From an uncultured Bacteroidota bacterium (GTDB lineage Bacteria > Bacteroidota > Bacteroidia > Chitinophagales > Chitinophagaceae): a stretch of 64,000 nt of DNA. How positions within the stretch are numbered: position 1 is the stretch's first letter; every line of letters begins with the position of its first letter. Location of the stretch: positions 1 to 64,000 of the forward strand of contig CAIJXT010000014.1 of assembly GCA_903824665.1 (NCBI GenBank). Direction: 5' to 3'. Positions 1-64,000 of this stretch are shown here, piece after piece. The notes under the pieces were generated by a model. It did no database searches, had not been told where the DNA came from, and saw only the letters and a program-made list of their open reading frames with translations. A program made the position numbers and the translations under genes.

Positions 1-98
1 ATTACCGCAATTCTGCGCTTAAATACACTGTCGTATTTGTGGCCATTCTTTTGGGGACGGTTCCCCTTGCCTCGCTTTTTAAGTTGATTGTTTTCCAT
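1..98 (-). CDS. Partial transposase OrfA-like N-terminus (IS3-type), runs off left edge
   Basis: Reading the minus strand from the ATG at 98 gives 32 open codons to the window edge. The peptide is basic, beginning MENNQLKKRGKGNRPQ and later containing KYDSVFKRR. This resembles the start of IS3-family OrfA proteins, which are small helix-turn-helix DNA-binding proteins with a Y-x-x-x-FKxxV-type opening. The rest of the gene lies outside the window. A perfect hairpin (100-122) abuts the start codon and a plausible IS terminus lies at 140, so start, hairpin and end fit one element. The family call rests on a short peptide and is moderate. Confidence 0.5.
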   Translation of the reverse strand, partial: MENNQLKKRGKGNRPQKNGHKYDSVFKRRIAV

Positions 99-99
99 T

Positions 100-122
100 G
101 TTTACACGTTTTATGTGTAAAC
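100..122 (-). promoter_or_regulatory. Hairpin abutting the transposase start codon
   Basis: The 8-bp arms GTTTACAC (100-107) and GTGTAAAC (115-122) pair perfectly around a 7-nt loop. On the minus strand the hairpin ends one base before the ATG at 98. In IS elements such hairpins can hide the ribosome-binding region from read-through transcripts; that role is inferred here. Confidence 0.5.
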
Positions 123-179
123 TTTTTTCGGGACTAGACACAAAATTGCGCTGTTGCAGGGAAGCCGGACGAAGTGCTT

Positions 180-1199
180 TTACAGCCCTGCAAGCTTCGC
201 TTTTATGTAATCCAGCGATTGATTGGTCAAATTGGCTGTTACCGTCATGCCATCAACAGCTGGCAACCCAGTTTGCTCGAAATAATAAAATTTGTCTTCT
301 ATTTTTGACATTACAATAATGCTTATTGGCATACCTACCGGAACCCCGTGCCATACATCTGCCCCACCTAATTCAAAAGTATTTGTAGCTGGGACGTATC
401 TACAGGGAGTAGCGACGGCATTAACAGAAGGCAAAACGATGAAAACCCTCGTCCTGAGGTTTTTGTAAATTGTATCAGCAAGGACGATGTTTATCTGAGC
501 TCTGGGGCCTCTATCAGCAAGCACGTCGCAATTAATAAAATTAAAATTGGTACAAGAGTCGAAAATATTGTAGGATATAAAAGTAACAGTATCTAAAGTT
601 GTACCTGCAGCTGTGGTTCCTGGCAAACCACCACCAGTGAACCCCCAGGTTACAACAGAATCCTTGTTATTTGTATTTCCATAGAATAATTCCATAGGGA
701 GTGTCGAGGGAGCAGGTTGTTTAAAGGCTATGCCATACTTATTGGCATATACTTTCTGTCCATCTTTGGTAGCGTTGATATGCACCTGCCCCCCACTGCG
801 AAGCAGGTCTGTGCTGGTGGTTGTTGTCGCCATGTTCGAGATCATATCTCCCGGCTTGTACATTTCTATCATTTCAATGCACACTGTGCCGCTGGTGATG
901 GTTGCGCCGGCTGCGTTTTTAAAAGAATTGGGATAGAAAGTGAGCCGTGTGCCCTTGCTGAAGGTAACCACTTGCAGAATGCCTGCGGTTACACACTTTA
1001 CCTCGGGGGTATAGCGCAGGTCTTTGAACAATTGATTGAGCGAGGTTTGTGAGCCACCTGGGAAGGTGGCTGGCTGGCCGCCGGTGCTGATAGGACCGGT
1101 ATTGATATCTGTAGTACGATTATTGTTGGGTTTGCGGCAGCCTGCTATCAACAACAGGGCCATGCAGGCAACCATGAGAATTGCGTGGGTGGACTTCAT
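180..1199 (-). CDS. Tandem-duplicated surface lipoprotein, copy A
   Basis: This 339-residue protein has a signal peptide ending in the lipobox LIAGC (Cys21), so it is probably lipid-anchored and exported. Residues about 50-165 carry a domain with the pattern LTFYPNSF...SGTVCIEMIEMYKPGDMI...LLRSGGQVHINA. I recognise this style from N-terminal domains of Bacteroidota surface proteins, but no function is known to me. The C-terminal half contains FDSCTNFNFINCD and is divergent. It lies 34 bp downstream of a paralog (1234-2250) on the same strand. The N-terminal halves are nearly identical and the C-terminal halves are not, so this is a duplication with C-terminal diversification. Confidence 0.85.
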   Translation of the reverse strand: MKSTHAILMVACMALLLIAGCRKPNNNRTTDINTGPISTGGQPATFPGGSQTSLNQLFKDLRYTPEVKCVTAGILQVVTFSKGTRLTFYPNSFKNAAGATITSGTVCIEMIEMYKPGDMISNMATTTTSTDLLRSGGQVHINATKDGQKVYANKYGIAFKQPAPSTLPMELFYGNTNNKDSVVTWGFTGGGLPGTTAAGTTLDTVTFISYNIFDSCTNFNFINCDVLADRGPRAQINIVLADTIYKNLRTRVFIVLPSVNAVATPCRYVPATNTFELGGADVWHGVPVGMPISIIVMSKIEDKFYYFEQTGLPAVDGMTVTANLTNQSLDYIKAKLAGL

Positions 1200-1233
1200 C
1201 GATTTTTTCTTTGTTAGTTCTGATTGCGTTGAT

Positions 1234-2250
1234 TTATAATTCCGTCAACTTACCTTGGACATACGAAAGCGAATGGAGGCTCATGTCTGCATTTATGGTC
1301 ATATCCATCGTGACAGTTTGGTCTTTAAGCTCATAATAATAGTAGTCATCCGCTATTTTTGTCATAACAATTAAATGGAACATTATGCCAGTTGGTACAG
1401 CATAACTACCTCCTAATTCGAAGGTATTTGTTGAACTGTAGTACATCCCAGCTTGAGTTGCAGAATTTATAGATGGGAAAACAAAATATACCCGTGATGT
1501 AGTTCCGTTGTGGTGTGCATTTGGCATAATTATTTTAATGGTTGTTTTTGGAGCTGGGTCGTAATAAAATCGATCACAATTGATCCAGCTAAAATCAGTA
1601 CAAGAGTCAAACACATATTGGTGATAGGCTGTTGATGTGTCGACCATTGTTCCTGTCGCTGTAACGCCTGACCCTGTTGTGTCGCCGAGGGTCCAGGTAA
1701 CCACGGAATCCTTATTGTCTGTATTGCCATAATACAAATACATTGACTCGGTGGAAGCCGTCGGTTGCTTGAAGGTAATACCATATTTATTCACATACAC
1801 TTTCTGCCCATCCATGGTAGCATTAATATGCACCTGCCCTCCACTGCGCAGCAGACCACCATTGGTTGCGGTGGTAGTAGCTCCATTAGCTATCATATCC
1901 CCCGGCTTGTACATTTCTATCATCTCTATGCAGACAGTACCGCTGGTGATGGTAGTGCCGGCTGCGTTTTTGAATGAATTGGGATAGAAAGTGAGGCTGG
2001 TGCCCTTGCTGAAGGTTACCACCTGCAGTATACCTGCGGTCACGCACTTAACCTCGGGTGTATAGCGCAGTTCTTTGAACAACTGATTGAGGGAAGGTTG
2101 GGTGCCACCGGGAAAGGTGGGTGGCTGGCCGCCGGTGCTGATAGGACCGGTATTGATATCCGTAGTACGGCTATTGTTGGGTTTGCGGCAGCCTGCAATA
2201 ACCGCTATTGCTATGCAAAATATTAAAGTGATATGGAGGGTACGTTTCAT
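1234..2250 (-). CDS. Tandem-duplicated surface lipoprotein, copy B
   Basis: This 338-residue paralog of the 180-1199 gene starts at ATG 2250 and has the lipobox VIAGC followed by RKPNN. The segment from TTDINTGPISTGGQP through LLRSGGQVHINAT matches copy A almost residue for residue. After about residue 170 similarity drops to scattered motifs (FDSCT..., NTFELGG, KIxDxYYYxE). It is the upstream gene of the pair, so both are probably co-transcribed. The conserved half may be an anchoring or assembly module and the variable half a binding module; that split is inference. No named family is recognised. Confidence 0.85.
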   Translation of the reverse strand: MKRTLHITLIFCIAIAVIAGCRKPNNSRTTDINTGPISTGGQPPTFPGGTQPSLNQLFKELRYTPEVKCVTAGILQVVTFSKGTSLTFYPNSFKNAAGTTITSGTVCIEMIEMYKPGDMIANGATTTATNGGLLRSGGQVHINATMDGQKVYVNKYGITFKQPTASTESMYLYYGNTDNKDSVVTWTLGDTTGSGVTATGTMVDTSTAYHQYVFDSCTDFSWINCDRFYYDPAPKTTIKIIMPNAHHNGTTSRVYFVFPSINSATQAGMYYSSTNTFELGGSYAVPTGIMFHLIVMTKIADDYYYYELKDQTVTMDMTINADMSLHSLSYVQGKLTEL

Positions 2251-2400
2251 AAGTTGTTATTATTAATTATTTCTTAAACAAGTAGACGGTTTTTTACGGC
2301 AATGCGTTAGGTGGATCGGGGATATTTTTTTGGATGCTGCGTCGCTCCGTTGGCTGCGCACATACTCAAATTAGGAGAAATGTGGCAGGGGTTGCGTTTT

Positions 2401-2575
2401 TTGCGCACTTTGGAAAAATATTTTAAAGAATGTTAAATAATTGATTATCAATGAAATAGGTTCTTAAAATTGCGCACTTTTTGCGCACTTTTTTCATGCA
2501 GAAAAATGGCATGTGAGCAATGGCCGGTATTGCGCTAGGGTACCAGATAGGCCACAAAAATTGAGCCAGAAAGCA
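2401..2575 (+). repeat. Dispersed site cassette, copy 1 (three TTGCGCACTT sites plus palindrome)
   Basis: TTGCGCACTT occurs at 2401-2410, 2470-2479 and 2481-2490, all in the same orientation. The near-perfect palindrome TTGATTATCAA sits at 2441-2451. Spacers are 30, 18 and 1 nt. Further right come CATGCAGAAAAATGGCATG (2495-2513) and a block around 2552-2575 with CCACAAAAA, GAGCCA and GCA. The same order, with the same 30/18/1 spacings, recurs in opposite orientation at 40419-40584, where the spacer sequences differ. It is non-coding. A recombinase attachment site or transposon end is the leading inference. Confidence 0.75.
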
Positions 2576-2711
2576 GGATAAGTGGAAATTTTTTTGTGGT
2601 CATTAACCAGGACGGCAGCTCGTAGGCAGTTTGTGCGAGTGAATATCCGAAGTGCACTATGCACATCAACTAATCTTATACCGCGATAATAGTATTCATA
2701 TGCCTTTATAC

Positions 2712-2719
2712 TACATTTG
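2712..2719 (+). promoter_or_regulatory. -7 promoter box for the MBL/rhodanese gene
   Basis: TACATTTG matches the Bacteroidota TAnnTTTG consensus and lies 54 bp before ATG 2774. Confidence 0.5.
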
Positions 2720-2773
2720 CAGCAGTACCCACCCAGTCAGGTGGCTTTCTTTTTTTTGTAAAAAACTAACAAT

Positions 2774-4177
2774 ATGGATATTCAACAATTGTATACCAAC
2801 TGCCTGAGCGAGGCAGCCTACTTTATAGCCAGCGATGGTGAGGCAGCAGTGATAGACCCACTTCGCGATGTGGACACCTATATTCAAATGGCGGCTGAGA
2901 AGAATGTAAAAATCAAGTACATTTTTGAAACGCACTTTCATGCCGACTTTGTAAGCGGTCACATAGAGCTGTCGAAGAAGACGGGTGCGCCAATCGTATA
3001 CGGCCCGGATACGAATGCGAAATTTAAAGTGCACATTGCAAAAGATGGTGAGGACTTTATGGTGGGCAAGCTGAAGATAAAGGCCATACACACACCCGGC
3101 CACACGCTGGAGAGTACCTGCTACCTGCTGCACAACGAGGCAGGAGCGCCACACTGCATATTTACAGGTGATACACTGTTTGTAGGTGACGTGGGCCGCC
3201 CCGACCTGTTTAGCGGCAACCTGAGCAAGGAAGACCTGGCGGCGATGATGTATGACACACTGCAGACGAAAATAAAGACACTGGACGACAACATTATCGT
3301 ATATCCGGCACATGGACCGGGATCGTCGTGCGGGAAAAGCCTGGGACCAGAGACCTACAGCACCATAGGCGCACAGCGCGCGAGCAACTATGCCATGCAG
3401 GACATGACCAAGCCAGAGTTTATAAAGGCGCTGACAACAGGACTGTCTACACCTCCGGTGTATTTCCCGATCAATGCCCGCATAAACCAGCAGGGGTATG
3501 AGAGCATGGATGCGGTGATGGAAAAAGGCATGCAACCACTCTCTGTAAGTGACTTTAAAGATAAGGTGAAGGAAGGTGCATGGATACTGGATACCCGGGC
3601 ATCGACAGTGTTTACAGAAGGTTTTGTACCTGAAGCGATCAGCATAGGGCTTGACGGCAGGTTTGCCGAGTGGGCAGGGACCATGCTGCCCTACGACCAG
3701 CCACTGGTGCTGGTGACGGAGCCGGGTAAGGAAAAGGAAAGTGTAACCAGGCTTGCACGTGTGGGTATAGACAATGTGCAGGGGTACCTGGAAGGCAGCT
3801 TTGCCGCATGGCAGGCAGCGGGCGAGCCTATAGACCTGATCATAGATATTGAAGCAGATGAGTTTGCAATGGATCTGCCACATGACCCGCTGCTGGATGT
3901 GATAGATGTGCGCAAGCCTGCAGAATTTGATGCGGCGCATGTAAAAGGCGCACGCAACTTTCCGCTGGACACATTGACGGATCCGCTGAATGTGGCCATA
4001 ATAGAAGACGACCACAATTTGTATGTGCACTGCGCAGGCGGCTACCGGTCTGTGATAGCGGCATCGCTGCTGAAGCGCCATGGCTACCATAACCTTAGAA
4101 ATGTGGTAGGCGGATTTGGGAAAATAAAGAATGAAAAACGCATACCCATAGTGCAGGGCGATAGCGTGAAAATTTAG
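2774..4177 (+). CDS. MBL-fold hydrolase with two rhodanese domains (ETHE1-like persulfide metabolism)
   Basis: This 467-residue cytoplasmic protein has an N-terminal metallo-beta-lactamase domain (about 1-230). Its metal motif HFHADFVSGH supplies H54, H56, D58 and H63. HTPGHT, GDTLFVGDVGRPDL and the later PAHGPGSSCG are typical of the ETHE1/persulfide dioxygenase branch. Two rhodanese-like domains follow. The first (about 260-365) has no active-site cysteine. The second (about 370-465) has the loop HCAGGYRS with C420. The family oxidises glutathione persulfide or shuttles sulfane sulfur, so a role in sulfide handling is likely. The promoter box at 2712 suggests monocistronic transcription, ending at the terminator at 4263. 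Confidence 0.9.
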   Translation: MDIQQLYTNCLSEAAYFIASDGEAAVIDPLRDVDTYIQMAAEKNVKIKYIFETHFHADFVSGHIELSKKTGAPIVYGPDTNAKFKVHIAKDGEDFMVGKLKIKAIHTPGHTLESTCYLLHNEAGAPHCIFTGDTLFVGDVGRPDLFSGNLSKEDLAAMMYDTLQTKIKTLDDNIIVYPAHGPGSSCGKSLGPETYSTIGAQRASNYAMQDMTKPEFIKALTTGLSTPPVYFPINARINQQGYESMDAVMEKGMQPLSVSDFKDKVKEGAWILDTRASTVFTEGFVPEAISIGLDGRFAEWAGTMLPYDQPLVLVTEPGKEKESVTRLARVGIDNVQGYLEGSFAAWQAAGEPIDLIIDIEADEFAMDLPHDPLLDVIDVRKPAEFDAAHVKGARNFPLDTLTDPLNVAIIEDDHNLYVHCAGGYRSVIAASLLKRHGYHNLRNVVGGFGKIKNEKRIPIVQGDSVKI

Positions 4178-4260
4178 CGGAAATTGAGAGCGGGAAAGGG
4201 AGCGAAATTGGGAGCGGGAAAGAGAGCGAAATTGAGAACGGGAAAGTGAGCGGGAGCGAT
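4176..4260 (+). repeat. Short tandem repeat of 24-25 bp, about 3.5 units
   Basis: Units start at 4176, 4201 and 4225 with the pattern AGCG(G)AAATTGrGArCGGGAAAG, plus a partial unit AGCGGGAGCGA at 4249. The array begins at the TAG stop of the MBL gene and ends just before the terminator, so it is transcribed but not translated. Unit-number change by slippage is possible. Confidence 0.75.
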
Positions 4261-4262
4261 GG

Positions 4263-4314
4263 AAAAGATAACGGGTGTGCAGCGCAATAGCGATGCCACC
4301 CGTTATCTTTTTTT
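4263..4314. terminator. Rho-independent terminator, bidirectional
   Basis: AAAAGATAACGGGTG (4263-4277) pairs with CACCCGTTATCTTTT (4297-4311) around a 19-nt loop, followed by T residues. A run of A before the stem makes it usable on the minus strand too. It lies between the convergent MBL and FUSC genes. Confidence 0.85.
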
Positions 4315-4340
4315 GTGGAATAGTGAGCTGGGATACCGGC

Positions 4341-6515
4341 TTACTGCTTTGCTGTTTTGTCGGGCTGCAGTTCCAGATCGGCCTGCATGGCTTTGAGCTC
4401 GACGATCATTTTTTCGAGCGACATCATTTGTGTGTCGTTGAGTACAAACAAGGTGTTGGAGGTATGGGTTGCAGCTATGGGCTGCGAAGGGGCGATGCCC
4501 GGATAAAGGCTATGTATGCGGTTGAGCACAATTCCGAATAGGGCGTGACATTCGGCAATCTTCTGCTGCTGTGCAGGCAGCGGTGCAATGGTGTCGTTTG
4601 CCTTTTTCTCGTCGTGCTCCATGTGCATATTGTTCAGGTTGCGGGTCACCCGAACGTTGCAGGTAATGAGATCGTACCATGCTTCAGACTTATGTGTGCC
4701 GGGCTCCTGCATATACCGGTTGAAGGAGTCGAAAGCATTGGAGTTGCCCGACTCTGCGAGGCGTTTCATGCGTGTCCAGTTGGTATGGCCATCGGGCGCA
4801 AAGAAGGTTTTGATAAAGTAGTCGAAATTGGCCTGGACAGCTTTGGCCATGTAGCCCGGAAGCAGGTTTTTGTCCCAGGTAGGCAGCAGCAGCCAGCCGG
4901 CGGCTACAGCCAGCAGCGAGCCGCCTACGGTAGAGATCACCCGCATCACCATCAGCATATTGCTGTAAGTGGCCTCTATATTGAACAGCAGCACCAGGTT
5001 GAGCGTGATGAAGAATGCGGAGATGGCGTAGTTGCGTTTGACATAGTATACCATGAGCACAAACGTGAAGAACAGGATCACCTCCTGCAGGTGCATGCCC
5101 TGCGGCAGGTGTAGCAGGGCACTACCCGCGATAACACCGAGGAGTGTACCGGCCATGCGGTCGCGGGCTTTCTTGAACGTAGCGCCAAAGTAGGGCTGTA
5201 TAACGATCATGAGGCTGAAAGGCATCCAGTAGCCGTGGTCGATATTGTACCATTTGTAGATAAACAGTGCGGCAGTAGCTGCTATGGCCGAGCGCAGGGC
5301 ATAGCGGAATGTGAACGTGTTGATATTGAACAATACCTGCAGGTTTCGCCAGAGGTATCTGGGTGTGTAGATAAACGAGGTCTTGATAAGAGAATAGGAT
5401 CTGAAAACGGGTTTGTCGCCGTCCAGCTGCTCTACACGCAGAATGGCGTTCTCGAGCAGGTTGATGGTACGCCCGGTGAGTTGCAGTATTCGCGTGATGG
5501 CCTGTGCTTCCCGGGTATCATTGGGCAACTGCCAGGTACGGATAAGGGCTGTGAGTCTGCGCAGGCGGCTGATCTGAGATACAGTAAGCAGCTTTTCCTC
5601 CGGATTCATGGTGATAACGTAAGCCGACATGCGGCCGGCGGCCTCGCGCAGCGCACCAAACAATGCAGCAGCCTTGATGCGGAGGGCCTGATCGAGTTTG
5701 TGAACGGCGATATGCTCCATCTCATCGCCCATAGCAATGACATTAACGGCTACCAGTCCTGCGGTTTTGCGCAGCATGATGAGCTGGTATTTTTTGTTAT
5801 CGCGCCGGCTGGCGTGGTGTGCTGTCTGGCTGTAGAACTCGAATGAGCTGTCGAGGGCGGCACGCACCTCGCCTTCTTTTTTATACACGTCGGCCAGCCT
5901 GCCGGTGTAGCCTGCCCGGGTATCGCTTTTTGATACCGCATCGGCAAGGCTGGCTATGGACCGCCAGATGATGGCTATGTGCCGGCGGAAGGGTTCCTGC
6001 TCTGGCAGAAAGGCTGAAGCGACGAGACCTACAAGGAGCGGCCAGACAGCACCGATGACGATAAGTACGGCACGGTGCTGCATCTCTGCCGGTGACGCAG
6101 CCGGGAACGCATTGCAGACAATGAACAACATATAGAAACAAATGGCGAGCCCGCTGGCGCGGTCGCCTATGTTCTTGAGCAGGGTAGAAATAAATGCCAC
6201 ACCAAACATGCAAATGCAGCCCAGCAGCAGATTGTTGCCAGTGACGGAGCCCAGTATAGCTGCCACGATGGCCAGCATGGCAGCTGCAAAGAGCGCACGC
6301 AGGCGCCAGGTGAAGGACCCCTTCAGCTCCACCCACGAAACCGATTCGGCGGTAAGTGTGATCCATACCGCCTCGGTGATACGACCCGTTGCAAGACCCC
6401 ACAAAACAGGAACAGTGCCCGCCAGTGCCATGCGGAAGCCCCAGCTGAGCATAGGCTCGTAGCTTTCGTTGCGAAGTAGCCTGTTAAGGCTCTTGTATGG
6501 TGTGCGTAATGGCAA
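4341..6515 (-). CDS. FUSC family inner-membrane transporter (YccS-like)
   Basis: This protein of about 724 residues has two hydrophobic blocks separated by a cytoplasmic helical region. The first begins near MLSWGFRMALAGTVPVLWG and the second near FRYALRSAIAATAALFIYKWY...MPFSLMIVIQPYFGATF. This duplicated six-helix architecture and the motif with R-x-x-GTLLG (DRMAGTLLGVIAG) are typical of fusaric-acid-resistance/aromatic-acid-exporter proteins of the YccS type. The substrate is unknown. The frame is open to a TTG at 6551, but a -7 box (6532-6539) lies inside that extension. I therefore place the start at TTG 6515 or ATG 6452. It is convergent with the MBL gene and shares its terminator. Confidence 0.85.
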   Translation of the reverse strand: MPLRTPYKSLNRLLRNESYEPMLSWGFRMALAGTVPVLWGLATGRITEAVWITLTAESVSWVELKGSFTWRLRALFAAAMLAIVAAILGSVTGNNLLLGCICMFGVAFISTLLKNIGDRASGLAICFYMLFIVCNAFPAASPAEMQHRAVLIVIGAVWPLLVGLVASAFLPEQEPFRRHIAIIWRSIASLADAVSKSDTRAGYTGRLADVYKKEGEVRAALDSSFEFYSQTAHHASRRDNKKYQLIMLRKTAGLVAVNVIAMGDEMEHIAVHKLDQALRIKAAALFGALREAAGRMSAYVITMNPEEKLLTVSQISRLRRLTALIRTWQLPNDTREAQAITRILQLTGRTINLLENAILRVEQLDGDKPVFRSYSLIKTSFIYTPRYLWRNLQVLFNINTFTFRYALRSAIAATAALFIYKWYNIDHGYWMPFSLMIVIQPYFGATFKKARDRMAGTLLGVIAGSALLHLPQGMHLQEVILFFTFVLMVYYVKRNYAISAFFITLNLVLLFNIEATYSNMLMVMRVISTVGGSLLAVAAGWLLLPTWDKNLLPGYMAKAVQANFDYFIKTFFAPDGHTNWTRMKRLAESGNSNAFDSFNRYMQEPGTHKSEAWYDLITCNVRVTRNLNNMHMEHDEKKANDTIAPLPAQQQKIAECHALFGIVLNRIHSLYPGIAPSQPIAATHTSNTLFVLNDTQMMSLEKMIVELKAMQADLELQPDKTAKQ

Positions 6516-6531
6516 ATGCGGCAATTGATGG

Positions 6532-6539
6532 CAAAGGTA
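6532..6539 (-). promoter_or_regulatory. Putative -7 box upstream of the FUSC gene
   Basis: On the minus strand the sequence reads TACCTTTG. If used, transcription starts near 6525 and excludes the longer N-terminal reading. Confidence 0.35.
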
Positions 6540-6761
6540 CATAAGCGGCAAACGCTGCCGTATAAATAAAGTGTCAAATTTGCCGGTGCATCACCAACAG
6601 GAGAAACACAAAATGCACTTTGAAAATAGAGGTGAGGGTGAAATGAAGATGTATTTTGCGTGCGATTTCCGCAAATCATGAGCCAATGCGGCCGTTGGTA
6701 ATCCCGGTAGTGATCTTTGCTTATTATGAAGTAGAATGACCGAAAAAATCTGACTTAAATA

Positions 6762-7904
6762 CTAACGGTGTTCTGCAAAAACATCCATTATTTCGAAAGG
6801 CAACTTGTTCCAGATGAGGCCTTTGGGGAAGAGTGCATTACAGAGTATAACGATTCCAAAATCGTTGGCCGGAGAAATGATCAAAGCGGCGCAGAAACCA
6901 GGGTCATTACCGTCGTGAAAAACATATTTGCCATACTTTTTCGACTCTGCTATCCACCAGCCAATGCCGATGGAGGTTGTGTACCCGGCGATTTTCTCTT
7001 TTGTGGTCCACATATCCTGCAGCGTTGTTCTGCTGACTACCTGCTTGTCTGGTAATGTGCCATTGTAGATGGCCAGGTTATGCAACATCCATTGACACAT
7101 ATCTGCTGTGCAAGAATTCAGATTGCCACAGGGCTTGTCTTGTGGTATGTCAGGGTAGTACCGGGATGGCCGTACAAATCCCGTAAGCCACTGTTTTTTA
7201 TGAGGTGTACTTCGTCTGTTTTCGGGAATGTGCGTGTAAAAAAAGCTGCTGCTATCCAGCCCGGCAGGCCTCAGCACATGCGCGTCGATGTAGCTGCTAT
7301 AGGGCATGTTGGTTACCCTTTCTATAACGAGTCCCAGTATATCGTATCCGGTGTTGCTGTATGTTTTTTCGCTAAGCGGTACTCCCGGTGGGTAGCTCAA
7401 TTTTTTATGCCGCAGTTTGTGGGCAAACTCAGTAAGGGCTGTACTGTCATTTTTTGGCCTGATGTAGTGTTTCCGGTAGACGTTCGGTAACCCGGATGTA
7501 TGGGTGAGTATCTGCCGGATGGTGATGTCGCGGTAACGTTTATCCTTCATACTGAAATCGGGAAGGTAGGTGGTGAGTTTTTCGTTGAGGTCAATTTTCC
7601 CCTGCTCTGCCAGTTGCATAATTGCAGTAGCTGTAAACAATTTGGATATCGAACAGGTAAGGAAGTTGGTGAAGCTGTCTATTGGTTCGTGTGCATTGAT
7701 TCTTTTGGTGCCATAGCCTTTGGTGTACAGTATGCTGCCACCACGTACAATGCCGATTGCTACTCCCGGAATATTGTTGGCAGTCAACAGGCGTTCTGCA
7801 ATGGTGTCAATCTTCGCCTGCTGATCTTTTGTCAGTTCTTGAGCTGCAGCGGGTTTGCCGCAAAGCAGCAAGCACGCAATGACTATCAGTATATTTATCT
7901 TCAT
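6762..7904 (-). CDS. Secreted serine hydrolase of the class C beta-lactamase/PBP4* fold
   Basis: This 380-residue protein has a signal peptide ending PAAAQ (about residue 22). The catalytic SxxK is in CSISKLFTATA. The second motif is Y-S-N in YSNTGYDILG. The third is HDG in FHDGNDPGF. These match the penicillin-binding-protein/EstB/ClbP-like family, which acts on peptidoglycan peptides or esters. A true resistance enzyme is not indicated by any specific motif. It is a single gene on the minus strand, separated from maf by about 80 bp. Function within the superfamily cannot be set from sequence. Confidence 0.85.
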   Translation of the reverse strand: MKINILIVIACLLLCGKPAAAQELTKDQQAKIDTIAERLLTANNIPGVAIGIVRGGSILYTKGYGTKRINAHEPIDSFTNFLTCSISKLFTATAIMQLAEQGKIDLNEKLTTYLPDFSMKDKRYRDITIRQILTHTSGLPNVYRKHYIRPKNDSTALTEFAHKLRHKKLSYPPGVPLSEKTYSNTGYDILGLVIERVTNMPYSSYIDAHVLRPAGLDSSSFFYTHIPENRRSTPHKKQWLTGFVRPSRYYPDIPQDKPCGNLNSCTADMCQWMLHNLAIYNGTLPDKQVVSRTTLQDMWTTKEKIAGYTTSIGIGWWIAESKKYGKYVFHDGNDPGFCAALIISPANDFGIVILCNALFPKGLIWNKLPFEIMDVFAEHR

Positions 7905-7983
7905 TGTTGTCCCATCAGATTGTCAGGTGAACTGAATAATGTCGCCTACAGGTGGCTCTGATTGCTACATTCGGCCTACCGGA

Positions 7984-8559
7984 TCAGGCGGTTTGGATGC
8001 CATATTCGGTGCGCAACACATGTATCACATCGCCAATGGGGAGTCCCATAACGTTGTAGTAGTCGCCGTTTATTTTTTCTATACCGGTCACACCTATCCA
8101 TTCCTGTATGGCATAAGCACCTGCTTTGTCGAATGGACGGTAGTTGTCGACATAGTGTGTGATCTGCGCCAGGGATAGGGGACGGAAGTGCACCTCGGTG
8201 ACAACTGAGAACACGGTTTCTTTGTTGCTGCTGCGAATGCAAACGCCTGTAACCACCCGGTGAGTGCGGCCCGAGAGGCGACTGAGCATCGCGATGGCGT
8301 CGGCTGCATCGGTGGGCTTGCCCAGAATGTCGCCATCGAGCAGCACCACGGTATCAGCGGCGATGACAACGGCATCGGGAGCCAGATGCGACACTGCGTC
8401 CGCCTTCTTTACTGCCAGGTGTGCGGGCACATCATCGCCGGGCATGCCGGGAGGGTTTGTCTCATCAACATCAGCAATAATGACATCGAATTTCAGTTCG
8501 GCCATCTGCAGCAACTGCTGCCGGCGTGGCGACTGGGAGGCGAGGATTATTTTCTGCAC
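7984..8559 (-). CDS. maf: Maf family nucleotide pyrophosphatase
   Basis: This 191-residue cytoplasmic enzyme starts with GTG at 8559, giving MQKIILASQSPRRQQLL, the standard Maf opening. Other signatures are ADTVVLLDGDILGKP, LSGRTHRVVTGV, YRPFDKAGAYAIQEWIG and GDYYNVMGLPI. Maf proteins hydrolyse dTTP, UTP or modified nucleotides to monophosphates and pyrophosphate, keeping non-canonical nucleotides out of nucleic acids. Length agrees with the family (about 190-200). The start lies 2 nt after the stop of the upstream ubiA-type gene, so the two are probably translationally coupled. The frame stays open far upstream (to 9123), but that part lies under ubiA and is not coding. Confidence 0.93.
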   Translation of the reverse strand: MQKIILASQSPRRQQLLQMAELKFDVIIADVDETNPPGMPGDDVPAHLAVKKADAVSHLAPDAVVIAADTVVLLDGDILGKPTDAADAIAMLSRLSGRTHRVVTGVCIRSSNKETVFSVVTEVHFRPLSLAQITHYVDNYRPFDKAGAYAIQEWIGVTGIEKINGDYYNVMGLPIGDVIHVLRTEYGIQTA

Positions 8560-8561
8560 GA

Positions 8562-9467
8562 TCAGTGAATTTTGTAGATAAGCAATGAACAAATGCCGAG
8601 TATCATGATGATTTTGAGCCATCGGCTGCACTTGTGGTAGTGTGCACTGCCCGGAGGGCCTTTCCAGAGAAAGAAGATCCAGCCGGCAAGTGGCAGCACC
8701 AGCAAAGCTAAAACATAAATGGTGAGTATGTAATAACCAAAGTGGTACAATGCTGCTGCCGAAAACAGCAGGGGAAGTATCACCAGCATAGCAAGTACGG
8801 AGGCATACCGTGTGGCATAGAGTAGACCTCGCCTGATAGGAATTGTAACACATCCGCCGGCTGCGTCGCCTTCCAGGTCTTCCATATCCTTGATCAGCTC
8901 GCGTATCCAGGTGAGCATGAAGGCAAAGAAAGCATACACTGCCAGTACCCATACCGGCAGCGAGGCGGCGGGCAGCCGCATAGCCGGCTCGTAGATGTAT
9001 AGCGATATGATGGTAAGCGAGGTGAGCAGTGCAACGGTGATATTGCCGGTGAGGTATTGCCGTTTGTAGGTGGTGGAGTAAAACCAAAGCAGGCCTGTGC
9101 ACCCCAGCTGTATCAGCAGCCACTCGTAGTGCCGGGCAGAAGCAGCCACATAGCCGGCCAGCACCAGGGCCACTATGTTGATGACCGTGTGGGCCACAAT
9201 TGCATTTTTGCGCGGGATGGATTTGCCCAGAACCACCTTTTCGGGGTGATTTACCTGATCAATACGGATATCGAAATAGTCGTTGATGATATACCCCGCG
9301 GCGGCAATAAGGACAGTGGAAAGGGATAGCAGCAGAAAACGAACCGGTAAAAGCACTGTAGGGTTACAGGGCACAATAAGGCAATACCATACCACCAGCT
9401 GGGTGAGGAAAATGATCAGCAGGTTTTGCCAGCGTATGAGCCTGAACCATTCTGTGCGTAACGGCAT
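8562..9467 (-). CDS. UbiA-family prenyltransferase (geranylgeranylglycerol-phosphate synthase-like)
   Basis: This 301-residue polytopic membrane protein carries the two Asp-rich motifs of UbiA enzymes, NDYFDIRIDQVNHPEK (about residue 63) and DMEDLEGDAAGG (about residue 195). These bind Mg2+ and the prenyl diphosphate. Related Bacteroidota proteins are usually annotated as geranylgeranylglycerol-phosphate geranylgeranyltransferases, but the lipid acceptor is not known here. Other options are menaquinone or heme O pathway prenyltransferases. It starts at ATG 9467, is divergent from the DUF4834 gene and is followed immediately by maf. Confidence 0.85.
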   Translation of the reverse strand: MPLRTEWFRLIRWQNLLIIFLTQLVVWYCLIVPCNPTVLLPVRFLLLSLSTVLIAAAGYIINDYFDIRIDQVNHPEKVVLGKSIPRKNAIVAHTVINIVALVLAGYVAASARHYEWLLIQLGCTGLLWFYSTTYKRQYLTGNITVALLTSLTIISLYIYEPAMRLPAASLPVWVLAVYAFFAFMLTWIRELIKDMEDLEGDAAGGCVTIPIRRGLLYATRYASVLAMLVILPLLFSAAALYHFGYYILTIYVLALLVLPLAGWIFFLWKGPPGSAHYHKCSRWLKIIMILGICSLLIYKIH

Positions 9468-9610
9468 TGGGTAAAGTGGGGTGATTGTGGCGGCAATTTA
9501 GCGAAAGAAAACGCAAGCTATGGGCACAAGTGCGGCCGGGTCAGGCGAAAATTAACAATATGCGGTATGAGTCGACGCCCGAAACAGCGTCGCAAATACA
9601 ATAAAGCATA

Positions 9611-9618
9611 TACCTTTG
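9611..9618 (+). promoter_or_regulatory. -7 box placing transcription start at or near ATG 9625
   Basis: TACCTTTG ends 6 bp before ATG 9625. Transcription would begin at or next to the start codon, pointing to a leaderless or nearly leaderless mRNA, and excluding the TTG at 9616 as a start. Confidence 0.6.
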
Positions 9619-9624
9619 CGTCTT

Positions 9625-9846
9625 ATGCTTAGGTTAATTTTCTGGATGATCATAATCGGGATCGTCTTTCGTGTGGTGTTTTATTATCTGCTGCCCATAT
9701 TCAGAATCACATCTGCAACGAGCAGTCAGTTGCGCCGTATGCAGGAGCAGATGAAGGAGATGGAGCGGAAAATGAATGAGCCGCCACCAGCTGCCAAAAA
9801 GGTAAAAAAGGATGGTGACTACATTGATTACGAGGAACTCAGGTAA
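9625..9846 (+). CDS. DUF4834 family small membrane protein
   Basis: This 73-residue protein has one N-terminal membrane helix (IFWMIIIGIVFRVVFYYLL). A charged, Gln/Met/Lys-rich segment likely to be helical follows. The ending GDYIDYEELR is characteristic of DUF4834 proteins in Bacteroidota. Function is unknown. I chose ATG 9625 because the -7 box sits just upstream. The 3' end overlaps the start of the VanX-like gene by 35 nt in another frame, which suggests coupled expression. Confidence 0.85.
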   Translation: MLRLIFWMIIIGIVFRVVFYYLLPIFRITSATSSQLRRMQEQMKEMERKMNEPPPAAKKVKKDGDYIDYEELR

Positions 9847-10513
9847 CCATCTCATCTGGATAATACTTGCCACCGGTACTGTATGCCGGGCACAACCCTG
9901 CAAACCCATAGTGCCGGTCATTGCCACCAGGCAAGCGCTGGCGGCCTCGGTAGCGAGCCGGCCCGAAGCCAAATTTGTACGGCTTGAAGATGTGATACCG
10001 GGGCTGATCACCGACCTGCGCTATGCTACAACCAATAATTTTACCCATAGTGTATTGTATGCCCGGGGTGCCGCCTATATGCGGCAAGAGCCTGCGGCAG
10101 CACTGGCAAGGGTGCAGCAGGAACTGCAAAAGAAACATCTGGCGCTAAAAGTATTTGACGCCTACCGCCCATACAGTATCACCTGCTCGCTGTGGCACCA
10201 CACGGCCGATAAGCGCTATGTGGCCAATCCGCGCCGGGGCAGCCATCATAACAGGGGTACGGCTGCGGATCTGACACTGGTAGATCTGCGAACCGGTCGT
10301 GAACTGGATATGGGTACGGGATTTGATAATTTTACTGATACAGCACATCACGATTTCGCAGGCCTGGCCCCACAGGTGATTGCCAACAGGCGGCTGCTGA
10401 AGCACATCATGTGGAAGCATGGGTTCAACTTTGTGCCTACGGAATGGTGGCACTACCACTGGCGCGACAAAAGCTATGATGTGGTAGATCTGGGGTTTGA
10501 CGAGCTGAAGTGA
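9812..10513 (+). CDS. D-alanyl-D-alanine dipeptidase (VanX/DdpX-like, M15 family)
   Basis: This 233-residue protein has an N-terminal hydrophobic signal (LIWIILATGTVCRAQ), so it is probably exported. Zn-binding and catalytic motifs of the M15D group are visible: SHHNRGTAADLTLVD (His and Asp ligands) and EWWHYHW (catalytic Glu and His ligand). VEDVIPGL-type and LRYAT motifs near residues 55-70 also fit. The family hydrolyses D-Ala-D-Ala, recycling peptidoglycan dipeptide. No vanH/vanA ligase genes are nearby, so a resistance role is not indicated. The start overlaps DUF4834 by 35 nt. Confidence 0.9.
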   Translation: MVTTLITRNSGNHLIWIILATGTVCRAQPCKPIVPVIATRQALAASVASRPEAKFVRLEDVIPGLITDLRYATTNNFTHSVLYARGAAYMRQEPAAALARVQQELQKKHLALKVFDAYRPYSITCSLWHHTADKRYVANPRRGSHHNRGTAADLTLVDLRTGRELDMGTGFDNFTDTAHHDFAGLAPQVIANRRLLKHIMWKHGFNFVPTEWWHYHWRDKSYDVVDLGFDELK

Positions 10514-10550
10514 AGCTGAATTGCAGGCGGCAAGAGCAGTCCCGATGAAG

Positions 10551-10558
10551 TACATTTG
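10551..10558 (+). promoter_or_regulatory. -7 box for the M28 peptidase gene
   Basis: TACATTTG lies 20 bp before ATG 10579. Confidence 0.5.
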
Positions 10559-10578
10559 TATCCATAAAAAATTCCTGT

Positions 10579-11883
10579 ATGAGGGGTCGCAACTTGTTGT
10601 TTCTCGTTTGTTTGCTGGTGGCAGTAGTGCCTTTGCAGGCTACAACCGATACCTCGGAGATCAGGGCGCAGCTGTCGGCACATGTCAGGATGCTGGCATC
10701 GGCAAAGATGGTGGGCAGGGGGTATGTGGCGGGCGGCAGTGAACGAGCCGCCAATTATATCGCCAGCCTATATGGGAAAATTGGCTTGAGGCAACCGGCG
10801 GATGCGAAGAACTACAGGCAGCCCTATAATTTCCCGGTCAATACGTTTCCCGGAAAAATGCTGCTGCAACTGGATGGCAAGACACTGGTGCCCGGGCGCG
10901 ACTATCTGGTAGATGCGGCAAGCGCGTCGTATACCGGTAAGGGCAATACTATTCGCCGCGCCGATCTGGGAACGGTAACCGACAAGACCGACTGGAAGCG
11001 TATGGCAGCCATGCTGACCGGCGATTATGTGTGGTTGCTGGACAATGCCGACTCGTTTTGTAAAAAAATGGGTATCAGGCTGCATGGTATAGCGCCGATG
11101 CTGCCTGCGGGGTGTTTTATTATTCCCGAAAAGGGCAAACAAATGTGGACCGTGCTGCGGGAAACCAATAAATCGACTGTATTATACGTCCAGGATTCGG
11201 TGTTCCCGGCCAATCCGGCATCGGCCAGTGTTGTGGTTGAAGCAGCATTCAGGGAGGATTACAAAAGTGAGAATGTAATAGGAATCGTACCGGGTGCCAT
11301 AGCCGATAGTTTTATTGTGTTCTCGGCACACTACGACCACCTGGGCATGATGGGGAGTGAAACCTGCTTTCCCGGGGCCAGCGACAATGCCAGCGGTATG
11401 GCTATGCTCCTGTATCTCGCATCTTACTACGCTACTCATCCGCAGCGGTATACGATGGTTTTTATTGCCTTTAGTGGCGAGGAAGCCGGCCTTTTGGGAT
11501 CGGCACATTTTGTGAAACATCCGTTGATACCGCTTGGGCAGATCAGATTCCTGATCAATACCGACATAATGGGCGATGCCACCGATGGGGTAACGGTGGT
11601 AAATGCAACAGAATATAAGGAGGAATTTGCGCTGCTGAACCGGATAAACGACCAGCACCAATACCTGCCCGTGATAAAAAGCAGGGGCAAGGCAGCCAAT
11701 AGCGATCACTACCATTTTGCAGAGGCGGGCGTGCCTGCTATATTTTTGTACTCCAACGGGGGGAAGGGTTTTTACCACGACATTTACGATAGGGCAGAGG
11801 AGATCACTTTCCGCAATATTCCGGGTGTTGCACTATTGCTTACCGATTTTGTAACTGCGCTGCAGCACGAAACCTTGCACTGA
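10579..11883 (+). CDS. Secreted M28 family zinc aminopeptidase
   Basis: This 434-residue protein has a signal peptide (MRGRNLLFLVCLLVAVV, cleavage near residue 21). The M28 ligands and catalytic residues are in order: SAHYDHLG (His and catalytic Asp), PGASDNASG (bridging Asp), SGEEAGLLGSAHF (catalytic Glu and ligand Glu), NTDIMG (Asp) and SDHYHFAEAGVPAIF (His). The first 220 residues are a less conserved extension. The family removes N-terminal residues from peptides outside the cytoplasm. Substrate preference is unknown. It has its own promoter box, and a plausible partner of the upstream dipeptidase in peptide turnover is inference. Confidence 0.9.
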   Translation: MRGRNLLFLVCLLVAVVPLQATTDTSEIRAQLSAHVRMLASAKMVGRGYVAGGSERAANYIASLYGKIGLRQPADAKNYRQPYNFPVNTFPGKMLLQLDGKTLVPGRDYLVDAASASYTGKGNTIRRADLGTVTDKTDWKRMAAMLTGDYVWLLDNADSFCKKMGIRLHGIAPMLPAGCFIIPEKGKQMWTVLRETNKSTVLYVQDSVFPANPASASVVVEAAFREDYKSENVIGIVPGAIADSFIVFSAHYDHLGMMGSETCFPGASDNASGMAMLLYLASYYATHPQRYTMVFIAFSGEEAGLLGSAHFVKHPLIPLGQIRFLINTDIMGDATDGVTVVNATEYKEEFALLNRINDQHQYLPVIKSRGKAANSDHYHFAEAGVPAIFLYSNGGKGFYHDIYDRAEEITFRNIPGVALLLTDFVTALQHETLH

Positions 11884-11956
11884 TACCAACGAAAAAGATG
11901 AACTGTGCGTCTTTATGTATGACAAATCGCTGTTACTGATTTTTTGGCGTCAATGG

Positions 11957-11986
11957 TTGACTATTGATGTGTATTTACTATTTTTG
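11957..11986 (+). promoter_or_regulatory. Promoter with -33 TTG and -7 TATTTTTG
   Basis: TTG at 11957-11959 and TATTTTTG at 11979-11986 are 19 bp apart, matching the Bacteroidota sigma layout. ATG 12012 follows 25 bp later. Confidence 0.6.
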
Positions 11987-12011
11987 AGTTTCTAATATAA
12001 AAAACGCCTGC

Positions 12012-13040
12012 ATGAAAAATAATTTTTCATTATCTGTTGCTGCCCTTATCCTGCTGTTTGCTATCACCGGCACTTCGTGTAAGAAAAAGATACATTCCAA
12101 TGCGCCCACTCCCAATAACGTGCGCATGGTAGGGTATACCAAGATTACAACGATCAAAATGACGGTGCCTGTAGCCGGTGTGCCCAGCACAATAAATGAA
12201 AACTACAGGTTTTATTACGATGAGCAGAACCGTGTTTCGCGTGTAATTTATACCGGCAATGATTCTTTTGAAATACATAAGACCATCACTTTTAAGTACA
12301 GCGGTGATACGATCTACAAAACGATCTTGAATGTGCTCAATAATAGTTTTGTAGAAAAAGATACGTTTGTTACCAACTCAGAGGGTTTGATCGTAAGCTC
12401 TTTCACACCCAACCTGATAGACAGATATGAATATTATGGTCAGTTGCTGGCACGTACCATCAGAACGGCTACCAGCTACAGGCATATCAACATGACTGCG
12501 CAGACTACCTACACCTCTGTAAACGGCGACTTCCTCAAAAATTATTATGATGGCGTACTGACAACTGATTTTAACAATCTGCGTACACCACTCGATGGCA
12601 TTTACGAGCAGGTTGTATCGCCTACAAAGGTGAACACCACGGTTCTGAACAACTACAACTCCATGACGCATACAATGAATGGGTACAACTACAGCCCAAT
12701 ATTTTTGTACGTAATAGATACAACTTATGACAGCAGCCCTCGCAGAGAGGACAGTCTCGTCTATCCGGGTAGTGAGTGGGTAAATGAGTCGTACCATTTC
12801 TGGACAGAAGATGCCAACCGCACCGGCGACTACCTGCAGCTGTTGTCATTTACCATGTTTGGAAATAACATCTACCGCAACAAGCACCTTGTAGAGTCGA
12901 TAAGCTCAAGGAATAAAAATGCGTATATCACCTATGCAATAGACGCATCGAGCAAGATCACCCAGACCAAGGTCGTGCTGGTAGATAGTCTGCTCAATAA
13001 CTATACCAGCGTATTTGATATTCAGTATGAGACCTATTAG
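12012..13040 (+). CDS. Lipoprotein with YD-like beta repeats
   Basis: This 342-residue protein has a signal peptide with lipobox GTSC (Cys about 23) followed by KKK, so it is lipid-anchored. The body contains FYYDEQNRVSRVIYTGND, FKYSGDTIY and DIQYETY near the end. These are short beta-rich units like those in DUF4595-type Bacteroidota lipoproteins with repeated Y-D-x-x-x-R strands. Function is unknown. It has a clear promoter upstream and a terminator downstream, so it is monocistronic. Confidence 0.8.
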   Translation: MKNNFSLSVAALILLFAITGTSCKKKIHSNAPTPNNVRMVGYTKITTIKMTVPVAGVPSTINENYRFYYDEQNRVSRVIYTGNDSFEIHKTITFKYSGDTIYKTILNVLNNSFVEKDTFVTNSEGLIVSSFTPNLIDRYEYYGQLLARTIRTATSYRHINMTAQTTYTSVNGDFLKNYYDGVLTTDFNNLRTPLDGIYEQVVSPTKVNTTVLNNYNSMTHTMNGYNYSPIFLYVIDTTYDSSPRREDSLVYPGSEWVNESYHFWTEDANRTGDYLQLLSFTMFGNNIYRNKHLVESISSRNKNAYITYAIDASSKITQTKVVLVDSLLNNYTSVFDIQYETY

Positions 13041-13096
13041 TGATTGCTGATGCATCAAGGCGATTTCGTTTAGAAGGTAATACTGTTATGAAATTG

Positions 13097-13140
13097 AAAG
13101 TGCGATTGAAGACTATCAAACGGTCTGATCGCACTTTTTT
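13097..13140 (+). terminator. Rho-independent terminator after the 12012 gene
   Basis: AAAGTGCGAT (13097-13106) pairs with ATCGCACTTT (13128-13137), followed by T residues. Confidence 0.8.
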
Positions 13141-13258
13141 GTTTGCAGAGTATTGGTGAAAATCGCTGCCTGACCGGCAGCAAATAGTGCCTGAAACGAG
13201 TTGGCGAGGTCATTAATGCCGTTAATACGCTAATTTTATCCTTTCCCAATACCAACCG

Positions 13259-14608
13259 ATGAGGCTATATACAGCATTGTTTCTTTTGTTTTTTCTGATT
13301 TGTGCTGATGCGTCGGCACAGTTCAGACAGAGGAAACAACGTAAGTGGCCTGCCACGGAAGGTGCCCTGATGGGTAAGCTGATGGGCTGCCTGCAGGCAC
13401 GCGATACAGCGGGGTATTACGAGCTGTTTCCACCCTTCGATACGCTGTGGAGCATGGTGACCCGGAACAGGGATCAGAGCCCGGAGGTGCAAAAAGAGCT
13501 GAGCAATCTGAAAGAGCGTCCGCAGATTTTGGTTGAGTTTGATCCGTTGTACAACCATGATATTATTGGTGGTTTTTGCAACGTGCTGGGAAAGGGCGAG
13601 GATTCGGGTGTACAGTGGCAAAATATGGTAATGGCCAGGTATGAGCTGCGGCGGCAGGACCCAACACGGAATCTCATAGGCTATGACCATATTGCTCCAG
13701 AACGGTTTCAGGGTTATCTTTTTGTAAGTGACCCCTCCAATCGTGTTGTTTTCTGTATCAGTTTGTCTGAAGTACAGAAGATAAAGGGCCAGTTCTTTGG
13801 TGGGCAGCTGCACAATGTGCTGGAGGCAAAAACGGTAGATGAGTTTCATCTGAAAGAAGAGCGCGAGCGGGCCTACTTCGCCTGGCTGGCCGCACAGCCG
13901 GATACGATAGCGATAGACTCAGCAATTACCGATACCGCCATCTCAGACTCCACGCGAACCGGCGATACTACTCAGGCGGTGAATCCGCTGCTGCTGATGC
14001 GCGAAGAAGCAGACGACGACGACCCTACACGGCGGGAGGTGATAGACAGGCGCTACTACGAGGGTACGCTGGACAACGAAATACCGATAAAGTTGTACGT
14101 GCGTTATATGAAAGCAATGCCTGGCAAGCAGCAACAGTTTGACGGCCTGTACAAGCTGGGTGAAAACAAAAGGTATCTGAAACTGGAAATAGCCAGAACA
14201 CCTGAGGGCAAGTGGACCATTGAAGATGAGTCGTCGACCGGAATTATGGAGCTGGTGCTGAAAGGCCGGACCTATACCGGAGCTTGGATCAATGCGGATG
14301 AAAACGGCTTTGATGTGGTGCTGACACAAACAGGGCTGCCTAAAGGGAAAATGGAGCTGCTGGATAGAATTCTGGACCGTGGAGCATCGGGCAGGGTAGA
14401 TGAAAGCCAGTTTGAGACTGAAAAACCGGAAAAGAGCGACAGTAAAAAGGACAAGGAAGAGCAAAAGAATGAAAAAACACCCGACGGGGACAAGGATACA
14501 AAGTCTGATAAGGCTACCACAGCACCCCCAAAGGAAGGAGACCCAAAGCCAGAGGATAAGAAAGAAGAGCGGAAGAAAAGAAGGAGAAACGAACGAAAGA
14601 AGGACTGA
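13259..14608 (+). CDS. Exported protein of unknown function with Lys/Glu-rich tail
   Basis: This 449-residue protein has a signal peptide ending ADASAQ (about residue 21). The middle is an ordinary mixed-fold sequence with no motif I recognise. Residues about 210-235 are acidic/Thr-rich. The last 75 residues are an extreme Lys/Glu/Asp/Pro run ending KKRRRNERKKD, probably disordered. A charged tail of this kind on an exported protein could bind polyanions or peptidoglycan; that is conjecture. No operon partner is obvious. Its 3' region is purine-rich, which produces long false frames on the other strand. Confidence 0.8.
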   Translation: MRLYTALFLLFFLICADASAQFRQRKQRKWPATEGALMGKLMGCLQARDTAGYYELFPPFDTLWSMVTRNRDQSPEVQKELSNLKERPQILVEFDPLYNHDIIGGFCNVLGKGEDSGVQWQNMVMARYELRRQDPTRNLIGYDHIAPERFQGYLFVSDPSNRVVFCISLSEVQKIKGQFFGGQLHNVLEAKTVDEFHLKEERERAYFAWLAAQPDTIAIDSAITDTAISDSTRTGDTTQAVNPLLLMREEADDDDPTRREVIDRRYYEGTLDNEIPIKLYVRYMKAMPGKQQQFDGLYKLGENKRYLKLEIARTPEGKWTIEDESSTGIMELVLKGRTYTGAWINADENGFDVVLTQTGLPKGKMELLDRILDRGASGRVDESQFETEKPEKSDSKKDKEEQKNEKTPDGDKDTKSDKATTAPPKEGDPKPEDKKEERKKRRRNERKKD

Positions 14609-14767
14609 TGACGTGCCGGATGTGAAAGGCAAAAAGTGAGGGCAGTTGCCCCCAATGAGCTGCAAGGGCAGCGGCAGCAGGGCAGGCAGGGTTGCAGAAT
14701 AGGCGATAGTACCTGAAAATACTTATGATTTTCGGGCATTTTGTTCTTTTCCGGCAAAAAATTTGCT

Positions 14768-14775
14768 TAGATTTG
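14768..14775 (+). promoter_or_regulatory. -7 box for the 14804 gene
   Basis: TAGATTTG lies 28 bp before ATG 14804. Confidence 0.45.
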
Positions 14776-14803
14776 ATTCTTATTTCTAAAAATTGCTCAT
14801 AGT

Positions 14804-15526
14804 ATGAAGTCATTTTTACTCACCGCAGCTATGGTTATAGGCTTTGCGGGCGGGATGTTTGCGCAGAATCTGCCCCCCGAATACAGCTGGGAGGTGGGCG
14901 TAAATGGCGGCTATAGTGTAATTACGCGGCCAGAGGGTCCTCCGGCAGTATATAGCGGTACAAGTACCAAAACGGTAAAAGATTTTTCATTGCGCGCCAG
15001 CTATTATTTCAACTGGCGTTGGATGATATCTCTGGATCTCGGCAACCGCAGGTGGGAAACATTCGGGCAATGGCAGTTGGTAGATAAGTTCGGCAAAAAG
15101 CTGAATCCCGTAAATGTTCCGATTCTGGTTGCAGACCATGCGCTAACGCAGTCTATACAAATGAATCATGTGATTCCGTTTTATACGCAGTTCCGTAATT
15201 TTAACCGGGCAAATCTTTACTTTGGCGTGCATGCCGGCCTTGTAGAAACGATCAATGACGGATCCAGGGCATACGATACTTATAAATCAGCTTCAGATTC
15301 GGGTTATAAGTATGTTTCCGGATACCACTACAACTCAGGTATGGGTTATTCGCTGGGCCTGCAGACCGGTTTCATTTACTACATAGTACCACGTCTGGGT
15401 GTCACTGCCGAGTTGTCGCTGCGGTATGTGAATGTAAAAACAATAGACCAGAATTACGCTGAGCCAATTTCCAAGTTTCACCTGATGCATTTTCCGCAGA
15501 CTGTGGGTGTAAGGTGGCGGTTTTAA
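14804..15526 (+). CDS. Outer-membrane beta-barrel protein
   Basis: This 240-residue protein has a signal peptide ending GMFAQ (about residue 21). The mature part shows alternating strands such as WEVGVNGGYSVI, FSLRASYYFNWRWMISLDLG, YFGVHAGL and YSLGLQTGFIYYIVPRLGVTAELSLRYVNV. It ends in VGVRWRF, with the C-terminal aromatic residue used by outer-membrane barrels. About eight strands fit a small OmpA/OmpW-like barrel. Function is unknown. It has its own promoter box and a strong terminator. Confidence 0.85.
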   Translation: MKSFLLTAAMVIGFAGGMFAQNLPPEYSWEVGVNGGYSVITRPEGPPAVYSGTSTKTVKDFSLRASYYFNWRWMISLDLGNRRWETFGQWQLVDKFGKKLNPVNVPILVADHALTQSIQMNHVIPFYTQFRNFNRANLYFGVHAGLVETINDGSRAYDTYKSASDSGYKYVSGYHYNSGMGYSLGLQTGFIYYIVPRLGVTAELSLRYVNVKTIDQNYAEPISKFHLMHFPQTVGVRWRF

Positions 15527-15551
15527 CTGGCCTCAAAAAATGATATATCAG

Positions 15552-15581
15552 TCCTCCGGTCACAACCGGGGGATTTTTTTT
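15552..15581 (+). terminator. Rho-independent terminator after the barrel gene
   Basis: TCCTCCGGT (15552-15560) pairs with ACCGGGGGA (15565-15573) around loop CACA, followed by eight T. Confidence 0.85.
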
Positions 15582-15703
15582 GCAACACTGATCCGCTCGC
15601 CATCCTGCTGCCGGATGGCACAGAAACGGCAGCGATCAATTGATTATCTTGCACTGCAAGCGGGTTTCCGGACCCGGCACCCGGCTATATGTACATCCAG
15701 TTT

Positions 15704-16843
15704 ATGCGAAATGACATTCTGTTGAGGCGTCTGCTGACGTTATTTGTGTGGTTGTTGCCTGCAGTAGTGCCGGCGCAGATGCACGAGCAGCCGTGGGCGG
15801 GTTTTGGTATCGAAACAAATATGCTGGCGGGGAAAGTGTTCAAACACGAAGCTAAATTCACGCTGCCGATACCCAGGGTTACGCTGGGTGTCGATGTCAA
15901 TTTTCTATTGCACACACATGGCAAAAAGGACTGGGAACAGCGGCGGCATTACCCGCGCCTCGGCCTCGCTTTTGCTGCTATCAACTATGGCATAGATTCT
16001 GTATACGGATCTACATTTGGCATTTACCCCAATCTGGAGTTGCCGCTGGTGAGCCGGGGCAATTTGGAATGGACACTGAGAATAGGTAATGGCGTAGGAT
16101 ATGTAACCAGGCGGTACAGCAGGGTTGACCCGGTAAATACTGTGAATGTGGCGATAGGCAGCCATGTCAATGATTTCATTATGGTGATGACAGGGGCTGC
16201 ATACCGGGTAAACAAACACTGGGCGGTACACGCAGGTGGGTATCTGACACACATTTCGAACGGATCTGTACGCAAGCCCAATCTGGGTATAAATGTAGCG
16301 GGTGTACATGCTGGGGTTAGTTATTTTCCGGTCACATCGCGTCCGGCAATACTGGTCAGGGATCTGCCGCCACTCAGATCAAGGTACCTGTTTCAGCTGC
16401 GGTATGGCATGTCGCTGGTATCTGCCAATACGCATGGCGGACCATTGTATTTTGTGTACACTGGTACCGGATATGTAAGCAGGCGCTGGCGCAGCCACAA
16501 CAAAGTTTTTGCCGGAGCAGATTACTCCTATCACCGCAACTTGTATACGCTGCTACGCGACAACAGGTTGTCGGTAGGTACAGAAGCCAGCCAGTCTTAC
16601 AAGAGTGCGCTGCTTGCGGGTAATGAGTTTCTGATAGGCAGGGCCGGCATCATGGTGCAGGCTGGTGTGTACCTGAAAAAGGGCTATTTGCAGAAAGAGG
16701 ATGTATACCAGAAGGTTAGCTTCAACTACTATTGTGTGCAGCGGGAGCATGGCCCCGTAAAGGAATTGTATGTATTTACCTCGCTGAAGGCGCACCTGAG
16801 TGTTGCTGAGATGGGCGAGGTAGGTTTGGGTGTTGGTTTTTGA
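15704..16843 (+). CDS. Acyloxyacyl hydrolase / PagL-like lipid A deacylase family
   Basis: This protein of about 379 residues starts at ATG 15704 (an ATG at 15689 is also in frame). It has a signal peptide ending VVPAQ. Beta strands indicate an outer-membrane barrel. The decisive motif is HISNGSVRKPNLGINVAGV, matching the PagL-family His-x-SNG...PNxGxN pattern. In PagL the His and Ser hydrolyse the 3-O-acyl chain of lipid A. The protein is longer than Pseudomonas PagL (about 150-170 residues), as usual for Bacteroidota homologs, with an extra C-terminal barrel-like half. Actual lipid A activity is unproven. Confidence 0.8.
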   Translation: MRNDILLRRLLTLFVWLLPAVVPAQMHEQPWAGFGIETNMLAGKVFKHEAKFTLPIPRVTLGVDVNFLLHTHGKKDWEQRRHYPRLGLAFAAINYGIDSVYGSTFGIYPNLELPLVSRGNLEWTLRIGNGVGYVTRRYSRVDPVNTVNVAIGSHVNDFIMVMTGAAYRVNKHWAVHAGGYLTHISNGSVRKPNLGINVAGVHAGVSYFPVTSRPAILVRDLPPLRSRYLFQLRYGMSLVSANTHGGPLYFVYTGTGYVSRRWRSHNKVFAGADYSYHRNLYTLLRDNRLSVGTEASQSYKSALLAGNEFLIGRAGIMVQAGVYLKKGYLQKEDVYQKVSFNYYCVQREHGPVKELYVFTSLKAHLSVAEMGEVGLGVGF

Positions 16844-16908
16844 TCTGGGGAAACGTTGAAGCAGCAAAGCCTATCTGCAGAATTAAGCCATACCTGCACT
16901 ATTATAGT

Positions 16909-16916
16909 TAATTTTG
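16909..16916 (+). promoter_or_regulatory. -7 box for queA
   Basis: TAATTTTG lies 25 bp before ATG 16942. Confidence 0.5.
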
Positions 16917-16941
16917 GTCACTGCAATAATGACCGCAAACA

Positions 16942-18171
16942 ATGCATCCCGCTGATCTCCGAATAGAAGAATATACCTACGACCTCCCCGACGACCGTAT
17001 AGCCCGGTATCCGCTGAGTGAGCGCGACAGTTCGAAACTGCTCGTTTTTGATCAGGACGTGATAACAGACGATCACTACAGCAATATCGCAACCCGGCTG
17101 CCTCAGGGAGCGCTGATGGTGTTCAACCAGGCAAAAGTGGTACATGCACGGATACTTTTCAAAAAGCCAACAGGTGGTATGATAGAGGTGTTCTGTCTGG
17201 CGCCTGATGTGCAGTATGCCGATATACCAACAGCTATGCAGCAACGGGGCAGTGTGTTGTGGGAATGTCTGGTAGGTGGTGCGTCTAAATGGAAGGACGG
17301 AATGGAGTTGCAATTGGTCAACGATATTCCGGGGTTTGTGTTGTCTGCAACAATAGCTGACCGGCGAAATGGTAGCTACCTGCTGCAACTGACCTGGGAT
17401 GATGCAAATCTTACTTTTGCCGAGGTGCTGCACTATGCGGGTAAGATGCCGCTGCCGCCCTATCTGCGGCGCGAAGCTGCTGCTGCCGATGAGGCAGGGT
17501 ACCAGACGGTATATGCTAAAGATGAGGGCAGCGTGGCTGCACCCACAGCCGGATTGCACTTTACAGAGGCGGTAATGGAAAAACTAGCTGCCCGGGGAAT
17601 AGATATAGCCTTTGTGACGCTGCACGTAGGCGCAGGCACTTTTATTCCGGTGAAAAGTGACACCATGCATGGTCACAATATGCATGCCGAATGGATAGAA
17701 GTAACAAGAGAAATGGTGTGCTGCCTGCTGGACCGGCAGGGGATGCCAATAGTGGCCGTAGGCACAACCTCGCTGCGCACCCTGGAAACACTGTACTGGA
17801 TCGGTAATAAGGTGCTGAATGGCATAACGCCCGACCTGCATGGGGTAGCAATTGCCCAATGGGAGCCTTATGAAGACAGTGTACAACATACCGCCACAGC
17901 AGCACTGACTGCATTACTGGCATATATGGACAAACTGGGAAAGGATCGCCTGATTACCCGGACTCAGATATTGATTGCACCTGGTTACCGGTTCCGTATG
18001 GTGACTGCTTTGGTTACCAATTTTCATCAGCCACAATCCACATTGTTGTTGCTGGTTGCGGCTCTGGCGGGTCCAGACTGGCGTAAGATATATGACCATG
18101 CCCTAAAGCACGATTACCGTTTTCTCAGTTTTGGTGACGGATGCCTGATCAGCAGCGCTGTTGATGCTTAA
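16942..18171 (+). CDS. queA: S-adenosylmethionine:tRNA ribosyltransferase-isomerase
   Basis: This 409-residue cytoplasmic enzyme begins IEEYTYDLPDDRIARYPLSERDSSKLLV, the usual QueA opening. Other signatures are YAGKMPLPPYLRR, YAKDEGSVAAPTAGLHFTEAVMEKL, VGAGTFIPVK, HNMHAEWIEV and TNFHQPQSTLLLLVAALAG. It moves the ribosyl part of SAM to preQ1 in tRNA to form epoxyqueuosine. Length is slightly above the usual 345-360 but within the long Bacteroidota form. The other queuosine gene in the window, queE, is about 16 kb away, so the pathway is not in one operon here. Confidence 0.95.
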   Translation: MHPADLRIEEYTYDLPDDRIARYPLSERDSSKLLVFDQDVITDDHYSNIATRLPQGALMVFNQAKVVHARILFKKPTGGMIEVFCLAPDVQYADIPTAMQQRGSVLWECLVGGASKWKDGMELQLVNDIPGFVLSATIADRRNGSYLLQLTWDDANLTFAEVLHYAGKMPLPPYLRREAAAADEAGYQTVYAKDEGSVAAPTAGLHFTEAVMEKLAARGIDIAFVTLHVGAGTFIPVKSDTMHGHNMHAEWIEVTREMVCCLLDRQGMPIVAVGTTSLRTLETLYWIGNKVLNGITPDLHGVAIAQWEPYEDSVQHTATAALTALLAYMDKLGKDRLITRTQILIAPGYRFRMVTALVTNFHQPQSTLLLLVAALAGPDWRKIYDHALKHDYRFLSFGDGCLISSAVDA

Positions 18172-18221
18172 TGAAAATTGTAAGGATTACTACTTGAAAT
18201 GAGGCAGCAGCGCCGGGAGAA

Positions 18222-19955
18222 TTATTCCCTGATGAACTTGCTGATATACTTGTCGTTGACCCGGATGATATACATACCCGGCGGAAGTGCACTGATATTA
18301 ACCTCGGCTTTTACAGCATTGTTATTGCTGCTGAATACTTCCCTGCCCATAACATTATGCAAAGTGATGTGTTCTATTTTCTCCGGTGCAGTGATGCTGA
18401 TCGTAGTGTTTGCCGGATTAGGAAATACCTGCAGTCGTGCAGCGGTGGCAGTTGATCGCACTGATGACGGATTGCAGTAGGCCGCAGGCTTGTACTTGGT
18501 GATGAAGTAGGTACTGGTCACATTAGCATTGGTGTATAGTGTGTCATACCCTATCACAAAAGGGTCCATAGCGATGTAGTCGCCACATACGAACAGATTG
18601 CCGTAAATGTCTGTTGCGATACCTGCGTTGTCTTTGCCACCCGAAACCAGTGCTGAGTAATCCATGAGCGCGCCACTGGGATCGTAGCATGCAATGAAAA
18701 GCGGGTCCTGACTGCCTTGCGGCGATGGCATGACGATAGACGTGTCGAGATATACCCCGTTACCAAAGGATGTATCCATACCGCCTGTTACCCATACATT
18801 GTTGCAGGGGTCTATGGCTATGCCCCATATGGCATGGTCTGTGATCTGTGATCCGATAGTCTGCGAAAAAACCTGTGTGCGGATCACATCTCCCAATGCA
18901 TTGAATTTCACCATGAAGGGCGTATTGGGGATTTTTGTGAACGAACCCGAGCCGATTGATGCAACTGTATCTGCAATCATGCCACCTACATATATGTCGC
19001 CGGTTGTGTCAGCAGCTATACTCATTGCTTTTGTATCGCCTGTAGACTGTTTAGCCCAAACCGCAGTGCCATCGGTAGCCAGCTGTGCAACAAACACATT
19101 GTTGTGTTCAGGGCCCGCTGGTGTATAAGAGGCGTTGTAAGTGAGCGTGGTATTTCCAAAAACAATGGTGGGTGAGTTGAATTCGCCGGTGATGTATATT
19201 TTGTTATCGCGGCTGACCTCGATACCAAACGGGCGATCGTAGCCGGTGCTGCCAAAACGTTTTGCCCAAAGCACAGCCCCCGATGGGCTGAATTTGGCAA
19301 TTGAGATGTCGTCATAGCCGCTATTGGATATACTGTAACTGCCAAATGTGAGTGATGTATTGTTGAAATTGGCGGTAACATAAACATTGCCTGTATTGTC
19401 GGCGGCGATACTGCCAAAAGATTGCCTGCCGGTTCCGTTGGCAATGCCGCCGGCTTTTGCGGTCCAGATTATCTCGCCATCCTTGCTGAATTTGACAATG
19501 AAGCAGGTGTTGTTGACTGTAGTGCTGGTACGGGCGATCACCTGACTGCCAAAACGGATACTGTCGCCTGTGAAGTACCCGAACAGGAATAGATTGTCGT
19601 CTTTGTCGGTGGTGATATCTATAGGTGCCGCATTGCCGTTACTACTGGCGAGAGCCCATACCAGATTGCCCTCATGATCATATTTTGCAACGACAACTTG
19701 TTTTTTGTAGAGCTGGCTGTGAAAGTTGTAAGCGCCCAGTGTGAGTGTATCTGCACTGTTCCAGAGTGCAATGTAGGCACTGCCCCATTTATCGGTGGCA
19801 ACAGGCCATCCCTGATTGGCGGAAGGAACCGAATACGCTTTGGTGAAATCAGCGCTTCTTGCCCATTCCCAATTTTGTGCAACAGTTCTCGGCGCAAAAA
19901 ATAACAGCAAGCAGCAAAAAACTACAACCAGGGTTTGTTTCATTGTATTTATCAT
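18222..19955 (-). CDS. T9SS-secreted protein with beta-propeller-like repeats
   Basis: This protein of about 577 residues has a signal peptide ending RTVAQ. The body has repeats of the kind DNxGNVYVTANFNNTSLTFG, DNKIYITGEFNSPTIVFG and DIYGNLFVCGDY. They are spaced about 50-60 residues apart and resemble SBBP/NHL-like propeller blades. The C-terminal 75 residues form a type A T9SS sorting domain: VFPNPANTTISI...GREVFSS...LPPGMYIIRV...KFIRE. The frame opens at GTG 19961, but a -7 box at 19967 favours ATG 19955 or 19943. Ligand and role are unknown. It is transcribed away from the fabD terminator. Confidence 0.88.
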   Translation of the reverse strand: MINTMKQTLVVVFCCLLLFFAPRTVAQNWEWARSADFTKAYSVPSANQGWPVATDKWGSAYIALWNSADTLTLGAYNFHSQLYKKQVVVAKYDHEGNLVWALASSNGNAAPIDITTDKDDNLFLFGYFTGDSIRFGSQVIARTSTTVNNTCFIVKFSKDGEIIWTAKAGGIANGTGRQSFGSIAADNTGNVYVTANFNNTSLTFGSYSISNSGYDDISIAKFSPSGAVLWAKRFGSTGYDRPFGIEVSRDNKIYITGEFNSPTIVFGNTTLTYNASYTPAGPEHNNVFVAQLATDGTAVWAKQSTGDTKAMSIAADTTGDIYVGGMIADTVASIGSGSFTKIPNTPFMVKFNALGDVIRTQVFSQTIGSQITDHAIWGIAIDPCNNVWVTGGMDTSFGNGVYLDTSIVMPSPQGSQDPLFIACYDPSGALMDYSALVSGGKDNAGIATDIYGNLFVCGDYIAMDPFVIGYDTLYTNANVTSTYFITKYKPAAYCNPSSVRSTATAARLQVFPNPANTTISITAPEKIEHITLHNVMGREVFSSNNNAVKAEVNISALPPGMYIIRVNDKYISKFIRE

Positions 19956-19966
19956 TTGCACGAATA

Positions 19967-19974
19967 CAAAATTA
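19967..19974 (-). promoter_or_regulatory. -7 box for the T9SS propeller gene
   Basis: On the minus strand it reads TAATTTTG, ending 11 bp before ATG 19955. Transcription would start almost at the gene. Confidence 0.5.
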
Positions 19975-20086
19975 ATAGCATAACCCTGCTTTGGGTGGCA
20001 ATCAATTAGTATTTATTCAATGTGTTGTTTTAAAGAGACACAAGATAATTAATAGCCATCAATAATTGTGCCATAAAAGTTGAAAT

Positions 20087-20123
20087 GCCCACAAATTCCG
20101 GGTTCCGGACCGGAAAAATGGGC
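20087..20123. ncRNA. Candidate structured element (nested hairpin)
   Basis: GCCCA (20087-20091) pairs with TGGGC (20119-20123). Inside, TTCCGG (20096-20101) pairs with CCGGAA (20110-20115). A-rich internal loops separate the two stems. It lies downstream of fabD on its strand. No known RNA family is recognised. Confidence 0.25.
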
Positions 20124-20229
20124 TAATATGCCCCGAAAGGGTATCTATGCGCTATTACAGCAGCACAAAACATGCCCCGGGCATACATATTGAAAGTATG
20201 TGCATGCAACAAGCAAGGCAAATAGCAAA

Positions 20230-20272
20230 TAAAAATGCGCTATGATGTGTGTTGGTACACACGTCATAGCGC
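20230..20272 (-). terminator. Rho-independent terminator of fabD
   Basis: A 16-bp stem (20237-20252 with 20257-20272, one G-T pair) closes a TGGT loop. On the minus strand it is followed by ATTTTTATTT. It starts 25 bp after the fabD stop. Confidence 0.85.
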
Positions 20273-20297
20273 GAAATATTTGACGTCAGGTATCGAC

Positions 20298-21179
20298 TTA
20301 GCTGATACCTGCGGTTACTGCGTCCCTGCTGATTTTTTTGACCAGTCCCTGTAAAACACTTCCGGGACCAACTTCTGTAAATTCAGTGGCACCATCAGCG
20401 ACCATGTTTTGTACGGTTTGTGTCCAGCGTACCGGTGCAGTGAGCTGATTTATGAGATTCTGCTGAATAAGGGCCGGGTCAGAGTAGGGTTTTGCGTCTA
20501 CATTCTGGTAAACCGGGCAGGTAGGAACAGCAAAGTGTGTGCTGGCTATTGCTTCCTGCAGTTCCTGGCGTGCAGGCTCCATGAGTGGCGAGTGGAATGC
20601 GCCACCAACCGGAAGCACCAATGCCCGTTTTGCTCCTGCTTCCTTCAGTTTTTCGCATGCTATGCGTATACCCTCTATGCTGCCACTGATCACGAGCTGA
20701 CCGGGGCAGTTGTAGTTGGCAGCTACCACGATCTCTCCGGTTACGGCAGCGCAAACCTCTTCTATACGTGCATCGTCGAGACCCAGCACGGCTGCCATTG
20801 TAGACGGATTGATCTCGCAGGCTCGCTGCATGGCAGCAGCACGCTTGGCCACAAGGCGAAGCCCATCGGCAAATGAAAGGCTCCTGTTGGCGATAAGCGC
20901 AGAGAATTCGCCCAGCGAATGGCCTGCAACCATATCAGGGTTCAGGCCTGGCGTGGTCATAAAACGAACAACCGAGTGCAGAAAGATTGCAGGCTGGGTG
21001 ACATTGGTTTGTTTGAGTTCGGTATCTGTGCCGCTGAACATTACATCGGTAATGCGGAAACCGAGAATTTCATTCGCTTGCTCAAACAGGTCTCTTGCAG
21101 CCTGATTTTCTTCATAAAGATTTTTTCCCATGCCCGGGAATTGCGCACCCTGTCCGGGGAACATATATACGTGTTTCAT
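20298..21179 (-). CDS. fabD: Malonyl-CoA:ACP transacylase
   Basis: This 293-residue cytoplasmic enzyme opens YMFPGQGAQFPGMGKNLYE. It has the nucleophile motif GHSLGEFSALIA (Ser about 91), the catalytic His in GGAFHSPLM, and YQNVDAKPY and TEVGPGSVLQGLVKKI near the end. It loads malonyl groups from CoA onto acyl carrier protein for fatty acid synthesis. Length is normal for the family (about 290-310). No other fab gene is adjacent. It ends at a strong terminator. The upstream 295-bp gap (21180-21474) to the divergent permease holds no recognisable gene. Confidence 0.95.
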   Translation of the reverse strand: MKHVYMFPGQGAQFPGMGKNLYEENQAARDLFEQANEILGFRITDVMFSGTDTELKQTNVTQPAIFLHSVVRFMTTPGLNPDMVAGHSLGEFSALIANRSLSFADGLRLVAKRAAAMQRACEINPSTMAAVLGLDDARIEEVCAAVTGEIVVAANYNCPGQLVISGSIEGIRIACEKLKEAGAKRALVLPVGGAFHSPLMEPARQELQEAIASTHFAVPTCPVYQNVDAKPYSDPALIQQNLINQLTAPVRWTQTVQNMVADGATEFTEVGPGSVLQGLVKKISRDAVTAGIS

Positions 21180-21474
21180 TTGCGGATGATTTAACCCTGG
21201 TGAACCTATGAGGGTAAGTAGCCGAAGCTATGGTGATTGTTATGTTTATGTTATGAAACCGGGTGCGAAAATAGCAGTAAAACAGGCAAACAACAAATAA
21301 TAGTGCGGGTAAAATGTGAGCAGTTGATCTGCCATCTGGTCACCGGAGCAAGCTGGAAGTAACAGGTTGAATTGCGAAATGGGCCGCATGGCACACAGGG
21401 AAAAGGTATACTTTTGTGAACGAAGCATAGTATCTCCGGCTGGAATCAGCCCGGCTATATGCGGGTAGTCTATT

Positions 21475-22701
21475 ATGAATCTTTCTTTTTTCATAGCGCG
21501 CAGGTATCTGGTGAAACAGAAGGGTACATTCTCTTCGTTTATCATCAGGCTGGCTATTGTTGCAACTGCGCTCAGCGTGGCGGTGATGATAGCTGCAATG
21601 GCTATTGTGACCGGGTTTCAGTACGCCGTGTCTGAAAAGATGTTTGGGTTCATGGGGCACGTGCAGGTCCGGAATTACAATGAAACAGGGTCATCGGGCG
21701 GCGCATTTGCCGATCCGGTCTATGCCGATCCTGCATTGATGCAGCAACTCAGGAGCATTCCGCAGGTCGCCGCAGTATCTCCGTTTGCCAACCGGCCGGT
21801 GATAGTTCAGGCAAACAATCTGCTGGAAGGGCTGATGCTGAAAGGCGTGGACAAAAACTACCGGTTTCAGCGCGGTATCACCATGTTGGGCAATGCTATA
21901 GATTATACAGACACGAGCTATTCAAAAGACATACTGCTCTCGAAAACTACTGCCGACAGGCTGAATGTAGCTGTGGGAGATACTGTGCAGATCAACTTCA
22001 TCGACGAAAGCATACCCCGCATACGGCGGGTGCGGGTGGCGGGTTTTTACCACAGTGGTATGGAGGATATGGACAAGTTTTATGCGGTATGCGACCTCAG
22101 ATTACTGCAGCGGCTCAACAACTGGACTGCAGACAGCATAAACGGATACCAGCTGGATCTTGCCGATGCGAACGATGCTGATTCTGTGGCTGCGCTAATC
22201 CATTTCAACCTGATCTCGGCTCCACTGGCGGTGTATACTACTGCGGGTACTTATACATTTATATTCGACTGGCTGAAGCTGCAGGATGTGAACAGCCTGT
22301 TGCTGATCGTGATCATGGCCATTGTAGCGGTGATCAATATGGGTGCGGCCTTGCTGATCATTATTGTAGACCGTGCAGTAATGATAGGGCTGCTCAAGGC
22401 ATTGGGAATGTCGTTTGAAACAACGCGTAATATTTTTCTCAGTATTGCTGCCATTGTAGGGGGGGCTGGTATATTGCTTGGCAATCTGCTGGCATTTGGT
22501 ATCTGTTATCTGCAACTGCGCTATGGATTTCTGAAGCTGCCCGAAAACTCTTACTATATGCGGTACGTACCCATACGGATCGTGTGGTGGAAAGTTGTTG
22601 TTGTAGATATAACAACATTATGCCTTTGTATATTTTGCATGTGGCTGCCAACGTTGTATATTCGCCGTGTACAACCGGCAAAGGTGCTGCAGTTTAAATA
22701 A
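21475..22701 (+). CDS. LolC/LolE-type lipoprotein-release ABC permease (FtsX-like)
   Basis: This 408-residue inner-membrane protein has one N-terminal helix after MNLSFFIARRYLVKQKGTF. A large periplasmic domain (about 50-260) follows, then three helices (about 275-400) in the FtsX fold. The opening FIARRYL...FSSFIIRLAIVATALSVAVMI is typical of the LolC/E branch rather than MacB. The family extracts lipoproteins from the inner membrane together with the ATPase LolD. A LolD-type ATPase is encoded 10 kb away (32236-32919), so pairing is likely but not operonic. The downstream gene is 120 bp away on the same strand. Confidence 0.85.
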   Translation: MNLSFFIARRYLVKQKGTFSSFIIRLAIVATALSVAVMIAAMAIVTGFQYAVSEKMFGFMGHVQVRNYNETGSSGGAFADPVYADPALMQQLRSIPQVAAVSPFANRPVIVQANNLLEGLMLKGVDKNYRFQRGITMLGNAIDYTDTSYSKDILLSKTTADRLNVAVGDTVQINFIDESIPRIRRVRVAGFYHSGMEDMDKFYAVCDLRLLQRLNNWTADSINGYQLDLADANDADSVAALIHFNLISAPLAVYTTAGTYTFIFDWLKLQDVNSLLLIVIMAIVAVINMGAALLIIIVDRAVMIGLLKALGMSFETTRNIFLSIAAIVGGAGILLGNLLAFGICYLQLRYGFLKLPENSYYMRYVPIRIVWWKVVVVDITTLCLCIFCMWLPTLYIRRVQPAKVLQFK

Positions 22702-22821
22702 AATCATATGTGCAGTGTCGTAGCCGTGTAGAGATAGATTTTGAGCAGGTGTCCCGACTCCTTATCCGGCGCTGTTCTGTATAATATGCTACTTAGAAAT
22801 AAATAAAAGGAAATCGCAGCA

Positions 22822-23766
22822 ATGAGTAATAAAGACATATATGCCAGATTGTGCAGCCAGCGGAAAGATATTCCTGTGTTTTCACAGCCATGGTGGCTGG
22901 ATACGGTTTGTGCACAGTGGGATGTAGCTATTGTAAAGCGTGGCGAACATATAGCCGGTGCTTGGCCATACCCGGTGGAGAAGAAAATAGGTGTCACATT
23001 GGTACGTACACCCATGCTCACACCTTACATGGGGCCATTGGTATTTTATCCGCATGATCTTAAGGAGAGCAACAACGACAGTTACGAGCACGAAACCATA
23101 ACCGGGCTGATAAAGCAGCTGCCTGACGCACCGGTATGGCATCTGGCGATACAGCCTGGCGTAAAACAGGCAGGCATTTTCAAGCAGCACAAGCTGTACT
23201 CGCAGGTACAACAGACTTTTTTGCTGGAGCTGAAGGAAGATGAGGAAACATTGCTCACCAACATGAAGGACGCGGTACGCCGGAACATTAGGATAGCCGA
23301 GAGCGAGGTAACGGTGACCAACTCGCCCGAACATCTGAAAGACCTGTACAAGTTTCAGAAAAATACGCTTGCCAAAAAGGGCAAATCTTTCAAATATTCG
23401 CTGAAAGACCTCAAGAAAATAATGGATGCCGCACTGGCCAACAAATCCACGGCCCTGTGGGTGGCCAAAACGGCTGACAAAAAAATACTGGCAATCGTTT
23501 GGGCGATGTGGGATGGAGAGACCAGCTACTACTTTATGGGCGGGCAAAACCCGGAAGCAAACAGCTATCGTGCCATGTCGCTGCTGCTATGGCATACCAT
23601 GAAGCTTGCCAAGGCGCGCGGAAACAGTATTTATGACCTCGAAGGCAGTATGGATGAAGGTGTGGAACGTTTCTTCAGGAATTTTGGCGGAGATCGTGCG
23701 CTCTATATTGTGTTGATGAAGAATAAGTCGCTGATCTGGAAGCTGAAGCAGATGGTGCTCAAGTAG
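22822..23766 (+). CDS. FemAB/GNAT-type acyltransferase
   Basis: This 314-residue cytoplasmic protein matches the Acetyltransf_6 (BioF2/FemAB-like) layout. The N-terminal half contains PVFSQPWWLDTVC. The C-terminal half carries LYKFQKNTLAKKG, ALWVAKTADKKILAIVWAMWD, YYFMGGQNPEANSYRAMSLLLWHTMKLAKARG and YDLEGSMDEGVERFFRNFGG. The SMDEGVERFFRNFG ending is typical of this group in Bacteroidota. FemAB relatives transfer aminoacyl or acyl groups to cell-wall or polysaccharide precursors. The actual substrate is unknown. Confidence 0.8.
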   Translation: MSNKDIYARLCSQRKDIPVFSQPWWLDTVCAQWDVAIVKRGEHIAGAWPYPVEKKIGVTLVRTPMLTPYMGPLVFYPHDLKESNNDSYEHETITGLIKQLPDAPVWHLAIQPGVKQAGIFKQHKLYSQVQQTFLLELKEDEETLLTNMKDAVRRNIRIAESEVTVTNSPEHLKDLYKFQKNTLAKKGKSFKYSLKDLKKIMDAALANKSTALWVAKTADKKILAIVWAMWDGETSYYFMGGQNPEANSYRAMSLLLWHTMKLAKARGNSIYDLEGSMDEGVERFFRNFGGDRALYIVLMKNKSLIWKLKQMVLK

Positions 23767-23844
23767 CACCGTAGGGTCTCATATTAACTACAGCCTAAAG
23801 AAAACAAGGTCAAAATTCCCATCTTGGTTGTTATTTTTCCGTTC

Positions 23845-23876
23845 TTGGATATAACACATAATTTTGCGGTAACTTT
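23845..23876 (+). promoter_or_regulatory. Promoter of the giant surface protein gene
   Basis: -33 TTG (23845-23847) and -7 TAATTTTG (23869-23876) are 21 bp apart. They give a leader of about 80 nt before ATG 23964. Confidence 0.6.
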
Positions 23877-23963
23877 AAATTCATTTTGAACCTGACTGTG
23901 TGCAGATTAGTATCTGCATGCCTGTTATTTTTGTTATGTTTTTGTCTTTAATCAGAGATCGAT

Positions 23964-26900
23964 ATGAAAAGAATCTACTTTATCCTGTCATTTTGTTTCC
24001 TTTACCTGAGCAGTAACGCACAGACTGCAGCAACTTATGGGTTCACGGCATTGAGTGCGCCTTTTTCCAGTATTGCACTTACAGGCACACTTATACCAAC
24101 ACTTAGCGATGATGATGTCACCGAACTTGCGATACCAATCGGTTTCAACTTCGATTATTGCGGCACAACCTACACTTCTTTGTCGGCATGCAGCAATGGC
24201 TGGTTATCGTTGAATAATTCGCCCAGTCTGGATTTTGATAATATTGAATTGTTAATAGACGGGCCTGGTTGGATAATGCCATATTGGGACGATCTGGATG
24301 GTTTTTTTACCGGTGCGGTGTTTTGCGCTACCACCGGTATAGCACCCAACAGGGTGTTTACCATTGAGTGGAATAATTACGAATCACTTGTTGGGTTTGG
24401 CAGCGTGACTTTTCAGGTGAAACTATATGAAACTACCAACATCATTGATTTCCATTACGGGTTGTCTACGCTTTTTGGTTCAGATGCTACGATGGGTATT
24501 TCAAACGACAATATTTCGGACTGGCAAACCTTATCTGATGAGAGTGCAGCGCCTACGGCATTGCTGGCTCCGTTGTTTATCAATACTATAGTTGGTACGC
24601 CAGCCGATGGTCAGATATACCGCTGGACTCCCAGCAGTTGCGTAGTGAGCACTATTGCAGGTACGCTTACCACATGCCCCGGCGCTACCACTACACTTAC
24701 CAATGCTACCGCAGGCGGCACATGGAGCAGCAGTACACCAGCCGTAGGCACCGTGGGCAGCACCAGCGGTGTAGTTTCAGGGCTCTCTGCCGGTACTACT
24801 ACCATTACTTACACGGCATCTCCCGGCTGTTTTGCTACGGCTGTGGTTACAGTGTCTGCTATTACCCCCGTTACCGGAACGTATACGGTTTGTACAGGTT
24901 CCACAACTACACTGGGGCACGTTACCGCCGGAGGCACATGGAGTAGCAGCGCACCGGCCATAGCAACAATTAATGCAACAACTGGAGAGGTGGCCGGTCT
25001 GACACCGGGTACCGCTACCATGGCCTATACATTGCCGGGTGGTTGTGTGGCCAATGCCGTGGTGACAGTCTATGCAACGCCTGCCGCCATAACTGGTACG
25101 TTGTTGCTCTGTCAGGGCAATACCAACACTTTGGCATCAACAACGCTGGGTGGTGCGTGGAGCAGCAGTCTTACAGGAGTAGCGACAATAGATGCCGGTC
25201 TGGGCAATATTACAGGCATAGCCGGTGGTACAACAACCATATCTTATACTATGCCCAGCGGCTGTTACAGCCTGGCAATAGCCACGGTTAACCCCACTCC
25301 GGGAGTCATAACTGGCGGCACATCTACCTGCCTCGCAGGCACACTGGCGTTATCGAGCACCACATTCGGCGGTACATGGAGCAGCACCACGCCTGCCACA
25401 GCCACTATTAATGCGTCTACCGGTGTACTGACGGGAATAGGCAGTGGTACCACTACGGTATCTTATACACTGGCATCAGGTTGTTTTACAACGTTGGTTG
25501 TTAGTGTAACATCTGTTGTGGCACCCATTACCGGCGACATACAAGTATGTAGGTTTGATAACAGCCTGCTCGGTTGCACAACCCCGGGTGGTACCTGGAG
25601 TAGCAGCGCGCCGGCTATTGGCACAATTGGTGCAGCAACGGGCTTATTTCAAGCGTTGAGTGCCGGTACCACAACTATAAGTTATACACTGGGGTCAGGG
25701 TGTTTTACTACAGCTATAGTAACCGTTGATCCGGTTGAGTTGATAGGCGGCATTGCGACTGTGTGCCCCGGCAGCACGATCACTATGACCAATGCCGTAG
25801 CCGGTGGAACCTGGGCCAGTGCCAATACCGCAGTCTTTACTGTAAATGCCGGTGGTGTAGTTACAGGCATAAGTGCCGGAACAGTAAATATTTCTTATAC
25901 CAATCCCTTTGGTTGTAGCATAGCTACACCTATAACGGTCAATCCGTTACCGACGGCAATTGCCGGAGATCTGCTTATCTGTGTGGGTACCACATCTACA
26001 CTTAGCAGTGGGCCTGCAGGCGGTGTGTGGTCACACACACCGTTGGGTGCAGTATCAATAGACGGTGTTACGGGTATAGTGACAGGGGTATCTGTAGGGG
26101 TTTCAGAAGTGACTTATACCAACCCTGCAACCACCTGTATGGTGCGTGCAGCTGTGACTGTAGATCCGGCTCCGGCCGCAATCACCGGCGGTATGTCGGT
26201 TTGCCCTGGCAATACATCTGCCCTTGGGCATCCGGTATCGGGCGGCACATGGGCCAGCAGCAACGCAGCAGTAGCTTCTATAAGCGCAACGGGCGTATTA
26301 ACGGGTGTTGCACTGGCAGGTGGCACAGCTACCATTTCTTATACATTACCCACCTCGGGCTGTGTGGCTACAAGGGTAGCAACAGTGCTGCCTGCGCCTG
26401 CCGCAATTGGCGGGGCGCTTACCGTATGCGTAGGTGCTACTACAGCGCTCACATCTGCAGGGGCGGCATGGAGCAGCAGCAACACCGCGGTAGCTACAGT
26501 GGGGGCAGGAACAGGAACTGTAGGTGGCATCAGCGCAGGCACAGCAACCATAATTGCTACAGGTGCCAACACATGCACAAGGTCGGCAGTGGTTACCGTT
26601 AATGCCAATCCCGGCGCTATCACAGGTACTGCTATTTTCTGTGCGCAGAGCACCACAACATTGGCAGCAGCGCCTGCAGGTGGTGCATGGAGCAGCAGTA
26701 ATCTGCCGGTAGCAACTGTGAATGGTGGCGGTATCGTAGCCGGCATCAATAACGGCACTGCCACAATATCTTATACACTACTGGGGTGCTCCAGTACCAG
26801 AATTGTGACTGTGCAGCCATTGCCTGCCATCTTCACTCCGGCAGCACCAACAACAGTTTGTCTGGGTCTTACCACAACACTCAATAGCACACCGGGTGGC

Positions 26901-28931
26901 ACATGGAGCAGCAGCAACATACCGGTAGCCGATATTGGTTCCACAACCGGAGTTGTAACAGGCAATGCGACAGGCACTGCGGTTATCACCTATACATTGC
27001 CTAGCGGTTGCCTGCGTACACGTACTATTACAGTGAATCCGTTGCCGGCTGCAATAGGTGGGGCAACAAGCATATGCCCCGGTTCAACTGTCACTTTGAC
27101 CAATACATCTCCCGGCGGCACATGGAGCAGCAGCAATACTGCCGTTGCAACTATCGTAACCGGGTCTGGTGCGGTGACGGGTGTAGCGGGAGGCACCAGT
27201 ACAATAACGTATACGGTGGGTACTGGCTGTATCAGCACAGCGGTAATGAGCGTTATTTCGGCGCCCATCGCAGCAATAACAGCAATTGGTGATACAAATC
27301 TTTGCCCTGGCGACTTTGTGACGCTTACCTCCAGCGCGGCCATAGGTGCTACATACGAGTGGTATGATGGTGGCGTGCTTATACCCACAGCTACTACGCC
27401 TACCTATATCACCAGCGCTGCAGGCAGCTATCAGGTGCGCGTGAGCATATCTGCTGGTTGTACCACATTGTCGGTCCCCAAAACCGTATCTGTGTTCCCC
27501 GCTACTGCTTCGATCACCGTGCCCGGTGGTGTTACTACTACCTGTGCAGGGTCGCCGGTGGCGCTTGATGCCAATACCGGCGTGGGGCTTACTTACCAGT
27601 GGCAACTGGGTGGTGCGCCAATAACCGGTGCAACAGCGGCTACGTACAATGCTGCAATAAGTGGCAACTACACGGTAAGGGTAACGAATGCGCAGGGATG
27701 CTGGGCCGTGTCCGCACCGGTTTCGATAACAGTAAATCCTACACCATCCAATGTGGTGACCGCCTCTGGTCCGCTGACATTCTGTAATGGCGGCAGCGTC
27801 ACGTTGTCGGCAGTTGCCGGCTTTACATATCAGTGGTACAACAGCGTTGGTGCCATAGCTGGTGCTACTGCTGCATCCTTCACTACGTCCACTCCTGAAG
27901 ATTATTATGTGGAAGTTACCGGAGCTGGCGCATGTATTGGTACATCTGCTATCAGCACGGTAATAGTTAATCCGTTGCCCGATGTATCTATTACTCCCGG
28001 CGGTACGCGCGTGTTTTGTGCAGGTGGCAATGTGCAGCTCGATGCTGCTGCCGGATATGGCTATCAGTGGTATCGCAATGGTACCGCACTTGCAGGCGCT
28101 ACCAATGCTACATATTTTGCCTTCGCATCTGGTGGTTATCGGGTAGAGGTTACAGACCTTGCTACAGGCTGCACAGATATGACCCATGCCGATACTGTTG
28201 TAACGGTAATCTCTTCGCCAACTTCATTGCCACTCACGCCATCTACGTTTTGCTGGGGTGGCAGTTCGCTATTGTCTACCAGTGTGTCTGGTCTGGGCAG
28301 CGCGCTCACTTATCAGTGGTTCTTCAATGGTGTAGCAATACCGGGAGCAGTTGCAGCAAATTACACTGCAGGTGTTAGTGGCAATTATCATTGCCGAATA
28401 GCTGTACCGGGCAGCTGCACTATTTTGACCAATACGGTACCGGTAACAGAGATGCCACTGCCCGATCCGCCAATAACCTTTAACGGAACAATATTCCAGA
28501 CCGGCAGCTACTATGTAAGTTATCAGTGGTATAAGAATCTCGTTGCCATTCCGGGCGCAGTGGCAAATACCACTCCGGCAACCAGCGACGGTAATTATAA
28601 AGTAGCGGTAACGGATACCAATGGCTGCCAGTCTGTATCGTCGGTATATGTACTTACTGGCTGGAAGGGAGGCTCACCGGGTACAGGTGTGACGAACGTG
28701 AACACTACTGACATCAGTATCTTCCCCAACCCGGCTGCAGAGACAATATATATAGCCTGCGAGATGAAGGTGCGTGCTGTTGTGAGCAGCATAGACGGAA
28801 AGGTGCTGATTACAGCGGAAAATGCTAAAGAGATAAGCCTGAAGGGTCTTGCTGACGGTGTTTACATCGTATCGTTGTACGACGAAAATGGTCAGCAGCT
28901 GAAAGTGCAGAAGTTGGTAAAGCGCCAATAA
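23964..28931 (+). CDS. Giant T9SS surface protein with 12 Big_2-like and 6 Ig-like repeats
   Basis: This 1655-residue protein has a signal peptide ending SSNAQ (residue 20). Residues about 22-225 form a beta-sandwich region with FNFDYCGTTYTSLSACSNGWLSL. Twelve tandem repeats of about 72 residues (about 229-1100) follow the pattern CxGxTTTL...GGTWSSSNxAVATI...TGVVTGxxAGTATISYTLxxGC, like bacterial Ig-like group 2. Six Ig-like repeats (about 1100-1575) have TYQWYxNGxxIxGAT and GxYxVxVTxxxGC. A type A T9SS sorting domain (about 1580-1655, IFPNPAAETIYI...LADGVYIVSLYD) ends the protein. Nearly every repeat carries a Cys at each end, suggesting disulfides. It is likely an elongated adhesin or structural surface protein. 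It has its own promoter and terminator. Confidence 0.9.
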   Translation: MKRIYFILSFCFLYLSSNAQTAATYGFTALSAPFSSIALTGTLIPTLSDDDVTELAIPIGFNFDYCGTTYTSLSACSNGWLSLNNSPSLDFDNIELLIDGPGWIMPYWDDLDGFFTGAVFCATTGIAPNRVFTIEWNNYESLVGFGSVTFQVKLYETTNIIDFHYGLSTLFGSDATMGISNDNISDWQTLSDESAAPTALLAPLFINTIVGTPADGQIYRWTPSSCVVSTIAGTLTTCPGATTTLTNATAGGTWSSSTPAVGTVGSTSGVVSGLSAGTTTITYTASPGCFATAVVTVSAITPVTGTYTVCTGSTTTLGHVTAGGTWSSSAPAIATINATTGEVAGLTPGTATMAYTLPGGCVANAVVTVYATPAAITGTLLLCQGNTNTLASTTLGGAWSSSLTGVATIDAGLGNITGIAGGTTTISYTMPSGCYSLAIATVNPTPGVITGGTSTCLAGTLALSSTTFGGTWSSTTPATATINASTGVLTGIGSGTTTVSYTLASGCFTTLVVSVTSVVAPITGDIQVCRFDNSLLGCTTPGGTWSSSAPAIGTIGAATGLFQALSAGTTTISYTLGSGCFTTAIVTVDPVELIGGIATVCPGSTITMTNAVAGGTWASANTAVFTVNAGGVVTGISAGTVNISYTNPFGCSIATPITVNPLPTAIAGDLLICVGTTSTLSSGPAGGVWSHTPLGAVSIDGVTGIVTGVSVGVSEVTYTNPATTCMVRAAVTVDPAPAAITGGMSVCPGNTSALGHPVSGGTWASSNAAVASISATGVLTGVALAGGTATISYTLPTSGCVATRVATVLPAPAAIGGALTVCVGATTALTSAGAAWSSSNTAVATVGAGTGTVGGISAGTATIIATGANTCTRSAVVTVNANPGAITGTAIFCAQSTTTLAAAPAGGAWSSSNLPVATVNGGGIVAGINNGTATISYTLLGCSSTRIVTVQPLPAIFTPAAPTTVCLGLTTTLNSTPGGTWSSSNIPVADIGSTTGVVTGNATGTAVITYTLPSGCLRTRTITVNPLPAAIGGATSICPGSTVTLTNTSPGGTWSSSNTAVATIVTGSGAVTGVAGGTSTITYTVGTGCISTAVMSVISAPIAAITAIGDTNLCPGDFVTLTSSAAIGATYEWYDGGVLIPTATTPTYITSAAGSYQVRVSISAGCTTLSVPKTVSVFPATASITVPGGVTTTCAGSPVALDANTGVGLTYQWQLGGAPITGATAATYNAAISGNYTVRVTNAQGCWAVSAPVSITVNPTPSNVVTASGPLTFCNGGSVTLSAVAGFTYQWYNSVGAIAGATAASFTTSTPEDYYVEVTGAGACIGTSAISTVIVNPLPDVSITPGGTRVFCAGGNVQLDAAAGYGYQWYRNGTALAGATNATYFAFASGGYRVEVTDLATGCTDMTHADTVVTVISSPTSLPLTPSTFCWGGSSLLSTSVSGLGSALTYQWFFNGVAIPGAVAANYTAGVSGNYHCRIAVPGSCTILTNTVPVTEMPLPDPPITFNGTIFQTGSYYVSYQWYKNLVAIPGAVANTTPATSDGNYKVAVTDTNGCQSVSSVYVLTGWKGGSPGTGVTNVNTTDISIFPNPAAETIYIACEMKVRAVVSSIDGKVLITAENAKEISLKGLADGVYIVSLYDENGQQLKVQKLVKRQ

Positions 28932-28967
28932 GTGTAAATAATTGTGACATTAATCGCTATACTGTAG

Positions 28968-28992
28968 AAGGCTGCCCTAACGGCGGCCTTTT
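28968..28992 (+). terminator. Rho-independent terminator after the giant gene
   Basis: AAGGCTGCC (28968-28976) pairs with GGCGGCCTT (28982-28990), one G-T pair, followed by TT. Confidence 0.7.
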
Positions 28993-29087
28993 ACTTTGCT
29001 ATTCGTTTGCAGGCAGGCATTGTCTATGGCGCTATCAGGGGTGTTATCGTCAATAATCAGTAATTTCACCCTGCAAAACAATAAGGT

Positions 29088-29798
29088 ATGGCTGCAAAAC
29101 AATACAAGGCATCGTTGCTGATAGCAGAGGATGAAGAAAGTCTGCGGGAGGCGCTGAAGCTGAATATGGAGCTGGAGGGCTACGAAGTAACCACGGTAGA
29201 CAATGGCCCGGGAGTGATAAAGGCAGTGAAGAATGAATATTTTGACCTCATCATACTCGACATTATGCTGCCCGACATGGATGGTATCACCGTTTGTGAA
29301 ACTATACGTATGCAGCACAACGATGTGCCGATACTATTTCTCTCTGCTCGCAACAGCAGTGCCGACAGGGTAGAGGGGCTCAAGAAAGGCGGCGACGACT
29401 ACCTGACCAAACCATTTAACTTGGAAGAATTGTTGTTGCGGGTTGATAAACTGGTGACCAAGAATAAGAAGATAAAAGAGCCGCAGACCGTAAACGATAC
29501 CTACGAATTTGACGGGTGCATTATTGACTTCAGCGCACATGAATGCATAGACAAGAACAAGCAGAAAACCGAGCTGAGTAAGAAGGAAGCTGCATTGCTG
29601 AGGCTGCTCACAGAGCACGAGGGCGAGGTGGTGTCGCGCGAGCAGATTTTGCAGATCGTATGGGGTTACAACGTATATCCTACTACCCGTACCATTGATA
29701 ATTTTATACTCAATTTCAGAAAGTTTTTTGAGAAGGACAGCCGTAACCCTCGGCACTTTCACTCTATAAGGGGCATAGGGTACAAATTCACAAAATAG
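29088..29798 (+). CDS. OmpR/PhoB-type response regulator (orphan)
   Basis: This 236-residue protein has a receiver domain (about 8-125) with acidic pocket D15/E16, phosphoacceptor D58 in LDIMLPDMDG, switch Ser86 and K108 in LTKPF. A winged-helix DNA-binding domain (about 140-236) follows, with LSKKEAALLRLLTEHEGEVVSREQIL...RTIDNFILNFRKFFE and RGIGYKF. It binds DNA when phosphorylated and regulates transcription; targets are unknown. No histidine kinase gene is adjacent, which is unusual for this family but common in Bacteroidota. It is convergent with the HEAT gene, with 16 bp between the stops. Confidence 0.92.
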   Translation: MAAKQYKASLLIAEDEESLREALKLNMELEGYEVTTVDNGPGVIKAVKNEYFDLIILDIMLPDMDGITVCETIRMQHNDVPILFLSARNSSADRVEGLKKGGDDYLTKPFNLEELLLRVDKLVTKNKKIKEPQTVNDTYEFDGCIIDFSAHECIDKNKQKTELSKKEAALLRLLTEHEGEVVSREQILQIVWGYNVYPTTRTIDNFILNFRKFFEKDSRNPRHFHSIRGIGYKFTK

Positions 29799-29814
29799 CT
29801 GCAGCAGGTGCTGG

Positions 29815-30336
29815 TCAGGAAGCCTTTATTTTTTTAAGGGCATCCAGGTAGATTTTCCGAATGCTGTTTTTCTCTTCGTGACTGGCAATGGCCTGCGCTT
29901 CCGGGACCAGCCATTTGTTATGAGGTGTGTTTAGCTTCAGTATCTGTCCCAGTGCATATGCCGCACTCCAGCGAACTACTGTACCCGGATGCTGCGTGTT
30001 GGCGAGCAACAGCTGAGCCGCAGTTTTAGTATCATCAGGGAAAAGGTGAATACAATTGCCGATTACCCGTGCCGATTCCCACTTTACTCTCGGTGTTTTG
30101 GCACACAGGCAATCCAGCACAAAATGCAATGCATTGGCAGTAATGATTTCCGGGTCCGTTTTCGACACGTATTCGAGGCTTTCAATACACGTGGCTTTCA
30201 CAGGATCCTTACTGCCGGCAGCAAACGCAACCAGTGTGTCGGGAGGAACGGTACGCTCCAGTAGCCATACCGACAGCTTTTCGGTCCTTTCTTTTGGCTG
30301 CAGTGTTTTTTCGGCAAATAGCTGCGTTAGAGGCAT
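29815..30336 (-). CDS. HEAT-repeat protein
   Basis: This 173-residue cytoplasmic protein is predicted to be all helical, with HEAT-like units such as VKATCIESLEYVSKTDPEII, RVKWESARVIGNCIHLFPDD and VVRWSAAYALGQILKLN. The Arg/Trp-x-x-A pattern at each helix is typical of HEAT scaffolds, which bind other proteins or nucleic acid. No enzyme motif is present. It is the last gene of a minus-strand run with the Pro-rich peptide, YkgJ, CPBP and lolD. Exact role unknown. Confidence 0.8.
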   Translation of the reverse strand: MPLTQLFAEKTLQPKERTEKLSVWLLERTVPPDTLVAFAAGSKDPVKATCIESLEYVSKTDPEIITANALHFVLDCLCAKTPRVKWESARVIGNCIHLFPDDTKTAAQLLLANTQHPGTVVRWSAAYALGQILKLNTPHNKWLVPEAQAIASHEEKNSIRKIYLDALKKIKAS

Positions 30337-30377
30337 AGTTGTGCGATACAGTGGTACTTGAAATCAGTTTCCGGTAT

Positions 30378-30539
30378 TCAGCTGCGTGGCAGCTCAGGCG
30401 GCGCTTTTTCGGGTGCCGGATCGCGATCAGGTGTTGTTTCAGGTGGTGGCGCAATCACCGGATTTTCGGGTTTGGCCGGTTGAATTTCAGGTATGGGGTG
30501 CGTCACGGGTACTTCCTGTCCTCTGTTTGGGTCTGTCAT
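30378..30539 (-). CDS. Small proline-rich peptide
   Basis: This 53-residue frame starts at ATG 30539 (MTDPNRGQEVPVTHPIPEIQ) and has about one proline in four, ending PEKAPPELPRS. It has no signal peptide or membrane helix and is probably disordered. An in-frame start at 30578 would add 13 residues. I take it as real because similar short Pro/Glu peptides starting MTDPNRGQEVP occur in Bacteroidota and it sits in line between YkgJ and the HEAT gene. Function unknown. Confidence 0.55.
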   Translation of the reverse strand: MTDPNRGQEVPVTHPIPEIQPAKPENPVIAPPPETTPDRDPAPEKAPPELPRS

Positions 30540-30650
30540 AACCTGCGTGTTGAAAAAGTGATTGGATACATTTGCCACATACTCCGCTACCGCAGCCGTG
30601 ACTATTCCAAAATTAACCCTTTATTTCCGCGAAGTAGTGTTAATTAACAC

Positions 30651-31154
30651 TCAGCCCATATCGTATTCACGCTCCACAACTTTTTTCACCTTGTCTACCA
30701 GGCTTAGCGTTGCCGGACAATGGATCAGATTCATCTTGAACGTATCGCCATACAAGTCGAACGGCTTAAGATTGTGGTGTGGAAACTGCGCACAGTCTAC
30801 CGGACGAACCTCATATATCGAGCACTTATTATCGGCAAGAAACTGGCATGGCTGCTGCTTGTTCATCCAGTCGCCGGTGGAGTCTTCTTTATAAAGCCAT
30901 TTTTCTTTGAATGCGGCAGGCTTCATACCCAGGTGTTTGGCTATGCGCGAGATGTCCTTTGTGCTGTAGGTAGGTGTCATTGTTTTGCAGCAGTTGGCAC
31001 ATGTGGTGCAATCTGTCTCCTGCCACATTTCTGCGTCTGCCTTGTCTACAATTTCCTGCATGTCGGGCGGAACAAGGTTGTCAAGTTTGTCGAGAAAAGC
31101 CGAAAGGGATTTCTTTTTTCGTGCTGCGGTAATTCTGAATTTTTCCAGGTCCAT
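30651..31154 (-). CDS. YkgJ-family cysteine-cluster protein
   Basis: This 167-residue protein starts at ATG 31154 (MDLEKFRITAA); the frame is open to 31199. The first cluster is CTTCANCC (CxxCxxCC) and the second is CQFLADNKCSIYEVRPVDCAQFP. Such proteins are predicted to bind zinc or an iron-sulfur cluster. The molecular role is unproven; some relatives are named flagellin N-methylase-like. Length is normal. It lies 58 bp downstream of the CPBP gene on the same strand. Confidence 0.85.
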   Translation of the reverse strand: MDLEKFRITAARKKKSLSAFLDKLDNLVPPDMQEIVDKADAEMWQETDCTTCANCCKTMTPTYSTKDISRIAKHLGMKPAAFKEKWLYKEDSTGDWMNKQQPCQFLADNKCSIYEVRPVDCAQFPHHNLKPFDLYGDTFKMNLIHCPATLSLVDKVKKVVEREYDMG

Positions 31155-31212
31155 ACTGCTTGTAAATATAGGTGGTTTGTTGCAATGGTGAAAATGCAAT
31201 CAGGCCCGTTGT

Positions 31213-32169
31213 TCAGAACAGGTTTCCGGTATTGGAGCCGGGAAGTCGGCTCAGCTCATCTGGCGTAAAATCATCTGACCAGTTGGGTGGCAATGGTGTG
31301 CGATACCTGATCAGCAGGTACAGCGATGCACCAAATAATAATGCACCGGCAGCAACTATGGAATACGGTACGGTATTGTTGTCCAGAAATGTTTTTACTG
31401 CGCCGTCGGTGCCGCCCAGATAATGCAGTGTGATCTGGGTGCCATTGAAGAACAGGTGGCCTGCAATGCTGCACCAGATAGACCCGGTGAGGTTGTAGAT
31501 AACCGCCAGCAGTACACCCGCCAGAAAAATGGACAGGTAACCATAGATGTTTGCATGCGAATAGGAGAACACTACTGCTGTAAACATTATGGGGAATACC
31601 ATGGTGCGGCTCCTTTTTCGGGCAAAGCGCATCAGCACTCCTCTGAAGAACAGCTCCTCGCCAATGGCTGGTATAATGGCTACTACAACAAACACCCGCA
31701 GGAAATCGACAAAGCTGTTCATCTGCAGGAATGCCTTGAATACATTGTCATTCGCAGCCTGTGCTGCCTTTATATCCTTGCCAAAATTTATGAGTCCCAT
31801 CCAGTTTTCTATCATGATGAGCATGGGCATGGCACCTGTCATAAGCAGCACCGCAAGCAGTATCTGTATACTTTTGCCGGGTTTGCGCAGACCCAGATAA
31901 GCTGCCGGTTCGGGGTGGGCCAGATAGGCAAACGTGAGCGCCGGGAGCATATATACGAACATGTTTTGTACACCCTGAACGACTATTGTGGCCTTGATCA
32001 GTGCCGCAGGGCTACCCGGATGGATACCGGCAAGCTGCGCAGGAAGAAAACCTGTCAGCTTGGTGAACACACCAAAGATGATCGCCCCCACGCTGGACAT
32101 AAAGGTGAAGGCCATCAGCAGGAATAACAATAATTGCATACCCCATGGGTACAACCTGAAATACTTCAT
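31213..32169 (-). CDS. CPBP intramembrane metalloprotease (Abi/Rce1-like)
   Basis: This 318-residue protein has about eight membrane helices. The three CPBP motifs are visible: GEELFFRGVLMRF (EExxxR, about residue 180), FSYSHANIYGYLSIFLAGVLL (His motif) and AGHLFFNGT (HxxxN). Rce1 relatives cleave prenylated proteins, and bacterial members act in peptide or bacteriocin-related processing. No partner peptide gene stands out here. It sits between lolD and ykgJ in the minus-strand run. Confidence 0.88.
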   Translation of the reverse strand: MKYFRLYPWGMQLLLFLLMAFTFMSSVGAIIFGVFTKLTGFLPAQLAGIHPGSPAALIKATIVVQGVQNMFVYMLPALTFAYLAHPEPAAYLGLRKPGKSIQILLAVLLMTGAMPMLIMIENWMGLINFGKDIKAAQAANDNVFKAFLQMNSFVDFLRVFVVVAIIPAIGEELFFRGVLMRFARKRSRTMVFPIMFTAVVFSYSHANIYGYLSIFLAGVLLAVIYNLTGSIWCSIAGHLFFNGTQITLHYLGGTDGAVKTFLDNNTVPYSIVAAGALLFGASLYLLIRYRTPLPPNWSDDFTPDELSRLPGSNTGNLF

Positions 32170-32235
32170 ATGCTGTAAATAAAAACGGCTGTAAAGGTAG
32201 TGGTTAGTGCCGGACTATTGAGCCTCCACTATCGC

Positions 32236-32919
32236 TCAGATATGGGCTGCTTTTACTTTGTCTTTGCTGCTTACAATCTTACCATCCTGCATGGTGAGTA
32301 TGCGGTCGGTCATCTGGGCAAGGGCATCGTTGTGGGTGATCATGATAAATGTTTGCCCAAACTGGTCGCGCAGTTGCAGAAACAGTTTGTGCACCAGGTG
32401 CGCATTTTCACTGTCCAGATTGCCGGTGGGCTCGTCGGCCATGATCACCGACGGCCGGGTGACTAAAGCCCGGGCAATCGCTACGCGCTGCTGTTCGCCC
32501 CCCGAGAGTTCTGACGGCTTGTGTTCTGTACGGCCGGCAAGTCCCACCACACCCAGCATTTCTTTAGCTTTTTCAATCGCTTCTTTTTTACCCTCTCCCT
32601 TTATCCAGAGGGGCACACACACATTTTCTATTGCACTAAACTCTGGCAGCAGGTGGTGAAACTGGAATACAAACCCTATATGTGCATTGCGAAAACGTGC
32701 CTGCTTTTTGGGTGGCAGTAGCAGTATGTCTGTGTTGTCTATAAGTACACTGCCGCTATCGGGCTTGTCCAGACCGCCAAGCAGGTGCAGCAGGGTGCTT
32801 TTGCCTGCGCCGGAAGGCCCCACTATAGATACGATCTCTCCCTTGGCTACACTCAGCGAAACATCATTGACTACTGTAAAAGCAGCATATTTTTTGGTGA
32901 CGTTTCTGGCAGTAAGCAT
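32236..32919 (-). CDS. lolD: LolD-type ABC transporter ATPase
   Basis: This 227-residue cytoplasmic ATPase has Walker A GPSGAGKST (about 34-42), signature LSGGEQQRVAIARAL, Walker B VIMADEPTGNLDS and the switch His in MITHND. The Q-loop region FVFQFHHLLPEFSAIENV is diagnostic of the LolD/MacB class. It powers release of lipoproteins from the inner membrane with a LolC/E permease. The only matching permease in the window is at 21475-22701. It is first gene of the minus-strand run reaching to 29815. The symbol is by family and could also fit another FtsX-type exporter. Confidence 0.85.
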   Translation of the reverse strand: MLTARNVTKKYAAFTVVNDVSLSVAKGEIVSIVGPSGAGKSTLLHLLGGLDKPDSGSVLIDNTDILLLPPKKQARFRNAHIGFVFQFHHLLPEFSAIENVCVPLWIKGEGKKEAIEKAKEMLGVVGLAGRTEHKPSELSGGEQQRVAIARALVTRPSVIMADEPTGNLDSENAHLVHKLFLQLRDQFGQTFIMITHNDALAQMTDRILTMQDGKIVSSKDKVKAAHI

Positions 32920-33080
32920 ATTCTGTTGGTGTGGTTATCTGTTGTACCTGATTGTCAACGCAAGATATTCATTAATTTTCGGAAAGCTGTTCCGAAGGGT
33001 ATTCGCAACAATGAATACGGCATTTTTATGTTAACATTAATATCATTGAAAATTTGTCATTTCTTTTTTGTTTTTTCCCT

Positions 33081-33088
33081 TACATTTG
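33081..33088 (+). promoter_or_regulatory. -7 box for the DUF2795 gene
   Basis: TACATTTG lies 33 bp before ATG 33122. TTTG at 33053-33056 is a possible -33 element. Confidence 0.5.
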
Positions 33089-33121
33089 CGGAAAGTCGAT
33101 AAAAATAAATCTATTCATAAT

Positions 33122-33343
33122 ATGTTTTGGACACTAGAATTAGCATCACACCTTGAAGACGCTCCGTGGCCTGCCACAAAGGACGAACTGATAGATTACG
33201 CGATACGCTCAGGAGCACCGCTGGAGGTTGTTGAAAATCTGCAGGAGCTCGATGATGAGGGAGAAATATATGAAGGCATAGAAGACATATGGCCGGATTA
33301 CCCTACACAGGAAGACTTCTTCTTTAACGAAGACGAATACTGA
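33122..33343 (+). CDS. DUF2795 small acidic protein
   Basis: This 73-residue protein starts at ATG 33122 (MFWTLELASHLEDAPWPATK). The motifs DELIDYAIRSGAPLEVVENL and the acidic end YPTQEDFFFNEDEY are strongly conserved in Bacteroidota DUF2795 proteins. The frame is open 18 codons further upstream, but that part contains the promoter. Function unknown; high conservation suggests a housekeeping role. It is monocistronic with a terminator at 33393. Confidence 0.9.
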   Translation: MFWTLELASHLEDAPWPATKDELIDYAIRSGAPLEVVENLQELDDEGEIYEGIEDIWPDYPTQEDFFFNEDEY

Positions 33344-33392
33344 TGCGGCAACGATTTGCCGGACAATAATAAAAACACCAGAGAGTGATAGC

Positions 33393-33421
33393 AAAAGCCC
33401 GCATGAAAGCGGGCTTTTTTG
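33393..33421. terminator. Rho-independent terminator, bidirectional
   Basis: AAAGCCCGC pairs with GCGGGCTTT around loop ATGAAA, followed by T residues and preceded by A residues. It serves the convergent DUF2795 and uppP genes. Confidence 0.85.
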
Positions 33422-33461
33422 TGTGCAAAGGAAAATATTTGATTGACCGAATTGCAGATGA

Positions 33462-34280
33462 TCAGGCTTTGATGGCACCAGCATACATCAGCACAAAGAT
33501 GGCTATTGCCGCTGCGATACGGTAGATGCCAAATGCACGCAGGCTGTTTTTTTGCAGAAATACTATGAAGGTCTTTATCGCAATAAGCGCCACTACAAAA
33601 GCAATTACATTGCCCACACCCAGCATAGCGAGGTTGTTTTTGTCCTGCAGCATTTCGGGGTGTTCTTTCACTGCTTTCAATAGTTTGTAGCCTGTAGCAG
33701 CCATCATGGTAGGTACGGCAAGGAAGAACGAGAACTCAGCCGCAAACTTGCGGGTCAGCCCCTGCTGCATGCCACCAATAATGGTTGCAGCACTGCGGCT
33801 GGTACCGGGTATCATTGCTATTACCTGCCACAAACCCACCATAAAACTCTTTTTATAGCTCATCTGCTGCTCTGTTTCGGTATCACTTTTACCAAACAGT
33901 TTGTCTACAAACAACAGCACTATGCCGCCCACCAGCAATGCAATGGCTACCGTTGTGGGGCTTTCCAGAAATTCATCTATTTTTTTGGAGAAAAGGAAGC
34001 CAAAAGCCAATGCCGGGAAAACAGCTACTATCAGTTTAAGGTAGAAATCGATGCGTTTTATGTCCAGAAATTTTTTCCAGTACAGCACTACCACAGACAT
34101 AATAGCGCCCAGTTGAATACAGATTTCGAACAGCCGTGTAAACTCTCGCTCGGCTTCGGTAAAAGTTTTGCCATGATTCATTATGGCATCAACAATGATC
34201 ATGTGACCTGTTGAGGAAATGGGCAGGAATTCAGTGATTCCTTCCACAATGCTGAGAATGATGGTATCGAGCCAGGTCAT
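33462..34280 (-). CDS. uppP: Undecaprenyl-diphosphatase
   Basis: This 272-residue polytopic membrane protein has both BacA/UppP signatures: SIVEGITEFLPISSTGHMII near the N-terminus and PGTSRSAATIIGGM near residue 165. These form the pyrophosphate-binding active site. It dephosphorylates undecaprenyl diphosphate, recycling the carrier for peptidoglycan and surface glycans, and in other bacteria its excess gives bacitracin tolerance. The start lies 3 nt after the queE stop, so it is probably co-transcribed with and coupled to queE. Confidence 0.94.
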   Translation of the reverse strand: MTWLDTIILSIVEGITEFLPISSTGHMIIVDAIMNHGKTFTEAEREFTRLFEICIQLGAIMSVVVLYWKKFLDIKRIDFYLKLIVAVFPALAFGFLFSKKIDEFLESPTTVAIALLVGGIVLLFVDKLFGKSDTETEQQMSYKKSFMVGLWQVIAMIPGTSRSAATIIGGMQQGLTRKFAAEFSFFLAVPTMMAATGYKLLKAVKEHPEMLQDKNNLAMLGVGNVIAFVVALIAIKTFIVFLQKNSLRAFGIYRIAAAIAIFVLMYAGAIKA

Positions 34281-34283
34281 GTG

Positions 34284-34901
34284 TTATGGTATGTTGATAT
34301 ACTTATGTGTTTGCAAAGACAACTGCCACCTGGGGTGTTGTTTGATGTAGTCTATTATCAGTGGTGTTACCGTTTCTCTTTTACTCCATTCAGGCTGCAG
34401 AAAGAGTCTGCACGATGGGTTTACCTTCGCAGCATGCTGTTCTGCCCATTCAAAGTCCGAACGGTTGAAAACCACCACCTTCAATTCATCAGCAACCACA
34501 GCGCAGGCGTCCAGCGGCGCTTTGAATTTTTTTGGTGAGAGTGTTACCCAATCCAGATGACCGGACAGCGGGTGCGCTCCCGACGTTTCGATATGTATAC
34601 TGAATCCTGCCGCCCGCAATGCATCGCATAGTGCGGTCAGATTGTGCATAGCAGGCTCGCCACCGGTTATTACCGCCAGTCGGCCTTCATGTGCCGAGGC
34701 GATCTGTGCCAGCTCCACATTGGTCATGAGCGGGTGCGCTGTGGCGTCCCAGCTATCCTTTACATCGCACCATACACAGCCTACATCGCAGCCGCCCAGC
34801 CTTATAAAATAGGCTGCTCTGCCGGTATGCACACCCTCGCCCTGCAGCGTATAGAAATGCTCCATGACCGGGTAAGAGGCGATATTCAGATCGTTTGTCA
34901 A
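34284..34901 (-). CDS. queE: 7-carboxy-7-deazaguanine synthase
   Basis: This protein of about 205 residues is a small radical-SAM enzyme. LQGEG and IRLGGCDVGCVWCDVKDSWD carry the cluster Cys in CxxxCxxC spacing. GGEPAMH is the SAM-binding GGEP motif. It converts 6-carboxytetrahydropterin to the 7-deazaguanine base of queuosine. The frame is open to 34994; I use TTG 34901, and ATG 34865 (MEHFYTLQGEG) is the most conservative alternative. Upstream of uppP with a 3-nt gap. Confidence 0.9.
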   Translation of the reverse strand: MTNDLNIASYPVMEHFYTLQGEGVHTGRAAYFIRLGGCDVGCVWCDVKDSWDATAHPLMTNVELAQIASAHEGRLAVITGGEPAMHNLTALCDALRAAGFSIHIETSGAHPLSGHLDWVTLSPKKFKAPLDACAVVADELKVVVFNRSDFEWAEQHAAKVNPSCRLFLQPEWSKRETVTPLIIDYIKQHPRWQLSLQTHKYINIP

Positions 34902-35020
34902 AGTATATTGTTGCCGGGTAAATGATACTGGTATTATTACAGCAGGCGCAAAATTACACCATCCTGCCGTAGAACGTGCAGCCTGATTGCGCAAAAGCGC
35001 TATTCAATCCCGGTTGCTAT

Positions 35021-35899
35021 TTACTTTCCCTTCAGTTGTGCTGCCAGAAGGGTGTTTTTCATCAGACCGCAAATAGTCATCAGGCCTACACCCTTTGGTA
35101 CCGGAGTGATGTAGCTGCACAGTGGCGCCACATTGTCAAAGTCCACATCGCCTACCAGACGGCTACCGCTCTTTTTGGTGGCGTCATCTATACGGTTGAT
35201 GCCCACATCTATGATTATTGCACCCGGCTTCACCATATCAGCTGTCACATACTTTGGCCTGCCTATCGCCGCCACTATAATGTCTGCGCTCAACGTAAAG
35301 TCTTTCAGGTTTTTGGTGCGGGAGTGGCACATGGTTACCGTGGCATTGCCGGGGTTGCCGTTGCGGCTCATCAGAATAGTCATAGGTGTGCCTACTATAT
35401 TACTGCGGCCTATTACCACGCAATGCATGCCTGCTGTGTCTATTTTATAGTATTCCAGCATCAGCATTATGCCGTATGGTGTAGCCGGCAGAAAGGTGGG
35501 CTGTCCCAGCAGCATACGGCCCTGAGAAATGGGGTGGAACCCATCTACATCTTTGCCGGGATGTATGGCGTTGATCACCGAATCGGGTGAAATATGGGCG
35601 GGCAGCGGTAATTGCACCAGTATCCCATCTATATTGTTGTCATTATTCAGGCGGTCTACTTCAGCTATCAGTGCTGTTTCTGTAATATCAGCAGGCAGGC
35701 GTAGCAGGGTAGAGTCAAAACCCAGTTCTTCGCAGTGTTTTACTTTAGAGCCTACATAGGCTTCGCTTGCAGGGTTATTACCTACCAGTATAGCGGCAAG
35801 ATGTGGTTTCTTGCCACCACCGGCCTGCCAGTTTCCAACTTCTTGTTTTATCTGCTCTTTAATATGGCCAGATACGAGTACACCATCGAGTAGTTGCAT
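35021..35899 (-). CDS. folD: Bifunctional methylenetetrahydrofolate dehydrogenase/cyclohydrolase
   Basis: This 292-residue cytoplasmic enzyme has the FolD signatures YVGSKVKHC (catalytic Tyr and Lys), GILVQLPLP, KDVDGFHP, GRSNIVGTPM (NADP site), GDVDF and PVPKGVGLMTICGLMKNT. It interconverts methylene-, methenyl- and 10-formyl-tetrahydrofolate for purine and formyl-Met synthesis. PVPKGVGLMTI differs slightly from the usual PVPGGVGPMT. It starts at ATG 35899 and is separated by 26 bp from the open frame of queE downstream, so an operon folD-queE-uppP is possible. Confidence 0.94.
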   Translation of the reverse strand: MQLLDGVLVSGHIKEQIKQEVGNWQAGGGKKPHLAAILVGNNPASEAYVGSKVKHCEELGFDSTLLRLPADITETALIAEVDRLNNDNNIDGILVQLPLPAHISPDSVINAIHPGKDVDGFHPISQGRMLLGQPTFLPATPYGIMLMLEYYKIDTAGMHCVVIGRSNIVGTPMTILMSRNGNPGNATVTMCHSRTKNLKDFTLSADIIVAAIGRPKYVTADMVKPGAIIIDVGINRIDDATKKSGSRLVGDVDFDNVAPLCSYITPVPKGVGLMTICGLMKNTLLAAQLKGK

Positions 35900-36089
35900 A
35901 TAGTAAAGATAATTTTTTGTTGAAGATATGGAAATGGTTAGCTTTTAGGTAAAGAAGGACACTTTTTTGTAAAATCACTCGAGTGGGTTGTTCTTGCCAG
36001 TACACCGGCACAATACTTTCAGATCCGATGGCAAATAATATCCCTTATTCCCGTCGGGCTGGACATACCTATATAACACCCTCTTTTCG

Positions 36090-36097
36090 TAACTTTG
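36090..36097 (+). promoter_or_regulatory. -7 box for icmF
   Basis: TAACTTTG lies 27 bp before ATG 36125. It excludes the in-frame TTG at 36095 as start. Confidence 0.6.
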
Positions 36098-36124
36098 CCA
36101 CCCGTTACAAATATATATAATAAT

Positions 36125-39100
36125 ATGGCTTACACTCCACAGAATAAGATTCGTCTCGTAACCGCAGCATCGCTGTTCGATGGTCATGATGCGTCTATCA
36201 ATATTATGCGCCGCATCATGCAGGCCAGTGGTGCCGAGGTAATACATCTGGGCCACGATCGCAGTGTGCAGGATGTGGTAGATTGTGCCATACAGGAGGA
36301 CGCCAATGGTATCGCCATAACTTCTTATCAGGGTGGTCATGTGGAGTACTTCAAGTATATGCATGACCTGCTGAAGGATGCAGGCTGTGGCCACATCAAG
36401 CTGTTTGGTGGCGGTGGTGGTGTAATTCTGCCCGACGAGATTAAAGAACTGGAAGCATACGGCATTACACGTATTTACTCCCCCGACGACGGCCGTGCTA
36501 TGGGGCTGCAAGGCATGATAGATGATTTGCTGCAGACCTGCGATTTTCCGACTGGTAACCAGTTGAATGGTGAGGCGGGACACTTGGCCAACAAAGATGT
36601 AAAGTCTATTGCGCGCCTTATATCCGCAGCCGAAAATTATTACGATCTGCCCGAAACACAGGCTGCACTGAAAAAAATACAGGAGCTGGCAACCGCATCC
36701 AAAGCACCTGTGCTGGGTATTACCGGTACCGGCGGTGCAGGCAAAAGCTCGCTGGTAGATGAGCTGGTGAGGCGCTTCCTGCTCGATTTCAAAGACAAGC
36801 ACATAGGCATCATATCCGTAGACCCGTCTAAACGCAAAACGGGTGGTGCACTGCTGGGCGACCGCATCCGTATGAACGCTATCCGAAATGACAGGGTATA
36901 CATGCGCTCTATGGCCACACGCCAGAGCAATCTGGCCGTATCAAAGCACATACACGATGCTGTAAATATTTTGAAGGCTGCGAATTATGACCTTATCATA
37001 CTCGAAACGTCCGGCATAGGACAAAGCGATACGCAGATCACCGATTACTGCGATACGAGTCTGTATGTAATGACACCGGAATACGGAGCAGCCACACAGC
37101 TGGAGAAAATTGACATGCTCGACTTTGCGGATATTGTTGTGATAAACAAGTTCGATAAGCGTGGTGCACTGGATGCGCTGCGCGATGTGAAGAAGCAATA
37201 CCAGCGCAATCACAAGCTGTTCGACCAGAAGTCTGAAGACATGCCGGTGTTTGGTACTATCGCATCACAGTTCAACGATCCCGGTACGAATACCATGTAC
37301 AAAACGCTGATAGATATTGTAGCGCGCAAAACAGGTGCACCATTGGTATCAGAGTTTGCGGTGAGCGGCGAAATGAGCGAGAAGATTTACATTATTCCAC
37401 CAAACCGTACACGATACCTGAGCGAAATTTCGGAGAACAACCGTGGCTACGACAACTGGGCAGTGAATCAGGCAGCCGTAGCCCAGAAGCTTTTTGGTAT
37501 CAGAAAGACCATGGAGACGCTGGAGGCGATGGAAGTGGAAGACAAGGACAGGCTTTTAAAATCACTGCAACAGGTATACGCCAAAACCGAGCTGGAACTG
37601 GATCCTAAAAACAAAGTGCTGCTGGAAACCTGGGGCGATAAAATAAAGAACTATACCGACGAGTACTATACCTACAAGGTGCGCAACAAAGAGGTGAAGA
37701 TAAAAACTCACTCAGAGTCGCTGTCGCATCTGCAGATACCCAAGGTGGCTGTTCCGCGTTTCGAGGCGTGGGGCGAGATACTGAAGTGGGCGCTGGCAGA
37801 GAATTTTCCGGGTGAGTTTCCCTACGCCGCAGGTATATACCCATTCAAGCGTGTGGGTGAGGATCCTGCTCGTATGTTTGCCGGAGAGGGTGGTCCAGAG
37901 CGCACCAACAAGCGCTTTCACTATGTATCGCACGGCCTGCCTGCAAAGCGTTTGAGCACAGCCTTCGACAGTGTTACACTCTATGGTCAGGACCCCGATC
38001 ACCGCCCCGATATTTACGGCAAGGTGGGCAACTCCGGCGTAAGTGTCTGTTGCCTCGATGATGCCAAGAAATTGTACAGCGGTTTCAATCTGGCCGACCC
38101 GATGACCTCTGTATCTATGACCATCAACGGGCCTGCGCCTACCATCACCGCATTCTTCATGAATGCGGCTATAGATCAGCAATGCGAGCTGTACATAAAA
38201 GCCAATGGGCTGGAAGAGGAAGTAAACCGCAAGATTGACGAAATATATGCTGCCAAAGGGTTGCAGCGCCCCTATTACAACACCGGCGGAACCAACAACC
38301 TCCCCGATGGCAACGATGGCCTTGGCCTTATGCTGCTGGGTGTAACCGGCGACCAGGTGCTGCCCGCAGATGTATACAGCGAGATCAAGGAAAGAACTTT
38401 GTCCTCTGTGCGTGGCACTGTCCAGGCCGACATTCTGAAAGAAGACCAGGCACAAAACACCTGTATCTTCTCTACTGAGTTCTCCCTGAGGGTGATGGGC
38501 GATGTGCAGCAGTATTTTATTGACGAGAAAGTCCGCAACTTCTACTCTGTATCCATCAGTGGGTACCATATAGCTGAGGCTGGTGCCAACCCCATTTCGC
38601 AGTTGGCGTTCACGCTCTCCAACGGGTTTACATTTGTAGAGTACTACCTGAGCCGGGGTATGCATATCGATGATTTTGCACCCAACCTTTCTTTCTTTTT
38701 CAGCAACGGCATAGACCCTGAGTACAGTGTTATAGGTCGCGTGGCACGCCGTATATGGGCCAAGGCTATGAAGCTGAAATACGGAGGCAATGAGCGCTCG
38801 CAGATGCTCAAATACCATATACAGACATCGGGCAGATCGCTGCATGCGCAGGAGATTGACTTTAATGATATTCGCACTACACTGCAGGCATTGTATGCCA
38901 TATACGACAACTGCAATTCGCTGCATACCAATGCCTACGACGAGGCAATAACAACTCCTACCGAAGAGAGTGTGCGCCGCGCTATGGCCATTCAGCTCAT
39001 TATCAACAAAGAGCTGGGGCTCGCCAAAAACGAAAACCCGCTGCAGGGTTCGTTTATCATAGACGAGCTCACCAATCTTGTAGAAGAAGCAGTACTGGCC

Positions 39101-39511
39101 GAGTTCGACCGGATCACGGAGCGTGGTGGTGTGCTGGGTGCCATGGAGACTATGTATCAGCGGGGCAAGATTCAGGAAGAAAGCCTGTACTACGAAACAC
39201 TGAAGCATACAGGCGAATTCCCGATTATAGGAGTGAATACCTTCCTCAGCTCAAAAGGTTCACCAACCATTATCCCGTCAGAGGTGATACGCTCTACTAC
39301 CGACGAGAAAGAGTTTCAGATCGCTACCGTGCAGAATTTGTGGAAGCGCAGCGAAGATAAAAGCGGTGAGATGCTGGTACGCTTGCAGCAAACAGCTATC
39401 CGCAATGAGAATATTTTCGCCGAACTGATGGAAGTAGTTAAATACTGCTCCCTCGGCCAGATCACTAAGGCTTTGTTTGAGGTAGGCGGTCAATATAGGC
39501 GGAATATGTAA
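36125..39511 (+). CDS. icmF: Fused isobutyryl-CoA mutase (B12-dependent) with GTPase chaperone
   Basis: This 1128-residue protein has, in order, a B12-binding domain (about 8-145) with base-off motif DGHDAS (D19, H21), then [10 protein letters not shown] and GGGGGV. A MeaB-like GTPase domain (about 190-420) follows, with P-loop [29 protein letters not shown] and NKFD. A methylmalonyl-CoA-mutase-type catalytic domain (about 560-1128) ends the protein. This order is the IcmF fusion, which isomerises isobutyryl-CoA and butyryl-CoA and carries its own repair GTPase. Substrate could also be pivalyl- or isovaleryl-CoA as for relatives. ATG 36125 is chosen from the promoter. Single gene with a terminator at 39573. 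Confidence 0.92.
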
Positions 39512-39572
39512 GTAGGATAAGACAGATATGCACCTCACTGCACTAGCAGGGAGTACACAATAGAATAGATGC

Positions 39573-39608
39573 GGGGACATTACTCTTTAGAATGATGTCC
39601 CTGTTTTT
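39573..39608 (+). terminator. Rho-independent terminator of icmF
   Basis: GGGACAT (39574-39580) pairs with ATGTCCC (39595-39601), followed by TGTTTTTT. Confidence 0.75.
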
Positions 39609-39781
39609 TGTGGAAGAATGCCGAATCGAACTTTTTTGGAGGAGTTTCAAATACTCTGCCGTCAAAACAGGAACAGTGCAGAGAAACACAAAGGACTTGT
39701 TGCTGGATTTAAAATTTTATTAGGTAATTATATACCGCTTTAACCCCGTTATTACTATATTGGTATATGGATTACGGAGGA

Positions 39782-39943
39782 ATGACAGTAAATGAACGAC
39801 TTTATGTTAGTGGAAACTTAGACAAGTTTTACGAAGCTATAAAAACTAAAGACAAAGAGACTGTGATAAAAATATTACAGGAAGTTCAGTTAAACTACAT
39901 GAATATTTTGCCCATACTCAAGAATCATGGTTTGGAGCAGTAG
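39782..39943 (+). CDS. Small conserved-looking protein of about 53 residues
   Basis: The frame from ATG 39782 reads MTVNERLYVSGNLDKFYEAI and continues through ETVIKILQEVQLNYMNILPIL to HGLEQ before TAG. An ATG at 39767 is also in frame and would add five residues. GGAGGA directly precedes the inner ATG. The peptide is a helical, charged, soluble sequence without signal peptide. Similar short MTVNERLxxSG proteins are known to me from Bacteroidota, without function. Codons are more AT-rich than the neighbouring icmF and tamB, which hints at acquisition. Not expected by chance, but unproven. Confidence 0.6.
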   Translation: MTVNERLYVSGNLDKFYEAIKTKDKETVIKILQEVQLNYMNILPILKNHGLEQ

Positions 39944-40054
39944 TTAGCTCTTTTTAGGGTTGGGTTAAAGTAATATATAAGCACCTTTTATTATTTCAAA
40001 CAATGCTGTACTTTCCCACTGTTTCTTTAGTACATCAATAAATCAAAGACAATA

Positions 40055-40276
40055 ATGAAATATTTAATAGCTATTGGGCTATCTGCCGCAATACTGATGA
40101 CCTCCTGCACAAAGACCTACACCTGTGCCTGCACATTTGTTGATAGTGCCGGTAACACTACACAACATACTATCGGCGCTATGAACAAAACAAAAAACAA
40201 AGCACAAAAGTCGTGCGATGAAGGAGGCAATGCCTATAAGCCGGCTTACAAATCAGTCTCGTGTCACCTGGAGTAG
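40055..40276 (+). CDS. Small lipoprotein
   Basis: This 73-residue precursor has a signal sequence with lipobox MTSC (Cys18) followed by TKTYTCACTF. The mature part is about 55 residues with five further Cys-containing positions (YTCACTF, KSCDEGG, VSCHLE), so disulfides are likely. No family is recognised. It lies in the gene-poor interval before the second cassette copy and has no close operon partner. Confidence 0.7.
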   Translation: MKYLIAIGLSAAILMTSCTKTYTCACTFVDSAGNTTQHTIGAMNKTKNKAQKSCDEGGNAYKPAYKSVSCHLE

Positions 40277-40837
40277 TTGGCACCAGCGGAAAAGCAGAGA
40301 GTGAAACACATGTGCACTCAGCTCCTGATTTGTGGAGCATACCGGATTCGAAGTTTTTCGAACAGGATTTGGAGTGGTTTCAAGGTCTTGACTAGAAACA
40401 GCATGCAAAAATAATAGATGCATTTTGGCTCGGTTTTTGTGGCATATTACTTGTAGCCCCTGGCAGCAAACATGCAATTTTTCTCCATGGCAGCAAGTGC
40501 GCAAAAAGTGCGCAAAAATGCAATCCCATAGTGTTGATTATCAGCTATTTGTGATTTTTCAATTTTTTCAGTGCAAGTGCGCAATTTTCTATTGCACAGT
40601 CGTTTTAGGGTACTTATACGGCAGCTCCGGTGCCGTTAGTGTAGACCTGTCAGGTAAATATCCGCATGTCAGTTCCCAATAAAAGTGGGTATTTGTTTTG
40701 CAGAAATGCGCACTGCAGGCAATAACAGTGAAAGATGTAACTTTTCCTGTCGTCACTGTAGTAACTTCATTCCCGATTGGATGCAGTTGGCAAACGAAGC
40801 ACCCGGTACAACAGTTATGTAAAATTGCCACCACCAG
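40277..40837. other. 561-bp intergenic stretch before tamB
   Basis: No credible gene. It holds a tRNA-3'-end-like string on the minus strand (40331-40353), cassette copy 2 (40419-40584), and a weak -7-like box TAAAATTG just before the tamB start. The part 40585-40810 shows nothing I can assign. Confidence 0.6.
40419..40584 (-). repeat. Dispersed site cassette, copy 2
   Basis: In inverted orientation to copy 1: AAGTGCGCAA at 40575-40584, 40506-40515 and 40495-40504, and the palindrome-like TTGATTATCAG at 40534-40544. On the minus strand, spacers are 30, 18 and 1 nt, exactly as in copy 1. The flanking CATGGAGAAAAATTGCATG motif and the CCACAAAAA...GAGCCA...GCA block also match. Spacers themselves are unrelated in sequence. 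The two copies lie 38 kb apart as inverted repeats. Confidence 0.75.
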
Positions 40838-43800
40838 ATGCGTCGCGCTTTAAAAATCACACTTTGGATTCTAGGATCGCTCATCTTGCTGGTGTTACTG
40901 GCAGGGGTGTTCCTGAATTCCTATTGGGGGCAGAACATAGTAAGAGGCAGAGCCGAAGTTTTTCTGCGCGACAAGCTGAAAACAGAAGTGCGAATCGGTT
41001 TCCTGGGTGTCGGTTTTCCTAAGTCTATCGTAATACGCGACGTACTGCTACTGGACAAAACACAGGATACATTGCTGGCACTTGGGGAGTTGAGGATGAA
41101 TATCAGCATGCTGGCGCTCCTCAGCAGCAAGATTGATGTGCAGCGGGTTTTGCTCAGTGGTGTTCACGCCCACATTTACCGCAATCTGCATGATACCGAC
41201 TTTAATTTTACCTACATCATCAATGCGTTTGCCGGCAAACCCAGGGATACGACCATACCCCGCGACACAACATCGAAACCGCTGGCAATAACGGTAGGCA
41301 AGGTGCAACTCACTGATATCCATGCCCGGTTCGACGACTATACTGGAGGTACTAGGATGGCTGTTGATCTCAATCAGTTGGAGCTCAGTATGAAGAAGCT
41401 GGATCTGGAGAAAATGCTGTTTCATGTCGGCAAACTCACCGTCGACGGGCTTAGCGGTTCATTCATTCAGGATACATCCTGGCTGCCTGCAACACCGCAC
41501 ATCGGTGGTAAGGCTGATCTGCAACTGATAGCTGACGATATAGATCTGCAAAAGGTCGCATTCAGTTACAGCGACAAGCTAAGTAAACTGTCTTTTGCCA
41601 CACGGGTCGGTGCGCTGCAATTGCAGGTCAATACATTCGGGCTTTCAGAGCAGCTGATCGACATAAAAACACTGGCAATCAGCAATACGGATTTTGAGCT
41701 GGTGATGGGAAAACACCCTGCCGCTACTCAGGACACCGGCAGTACTCCATCGGCAACGATTGATGAAGGATGGCATCTGCGTGCAGGTGATATCGATTTG
41801 TCAGGTGTGCACTTCCGTATGGATGATGAAAGTGCTGCACGCATACCAAAGGGAATAGACTATGCCCACCTCAACCTGCGAGAGGTAGCGGTGAAACTGC
41901 ACGACGCAAAATACGACCGCGACAGCTTGTCTGGAACACTCAGACACCTTGCCGCCAAAGAGCAGAGCGGTGTGCAGGTAAACGAGATGCGGGCGCATTT
42001 CAGTTACAACCTTCAGGGTGCTGTGCTCGATCAGCTTTATCTCGAAACACCCAATACAACATTGCAGGACCATCTGGAAGTACACTACCATTCACTGGCC
42101 TCGTTGAAAGACAGCCTGAAGGCAATGAATATGCGGGTAGATCTTGTAAAAAGCACCATCGCTGTAAGCGATATACTGCTCTTTGTGCCAGAGCTGGAAG
42201 CGCAGAAAATGTTTGGTGAGAACAGGAATGCCAGCATCCGTTTGGAAACAAAATTCAATGGCCGCCTCGACAAGCTGGATATCAGCCGGTTTCATCTGGC
42301 TGGGTTGCGCAATACAGAGATATTGCTCAGTGGCAGAATAGCGGGGCTGCCCGACGCCGATAAGATTTCGTACGATATCAATATTGCAAAATTGCTTTCG
42401 TCGTCAGCAGATCTGTCCACCTTTGTGCCAGACTCGGTATTGTCCTTCATTCGTATTCCGGACGGGTTTGGCATAGCGGGTACAGTATCCGGAACGATAC
42501 GCGACTATAAAGCCAATTTGAACATTGCCAGCACTGATGGTTTGGCCCAGATCACCGGCCGGCTGGCTATGTCTCCCGGCAAGGGCAGGGAGGAGTACGA
42601 TATGGCGGTAAGTACGGCACAATTAAATGTAGGCCGTATACTGAAACAGGACTCTGTTCTGGGGGCGGTAAGTGCACGTTTTGTAGCAAAAGGTACAGGC
42701 TTTGACCCTAAGTCCATGAATGCGGTTGTTGATGGCAATATTCTTTCTGCCATGATTAAGGGTTATCGTTATCACGACATTTCACTGTATGGTAAAATGG
42801 CAGCGCAAAAAGGTGATATTGATATGATCGCTGCCGACCCTAATTTGCGCATGCAGCTAAAGGGTCATGCAGACTTCAGTGGGAAGTACGTAGCTGCCGT
42901 GGCTGACATACGGATGGATAGTATAGACTTTCAGGCACTGAAGTTGTACAGTACAGAGTTGCGGGCCAGTGGTACCATCCATGCTGATTTTCCCGAGCTC
43001 AATCCCGAATATCCGCGGGGTTCTTTTGTGTGGTGGCAGCCTGTGGTCAGTGCCGGCGGCAAGCGGTTTTATCTCGATAGTCTTTATGTGCTGTCCAATC
43101 CGTCGGCCGATTCCGGACAGAATATTGTTGCCGATCTCGGGGTGCTCCATGCAAGTGTTACGGGCAGAATACCCCTCACGGGAATTGCACCTGCTATCAA
43201 GGAGCATATCAGCAGGCACTATAATTTTGATACCAAGGGCAAGCCTGCACATGATACCGGTAAGGCACAGACTGTGCTGGCAGACTATTCGTTGAACGTA
43301 GCTGTAGATGTTGCAGACAAGCCCATGCTGCGCAGCATATTGCCCGGTCTTACCTCCTTCGATTCCATTCGGCTGCGTGCACAAGTAACCAGCCGTGTAC
43401 TGTCGTTGGATCTGCTTGTGCCGGACCTTGTGTACGGCACCACTGCCATAGAAGGTGGCAGCGTAAAGGTGAGGGCAACTGATTCAGCGTTTACTTACGA
43501 TGCTACTGTAGATCGCATCAGTCAGGATAAGTTTTCGCTGTGGGCAACCAATGTTAATGGCAAAATTGATCAGGACACGATAACTGTCAATGTCAGTATA
43601 TCTGATGCGGCACGGCAGCCACGCTTTGTGCTGGCGGCAGATATACAGAAGGCAGGCGACTCGCAGGTGATACACCTCAGGCCCGGTCTTATGCTCGACT
43701 ACCGAGACTGGCAGGTGGCACAACCCAACCGTATAGTACTTGCCGGCGACGGGTTTTATATACACAACTTTGGTATCACCGACAATGGCCAGCACATAGG

Positions 43801-45892
43801 AGCCAACAGCGCACAGGCGGTTATTAATGCGCCGCTCAAAGTAGATATCACCAATTTTAAGCTGTCTAATATTACACAGGCGCTGAGCAGCAGCGATACA
43901 TTGCTTGCTTCCGGTTTGCTTGGTGGCTATGTCAATGTGGAGCAATTCAAACCCGGCGTTATAGTGTCTGGCGACCTGCAGATTGTAGACCTGTCTTTGC
44001 TGGGCGATACTGTGGGTAACCTGCGCCTGCAGGTCAATAACAAACAGGAGAACACACTCGATGCAAAGGTGCACCTTGCGGGCAACGGCAACGACATAGC
44101 GCTGGAAGGCGCCTGGTACCTGAAGACGAAAGACGGCAATGATTTTAATTTCAATGCCGATGTGAACGCTGTATCCATGCGCAGCATAGAAGCGCTTACA
44201 ATGCACCACATTAAAAACAGTTCAGGCTTCCTGCGGGGTAAGCTGAGTTTACAGGGCACTGTTAAGGCTCCTGTAGTTCGCGGCACATTGCAGACCGACA
44301 ATTTCAAGACCACGGTAAGCATGCTCAATGCAACCTTCAAAATGCCGGCAGAAAAGATCACGTTTACAGGTGATGCGGTCACTTTCAACAACTTCATCAT
44401 CAGGGATGAAAATGACAATAAGGCTACATTGAACGGCAGCATTGATATCCGGAATCTGTCCGATTTGCAAATGGATATGAAGGTGCGAGCCAACAAATGG
44501 CGTGCTTTGCATTCTACCGAAAAAGACAATAAAACGTTTTATGGAGATTTGCTGCTCACTACCAACCTGAACGTAAAAGGTACTCCCACTGCACCTTTAG
44601 TTGATGGAACGATCAATATTCTTAAGGGTACCAAGGTGACCGTTGTGAATCCGGAGAGCAACCCCGAAATAGAAAGCAGAAAGGGGATAGTGCGGTTTGT
44701 AAATATGAAGGATACCGGCAGACGAAATGTACTGGTGCCCAAAAAGACGGCAACTGCAAAGGTGAATCAGAAAAAGGGGTCAGATATAAATGTCAACATT
44801 ACAGTAGATAAAGAAGCTGAGTTTAGTCTGATACTGGACAAATCTTCAGGTGACTTTCTTACCGTGAAGGGTGATGCCAACATCAATGCGTCTGTAACAC
44901 CAGGTGGTACCATAGGGCTTACGGGCAGTTACGCACTTACAGATGGGGCATATCAGCTTAATTACAATTTGGTGAAACGAAGGTTCAGGATAGCACAGGG
45001 CAGCATGATCACCTTTGCTGGCGACCCGATAAAAGGCACAATACTGGATGTGACGGCTGTATACGAAGCACAGGTATCGCCTTACGATCTTGTACAGCGG
45101 CAGGTAGCCGATGTTACCCAGCTCAATTACTACAAGCAGCGGCTCCCGTTCGATGTGAAGCTTTTTATGAACGGCCCCATACTTACGCCCCGGCTTACTT
45201 TCGATATTGTGCTTCCCGAAAGCAAGGCCAACAAGTTGTCTGCCGACCAGATAGATCTGGTACAGGGCAAACTCAGTCAGGTACGCACAGACACATCAGA
45301 GCTGAACAAACAAGTGTTTGCCATTCTCATTCTCAACAGGTTTGTTTCCGACGATCCGTTTAGCTCAGGTGCAGGCAGCAGTGCTTCGTTTACAGCGTTG
45401 CAGAGTGTAAGCACATTCATAGGAGAGCAACTCAACAGGGCTGCCGGCAAACTGGTAAAAGGAGTTGATTTTTCGGTAGACCTTGCTACTACCGAAGACT
45501 ACACATCGGGCAGCCTGCGCCAGCGCACCGATCTCAATCTTGCTGCATCCAAACAACTGCTGAATGACCGGCTGAAGCTAACACTGGGCAATAACTTTGA
45601 GCTCGACGGGCCACAGTCGGGTTCTGGCAATTCGTCCAGCTTTGTACCATCAAACCTCGCTGCCGACTACCTGTTATCTGCCGATGGAAAGTATACGCTG
45701 CGCGGATACAGAAGGGCCTATGATGTGGGTGTGTTGCAGGGATTTGTTACAGAAACAGGGCTAAATTTTATTGTCAGCTACGACTACAACAAAATCCGTA
45801 GTGTGTTCAGAAAGCAACGGAAACGGGATACAGGAGAAAGGGCAGATGAACGTGTTACGAAAGAAGGAAAGAAGGTAAAGGAAAACAAATAA
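40838..45892 (+). CDS. tamB: TamB-like translocation and assembly protein
   Basis: This 1684-residue protein has a single N-terminal membrane helix (LKITLWILGSLILLVLLAGVF). A very long beta-rich periplasmic body of AsmA/TamB character follows. The C-terminal domain shows the TamB (DUF490) pattern: GDANINASVTPGGTIGLTGSYALTDGAYQLNY, RFRIAQGSMITFAGDP and PRLTFDIVLPES. TamB proteins span the periplasm and work with TamA-type Omp85 proteins in outer-membrane assembly and probably lipid transport. The gene for an Omp85 lipoprotein follows after 2 nt, which strongly supports this role. Confidence 0.9.
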   Translation: MRRALKITLWILGSLILLVLLAGVFLNSYWGQNIVRGRAEVFLRDKLKTEVRIGFLGVGFPKSIVIRDVLLLDKTQDTLLALGELRMNISMLALLSSKIDVQRVLLSGVHAHIYRNLHDTDFNFTYIINAFAGKPRDTTIPRDTTSKPLAITVGKVQLTDIHARFDDYTGGTRMAVDLNQLELSMKKLDLEKMLFHVGKLTVDGLSGSFIQDTSWLPATPHIGGKADLQLIADDIDLQKVAFSYSDKLSKLSFATRVGALQLQVNTFGLSEQLIDIKTLAISNTDFELVMGKHPAATQDTGSTPSATIDEGWHLRAGDIDLSGVHFRMDDESAARIPKGIDYAHLNLREVAVKLHDAKYDRDSLSGTLRHLAAKEQSGVQVNEMRAHFSYNLQGAVLDQLYLETPNTTLQDHLEVHYHSLASLKDSLKAMNMRVDLVKSTIAVSDILLFVPELEAQKMFGENRNASIRLETKFNGRLDKLDISRFHLAGLRNTEILLSGRIAGLPDADKISYDINIAKLLSSSADLSTFVPDSVLSFIRIPDGFGIAGTVSGTIRDYKANLNIASTDGLAQITGRLAMSPGKGREEYDMAVSTAQLNVGRILKQDSVLGAVSARFVAKGTGFDPKSMNAVVDGNILSAMIKGYRYHDISLYGKMAAQKGDIDMIAADPNLRMQLKGHADFSGKYVAAVADIRMDSIDFQALKLYSTELRASGTIHADFPELNPEYPRGSFVWWQPVVSAGGKRFYLDSLYVLSNPSADSGQNIVADLGVLHASVTGRIPLTGIAPAIKEHISRHYNFDTKGKPAHDTGKAQTVLADYSLNVAVDVADKPMLRSILPGLTSFDSIRLRAQVTSRVLSLDLLVPDLVYGTTAIEGGSVKVRATDSAFTYDATVDRISQDKFSLWATNVNGKIDQDTITVNVSISDAARQPRFVLAADIQKAGDSQVIHLRPGLMLDYRDWQVAQPNRIVLAGDGFYIHNFGITDNGQHIGANSAQAVINAPLKVDITNFKLSNITQALSSSDTLLASGLLGGYVNVEQFKPGVIVSGDLQIVDLSLLGDTVGNLRLQVNNKQENTLDAKVHLAGNGNDIALEGAWYLKTKDGNDFNFNADVNAVSMRSIEALTMHHIKNSSGFLRGKLSLQGTVKAPVVRGTLQTDNFKTTVSMLNATFKMPAEKITFTGDAVTFNNFIIRDENDNKATLNGSIDIRNLSDLQMDMKVRANKWRALHSTEKDNKTFYGDLLLTTNLNVKGTPTAPLVDGTINILKGTKVTVVNPESNPEIESRKGIVRFVNMKDTGRRNVLVPKKTATAKVNQKKGSDINVNITVDKEAEFSLILDKSSGDFLTVKGDANINASVTPGGTIGLTGSYALTDGAYQLNYNLVKRRFRIAQGSMITFAGDPIKGTILDVTAVYEAQVSPYDLVQRQVADVTQLNYYKQRLPFDVKLFMNGPILTPRLTFDIVLPESKANKLSADQIDLVQGKLSQVRTDTSELNKQVFAILILNRFVSDDPFSSGAGSSASFTALQSVSTFIGEQLNRAAGKLVKGVDFSVDLATTEDYTSGSLRQRTDLNLAASKQLLNDRLKLTLGNNFELDGPQSGSGNSSSFVPSNLAADYLLSADGKYTLRGYRRAYDVGVLQGFVTETGLNFIVSYDYNKIRSVFRKQRKRDTGERADERVTKEGKKVKENK

Positions 45893-45894
45893 GT

Positions 45895-48183
45895 ATGTTA
45901 CAGGCAGTTGTCAGATTTATGTTCGTTGTTATTGTTGCCTGTGTGCTGTCTGCATGCAGCAATAGCAGGCATTTGGAGGGAAGTGATCGTCTGTTCAGGG
46001 GAAGCAAGGTGAAGATTCTGGATCATGAAGCAGGCAGGAAGGAAAGGAAAATACTGGTGAAGGATCTGGAAGGTTTGGTTCGCCCCAGGCCCAACTCCAC
46101 AACGCTGGGTATGCGTCTGAAGCTCACCATGTACAACCTGGCAGGCGATACGAAAAAGAAGAAGGGGCTTCGGCAGTGGTTTAGAAACAAAGTCGGCGAA
46201 CCGCCGGTGCTCACCAGCAGTGTGGTGTTGCACACCAACCGCGACATCATGGTCAATTTCCTTGAAAACCGTGGGTTTTTTAATGCAAGTGTGTCGGCAC
46301 GGTTCGACTCGGCAGGCAAAGGCAAATCTGTTGCTGTATTCAACGTCACTACGGGTGGGCAATACCTCATCAACGAAGTCCATTTTGCTGCCGATTCCAC
46401 TGCCGTCTCAAAAGATATCGCAAGGTCTTTTCACGAGACATTGTTGAAGCCCGGATCGCCATTCAATCTGGGTGTAATCAAGGCCGAAAGGGAGCGCATA
46501 GACCGTATGCTAAAAGAAGACGGATACTTCTACTTCAATCCTGAATATATTATTGTTGTCGCAGACAGTTCAATCGGTGACAGAAAGGTGAATATGTATG
46601 TCAGGATAAAGCATCGCGATGTGCCTGCCGAAGCCCGCCAGCCCTTTTATATCAACGACATATTCATCTACGCCAATTACAAACTCGGGGGAAAACGGCA
46701 GGATACAGGCAAGGCAGACAAAGTATTGATAGACAACTATTATGTTATCGACAGCAAGAAGGCGTACAAGCCATCTGTGTTTTCCCAAGCCATGATTTTC
46801 GAAAAAGGTGATCTTTATAGCCTCGACGATCAGAATGCATCGCTGAGCAGGCTTGTGAATATGGGCAATTTCAAGTTTGTGAAAAACAGGTTTGAGCCCA
46901 TTGGCGACTCGCTGCTCGATGTGTACTATTACCTTACACCCTACCCTAAAAAGTCACTGAGGTTTGAGGCAGGTGCCAATACGCAGAACGACAACAGAGC
47001 AGGTACAAAGGGCAGTATCAGCTGGCGGCACCGCAACGCTTTCAGAGGGGCAGAGGAATTGCTGTTCCGGGTCAATGGTGGTTTTGAAGCCCAATACAGC
47101 GGTCCGGTGAAGCAGCCCACTATTTATAATTTTGGTGCTGAGACAAATATCTCTTTTCCGCGGTTCGTAGTCCCCTTTATGCAGATTTACTACCCCAGCC
47201 GATATTTACCCAGATCGGTTGTGAAGCTGAAGTATAACTTTGAATCGTCGGCCAAGCTCATCAACATCAGCTCCTATATGGCATCGTATGGCTACAACTG
47301 GCGCGAAGGACCCCGCAAGGAACATCAACTTTATCCGCTCAATTTCACGTATGTCAAAACTGATACCGTAGGCAACCCGTCCAGTCTGGGTATACTGTAT
47401 GGCAACCTCGTTTTTAATGGAATCATCCTTGGCCCTACTTACGAGTTTACCTACAATTCCCAGACCGGTGTGCCCAGAAAACATGCTTTCTTCTTCAACG
47501 GGCGTATAGACCTGTCGGGCAATATCCTGGGTCTGTCGCAGAAGGCTGATTTTCAGACAAACCCCAAAGAGCTGTTTGGCGCTACCTATTCACAGTACAT
47601 CAAGGTGCAGCCAGATTTCAGGTATTATCTGCGGCTCAGCCGTGTAGCAGTGGTAGCCACGCGCATCCTTGTCGGACTTGGCATACCCAATGGCAACTCA
47701 TCTGCCCTGCCCAACATAAAACAGTATTGGGCAGGTGGCAACAGCGACCTCCGGGGATTCCCGTCGCGTCTTGTGGGGCCTGGCACGTTCAATGAATACG
47801 ATTCTGCCAATACGCGCAGGTACATTCAGACGCTTGGCGATATAAAGCTGGAAGGCAATATAGAGTTGAGGCAGAGTATCTATAAGTTCATCAATGCCGG
47901 CATCTTTGCTGAGGCCGGCAATGTGTGGCTTTATAACAGCAATCCAGCGTTTCCCGGCGGCACATTCTCGTCAGGTTTTTACAAAGAGCTGGCTGCCGAT
48001 GTGGGTGCGGGTCTTCGCTTTGATTTTAAGATTCTTATACTGCGTCTGGATATGGGTATGCCCGTTCGCAAGCCCTGGCTGCCTGAGGGCGACCGGTGGG
48101 TACTCGACCGGATAAAATTATCTGATCCCGACTGGAAGAAGAAGAACCTGATATTTAATATCGCAATTGGGTACCCGTTTTAG
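45895..48183 (+). CDS. TamL-type Omp85 outer-membrane lipoprotein (TamA homolog)
   Basis: This 762-residue protein has a lipobox VLSAC followed by SNSRHLEGSDRLF, so unlike TamA of proteobacteria it is lipid-anchored. POTRA-like domains occupy about residues 30-360 (for example FFNASVSARFDSAGKGKSVAVFNVTTGGQYLI). The C-terminal barrel has the Omp85 lid-loop motif in GGNSDLRGFPSRLVGPG and ends NIAIGYPF with a terminal Phe. Lipid-anchored TamA homologs next to tamB are known as TamL in Bacteroidota. With TamB it forms the TAM complex. Starts 2 nt after tamB, so coupled. Confidence 0.9.
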   Translation: MLQAVVRFMFVVIVACVLSACSNSRHLEGSDRLFRGSKVKILDHEAGRKERKILVKDLEGLVRPRPNSTTLGMRLKLTMYNLAGDTKKKKGLRQWFRNKVGEPPVLTSSVVLHTNRDIMVNFLENRGFFNASVSARFDSAGKGKSVAVFNVTTGGQYLINEVHFAADSTAVSKDIARSFHETLLKPGSPFNLGVIKAERERIDRMLKEDGYFYFNPEYIIVVADSSIGDRKVNMYVRIKHRDVPAEARQPFYINDIFIYANYKLGGKRQDTGKADKVLIDNYYVIDSKKAYKPSVFSQAMIFEKGDLYSLDDQNASLSRLVNMGNFKFVKNRFEPIGDSLLDVYYYLTPYPKKSLRFEAGANTQNDNRAGTKGSISWRHRNAFRGAEELLFRVNGGFEAQYSGPVKQPTIYNFGAETNISFPRFVVPFMQIYYPSRYLPRSVVKLKYNFESSAKLINISSYMASYGYNWREGPRKEHQLYPLNFTYVKTDTVGNPSSLGILYGNLVFNGIILGPTYEFTYNSQTGVPRKHAFFFNGRIDLSGNILGLSQKADFQTNPKELFGATYSQYIKVQPDFRYYLRLSRVAVVATRILVGLGIPNGNSSALPNIKQYWAGGNSDLRGFPSRLVGPGTFNEYDSANTRRYIQTLGDIKLEGNIELRQSIYKFINAGIFAEAGNVWLYNSNPAFPGGTFSSGFYKELAADVGAGLRFDFKILILRLDMGMPVRKPWLPEGDRWVLDRIKLSDPDWKKKNLIFNIAIGYPF

Positions 48184-48319
48184 ATATCAGTTGCGGCGCG
48201 CACAACGTAAAGGCATTTGTATTTTGAAAAGAAGTTTGCAGAGCACAACCAGGAAGAATCCATGCTGTTGCCATCTACCAATTTGTTGCTAACACGATTT
48301 GTAAACTGCTTATGAACTA

Positions 48320-49177
48320 TTACTTGGGCATTGCTCCATAGTCCTTCAGTACTTCTTTCAGTACTTCTATGCGGGTTTTAAACCAGTCTCTCGATGTGTC
48401 AGCTACCGGCATCTCAAAGTTCTGCGAGAAGAAGTACGGGTAGTCACGTTCGTTGGCTTTGTTCATCGAGTTCTTGTGTTCCTTCACGCGTTCTATGCGC
48501 TCTATAAACCCTGTAACCCAGTAGATGTATTTGTCGCCTATTTGACCAGTACCTGTTTTGTAGAACAGGCGGTAGCCGGGAGTTTCCTCGCGCAGCATCA
48601 TGTTCTTTACTATGCGCTGGCTACGTTCTGATACGGGCAATTCGGCAAAGTAGAGTCGTTTTACAAACCCGGCCTGCTCGTCGGCCGAGATCTGCAGCGA
48701 ATCTATCAGCCAGAACTTATCCAGCCCACCTGCCATATTCATGTTGCCGTACTTAATAGTATCCAGGTAGTGTTGCATTCTGGCCGCGCCTATACGCCGT
48801 GCTATCTCCTGGTAGTACCACAGGCAGCTCTCTCTGAATGCATCATTCATTGTCATATTGCTGTCGCAGGATGGGCGGCTTTTGTTTGTACTGTCCCACC
48901 TGATCATCAGGCGTTCATCGGGTGCTACGGCTGTTTCGAGTGCTATCAGCGAATTGAAAATTTTGAAAGTCGACGCTGGCAGAAAACGTTTGATGCATCG
49001 CTCCTTGTTGTAGTAGTGTATTGATTCGTGATTATTATCGCGCAATATGAAGCAGGCATCCTTAATGCCATACTTTGCATATTTGGCACCCCATTCTTCA
49101 TGGTCGGTGATGCGGGTTTCTGCACAGGAGCTGAGCAATATTACTGATAACAGAATGGACGCTAAACGTAGATACAT
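48320..49177 (-). CDS. Class D (OXA-type) beta-lactamase-like lipoprotein
   Basis: This 285-residue precursor starts at ATG 49177 with lipobox LSSC (Cys18). Class D landmarks are S69-T-F-K72 in PASTFKIFNSL, YGN in TIKYGNMNM, the W in FWLIDSLQIS and KTGTG in FYKTGTGQIG. The SxV motif is replaced by SCLW, so the second motif is atypical. Class D enzymes hydrolyse penicillins and sometimes carbapenems; BlaR-like sensors share the fold but carry membrane helices not seen here. A longer in-frame start (49315) would overlap pyrG. It is 91 bp downstream of pyrG on the same strand. Confidence 0.85.
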   Translation of the reverse strand: MYLRLASILLSVILLSSCAETRITDHEEWGAKYAKYGIKDACFILRDNNHESIHYYNKERCIKRFLPASTFKIFNSLIALETAVAPDERLMIRWDSTNKSRPSCDSNMTMNDAFRESCLWYYQEIARRIGAARMQHYLDTIKYGNMNMAGGLDKFWLIDSLQISADEQAGFVKRLYFAELPVSERSQRIVKNMMLREETPGYRLFYKTGTGQIGDKYIYWVTGFIERIERVKEHKNSMNKANERDYPYFFSQNFEMPVADTSRDWFKTRIEVLKEVLKDYGAMPK

Positions 49178-49268
49178 GTAATTGCCTGATTTGTTCCGGT
49201 TCATTATCGCTGGTGTCGATGCCGGATATTTTTTGTTTTTAAGTTTTTCTCCTTGTTGCACCTTGCTG

Positions 49269-50924
49269 CTAACTCTGTACAGCGTTTTTCTCAAATGGTC
49301 TTTTGGCAGGGCCATTTCTGTGTTCCTGTGCTTCTTTAGCAGCTTTTACAAAAGCAACGAAAAGTGGGTGCGGGTTTTCTACAGTGCTTTTGTATTCAGG
49401 GTGAAACTGAACGCCTATATAGAATGGATGGTCTTTTATTTCAACGATCTCAACAAGGTTTGTCTTTGGGTTTTTGCCAACGGGTATCATCCCGGCATTT
49501 TCAAACTGTGACAGATATTCATTGTTGAACTCATAACGGTGGCGGTGTCGCTCGGTAATAGCCTGACTGCCGTAAATAGCTGCTGTTGCAGAGTCGGCCT
49601 GCAGCTCGCATTCGTAGCTGCCCAGGCGCATAGTGCCCCCCATCTGGGTGATCGCCTTTTGCTCTTCCATCATACAGATCACGCCCTGATCTGTATCAGG
49701 GTCCATTTCCGTAGAGTGTGCCTTCGGCATTTTCAGTACGTTGCGGGCAAATTCCACGCACGCCATCTGCATACCCAGGCATATACCAAAGAAGGGTATT
49801 TTGTTTTCACGTGCATATCTGATCGCGTCTACCTTGCCTTCTATGCCACGACTGCCAAATCCCGGTGCTACCAGTATCGCATCCAGATTTTGCAGTTTCT
49901 CCCTTGCGTTTTCCTTGGTCAGGTATTCTGAGTGTATGTTGCGTACCTCTACCTTACATTCATTCATCGCACCGGCATGTATCAGTGCTTCCAGTATCGA
50001 TTTGTACGCATCCTGCAGCTCCACATACTTGCCTATCAGCCCTATGATTACTTTGCTTTTGGGGTAGCGCAGCTTGTTCAGGAATTCCTTCCACTTGGAT
50101 AGGTCCGGATCTTTGCCCAGTGGCATCTGCAGCTTTTCCAGACAGATCACGTCCAGCCGCTCACGCATCATCTCCAGTGGTACACTGTATATTGTGTCGG
50201 CATCGAGTGCCTCTATTACCGCGTCCTGCGTCACATTGCAGAACAGGGCAATTTTGCGTTTCAGATCTTTGTACAGCGGCTCTTCGGTGCGGCATACCAG
50301 CACGTCGGGCAGCAGGCCATGCTCACTCATCATTTTTACAGAGTGCTGTGTAGGCTTTGTCTTCAGTTCTTTTGCAGCCTTCAGGTAAGGTATCAGTGTC
50401 AGGTGCACTACCAGGCAGTTTTCATTGCCCATCTCCCACTTCAGCTGGCGTACCGCCTCTATGTAGGGCAGCGACTCTATATCGCCCACAGTACCTCCCA
50501 GCTCAGTGATCACAATATCAAATTTATTGTGCTCGCCCAGCAGTTGCATTCTCCTTTTTATCTCATCTGTGATGTGCGGAATCACCTGCACGGTTTTGCC
50601 CAGATACGCACCTTCGCGTTCTCTGTTGATCACGTGCTGGTATATGCGCCCTGTAGTAACATTATTCGCCTGCGATGTATAGGTATTCAGGTAGCGCTCG
50701 TAGTGCCCAAGATCCAGATCCGTTTCGGCACCATCTTCAGTTACATAGCATTCTCCATGCTCGTAAGGGTTCAGAGTACCGGGGTCTACATTGATGTAGG
50801 GATCAAATTTCTGAATGGTAGTGGTAAATCCTCTGGCCTGCAATAGCTTGGCGAGAGAGGCGGCAATAATGCCCTTGCCCAATGAAGAAGTAACACCACC
50901 GGTTACAAAAATGTACTTTGTCAT
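49269..50924 (-). CDS. pyrG: CTP synthase
   Basis: This 551-residue cytoplasmic enzyme has the amidoligase domain (TKYIFVTGGVTSSLGKGI at the start, GGTVGDIES, and KTKPTQHSV). The C-terminal glutamine amidotransferase has nucleophile Cys in GICLGMQMA and the His/Glu pair in QFHPEYKS. It makes CTP from UTP, ATP and glutamine. Length is normal (about 535-555). A -7 box lies about 78 bp upstream. Confidence 0.97.
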   Translation of the reverse strand: MTKYIFVTGGVTSSLGKGIIAASLAKLLQARGFTTTIQKFDPYINVDPGTLNPYEHGECYVTEDGAETDLDLGHYERYLNTYTSQANNVTTGRIYQHVINREREGAYLGKTVQVIPHITDEIKRRMQLLGEHNKFDIVITELGGTVGDIESLPYIEAVRQLKWEMGNENCLVVHLTLIPYLKAAKELKTKPTQHSVKMMSEHGLLPDVLVCRTEEPLYKDLKRKIALFCNVTQDAVIEALDADTIYSVPLEMMRERLDVICLEKLQMPLGKDPDLSKWKEFLNKLRYPKSKVIIGLIGKYVELQDAYKSILEALIHAGAMNECKVEVRNIHSEYLTKENAREKLQNLDAILVAPGFGSRGIEGKVDAIRYARENKIPFFGICLGMQMACVEFARNVLKMPKAHSTEMDPDTDQGVICMMEEQKAITQMGGTMRLGSYECELQADSATAAIYGSQAITERHRHRYEFNNEYLSQFENAGMIPVGKNPKTNLVEIVEIKDHPFYIGVQFHPEYKSTVENPHPLFVAFVKAAKEAQEHRNGPAKRPFEKNAVQS

Positions 50925-51001
50925 AACGCTCCTGTTTTGTAAAGACCGGTGCGCAGCTCAGATATTAAAATAAAATGGGGGGAGTGGCTGAAGCGGTCAA
51001 A

Positions 51002-51009
51002 CAAAGGTA
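51002..51009 (-). promoter_or_regulatory. -7 box for pyrG
   Basis: On the minus strand it reads TACCTTTG, 77 bp before the pyrG ATG. It leaves a leader of about 70 nt, long for this window, which could allow nucleotide-responsive control; no specific element is recognised. Confidence 0.5.
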
Positions 51010-51063
51010 CAACCGTTATTCGGATAATTCAAAAAAGAGGAATCCATGAATAATGTAGACCCA

Positions 51064-51651
51064 TTATGCCTGCGAAAACAATTCCGAAACATTAAGTGAA
51101 AATCCACTTAGTACGGAAGAAGATATTGTGCTGCCGACTGTATATGGTCGTGAGCCGGCAAAGCGTCCGTCCATAAGCGTATAGATAATAATCATTCGTT
51201 CTGCCGGAAATACTACCCAGTACTCTTTCACTCCTGACTGTTCGTACACTTCATACTTGTGTTTGAGCTCTTGTTCATTATTCGACGGGGAAAGTATCTC
51301 TACTACAATATCTGGTGCACCGATACAGCCTTTACCATCTATTTTCCCCGGGTCGCACACTACGCTGATGTCCGGCTGCACCACGGTGGCTATCATACTG
51401 TCTTCTGCCGCTTTATGCGAAAGCCGCACATCAAAAGGTGCCGGGTATACCCTGCATTCTTTTCCCTTTAGGAAATCCCACATCCGCCCCGAAATTTCCA
51501 TTGACAAGACCTGATGGCGTGGATTAGGAGCCGGACTCATTTTTAACACCTTTCCTTTTATCAATTCCACACGTTCCTTGAAACTCCATTGCAGATAGTC
51601 TGCGTAGGTATACGCTTTATTTAGATCCAGATCGGCCAGTTTCATTCCCAT
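51064..51651 (-). CDS. Uma2-family PD-(D/E)XK nuclease-like protein
   Basis: This 195-residue protein starts MGMKLADLDLNKAYTYADYLQW. It shows the Uma2/DUF820 pattern: RVELIKGKVLKMSPAPNPRHQ, VVQPDISVVCD (active-site Asp), DIVVEILSPSN (Asp and Glu) and YEVYEQSGVKEYWVVFP. The fold is that of restriction endonucleases. Biological role is unknown; such genes are common in cyanobacteria and Bacteroidota and often sporadic. It lies downstream of the TlpA-like gene on the same strand (13-bp gap). Confidence 0.9.
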   Translation of the reverse strand: MGMKLADLDLNKAYTYADYLQWSFKERVELIKGKVLKMSPAPNPRHQVLSMEISGRMWDFLKGKECRVYPAPFDVRLSHKAAEDSMIATVVQPDISVVCDPGKIDGKGCIGAPDIVVEILSPSNNEQELKHKYEVYEQSGVKEYWVVFPAERMIIIYTLMDGRFAGSRPYTVGSTISSSVLSGFSLNVSELFSQA

Positions 51652-51664
51652 GGTTTTAGCAAAT

Positions 51665-52144
51665 TTAGTGAATTACCTTGTTCACAATACTTGTTATCTC
51701 CCGTTCCGTTACCTGACCTTCTATGAACTTTTTCAGTCCCTTACCCGTACATACGATCAGTGTTGCCGGTATCGAGCCCTCCCATGTATTTTCGATCTTG
51801 GGTATAAATTCGTTCGGGTTGGTGTCTGAAAGCCATACCACCTCGGGCAGCACACGTTTGCGTTGCAGAAACACACCCAGCTTCATGGGGTAGTCGTCTT
51901 TAAAGTCCAGACTCACCAGCAGTACCTTTACAGGCTGGTCTTTATAGCGCTCATACAAATTGTTGAATACAGGCAGCTCCTGCACACATGGCGCACACCA
52001 GGTAGCCCAGAAGTTGATGATGTATACAGTGTCTTTGGCTGAATTCTTCCGGATGATCTCATCAATCCCCATCGCTGGTATCTGTTGGGCTCCCGCCTTT
52101 AGAAACGTTCCGATAGTTATCAAAAACAACAAATACCTCTTCAT
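51665..52144 (-). CDS. TlpA-like exported thioredoxin
   Basis: This 159-residue protein has a signal peptide ending KAGAQ (about residue 19) and a thioredoxin fold with active site WCAPC in NFWATWCAPCVQELP. The cis-Pro is in IPATLIV. TlpA/ResA-type proteins reduce periplasmic disulfides, for example for cytochrome c. No cytochrome genes are near, so the target is unknown. First gene of a pair with the Uma2 gene. Confidence 0.9.
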   Translation of the reverse strand: MKRYLLFLITIGTFLKAGAQQIPAMGIDEIIRKNSAKDTVYIINFWATWCAPCVQELPVFNNLYERYKDQPVKVLLVSLDFKDDYPMKLGVFLQRKRVLPEVVWLSDTNPNEFIPKIENTWEGSIPATLIVCTGKGLKKFIEGQVTEREITSIVNKVIH

Positions 52145-52255
52145 AGCGCTCCTTTTAGTAGGTTAGTGCTAAAGTTACGTGAGATTTTCACGCCGGAGGG
52201 GAATACCCCCGGAAACGTAACAAATCATTATATTTACAACTAAACCACAATATAC

Positions 52256-52627
52256 ATGCCCATACACCTTCATGGTCTCCGCACCGCTATATACCTTACC
52301 CATGACCTCGACGCTGCAAAACAATGGTATACTAATGCTTTTGGTGTAGCGCCCTACTTTGATGAGCCTTTTTATGTTGGGTTCAATATAGGCGGTTATG
52401 AGCTGGGCCTGCACCCGCGCGACAGCGCTGCTGCACCAGTTGGGGTAGGTGTTACTGCTTACTGGGGTGTAGATGATGTGCCTGCTGCATTTGCCCATCT
52501 TGTTGCTGCTGGTGCTATAGCTATAGAGGAGCCTTCAGAAGTAGGTGGTGGTATAATAGTGGCATCAGTATTCGATCCCTGGGGAAATGCGCTTGGGCTC
52601 ATTTTTAACCCCCATTTCTCGTTGTAA
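52256..52627 (+). CDS. VOC (glyoxalase-like) family protein
   Basis: This 123-residue cytoplasmic protein has the vicinal-oxygen-chelate pattern: LRTAIYLTHDLDAAKQWYTNAFGVAP in the first beta-alpha-beta-beta-beta unit, and VDDVPAAFAHLVAAGA, ASVFDPWGNALGLIFNP in the second. Members include glyoxalases, resistance proteins and dioxygenases. The substrate cannot be assigned. It is 11 bp upstream of the serine hydrolase gene, and both probably share a transcript. Confidence 0.88.
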   Translation: MPIHLHGLRTAIYLTHDLDAAKQWYTNAFGVAPYFDEPFYVGFNIGGYELGLHPRDSAAAPVGVGVTAYWGVDDVPAAFAHLVAAGAIAIEEPSEVGGGIIVASVFDPWGNALGLIFNPHFSL

Positions 52628-52638
52628 AACGCTTACTT

Positions 52639-53745
52639 ATGAGGTCATTAAAATTTGCACTTCCTGTACTGCTGCTCGCAGCGCTCAGCTTGGGTTCGTG
52701 CCATGTGGGCCGCTTTTTTATCTGGAATTTTTCAGACATCCGCGACAATAAAAAGTTCCGGCAAAAAATACTTACTAAAACCGGGCCGCCTTTTATTTTT
52801 TCTGCCCGCGATACCGGTACACACCTTCGGCTGCCAAAGTCCATAAAGGTGAAGAAAAAGGTGTTTACTTTCGATGAATTGCTCGAAAAAACGGGGACGG
52901 TTGCATTTCTGGTCATTCGCAACGACTCACTGCTCTATGAGCGATACCTCAATGGGTACGGCCGCGCCACTCCGGTACCTTCGTTTTCTGTTGCCAAGTC
53001 TTTTACATCCGTTCTCGTAGGTATCGCTATCGACGAGGGCGCTATCGGTAGCGTCTACGACCCGGTCACCAAATACATTCCTGAACTGAAGCCTGCGGGA
53101 TTTGATAAAGTAACGATAGAGCACCTGCTCAATATGCATTCCGGTATCAGATCTGGAGAGAGCTACTCCAATCCGTTTGGTGGAGTAGCCAAGCTGTATT
53201 ATGGTCGCAATCTGAAGAAATATATTAAGCGATTGAAGCTGGAAGATGAGCCCGGTGGCGCGTTCAAATATCAAAGCGTGAATACACAGGTGCTGGGCCT
53301 GATTGTAGAGCGGGCCACCGGCAAGCTGCTACCCGACTACATGCAGGAAAAGGTATGGCAGCACATAGGCGCCGAGTACGATGCCGGCTGGAGTATAGAC
53401 AGCCGAAAACATGAAGCAGCGAAGGCATTCTGCTGCTTTAATGCATGTGCCATAGACTATGCCAAAATGGGTAGGCTGTACCTGAAAAATGGCAACTGGA
53501 ACGGTAAGCAGATAGTGTCTGAAAAATGGGTGAAAGAATCGCTGAGTGTAGCAGTTGATAAAAACGGTGGTATGTATTCTTACCAGTGGTGGCACACCCG
53601 TCCGTCAGATTTTTTTGCGCAGGGTCACCTCGGTCAGTACGTGTATGTGTTGCCGGCAAAGAACATAATTATTGTGCGTCTGGGTAAAAAGTATGGAATT
53701 GATGCATGGGCAGGCGTGCTCAAGGGCATTGCTGATGCCAATTAA
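52639..53745 (+). CDS. Lipoprotein serine hydrolase (class C beta-lactamase fold)
   Basis: This 368-residue precursor has lipobox SLGSC (Cys16). The catalytic SxxK is in FSVAKSFTS. The second motif is YQSVNTQVLGLIVE rather than Y-x-N, as in 6-aminohexanoate-dimer hydrolase-like proteins. QGHLGQYVYVLP supplies the third-strand motif. Such enzymes act on esters, amides or muropeptides. It is convergent with the EnvC-like gene; their stops overlap by 4 bp (53742-53745). Confidence 0.85.
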   Translation: MRSLKFALPVLLLAALSLGSCHVGRFFIWNFSDIRDNKKFRQKILTKTGPPFIFSARDTGTHLRLPKSIKVKKKVFTFDELLEKTGTVAFLVIRNDSLLYERYLNGYGRATPVPSFSVAKSFTSVLVGIAIDEGAIGSVYDPVTKYIPELKPAGFDKVTIEHLLNMHSGIRSGESYSNPFGGVAKLYYGRNLKKYIKRLKLEDEPGGAFKYQSVNTQVLGLIVERATGKLLPDYMQEKVWQHIGAEYDAGWSIDSRKHEAAKAFCCFNACAIDYAKMGRLYLKNGNWNGKQIVSEKWVKESLSVAVDKNGGMYSYQWWHTRPSDFFAQGHLGQYVYVLPAKNIIIVRLGKKYGIDAWAGVLKGIADAN

Positions 53746-55106
53746 TGTGCCTTCCCGATCCACTGCTCCGGATTGAGTTTTACATTACCTCCCTTGCTTC
53801 CTCCGGATTTCCATATCTGGAAGTTGATTACGGGGAGTCCTTCATCGTTTATAGATACGGTACCTATAGTTTGCTTAACATTCACCTCGTCGTCCTTCCT
53901 CACCGACACCGACGATAAGCCACTGTAAATGGTGAAAAAGTTGCCATGCTTCACCATTACGATCTGGCTATTGCCACCGGTTACCGAAAATATATTCGTC
54001 ACCACGCCATTGAAAACACAGCGTACTTTGGCGTTCTCATCAGTCTGTATATCTACCCCCGGCTGGTCTACCATTACTTTAGGCGCCAGTGGGTGCGGGT
54101 GTACACCAAAATGGTCTGTTATATACCCCTTTTCTACCGGCCAGTACATTCTGCCCTTATTGCCTTCAAAGTTGCCGGCCAGTTCCACGTCTTCAGGTGT
54201 CAGCATCAGCGATACTTCAGCCCGTGGTCTCGGTGTCGATCTGGGTACATTATTCACAGCTACACCAGGGTCTTCAGATGATCTGATTCCTGTTTTAGAT
54301 CCCGTTTTGGCTGTTTTCGATGGGTCAGCCCCGGCTTTTTTCGCCTCTTCTTCGGCTGCCTTTGCTGCCTTGGCCATCTCCCTTTCAATCAGGTCATTAA
54401 TGGCTTTGTTGATACGTGCTGTTACTTTTCTGTTCTTTTCTATATCGGCCAGCAGCTTGCTTTCCTTGCTCTTCAGATCGTTGATAACCTGGTTGGTCTG
54501 GTCTGTTTCTTTCAGCAATACCTGCTTTTGCTGTACCTGAGTATTCAGCAATTGGTCTTTCTGGGTTTTTTCTGCATTCAGCGTACCTATTTTTTGTTTC
54601 AGCTGGTTTTGTGTCAGGTGTATCTGCAGCACCTGATACTTACGGAAATCCCTGAATTTCTTCAGGTATTTCATGCGCCGCATAGCATCGTTGAAGTCTC
54701 TTGACGAGAACAGGAAAGCCAGCATATCGTAAGAACTGCGGGTGGTGTATGCATACCTGATAGACTGCGCATAACGCATCTTCAGTTGTTCCAGCTTTTG
54801 TTTCAGTGTCTGTACTTCTCTCGACGATACCCTTATGTCTTTATCTATACCGTTCAGCTCCTGGTTGATGTTGCCTATCAGTCGCTGGCGGTCGGCAAGC
54901 TTGTTTTGCAGCGCACGCAACTGGCCCATAGTTGCCTGTTTGTCATTCTTGATTGCAAGCAACTGCTTTTCTGTTTCATTTATAGCCTCCATGATCGCTT
55001 TGCGGCGGGCTATCAGCGTATCTTTCGACATACTGTACTGCACCTGCGGCTGCGAAAAAGCAGACACAGAAAGCAATAACAATATGATACCAATAGCTAT
55101 GCGCAT
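53742..55106 (-). CDS. EnvC-like protein: coiled coil plus degenerate M23 (LytM) domain
   Basis: This 454-residue protein starts at ATG 55106 and has a signal peptide ending SAFSQ. Residues about 25-260 form a long coiled coil. The C-terminal LytM domain (about 320-454) has GYITDHFGVHPHP, GVDIQ, KHGNFFTIYSGL and the ending VINFQIWKSG. Active M23 enzymes use HxH and a final His-x-E/D; here the last motif reads NFQ, so a Zn ligand appears lost. EnvC-type proteins of this form are non-catalytic activators of amidases during division. Amidase partner not in the window. Confidence 0.88.
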   Translation of the reverse strand: MRIAIGIILLLLSVSAFSQPQVQYSMSKDTLIARRKAIMEAINETEKQLLAIKNDKQATMGQLRALQNKLADRQRLIGNINQELNGIDKDIRVSSREVQTLKQKLEQLKMRYAQSIRYAYTTRSSYDMLAFLFSSRDFNDAMRRMKYLKKFRDFRKYQVLQIHLTQNQLKQKIGTLNAEKTQKDQLLNTQVQQKQVLLKETDQTNQVINDLKSKESKLLADIEKNRKVTARINKAINDLIEREMAKAAKAAEEEAKKAGADPSKTAKTGSKTGIRSSEDPGVAVNNVPRSTPRPRAEVSLMLTPEDVELAGNFEGNKGRMYWPVEKGYITDHFGVHPHPLAPKVMVDQPGVDIQTDENAKVRCVFNGVVTNIFSVTGGNSQIVMVKHGNFFTIYSGLSSVSVRKDDEVNVKQTIGTVSINDEGLPVINFQIWKSGGSKGGNVKLNPEQWIGKAH

Positions 55107-55287
55107 GGAAAAACAGATGCCGACAAAAATAACCAATTATAGTCCCCCTTTTCGACCTTTTTGCTGTTTTATGATGATTTTACAAACTTTCCACCCAATT
55201 TCACATATTGGTATTGTACAGGATTTGTTTTGACTTACTTAGAGTTATTAACGACCTTTGCTTTCTTTTGCAGTAAAAAAATAATTT

Positions 55288-56163
55288 ATGTTATATTCGA
55301 TGACAGGGTTTGGCAGGGCTGAAGAGACCATCAACCACCGCCAGGTAGTAGTAGAGCTGAAAGCCTTAAATGGCAAGCAGTTTGATGTAAATACTAAGTT
55401 GCCTCCCATTCTCCGTTCGTATGAATTAGACATCCGCTCACTGCTGGCCAATATGCTGATGCGCGGTACAATAGACCTTACCATTACTGTAAAACAGGAA
55501 GGGGCCTCCAAGCCGATGGTGGTGAACACTGATCTTGCCGTTTTTTACTACAACGCCATGAAGCAGATTGCAAAGCAGACGGGCCTTGCCGAAGATAATG
55601 TGCTGTCTACACTGATGCGTATGCCAGAGGTAGTTGCACCGGATCAGGATATGCTGCCCGACGAAGAATGGGAGCATGTGAAGGGTGTGATAGTAAAAGC
55701 AGCCGAAGATCTGATGCTACACCGCCAGCATGAGGGGGAGGCACTGTTGAAAGATATAGTGCTGAGAATAGGAAATATAGACAAGCTGCACGATATGATC
55801 GTTCCGCTGGAGCCCGAGCGTATAGAGCGAGTACGCACCCGCATCAACCAATGGCTCGAGGATATGGTCGGCAAGGAAAAGATCGACGGCAACCGTTTTG
55901 AGCAGGAAATGATCTACTACCTCGAGCGCATGGATTTTTCAGAGGAAAAGATAAGGCTGCGCCAGCATTGTGTGTATTTCAACAGTACAATCAATGAAAA
56001 CGACATGGCAATAGGCCGTAAGCTCAATTTTATATTGCAGGAAATTGGTCGCGAGATCAATACACTGGGTTCAAAAGCAAACCACGCCGAGATTCAGCAG
56101 ATCGTGATCAATATGAAAGACGAACTGGAAAAAGCCAAGGAACAGATTCTCAACATTTTATAA
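55288..56163 (+). CDS. yicC: YicC-family endoribonuclease
   Basis: This 291-residue cytoplasmic protein begins LYSMTGFGRAE and has the C-terminal DUF1732 motif: EEKIRLRQHCVYFNSTI, GRKLNFILQEIGREINTLGSKANHAEIQQIVINMKDELEKAKEQILNI. Length matches the family (about 290). E. coli YicC is an endoribonuclease linked to small-RNA decay. In many bacteria it precedes gmk; here it does not, as the next gene is on the opposite strand. Confidence 0.93.
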   Translation: MLYSMTGFGRAEETINHRQVVVELKALNGKQFDVNTKLPPILRSYELDIRSLLANMLMRGTIDLTITVKQEGASKPMVVNTDLAVFYYNAMKQIAKQTGLAEDNVLSTLMRMPEVVAPDQDMLPDEEWEHVKGVIVKAAEDLMLHRQHEGEALLKDIVLRIGNIDKLHDMIVPLEPERIERVRTRINQWLEDMVGKEKIDGNRFEQEMIYYLERMDFSEEKIRLRQHCVYFNSTINENDMAIGRKLNFILQEIGREINTLGSKANHAEIQQIVINMKDELEKAKEQILNIL

Positions 56164-56176
56164 CCCGTCAGCGGTC

Positions 56177-56593
56177 CTATGGTTTTTTGGGAGCAGGGGG
56201 TACCAGGTCTGTGTAGGCTATTGTGCTATCCTCCACAGGTTCTGCCGTTGTGATATTCACCATAGTTATCTTCAGCTGCTTCACCGGTACATTGGTAACC
56301 GTGATCCTTTTTGATGATGGGTATACCAGCCGCAGCGAGTACACACCGGGCATCACTGAGTTGGTTTCATAATTGCCTTCCGCATTCGTATAGCCCGATG
56401 CCGCAATGGTGTCATTACGATAAATGTAGGCCTGTATTTTGGCCACAGGGCGTCTGCGAATGTCTTTTATGGTACCGCCAATGGCATTTTTGCGAATTTT
56501 CGCACCACCAGATGCGGTTGCCCTGGTAGTAGTCTGGCCGAGTGCAACACCGGCAAATAGCAAACAACCGGTAACAGCAACTATCAGTTTCAT
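56177..56593 (-). CDS. Exported protein with carboxypeptidase-regulatory-like (Ig-type) domain
   Basis: This 138-residue protein has a signal peptide ending VALGQ (about residue 19). The mature part shows IGGTIKDIRRRPVAKIQAYIY and DTIAASGYTNAEGNYETNSVMPGVYSLRLVYP. This is the CarboxypepD_reg-like beta-sandwich that often precedes TonB receptors or forms small surface modules. Here it is the whole protein. Function unknown. Its stop is 13 bp from that of yicC, in convergent orientation. Confidence 0.82.
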   Translation of the reverse strand: MKLIVAVTGCLLFAGVALGQTTTRATASGGAKIRKNAIGGTIKDIRRRPVAKIQAYIYRNDTIAASGYTNAEGNYETNSVMPGVYSLRLVYPSSKRITVTNVPVKQLKITMVNITTAEPVEDSTIAYTDLVPPAPKKP

Positions 56594-56687
56594 AAGTATT
56601 TACGCGATTTAGCTGTTAAAAGTAAGCATTATTCTAAAAATTCAATAAAATCCTTAATGCATGTTTCATCGCCTGCTGCCAAAGTAG

Positions 56688-56695
56688 TAATTTTG
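56688..56695 (+). promoter_or_regulatory. -7 box for the KorB-like gene
   Basis: TAATTTTG ends 8 bp before ATG 56704, giving almost no leader. It excludes the in-frame GTG/ATG region at 56695 as start. Confidence 0.6.
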
Positions 56696-56703
56696 TGGTT
56701 TCT

Positions 56704-57744
56704 ATGAGTGATTCAGCAATACCGCAGGCGGCAGCACCGCTTACGGCCAAAGACTTTACCACCGACCAGGAAGTGCGGTGGTGCCCGGGGTGTGGCGATT
56801 ATTCTATCCTGAAACAGGTGCAGACGATATTGCCGCAGATCGGTATCCCACGCGAGCGCATTGTTATTGTTTCGGGTATCGGGTGCAGCTCACGTTTCCC
56901 CTACTATATGAATACCTATGGCATGCACTCTATTCATGGGCGTGCCACAGCCATTGCATCGGGTCTCAAGGCTTCACGCCCTGAACTCAGCGTATGGATC
57001 GTGACAGGCGATGGTGATGGACTGAGTATAGGCGGTAATCACACCATACATCTGTTGCGCCGCAATTTTGATGTGAATATCCTCCTGTTCAACAACCAGA
57101 TCTACGGTCTCACAAAGGGCCAGTATTCCCCTACATCAGAGGTTCATAAAATCACCAAGTCTACACCTGCCGGCAGTCTCGATCATCCGTTCAATCCGCT
57201 GGCACTGGCACTGGGTGCAGAGGCAAGCTTCATTGCCCGCAGCATGGACCGCGACCCCAAACACTTGCAGCAGATGTTACTCCGCGCCAACGGTCACCAC
57301 GGTTCATCATTTCTCGAGATATACCAGAACTGCAACATCTTCAATGATGGCGCATTTGAGATTTTTACTGAAAAAGGTTCGAGAGCTGCAGAAACACTGG
57401 TGCTGGAGCAGGGCAAGCCGCTTGTTTTTGGCACCGCACGCGACAAAGGAGTACGTCTGGACGGGTACAAGCCACAACTGGTAGATATCGGCGACCAATA
57501 CAGTGCAGATGACCTGTGGATTCATGACGAAACAGATCATTTCAAGGCACAGATACTTACCCGCTTTTTCGATAATCCTGCACTGCCCGGCCATTTCCCG
57601 CGCCCTTTTGGCGTGTTTTATGCCAAGGAGCGCCCTACATACGAAGACGATATGCAATTGCAGATCAAGGAGATCATTGCTACAAAAGGCAAAGGAAACC
57701 TCGACAAGCTACTCTCGGGCAAGGAAACCTGGACGATAGGGTAG
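56704..57744 (+). CDS. korB: 2-oxoacid:ferredoxin oxidoreductase beta subunit
   Basis: This 346-residue cytoplasmic protein has the KorB signatures VRWCPGCGDYSIL, SGIGCSSRFPYYMNTYGMHSIHGRA (cluster or TPP region), TGDGDGLSIGGNH and NNQIYGLTKGQYSPTS (TPP-Mg2+). It oxidatively decarboxylates 2-oxoglutarate or another 2-oxoacid to acyl-CoA, reducing ferredoxin. The alpha subunit normally lies directly upstream, but here the upstream gene is an unrelated protein on the other strand. Alpha must be elsewhere. Symbol by family; substrate is not determined. Confidence 0.88.
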   Translation: MSDSAIPQAAAPLTAKDFTTDQEVRWCPGCGDYSILKQVQTILPQIGIPRERIVIVSGIGCSSRFPYYMNTYGMHSIHGRATAIASGLKASRPELSVWIVTGDGDGLSIGGNHTIHLLRRNFDVNILLFNNQIYGLTKGQYSPTSEVHKITKSTPAGSLDHPFNPLALALGAEASFIARSMDRDPKHLQQMLLRANGHHGSSFLEIYQNCNIFNDGAFEIFTEKGSRAAETLVLEQGKPLVFGTARDKGVRLDGYKPQLVDIGDQYSADDLWIHDETDHFKAQILTRFFDNPALPGHFPRPFGVFYAKERPTYEDDMQLQIKEIIATKGKGNLDKLLSGKETWTIG

Positions 57745-57829
57745 TGTGACGATTGTGGTTTTTGAGATTTTGTGGTTGCTTTAATTTCAGTCATAACAAA
57801 CAAACATGCACCGCAAAAGCATACCACTT

Positions 57830-57994
57830 ATGACAAACATACTCCTGAGTATCACCGATGGTACCACTGGTCAGGGTTGGGGAATGCTCACAGTCATTTT
57901 TCTTGTATTTCTATTGTCCCTGCTGCTTGTAGGGTACATCGCACTGAAGCTGTTCAGGTGGTTGAATAAACTAACAGAAAACGGGAAATCCTGA
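57830..57994 (+). CDS. Small single-helix membrane protein
   Basis: This 54-residue frame starts at ATG 57830 (ATG 57806 also in frame). It has one membrane helix (GMLTVIFLVFLLSLLLVGYIALKLF) and a short charged tail (RWLNKLTENGKS). It lies 85 bp after the korB-type gene on the same strand. The composition and hydrophobic segment favour a real gene. No family or function recognised. Confidence 0.45.
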   Translation: MTNILLSITDGTTGQGWGMLTVIFLVFLLSLLLVGYIALKLFRWLNKLTENGKS

Positions 57995-58073
57995 TTGCCG
58001 GATGTGCTGTAGGTCTTTTACAGATTTGTGCCTATTTTAACCGCCAACTTGCTACATTTAACTCAAAAAAATA

Positions 58074-59582
58074 TTGGCATCGCTCAAACAACTTGCAGGG
58101 CAAACCATCTGGTACGGCTTAAGTAACATAGCCGCCAGGCTGCTCAATCAGTTGCTCACACCACTCATCACCTACTTCCTCAACAATCCCTCCGGGATGG
58201 TTGACTACGGTAATTTCAGCATGGTGTATTCCGGTATCTCCTTTGCCAATATTATTTATACCTATGGCCTGGAGACCGCCTATTTCCGGTTTGCAGCTAC
58301 AGGCACCGACAAAAACAAACTATTCCAGACCACTTTTACATCCCTGGTGCTCAGTACTGTTTTTTTCAGTGCACTGCTCATTTATCTCCGTCAGCCCATC
58401 AGCGACTTTATCGGTTTGGGCACCCATTCTGAATACATTATCTGGTGCGTGCTTATCATAGCGGTCGATACGCTTGCCGCTATCCCCTATGCCCGGCTGC
58501 GACAAGAGGGGCGCCCACGTAAGTACGCATTCACAAGGGTTGCCGGTATTATCGTCAATATTGTCCTGACCGTGTTTTTTATCGCCTATTGTCCCGGCTA
58601 TGTCGCAGCACACCCGGGCACGGCTTTCGCTTCGTGGTACGCCGGATACACCTCTGTTGGCTTCCTTATTATGGCCAATCTTGCTCAGAGTGTGGTCACC
58701 TTTCTGCTGCTGTACCGCGAGTGGATAGGTTATCGGTTCCGGTTCGATACCATATTGTGGAAACAGATACTTACCTATTGCTGGCCCATGCTGGTGGTAG
58801 GTATGGGTGGCATGGTCAATGAAACAATGGACCGCCTGATGCTGCCCAAATTATTGCCCGGTACTGTCGACGAAGGGAAGATTGCTCTGGGCATTTACGC
58901 TGCCAATTACAAGATAGCCATTTTTATTACGCTCTTTATTCAGGCTTTCAAGATGTCGGCAGAGCCATTCTTTTTCGGTCAGGCAGCCAATAAAAATGCA
59001 CCTGCCACCTATGCCAGGGTCATGAAGTGGTTCGTCATTACTTTGTGTCTGGCATTTCTGTTTACTGCGTTGTACATCGACCTCTGGCAATACTTCGTAG
59101 GTTCACAATACCGCGAGGGGCTGGGTGTGGTTCCTATATTGTTGGCTGCCAATGTTGCCCTCGGCATTTATTACAACCTGTCGGTCTGGTACAAACTTAC
59201 CGACCGCATGTATATGGGTATGCTCATCACACTGGCAGGAGCGCTCCTCACCATTGGGCTCAATTTTGCGTTTATTCCTGTTTATGGCATGTATGCCTGT
59301 GCTTGGGCTACCCTTGCAGCCTATGGCGTTATGATGCTGTTGTCTTATTTCCTTGGGCAGCGTTATTTTCCGGTGCCCTATCCTGTACGCAAGCTGGCCG
59401 GGTACATCTTGGCTATGCTTTTGCTCTATGCGGTGCAGCGTGCAATAGCACACTATATAGGTTCTGTTCCCGTTCGCCTGGCCACAGCATCATTGCTTAT
59501 GCTCACTTTCGTAGGGCTTGTAGTTCGTACAGAGCGCGGTGAGCTTGCCGGCATGCCTGTTATTGGGAGGTGGCTGAGGTAG
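58074..59582 (+). CDS. Polysaccharide flippase (Wzx/MOP superfamily)
   Basis: This 502-residue protein starts with TTG 58074 (ASLKQLAGQTIWYGLSNIAARLLNQLLTPLITYFL), the normal opening of this family; no closer ATG exists. About 14 membrane helices are visible. It belongs to the polysaccharide biosynthesis/oligosaccharide flippase group that moves lipid-linked glycans across the inner membrane. No glycosyltransferase genes are nearby, so it is a solitary flippase here. A lipid II flippase role cannot be excluded. Confidence 0.87.
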   Translation: MASLKQLAGQTIWYGLSNIAARLLNQLLTPLITYFLNNPSGMVDYGNFSMVYSGISFANIIYTYGLETAYFRFAATGTDKNKLFQTTFTSLVLSTVFFSALLIYLRQPISDFIGLGTHSEYIIWCVLIIAVDTLAAIPYARLRQEGRPRKYAFTRVAGIIVNIVLTVFFIAYCPGYVAAHPGTAFASWYAGYTSVGFLIMANLAQSVVTFLLLYREWIGYRFRFDTILWKQILTYCWPMLVVGMGGMVNETMDRLMLPKLLPGTVDEGKIALGIYAANYKIAIFITLFIQAFKMSAEPFFFGQAANKNAPATYARVMKWFVITLCLAFLFTALYIDLWQYFVGSQYREGLGVVPILLAANVALGIYYNLSVWYKLTDRMYMGMLITLAGALLTIGLNFAFIPVYGMYACAWATLAAYGVMMLLSYFLGQRYFPVPYPVRKLAGYILAMLLLYAVQRAIAHYIGSVPVRLATASLLMLTFVGLVVRTERGELAGMPVIGRWLR

Positions 59583-59660
59583 CTCATATGTTCGTACATG
59601 GTAGCTGATTAAAATGAGTTTTTGTTCTATTTGGGCGGTTTATATTATCAAAAAATAATG

Positions 59661-59668
59661 TAAATTTG
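59661..59668 (+). promoter_or_regulatory. -7 box for the 59701 gene
   Basis: TAAATTTG lies 32 bp before ATG 59701. Confidence 0.5.
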
Positions 59669-59700
59669 GGTAGAACACCTGCCATAAACCTCAGCCCATT

Positions 59701-60702
59701 ATGAAATTTTTGTTGTGCCCGCTATTGTTTCTATTGCCGTTTATTACGAAGGCGCAGTCTGTACAGATCAAGTCATCGTCATATGTTGTCTGCCCGAATA
59801 CAACTGCTACTTTCACAGCTACTACTTCCGGTATCAGCAATCCTAACTTCCGGTGGTACCATAATCGTTTTACTGGATCTGATACCTCTCGGTACGTAGG
59901 GCAATCGTTTGTTCCGCAGGATCGCATTTTCTGTCAACTAACGAATAGCAAAGGAGATACTGTTTATGCATCTTCGGATACGATAATCATGAGGTACGAT
60001 TCGTTGTTAATGATGTTGCACGGCAACGCTATTTGTGTTGGTGATACAATAAAAGCACCACCCTTCAAAAAATGCTACACATGGCAGGGGGGCTTGTTTA
60101 ATGCCAATGCTATTTTCAAAGCGGATGCAGGATCTACCTACGTAGTGGGAATGAAGCCTGGCTACGACACAATCAGGATCAGGTATTTTCAGGCCAATTC
60201 TAACTTGCCGATCGGTTACGATGTTGCAATTTTTCGTGTCCTTTCTTCTCCTGCCAATCAGGGTCTATCAGGCATATGCTTAAACAGTTCCCGGGTAATG
60301 ACAGACGCACTACCAGGCGGGGTTTGGTCTACAAGTAATCCGGCTATTGCTACCATAAACGAAACAACTGGTCTGCTTAAAGGAGTCGGTGCGGGCACAG
60401 CAATGGTATATTGCAAAGTGCCATGGGGCTGTACAGGCAGATCCCGGTTGGTAGTCGACGACTGTGGAAGTGGTGTAGAACTGTTCCCGGTTCCTGCACG
60501 ATACGAACTCGTTGTGCGTATGTATGGAGATGTACACTATGATTTCTGTACAATCACCGACAATGCTGGCAGGTTGGTACACAAACAGGCCATTATCGGA
60601 CCTTTTACGAATATCAACACGTCTACATGGTTGAATGGTCACTACGTGATCACTTTTTCAGGTGACAGTGGCAACAAGTCACTAAAGTTTCTAAAAGAAT
60701 AA
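59701..60702 (+). CDS. T9SS-secreted protein with one Big_2-like repeat
   Basis: This 333-residue protein has a signal peptide ending TKAQ (residue 19). Residues about 20-190 are beta-rich. Residues about 195-255 hold a single Big_2-like unit: GICLNSSRVMTDALPGGVWSTSNPAIATINETTGLLKGVGAGTAMVY...GC. It is the same type as in the giant protein at 23964. A T9SS type A sorting domain ends the protein (VELFPVPARYELVV...LNGHYVITF...KSLKFLKE). Role unknown. The next gene starts 6 bp after the stop, so the two are co-transcribed. Confidence 0.87.
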   Translation: MKFLLCPLLFLLPFITKAQSVQIKSSSYVVCPNTTATFTATTSGISNPNFRWYHNRFTGSDTSRYVGQSFVPQDRIFCQLTNSKGDTVYASSDTIIMRYDSLLMMLHGNAICVGDTIKAPPFKKCYTWQGGLFNANAIFKADAGSTYVVGMKPGYDTIRIRYFQANSNLPIGYDVAIFRVLSSPANQGLSGICLNSSRVMTDALPGGVWSTSNPAIATINETTGLLKGVGAGTAMVYCKVPWGCTGRSRLVVDDCGSGVELFPVPARYELVVRMYGDVHYDFCTITDNAGRLVHKQAIIGPFTNINTSTWLNGHYVITFSGDSGNKSLKFLKE

Positions 60703-60708
60703 CACATC

Positions 60709-61665
60709 ATGAAAAAGACTTTAGCCCATTTCGTACTCGCAGCAGCTTTTGCAATAGTGTCCTGCACAAAGCCATTCAGACCCGTTGAAGCTGAATGCCG
60801 TTCGGTCTTTTATGGATTTACAGGGGTTGTAACAGCTAAGCCCGATTCTCTGCCGCTGTGCCGCTTTGGTATTATTAGCAAAAACTCAGGTCTTAAATTG
60901 CCACTTGCCCAGTTGCGCAATTCAGAACGTTCGGCTCAGGGTGCTTTCGATACGGTGGCACACTGTTATTATGCTTTTGGATCTAACGATGGTTCTGACC
61001 CTACGGTTTTATATAGGATCAATCTTGAGGGGAGGGTAGAAGCGCTTACCAATTCAGAGTACCGTTTGCTCTTCAATGGTTTGCTGTACAGCAGGTTTGA
61101 TGGCAGGCTCTATGCGTTCCGCAGAAATGCAGGAGCATCAGGTGTCGCGGTTTGTCAGATTCTTACCTATCCAGACCGGTTCGAGGCGAAAGAATTGGTG
61201 AAGGACATTTGGGGAGTAGCCGCAAATACAGTCATTTCTTCGGCTGTAGACAACAATACGGGCAAACTTTATTTCCGCTTAGGTACAGATTCCACTTTCG
61301 AGATATACAGCTTCCAACCTGGAGACAGCGCGGCAAAAAAACTGCTCTCCCAGAAGAAGTCGCGCATTTTTGGCCTCTGCTTCAATCCTGCCGACGAAAG
61401 GCTGTATGCCATCAGGCAGGACAGCACTAAGACACGATTTGTGAAAATTGACAATCAGGGCAATACTACTGTTATCGATACACTTCCTTTCCGGCCCGAT
61501 CCTGCTTCGTTTTGTGCAGCCATCGATCGATGCGCCAATCAATACATGCTTATGGGCAAGGTTTCTAATACGCACGGCTATTTGGTCAGGTTGGCGATGA
61601 ATGGTTCGATCATGGGCCGAGACACTACCGATGGTATCCTTCAGGCGGTTACTGCTGCTCGTTGA
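60709..61665 (+). CDS. Lipoprotein with propeller-like repeats
   Basis: This 318-residue precursor has lipobox IVSC (Cys19) and TKPF after it. The body shows repeated units such as RINLEGRVEALTNSEY, DNNTGKLYFRLGTDSTFEIYSF, FGLCFNPADERLYAIRQDS and FVKIDNQGNTTVIDTL. They are about 45-50 residues apart and resemble beta-propeller blades. Function unknown. Its pairing with the T9SS protein directly upstream suggests a surface partner or anchoring component; this is inference. Confidence 0.8.
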   Translation: MKKTLAHFVLAAAFAIVSCTKPFRPVEAECRSVFYGFTGVVTAKPDSLPLCRFGIISKNSGLKLPLAQLRNSERSAQGAFDTVAHCYYAFGSNDGSDPTVLYRINLEGRVEALTNSEYRLLFNGLLYSRFDGRLYAFRRNAGASGVAVCQILTYPDRFEAKELVKDIWGVAANTVISSAVDNNTGKLYFRLGTDSTFEIYSFQPGDSAAKKLLSQKKSRIFGLCFNPADERLYAIRQDSTKTRFVKIDNQGNTTVIDTLPFRPDPASFCAAIDRCANQYMLMGKVSNTHGYLVRLAMNGSIMGRDTTDGILQAVTAAR

Positions 61666-61736
61666 CCTGCAACTAACCGCTTTTTTTCGTTATACCTGGT
61701 CCCCTTTTTAGCGCTACTGATATTCATAAACAATTG

Positions 61737-61744
61737 TACATTTG
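61737..61744 (+). promoter_or_regulatory. -7 box for the 61762 gene
   Basis: TACATTTG lies 17 bp before ATG 61762. Confidence 0.55.
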
Positions 61745-61761
61745 CAAAAAACATATCAGCT

Positions 61762-62841
61762 ATGATGCGTTGGTTTACAATCCTACTTTGTTCCTTATTT
61801 GCCGGTGGCATCACCAATGCGCAGATCACGATCGCCGAAAGCGATATGCCCGTGCGCGGCGACACTTTGAGGTACAGCAACGCTAACACCGCACTCGGCA
61901 CAAGTTTTGCCGCCGATAGTGGCGCTAACATCGTCTGGGATTATGTTCTCAACCCCACATCACAGGGTGTAGACCATTATAAAAGGCCGGCAGAGGTCAA
62001 CCCACTCTTTGGCTTTACCATCAGCAATCCCAGCTGTTATGGCTGTAAGATAGCTGACAGCATTCCCGGCATTGGTCTTATCGCTTCCGGTATTACCATC
62101 GCCGACCTCCATACTTTCTACAGCATGATGGTGACTCCCAGGTGTTTCGCCGCAGAGGCTTTTGGTGCCAAGGTGGCTGGTTTTCCGGTAGGGGCAGTCT
62201 ACGAGGTCCCCGATGCAGTGTACATGTTCCCTCTCGAATTCGGAGACAATGATAGTTCCGATTTTCATCTCAAATTTGGTGCTGCTACATTCGGGTCTAT
62301 TGAGCAGAAAGGCTACCGCAAAACACGTGTCGATGGTTGGGGAACCATACAAACGCCCTACTTTCCCACACCCAAACCATGTATCCGCGTTCGTTCCGAG
62401 CTCAATGAGATCGATTCAGTGTCCCTCAGTGGTATGTCATTTGGCTTGCCCAGGGTTACCATAGAGTATAAGTGGCTCGTAAATGGTGAGCACTACCCAG
62501 CACTGTTGGTATCAGCAATTTCTGTAGGTGGCCTGGAGATTGTGACCAGCACCCGCTACAGAGATTATTACCGTCCCGAGCTCAATACAAAAGTGCGCAA
62601 TATTACTGCCGACAATCAGGATGTATTGGTGTATCCCAACCCTGCTGCCGATGGTTGGGTGCGTTTTGAACTGCCCGATTCCTGGACCGATTTCCATACA
62701 GAACTGTTCGATGCCCAGGGAAAGTCGGTAGGTGCCTGGTCCAATCAGCGTCAGCTTAATCTGGCTGCGCTTCCTTCTGGCAATTATCTGGCACGTATCA
62801 TTTCAGGCGGAAACACCGCTTATGTCAAGGTCGTGCGGTAG
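61762..62841 (+). CDS. T9SS-secreted protein of unknown function
   Basis: This 359-residue protein has a signal peptide ending ITNAQ (about residue 21). The mature part begins ITIAESDMPVRGDTLRYS, an opening I associate with Bacteroidota secreted proteins of unknown function that carry a sorting domain. The sorting domain starts near residue 288 (VLVYPNPAADGWVRFELP...LPSGNYLARII...YVKVVR). No catalytic motif is visible. It is its own transcription unit next to the preceding pair, giving a small secreted-protein cluster. Confidence 0.87.
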   Translation: MMRWFTILLCSLFAGGITNAQITIAESDMPVRGDTLRYSNANTALGTSFAADSGANIVWDYVLNPTSQGVDHYKRPAEVNPLFGFTISNPSCYGCKIADSIPGIGLIASGITIADLHTFYSMMVTPRCFAAEAFGAKVAGFPVGAVYEVPDAVYMFPLEFGDNDSSDFHLKFGAATFGSIEQKGYRKTRVDGWGTIQTPYFPTPKPCIRVRSELNEIDSVSLSGMSFGLPRVTIEYKWLVNGEHYPALLVSAISVGGLEIVTSTRYRDYYRPELNTKVRNITADNQDVLVYPNPAADGWVRFELPDSWTDFHTELFDAQGKSVGAWSNQRQLNLAALPSGNYLARIISGGNTAYVKVVR

Positions 62842-62902
62842 CATCATAATCAAACTGTGAAAGGGACGTATAGCCTCGAAGATTGGGTGCCTGAGAAGTG
62901 CA

Positions 62903-63517
62903 CTATACATCTATTTCATTCGACATCCGTACTACTTCTCTGATAATCATGTCCAATTCCAGGCTTAATTTCTTTATGCCTTCCATGATTTCTCCGTTAA
63001 ACGGGTCGCTGAGGTCTTCATAATTGTAAAACTGCTCCAGGCCCAGGATGGTGGCTACTGGTCCTCTGATCTTGTGCGACTCTATAAACGCGATTTCCCT
63101 CAGGGCGGTGTTTTGGTGCTCTATCTGCCGCAGCTGCTGCCGCTGTTCCGTGATGTCCGTTGCCGAACAACTCACACCAATTACGGTATCACCTTTCCAA
63201 ACAGGATTAAAACAAATACTGGTGAAACAGGTACGACCATCTATTACCACATCCTCAACCGAACGGAAACATTTTCCACTGAGCGCCAGTGCGTAACACA
63301 TTTCAAATTTGTTCTGGTAAAGTTCGTTTTTTCCGTCAAAAAGTACGTTTTCTCCCTCTTTTATTGCGGTGCCTGTAAAATTGCTCACCCACAACCCGAA
63401 TGCAGCATTACAGACCAGGATGTTAAGCGTCTTATCTACCAACCATATCGGGTCTTCGGTATTATCAATCAGCAAACGCAGGTATTGCTCATCGGCCTGT
63501 ATTCGCTCCATTTCCAT
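62903..63517 (-). CDS. PAS domain protein with kinase-like DHp helix but no ATPase domain
   Basis: This 204-residue cytoplasmic protein starts at ATG 63517 (GTG 63532 also in frame). A PAS domain (about 10-125) includes LRLLIDNTEDPIWLVDKTLNILVCNAAF and ISCSATDITEQ-type ending. A helix with AFIESHKIRGPVATILGLEQ follows (His about 148), matching the phosphoacceptor helix of Bacteroidota PAS histidine kinases. The protein ends about 50 residues later, with no HATPase_c N, G1 or G2 boxes. It may be a truncated kinase or a phosphotransfer/sensor protein. Confidence 0.82.
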   Translation of the reverse strand: MEMERIQADEQYLRLLIDNTEDPIWLVDKTLNILVCNAAFGLWVSNFTGTAIKEGENVLFDGKNELYQNKFEMCYALALSGKCFRSVEDVVIDGRTCFTSICFNPVWKGDTVIGVSCSATDITEQRQQLRQIEHQNTALREIAFIESHKIRGPVATILGLEQFYNYEDLSDPFNGEIMEGIKKLSLELDMIIREVVRMSNEIDV

Positions 63518-63642
63518 TCCTGACTCCTTCACAATACCGACGTTTAGTCCTGTGAAGTTAGCAATAATTTCAATTTATATTTAGTATGCACATATTCTTT
63601 TATGGCATGTTGAGAGTTGGGGTCTGGTGCTAGGGTTATTAA

Positions 63643-64000
63643 TTATTGCAAATGCCTGATCACGTAGTATGCCGCCACTGTCAATATCAGGATAATGAAA
63701 ACCGCCATCAGAATATTATTGTCGGCTTTCAGCCTGCTTTTCCGGCGTTTCTTGTTTTGGGCAAGCGTTCGCTTCAGCCTCGAATTCAGTTTGTTTATCG
63801 ATGCATTGCGCTCTGGTGCGGTCATGCCCTGCAGTCCCTCCAGCGCATCATTTTCCATACCCTCGTCCGCCAGCCACATTTCTATTTGGTGCTGTGCGTC
63901 AGGGGGGAGCTTGCCTTCCAGGTAGGCCAGTAGCTGGTCCTCGCTCAGCTTGTTGGCCTTTCCCTGTTCGGGCCCTTTTGGTGGTATGTGCCTGTGGCTG
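63643..64000 (-). CDS. Membrane protein with anti-sigma-like N-terminal region, 5' end outside window
   Basis: The frame is open from the right edge to the stop at 63643, giving at least 119 residues. The N-terminal part, KANKLSEDQLLAYLEGKLPP...MWLADEGMENDALEGLQ, resembles the start of Bacteroidota anti-sigma-like or tetratricopeptide membrane proteins (LSxxDxxxYLxGxLxxxExxxxE). A basic linker (RLKRTLAQNKKRRKSRLK) and one membrane helix (ILMAVFIILILTVAAYYVI) with a six-residue tail follow. A zinc motif is not visible in the part seen. The sigma factor would lie to the right, outside the window. An internal ATG at 63879 is less likely as start. Confidence 0.65.
   Translation of the reverse strand, partial: SHRHIPPKGPEQGKANKLSEDQLLAYLEGKLPPDAQHQIEMWLADEGMENDALEGLQGMTAPERNASINKLNSRLKRTLAQNKKRRKSRLKADNNILMAVFIILILTVAAYYVIRHLQ

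What the first reader, a model, noticed from the sequence alone, without database searches (positions are those of the whole stretch)
2401..2575. Two inverted dispersed cassettes with identical three-site/palindrome geometry
TTGCGCACTT three times and a TTGAT-T-ATCAA-type palindrome recur at 2401-2575 (+) and 40419-40584 (-). Between the single site, palindrome, and the paired sites the gaps are 30, 18 and 1 nt in both copies. The paired sites have an 11-bp period (one helical turn). Spacer sequences differ, but site sequence and spacing are preserved, as expected of a multi-protein DNA complex under selection. Outer blocks (CATGnAGAAAAATnGCATG and CCACAAAAA..GAGCCA) also match. Arm sites flanking a small core resemble the attachment site of a tyrosine recombinase or the end of a non-autonomous transposable element. 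Regulatory or chromosome-organising sites are alternatives.
Basis: partly seen in the sequence, partly recalled or inferred. Interest (0 to 1): 0.85.

Follow-up and report, generated by a model that had tools for sequence, protein, structure and literature searches.

The report
Terminase-linked dispersed repeat family
Two odd stretches of DNA are members of a large family of copied DNA elements in one bacterial genus; one form carries a gene resembling the DNA-recognising part of a virus packaging machine, and the spacing of the sites changes in steps of one turn of the double helix.

Summary
The tandem pattern has 135 matches in the genome, 0 for the reversed control. In 107 copies examined the palindrome lies at -40 or -29 from the tandem sites in 101, and the outer site mostly near -92 or -70: both gaps differ by 11 bp. 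Copies have sharp ends and are mostly intergenic.

Eleven near-identical copies of one gene end in the cassette. All 34 proteins of the family tested match a phage DNA-binding family whose prophage members stand directly before the large terminase. The gene's other flank recurs beside 11 non-coding cassettes, which are therefore gene-less copies with both ends. The two window copies carry a different right end, for which no gene-bearing form was found. Other species of the genus keep gene, palindrome and 11-bp repeats with changed letters.

Best reading: a MITE-like family with a partner gene derived from a phage small terminase, whose protein probably assembles on the cassette. The enzyme that moves it is unknown; no RAYT gene was found, and no recombinase gene beside a copy. 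Binding and mobility are inferred.

The parts
2396..2573 (+). Cassette copy A, whole (approximate ends)
   Evidence: family left end; right end ...GCCA(A/G)AAA
2401..2410 (+). Outer site TTGCGCACTT; in many other copies half of an inverted repeat
2441..2451 (+). Core palindrome TTGATTATCAA, -29 type
2470..2490 (+). Tandem sites TTGCGCACTT-T-TTGCGCACTT, 11-bp period
2495..2513 (+). CATGCAGAAAAATGGCATG block
   Evidence: related blocks in other copies
2551..2568 (+). Right-end box GCCACAAAAATTGAGCCA at +81
   Evidence: 31 of 31 boxes (up to 2 mismatches) in the fetched DNA lie downstream of a cassette
40421..40589 (-). Cassette copy B, whole (approximate ends)
40575..40584 (-). Outer site TTGCGCACTT
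40534..40544 (-). Core palindrome CTGATAATCAA, -29 type
40495..40515 (-). Tandem sites TTGCGCACTT-T-TTGCGCACTT
40426..40443 (-). Right-end box GCCACAAAAACCGAGCCA at +72

Best explanation
The two window cassettes are non-coding copies of a repetitive element family of this bacterial genus. A gene-bearing form, about 1.0-1.1 kb, holds one gene related to the small terminase of Mu-like phages; the cassette, in reverse orientation, is its 3' end and encodes part of the protein's C-terminus. Some non-coding copies are this element without the gene; others, including both window copies, have the same cassette but another right end. Inferred mechanism: the helix-turn-helix protein assembles as a multimer on the cassette, on one face of the helix, with the palindrome bent or held by the same or a second protein; the complex marks the element's end for an enzyme supplied in trans, which spread gene-bearing and gene-less copies separately in each species. 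Shown: copy number, ends, link to the gene, spacing rule, presence in relatives. Inferred: protein binding, multimer, mobility. Unknown: the enzyme.
For: Copy number. Spacing: core at -40 in 61 and -29 in 40 of 107; outer site at -91 to -93 in 55 of 61 and -69 to -71 in 35 of 38. Sharp ends: pairwise identity 0.26-0.29 outside, 0.41-0.51 in spacers, 0.68-0.73 in the core, 94 copies. Aligned gene copies lose similarity just past the cassette. The gene's 5' flank recurs in 12 hits beside 11 non-coding cassettes, out of 14 hits that are not gene copies; seven further places keep only the end of the protein. Protein family: 34 of 34 hit PHROG 4151 and Pfam Terminase_5; homologue directly before the large terminase in prophages. 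Relatives: palindrome perfect or one mismatch in 25 of 58 loci (about 2.5 expected); 11-bp tandem in 10 of 58 (0.1 expected); same layout in G027. Separate multiplication per species. Fits small-terminase wrapping of A/T runs with GC steps (passages of PMC4737164).
Against: No gene-bearing form with the window copies' right-end box was found; three distant paralogues checked lack it within 1.5 kb upstream. No binding data, no empty site, no target duplication seen (not a full test). The protein has no recognised catalytic domain. Prophage terS homologues in six loci lack the cassette and a perfect palindrome (one has a one-mismatch palindrome upstream). The HTH also resembles IS630 models in 16 of 34 members, terminase in 15, and solved HTH regulators. 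Copies are related, so the two spacing types may reflect few events; 4 of 107 copies sit at -41 and G027 varies by 1 bp. Five of the ten 11-bp tandems in relatives come from one genome. The predicted structure is of low confidence.
Confidence: 0.5

Rival explanations
1. Ordinary MITEs of an undetected transposase. The terminase-like gene is a passenger or regulator, and the cassette is an end recognised by a transposase missing from the assembly, for example that of the IS whose end sits beside cassettes.
For: An IS-end motif has 11 places in the genome, 9 of them beside cassettes in the same orientation (compared). IS copies are collapsed at contig ends. The HTH resembles IS630 models weakly in 16 of 34 members.
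Against: The gene-cassette link holds in many species with diverged proteins. No rve integrase domain or Y1 transposase was found in a 99.4% complete genome, though the IS itself is mostly unassembled.
Confidence: 0.22
2. A regulatory network: the domesticated small-terminase-like protein is a regulator and the cassettes are its operators or terminators near genes.
For: 88 of 106 intergenic; between co-directional genes 27 loci point against and 6 with transcription (p = 3e-4); helical phasing.
Against: Distances to start codons are broad, 16-916 bp. The gene next to copy A has no G000-type site cluster in 27 readable upstream regions of relatives. Sharp ends, tandem units and gene-less copies look like copying.
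Confidence: 0.12
3. Chromosomal pac-like sites: the terS-like protein with a phage or phage-like large terminase starts packaging of chromosomal DNA at cassettes, as in transduction or gene-transfer agents.
For: Protein family and G000's own prophage-like locus with PHROG 38 large terminase. P22 pac lies in terS, SPP1 pac has direct repeats at the start of terS (passages). Median spacing of sampled loci 40.6 kb.
Against: No cassette at six prophage terS loci. The spacing resembles a phage headful only by size and was measured on sampled loci. No particle data.
Confidence: 0.08
4. Attachment site of a tyrosine recombinase.
For: Core with arm-like sites; tandem arrays at 26 of 80 loci.
Against: PF00589 has 3 matches, none within 3.7 kb of a listed cassette; no constant target sequence was seen by eye at the flanks.
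Confidence: 0.03
5. Polar chromosome-organising sites read by the replication or segregation machinery.
For: Cassette strand agrees with local positive GC skew at 62 of 79 loci at 1.5-4 kb, p = 4e-7.
Against: The effect fades by 7-10 kb (47 of 79); neighbouring loci agree in 28 of 53 pairs; no site cluster beside the one orthologous gene examined.
Confidence: 0.02

Closest known systems
REP/BIME repeats with RAYT (Y1 tyrosine transposase)
   Same: Over a hundred short dispersed intergenic repeats, often in pairs, linked to a gene of mobile-element origin (REP features from passages of PMC3733652).
   Different: REPs are 20-40 bp palindromes (abstract start) with GTAG or CGTC tags; here a 170-195 bp multi-site cassette, no Y1_Tnp in the genome, partner gene of another family.
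MITEs (non-autonomous derivatives of insertion sequences)
   Same: Gene-less copies carrying both ends of a gene-bearing element; sharp ends.
   Different: No terminal inverted repeats or target duplication seen; no transposase in the gene-bearing form.
Phage small terminase and its pac/cos site
   Same: N-terminal HTH and helical region; homologues stand directly before the large terminase in prophages; recognition DNA in or next to terS (P22, SPP1; passages). Lambda cosB with repeated R sites and an IHF site is recalled.
   Different: Here the gene is multi-copy, dispersed, with a long C-terminal extension and no large terminase beside it, and its presumed site is dispersed over 100 times.
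Phage-inducible islands (PICI) with their own terS (recalled)
   Same: A chromosomal terS used by a selfish element.
   Different: Here one gene in about 1 kb, no integrase or replication genes, many scattered copies.

Membership tests
REP / RAYT | Y1 tyrosine transposase gene in the genome | tested here: not met
   PF01797: 0 matches in G000; control found in 5 of 14 genomes
REP / RAYT | 20-40 bp palindrome with GTAG or CGTC tag | tested here: not met
   Consensus of 43 and 61 copies shows a longer multi-site layout; REP definition from PMC3733652 abstract start and passages
MITE | Both ends of a gene-bearing element without the gene | tested here: met
   Right-end profile beside 11 non-coding cassettes. 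Not met for the two window copies, which carry another right end
MITE | Terminal inverted repeats and target site duplication | tested here: inconclusive
   None seen by eye at 27 box-type and 10 gene-type junctions; no empty site available
Tyrosine-recombinase attachment site | Recombinase gene beside a copy | tested here: not met
   3 PF00589 matches, none within 3.7 kb of a listed cassette
Tyrosine-recombinase attachment site | Strand exchange at the core | not testable with these tools
   -
Phage small terminase | Sequence family of TerS | tested here: met
   34 of 34 hit Terminase_5 and PHROG 4151; 32 hit a PHROG named terminase small subunit. Other HTH models also match weakly
Phage small terminase | Gene next to a large terminase | tested here: inconclusive
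   True of homologues in 5 fetched other-genus stretches and G000's prophage-like locus (large terminase recognised in 5 of these 6, the sixth not tested). Frames around the multi-copy genes were listed for a few copies only, with no family search
Phage pac/cos site | Specific binding by TerS and cutting by TerL | not testable with these tools
   -
Known RNA family | Match to an Rfam model | tested here: not met
   0 matches at gathering thresholds in the window
Integron attC | Integron integrase and attC boxes | not tested
   Only PF00589 in general was searched

The most novel reading that the evidence does not exclude
A new class of mobile element: a phage DNA-packaging recognition module (small terminase plus its pac-like wrapping site) that left its phage, lost the large subunit, and proliferates in the chromosomes of a whole genus as gene-bearing and gene-less copies, using the packaging-initiation complex as the element's end; the dispersed sites may also let phage-like particles package chromosomal DNA.
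Probability: 0.28. Interest if true: 0.92.

Novelty: new variant of a known kind. Interest (0 to 1): 0.72.

Why it matters
Dispersed repeats with a partner gene are known mainly from REP/RAYT (my knowledge). Here the partner gene is related to a virus packaging protein, and the site layout is kept in whole helical turns while the letters change between species. It offers about a hundred natural variants of one presumed protein-DNA assembly site in a genome, and many species for co-evolution tests. [quoted passage not shown]

Tried and rejected
RAYT/IS200: rejected. Tyrosine-recombinase site: not supported. Replication-arm polarity: GC skew looked promising but neighbours do not agree in orientation; the local skew link stays unexplained. 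Inheritance of a phage pac site: not supported at six prophage terS loci. Lag autocorrelation without a motif was not sensitive; the motif-aware test worked. Flanks of 27 box-type copies were searched left and right apart; hit counts were printed but co-located pairs were not tested, so empty sites among paralogues are not excluded. Viral contigs: one exact pattern hit, with no core palindrome seen upstream; no relative of the protein among 30 candidate stretches. Copy A against plasmids: one 38-base match; copy B against phages: none. The protein against phages: 2 records at 28% identity. Fold search: machine busy at every try. Papers: searches found no paper; 82, 99 and 100 listed 8 of 170, 21 and 145 papers, none on this subject by title and abstract start; one gave two REP/HUH papers, 120 terminase papers. 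Open-licence papers only.

Full report
OBSERVATION. The three TTGCGCACTT sites and the palindrome are at the stated places in both window copies, with gaps of 30, 18 and 1 nt. The tandem pair was searched in the window's whole genome (G000, 4.73 Mb, 35 contigs): 135 matches with up to 3 mismatches, 66 forward and 69 reverse, none for the reversed control (overlapping registers are counted, and only the first places are listed). I fetched 72 stretches around listed places. With the window they hold 106 cassettes, 107 with one later stretch.

ANATOMY. In 107 copies the core palindrome was sought at positions -70 to -15 before the tandem; the best match lay at -40 in 61, -29 in 40, -41 in 4 and elsewhere in 2. 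Of the copies with an outer site of at most one mismatch, it lay at -91 to -93 in 55 of 61 of the -40 type and at -69 to -71 in 35 of 38 of the -29 type. Both gaps therefore differ by 11 bp, one helical turn. Both window copies are of the -29 type. The spacers have diverged: mean pairwise identity 0.41-0.51, core 0.68-0.73, outside the element 0.26-0.29 (94 non-gene copies; the tandem's 0.87-0.95 is inflated because it was the search key). A right-end box GCCACAAAAACCGAGCCA, sought from +60 to +110, follows at +71/72 in 22 and at +81 to +83 in 5 of the 27 copies that have it. All 31 such boxes in the fetched DNA lie within 400 bp downstream of a cassette on the same strand. The outer site is often an inverted repeat TTGCGCA..TGCGCAA. 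Of 80 loci, 54 hold one unit, 25 two and 1 three.

THE GENE. The genome has 11 near-identical copies of one gene (83-100% identical protein where aligned; one copy has stop codons inside), four more distant relatives, and seven places that match only the last part of the protein. All 11 aligned copies end in the cassette, in opposite sense; one of them has a diverged version. Aligned copies stop being alike just past the cassette. On the other side the part common to all copies in the comparison ends about 153 bp before the start codon, and a further block up to GTTTGCCAAAC is shared by most. So the cassette is one end of an element of about 1.0-1.1 kb. A profile of 130 bp before the start codon was run on the fetched DNA: 24 hits at E <= 1.6e-4. 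Ten are the gene copies. Of the other 14, 12 lie 76-354 bp downstream of 11 non-coding cassettes in the same orientation; two lie 1471 and 1953 bp downstream, with another long frame between. Weaker hits (26, to E 0.8) are mixed and include opposite-strand hits. So at least 11 non-coding cassettes are gene-less copies with both ends. The window copies are not among them: they end in the box described above. Three of the four distant paralogues in G000 were checked; each has the palindrome (0, 0, 1 mismatch) 40-41 bp after its stop codon, and none has the box within 1.5 kb upstream.

WHAT THE PROTEIN IS. Thirty-four of 34 members (alignment A1) hit Pfam Terminase_5 and PHROG 4151, and 32 hit a PHROG named terminase small subunit. 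The HTH also resembles other models: NCBIfam IS630 transposase in 16 and phage terminase small subunit in 15 of 34, and five weak matches to other HTH proteins of solved structure. Outside the genus the profile finds homologues in 24 of 394 other genomes of a phylum sample, one each except one genome with two (several are weak, HTH-only matches). Six were fetched. In five of them (L252, L254-L257), and in G000's own prophage-like locus (L261), the homologue stands directly before a frame of 513-555 aa (L253 gave no gene call). Four of these frames are PHROG 38 large terminase, one has Terminase_6 domains, one was not tested. The multi-copy gene is thus related to the small terminase of such phages. 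A structure prediction, made for a relative's protein, was all-helical and of low confidence (mean pLDDT 59.6, pTM 0.25).

OTHER SPECIES. The gene is in 33 of 34 other genomes of the genus and in 0 of 25 genomes outside it. Named records of relatives are deposited as Flavipsychrobacter, Taibaiella, Chitinophagaceae or unclassified Bacteroidetes. In 41 of 60 fetched loci the nearest relative is in the same genome; G009 and G028 each have five copies about 93-99% alike in the first 145 residues, so copies multiplied separately. Of the 58 loci with enough 3' sequence, the palindrome is perfect in 13 and has one mismatch in 12; shuffles give 0.2% and 4.1%. A tandem TGNGCAA pair 11 bp apart with at most one mismatch is in 10 of 58, five of them in one genome; shuffles 0.2%; lags 9, 10, 12 and 13 give 1, 1, 2 and 0. 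Of the 12 loci with at most two mismatches in the pair, a palindrome of at most two mismatches lies at +46 in five (four in genome G029, one in G025) and at +36 in one (G014); one has it upstream; five have only poor matches of 3-4 mismatches. G000's two types predict 47 and 36. In genome G027, 19 of 22 cassettes have the core (up to 3 mismatches) at -29 or -30, two to four tandem units, and in 9 a second palindrome at +37. The layout is kept while the letters change.

POSITION. Of 106 cassettes 88 are intergenic, 15 lie in frames (9 of them gene copies and 1 a remnant) and 3 at stretch edges, although 82% of the DNA is coding by a simple frame rule. At 61 independent loci, between co-directional genes 27 point against and 6 with transcription (p = 3e-4); distances to start codons are broad. 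The gene next to copy A was found in relatives: of 29 upstream regions two could not be read (contig start), and the other 27 (about 950 bp or more) show only single sites with one mismatch in four and no cluster; cassettes with other letters would be missed. Cassette strand agrees with local GC skew (62 of 79 at 1.5-4 kb, 47 of 79 at 7-10 kb), but neighbours do not agree in orientation (28 of 53), so this is not replication-arm polarity. Its cause is open.

MECHANISM. Passages of PMC4737164 describe small terminases as rings of HTH motifs, pac DNA as runs of 5-7 A/T pairs with GC or CG steps that favour wrapping, and SPP1 pac as direct repeats spanning the start of the terS gene; a passage of PMC9611059 places P22 pac inside terS. 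The same papers report that binding by such proteins is weak and little sequence-specific, which is against a simple site-reading model and in favour of shape. The cassette, A/T runs with GCGC steps in and beside a terS-like gene, fits such a site. G+C of the aligned copies oscillates near the helical period (best period 9.25-10.25), but the permutation null is lenient. I infer that the protein assembles on the cassette and that the complex marks the element's end. Which enzyme acts is unknown: no Y1 transposase, no rve domain in the assembly, three tyrosine recombinases, none beside a listed copy. IS copies are collapsed at contig ends, including the start of this window, and an IS-end motif lies beside cassettes in 9 of its 11 places (the other two lie outside the fetched DNA). 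An IS transposase is therefore not excluded.

LIMITS. No empty site, no duplication, no binding data. Stretches were chosen around tandem matches, so counts describe them, not a random part of the genome. Paralogues within a genome are not independent, and shuffles keep only base content. Papers: PMC9611059, PMC4737164 and PMC3733652 were seen as abstract start and passages, the others as listings.

Confidence was lowered from 0.55, my figure before writing, to 0.5, and the novel case from 0.30 to 0.28, because the window copies' right end has no gene-bearing form in the data.

Noticed in passing
window 1-140: The contig begins inside an insertion sequence (end TAGTCCCGAAAAAAGTTTACAC; frame start MENNQLKKRGKGNRPQ on the minus strand); contig C13 ends in the same sequence.
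   Followed up: partly
G000 C9:116, C15:116, C15:270909, C24:165754, C24:327875, C1:73784, C1:276115, C3:141833, C33:97686: An IS-end motif CGTCCYGAAATAGGTTTACAC lies directly beside cassettes in 9 of 11 places, same orientation, at offsets (computed by hand) clustering near 44, 55 and 66 bp from the tandem.
   Followed up: partly
L055, L058, L073, L083 (tandem arrays): A second hairpin repeat GTGTGGCACACTTT..AAGTGTGCCACACC sits between units of several arrays.
   Followed up: no
L103-L113 upstream of the gene; L089, L100: Another dispersed hairpin family (..TACTTTTTTCGCTGTAGAAAAAAGTACGAGCGGATGGGCAGATA) near gene copies and cassettes.
   Followed up: no
window 812-1111 and 1863-2162: Two neighbouring genes (339 and 338 aa, no Pfam match) look like tandem duplicates, 85% identical over 300 bp.
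   Followed up: no
window 24671-27226: A 1655-aa frame with internal repeats of about 216-219 bp.
   Followed up: no
L078 852-2805 and L037 9182-10653: A cassette and a gene-type right end enclose another long frame (554 and 289 aa), as if the element carried a foreign gene.
   Followed up: partly
79 loci of G000: Cassette strand follows local positive GC skew within a few kb, without long-range coherence of orientation.
   Followed up: partly
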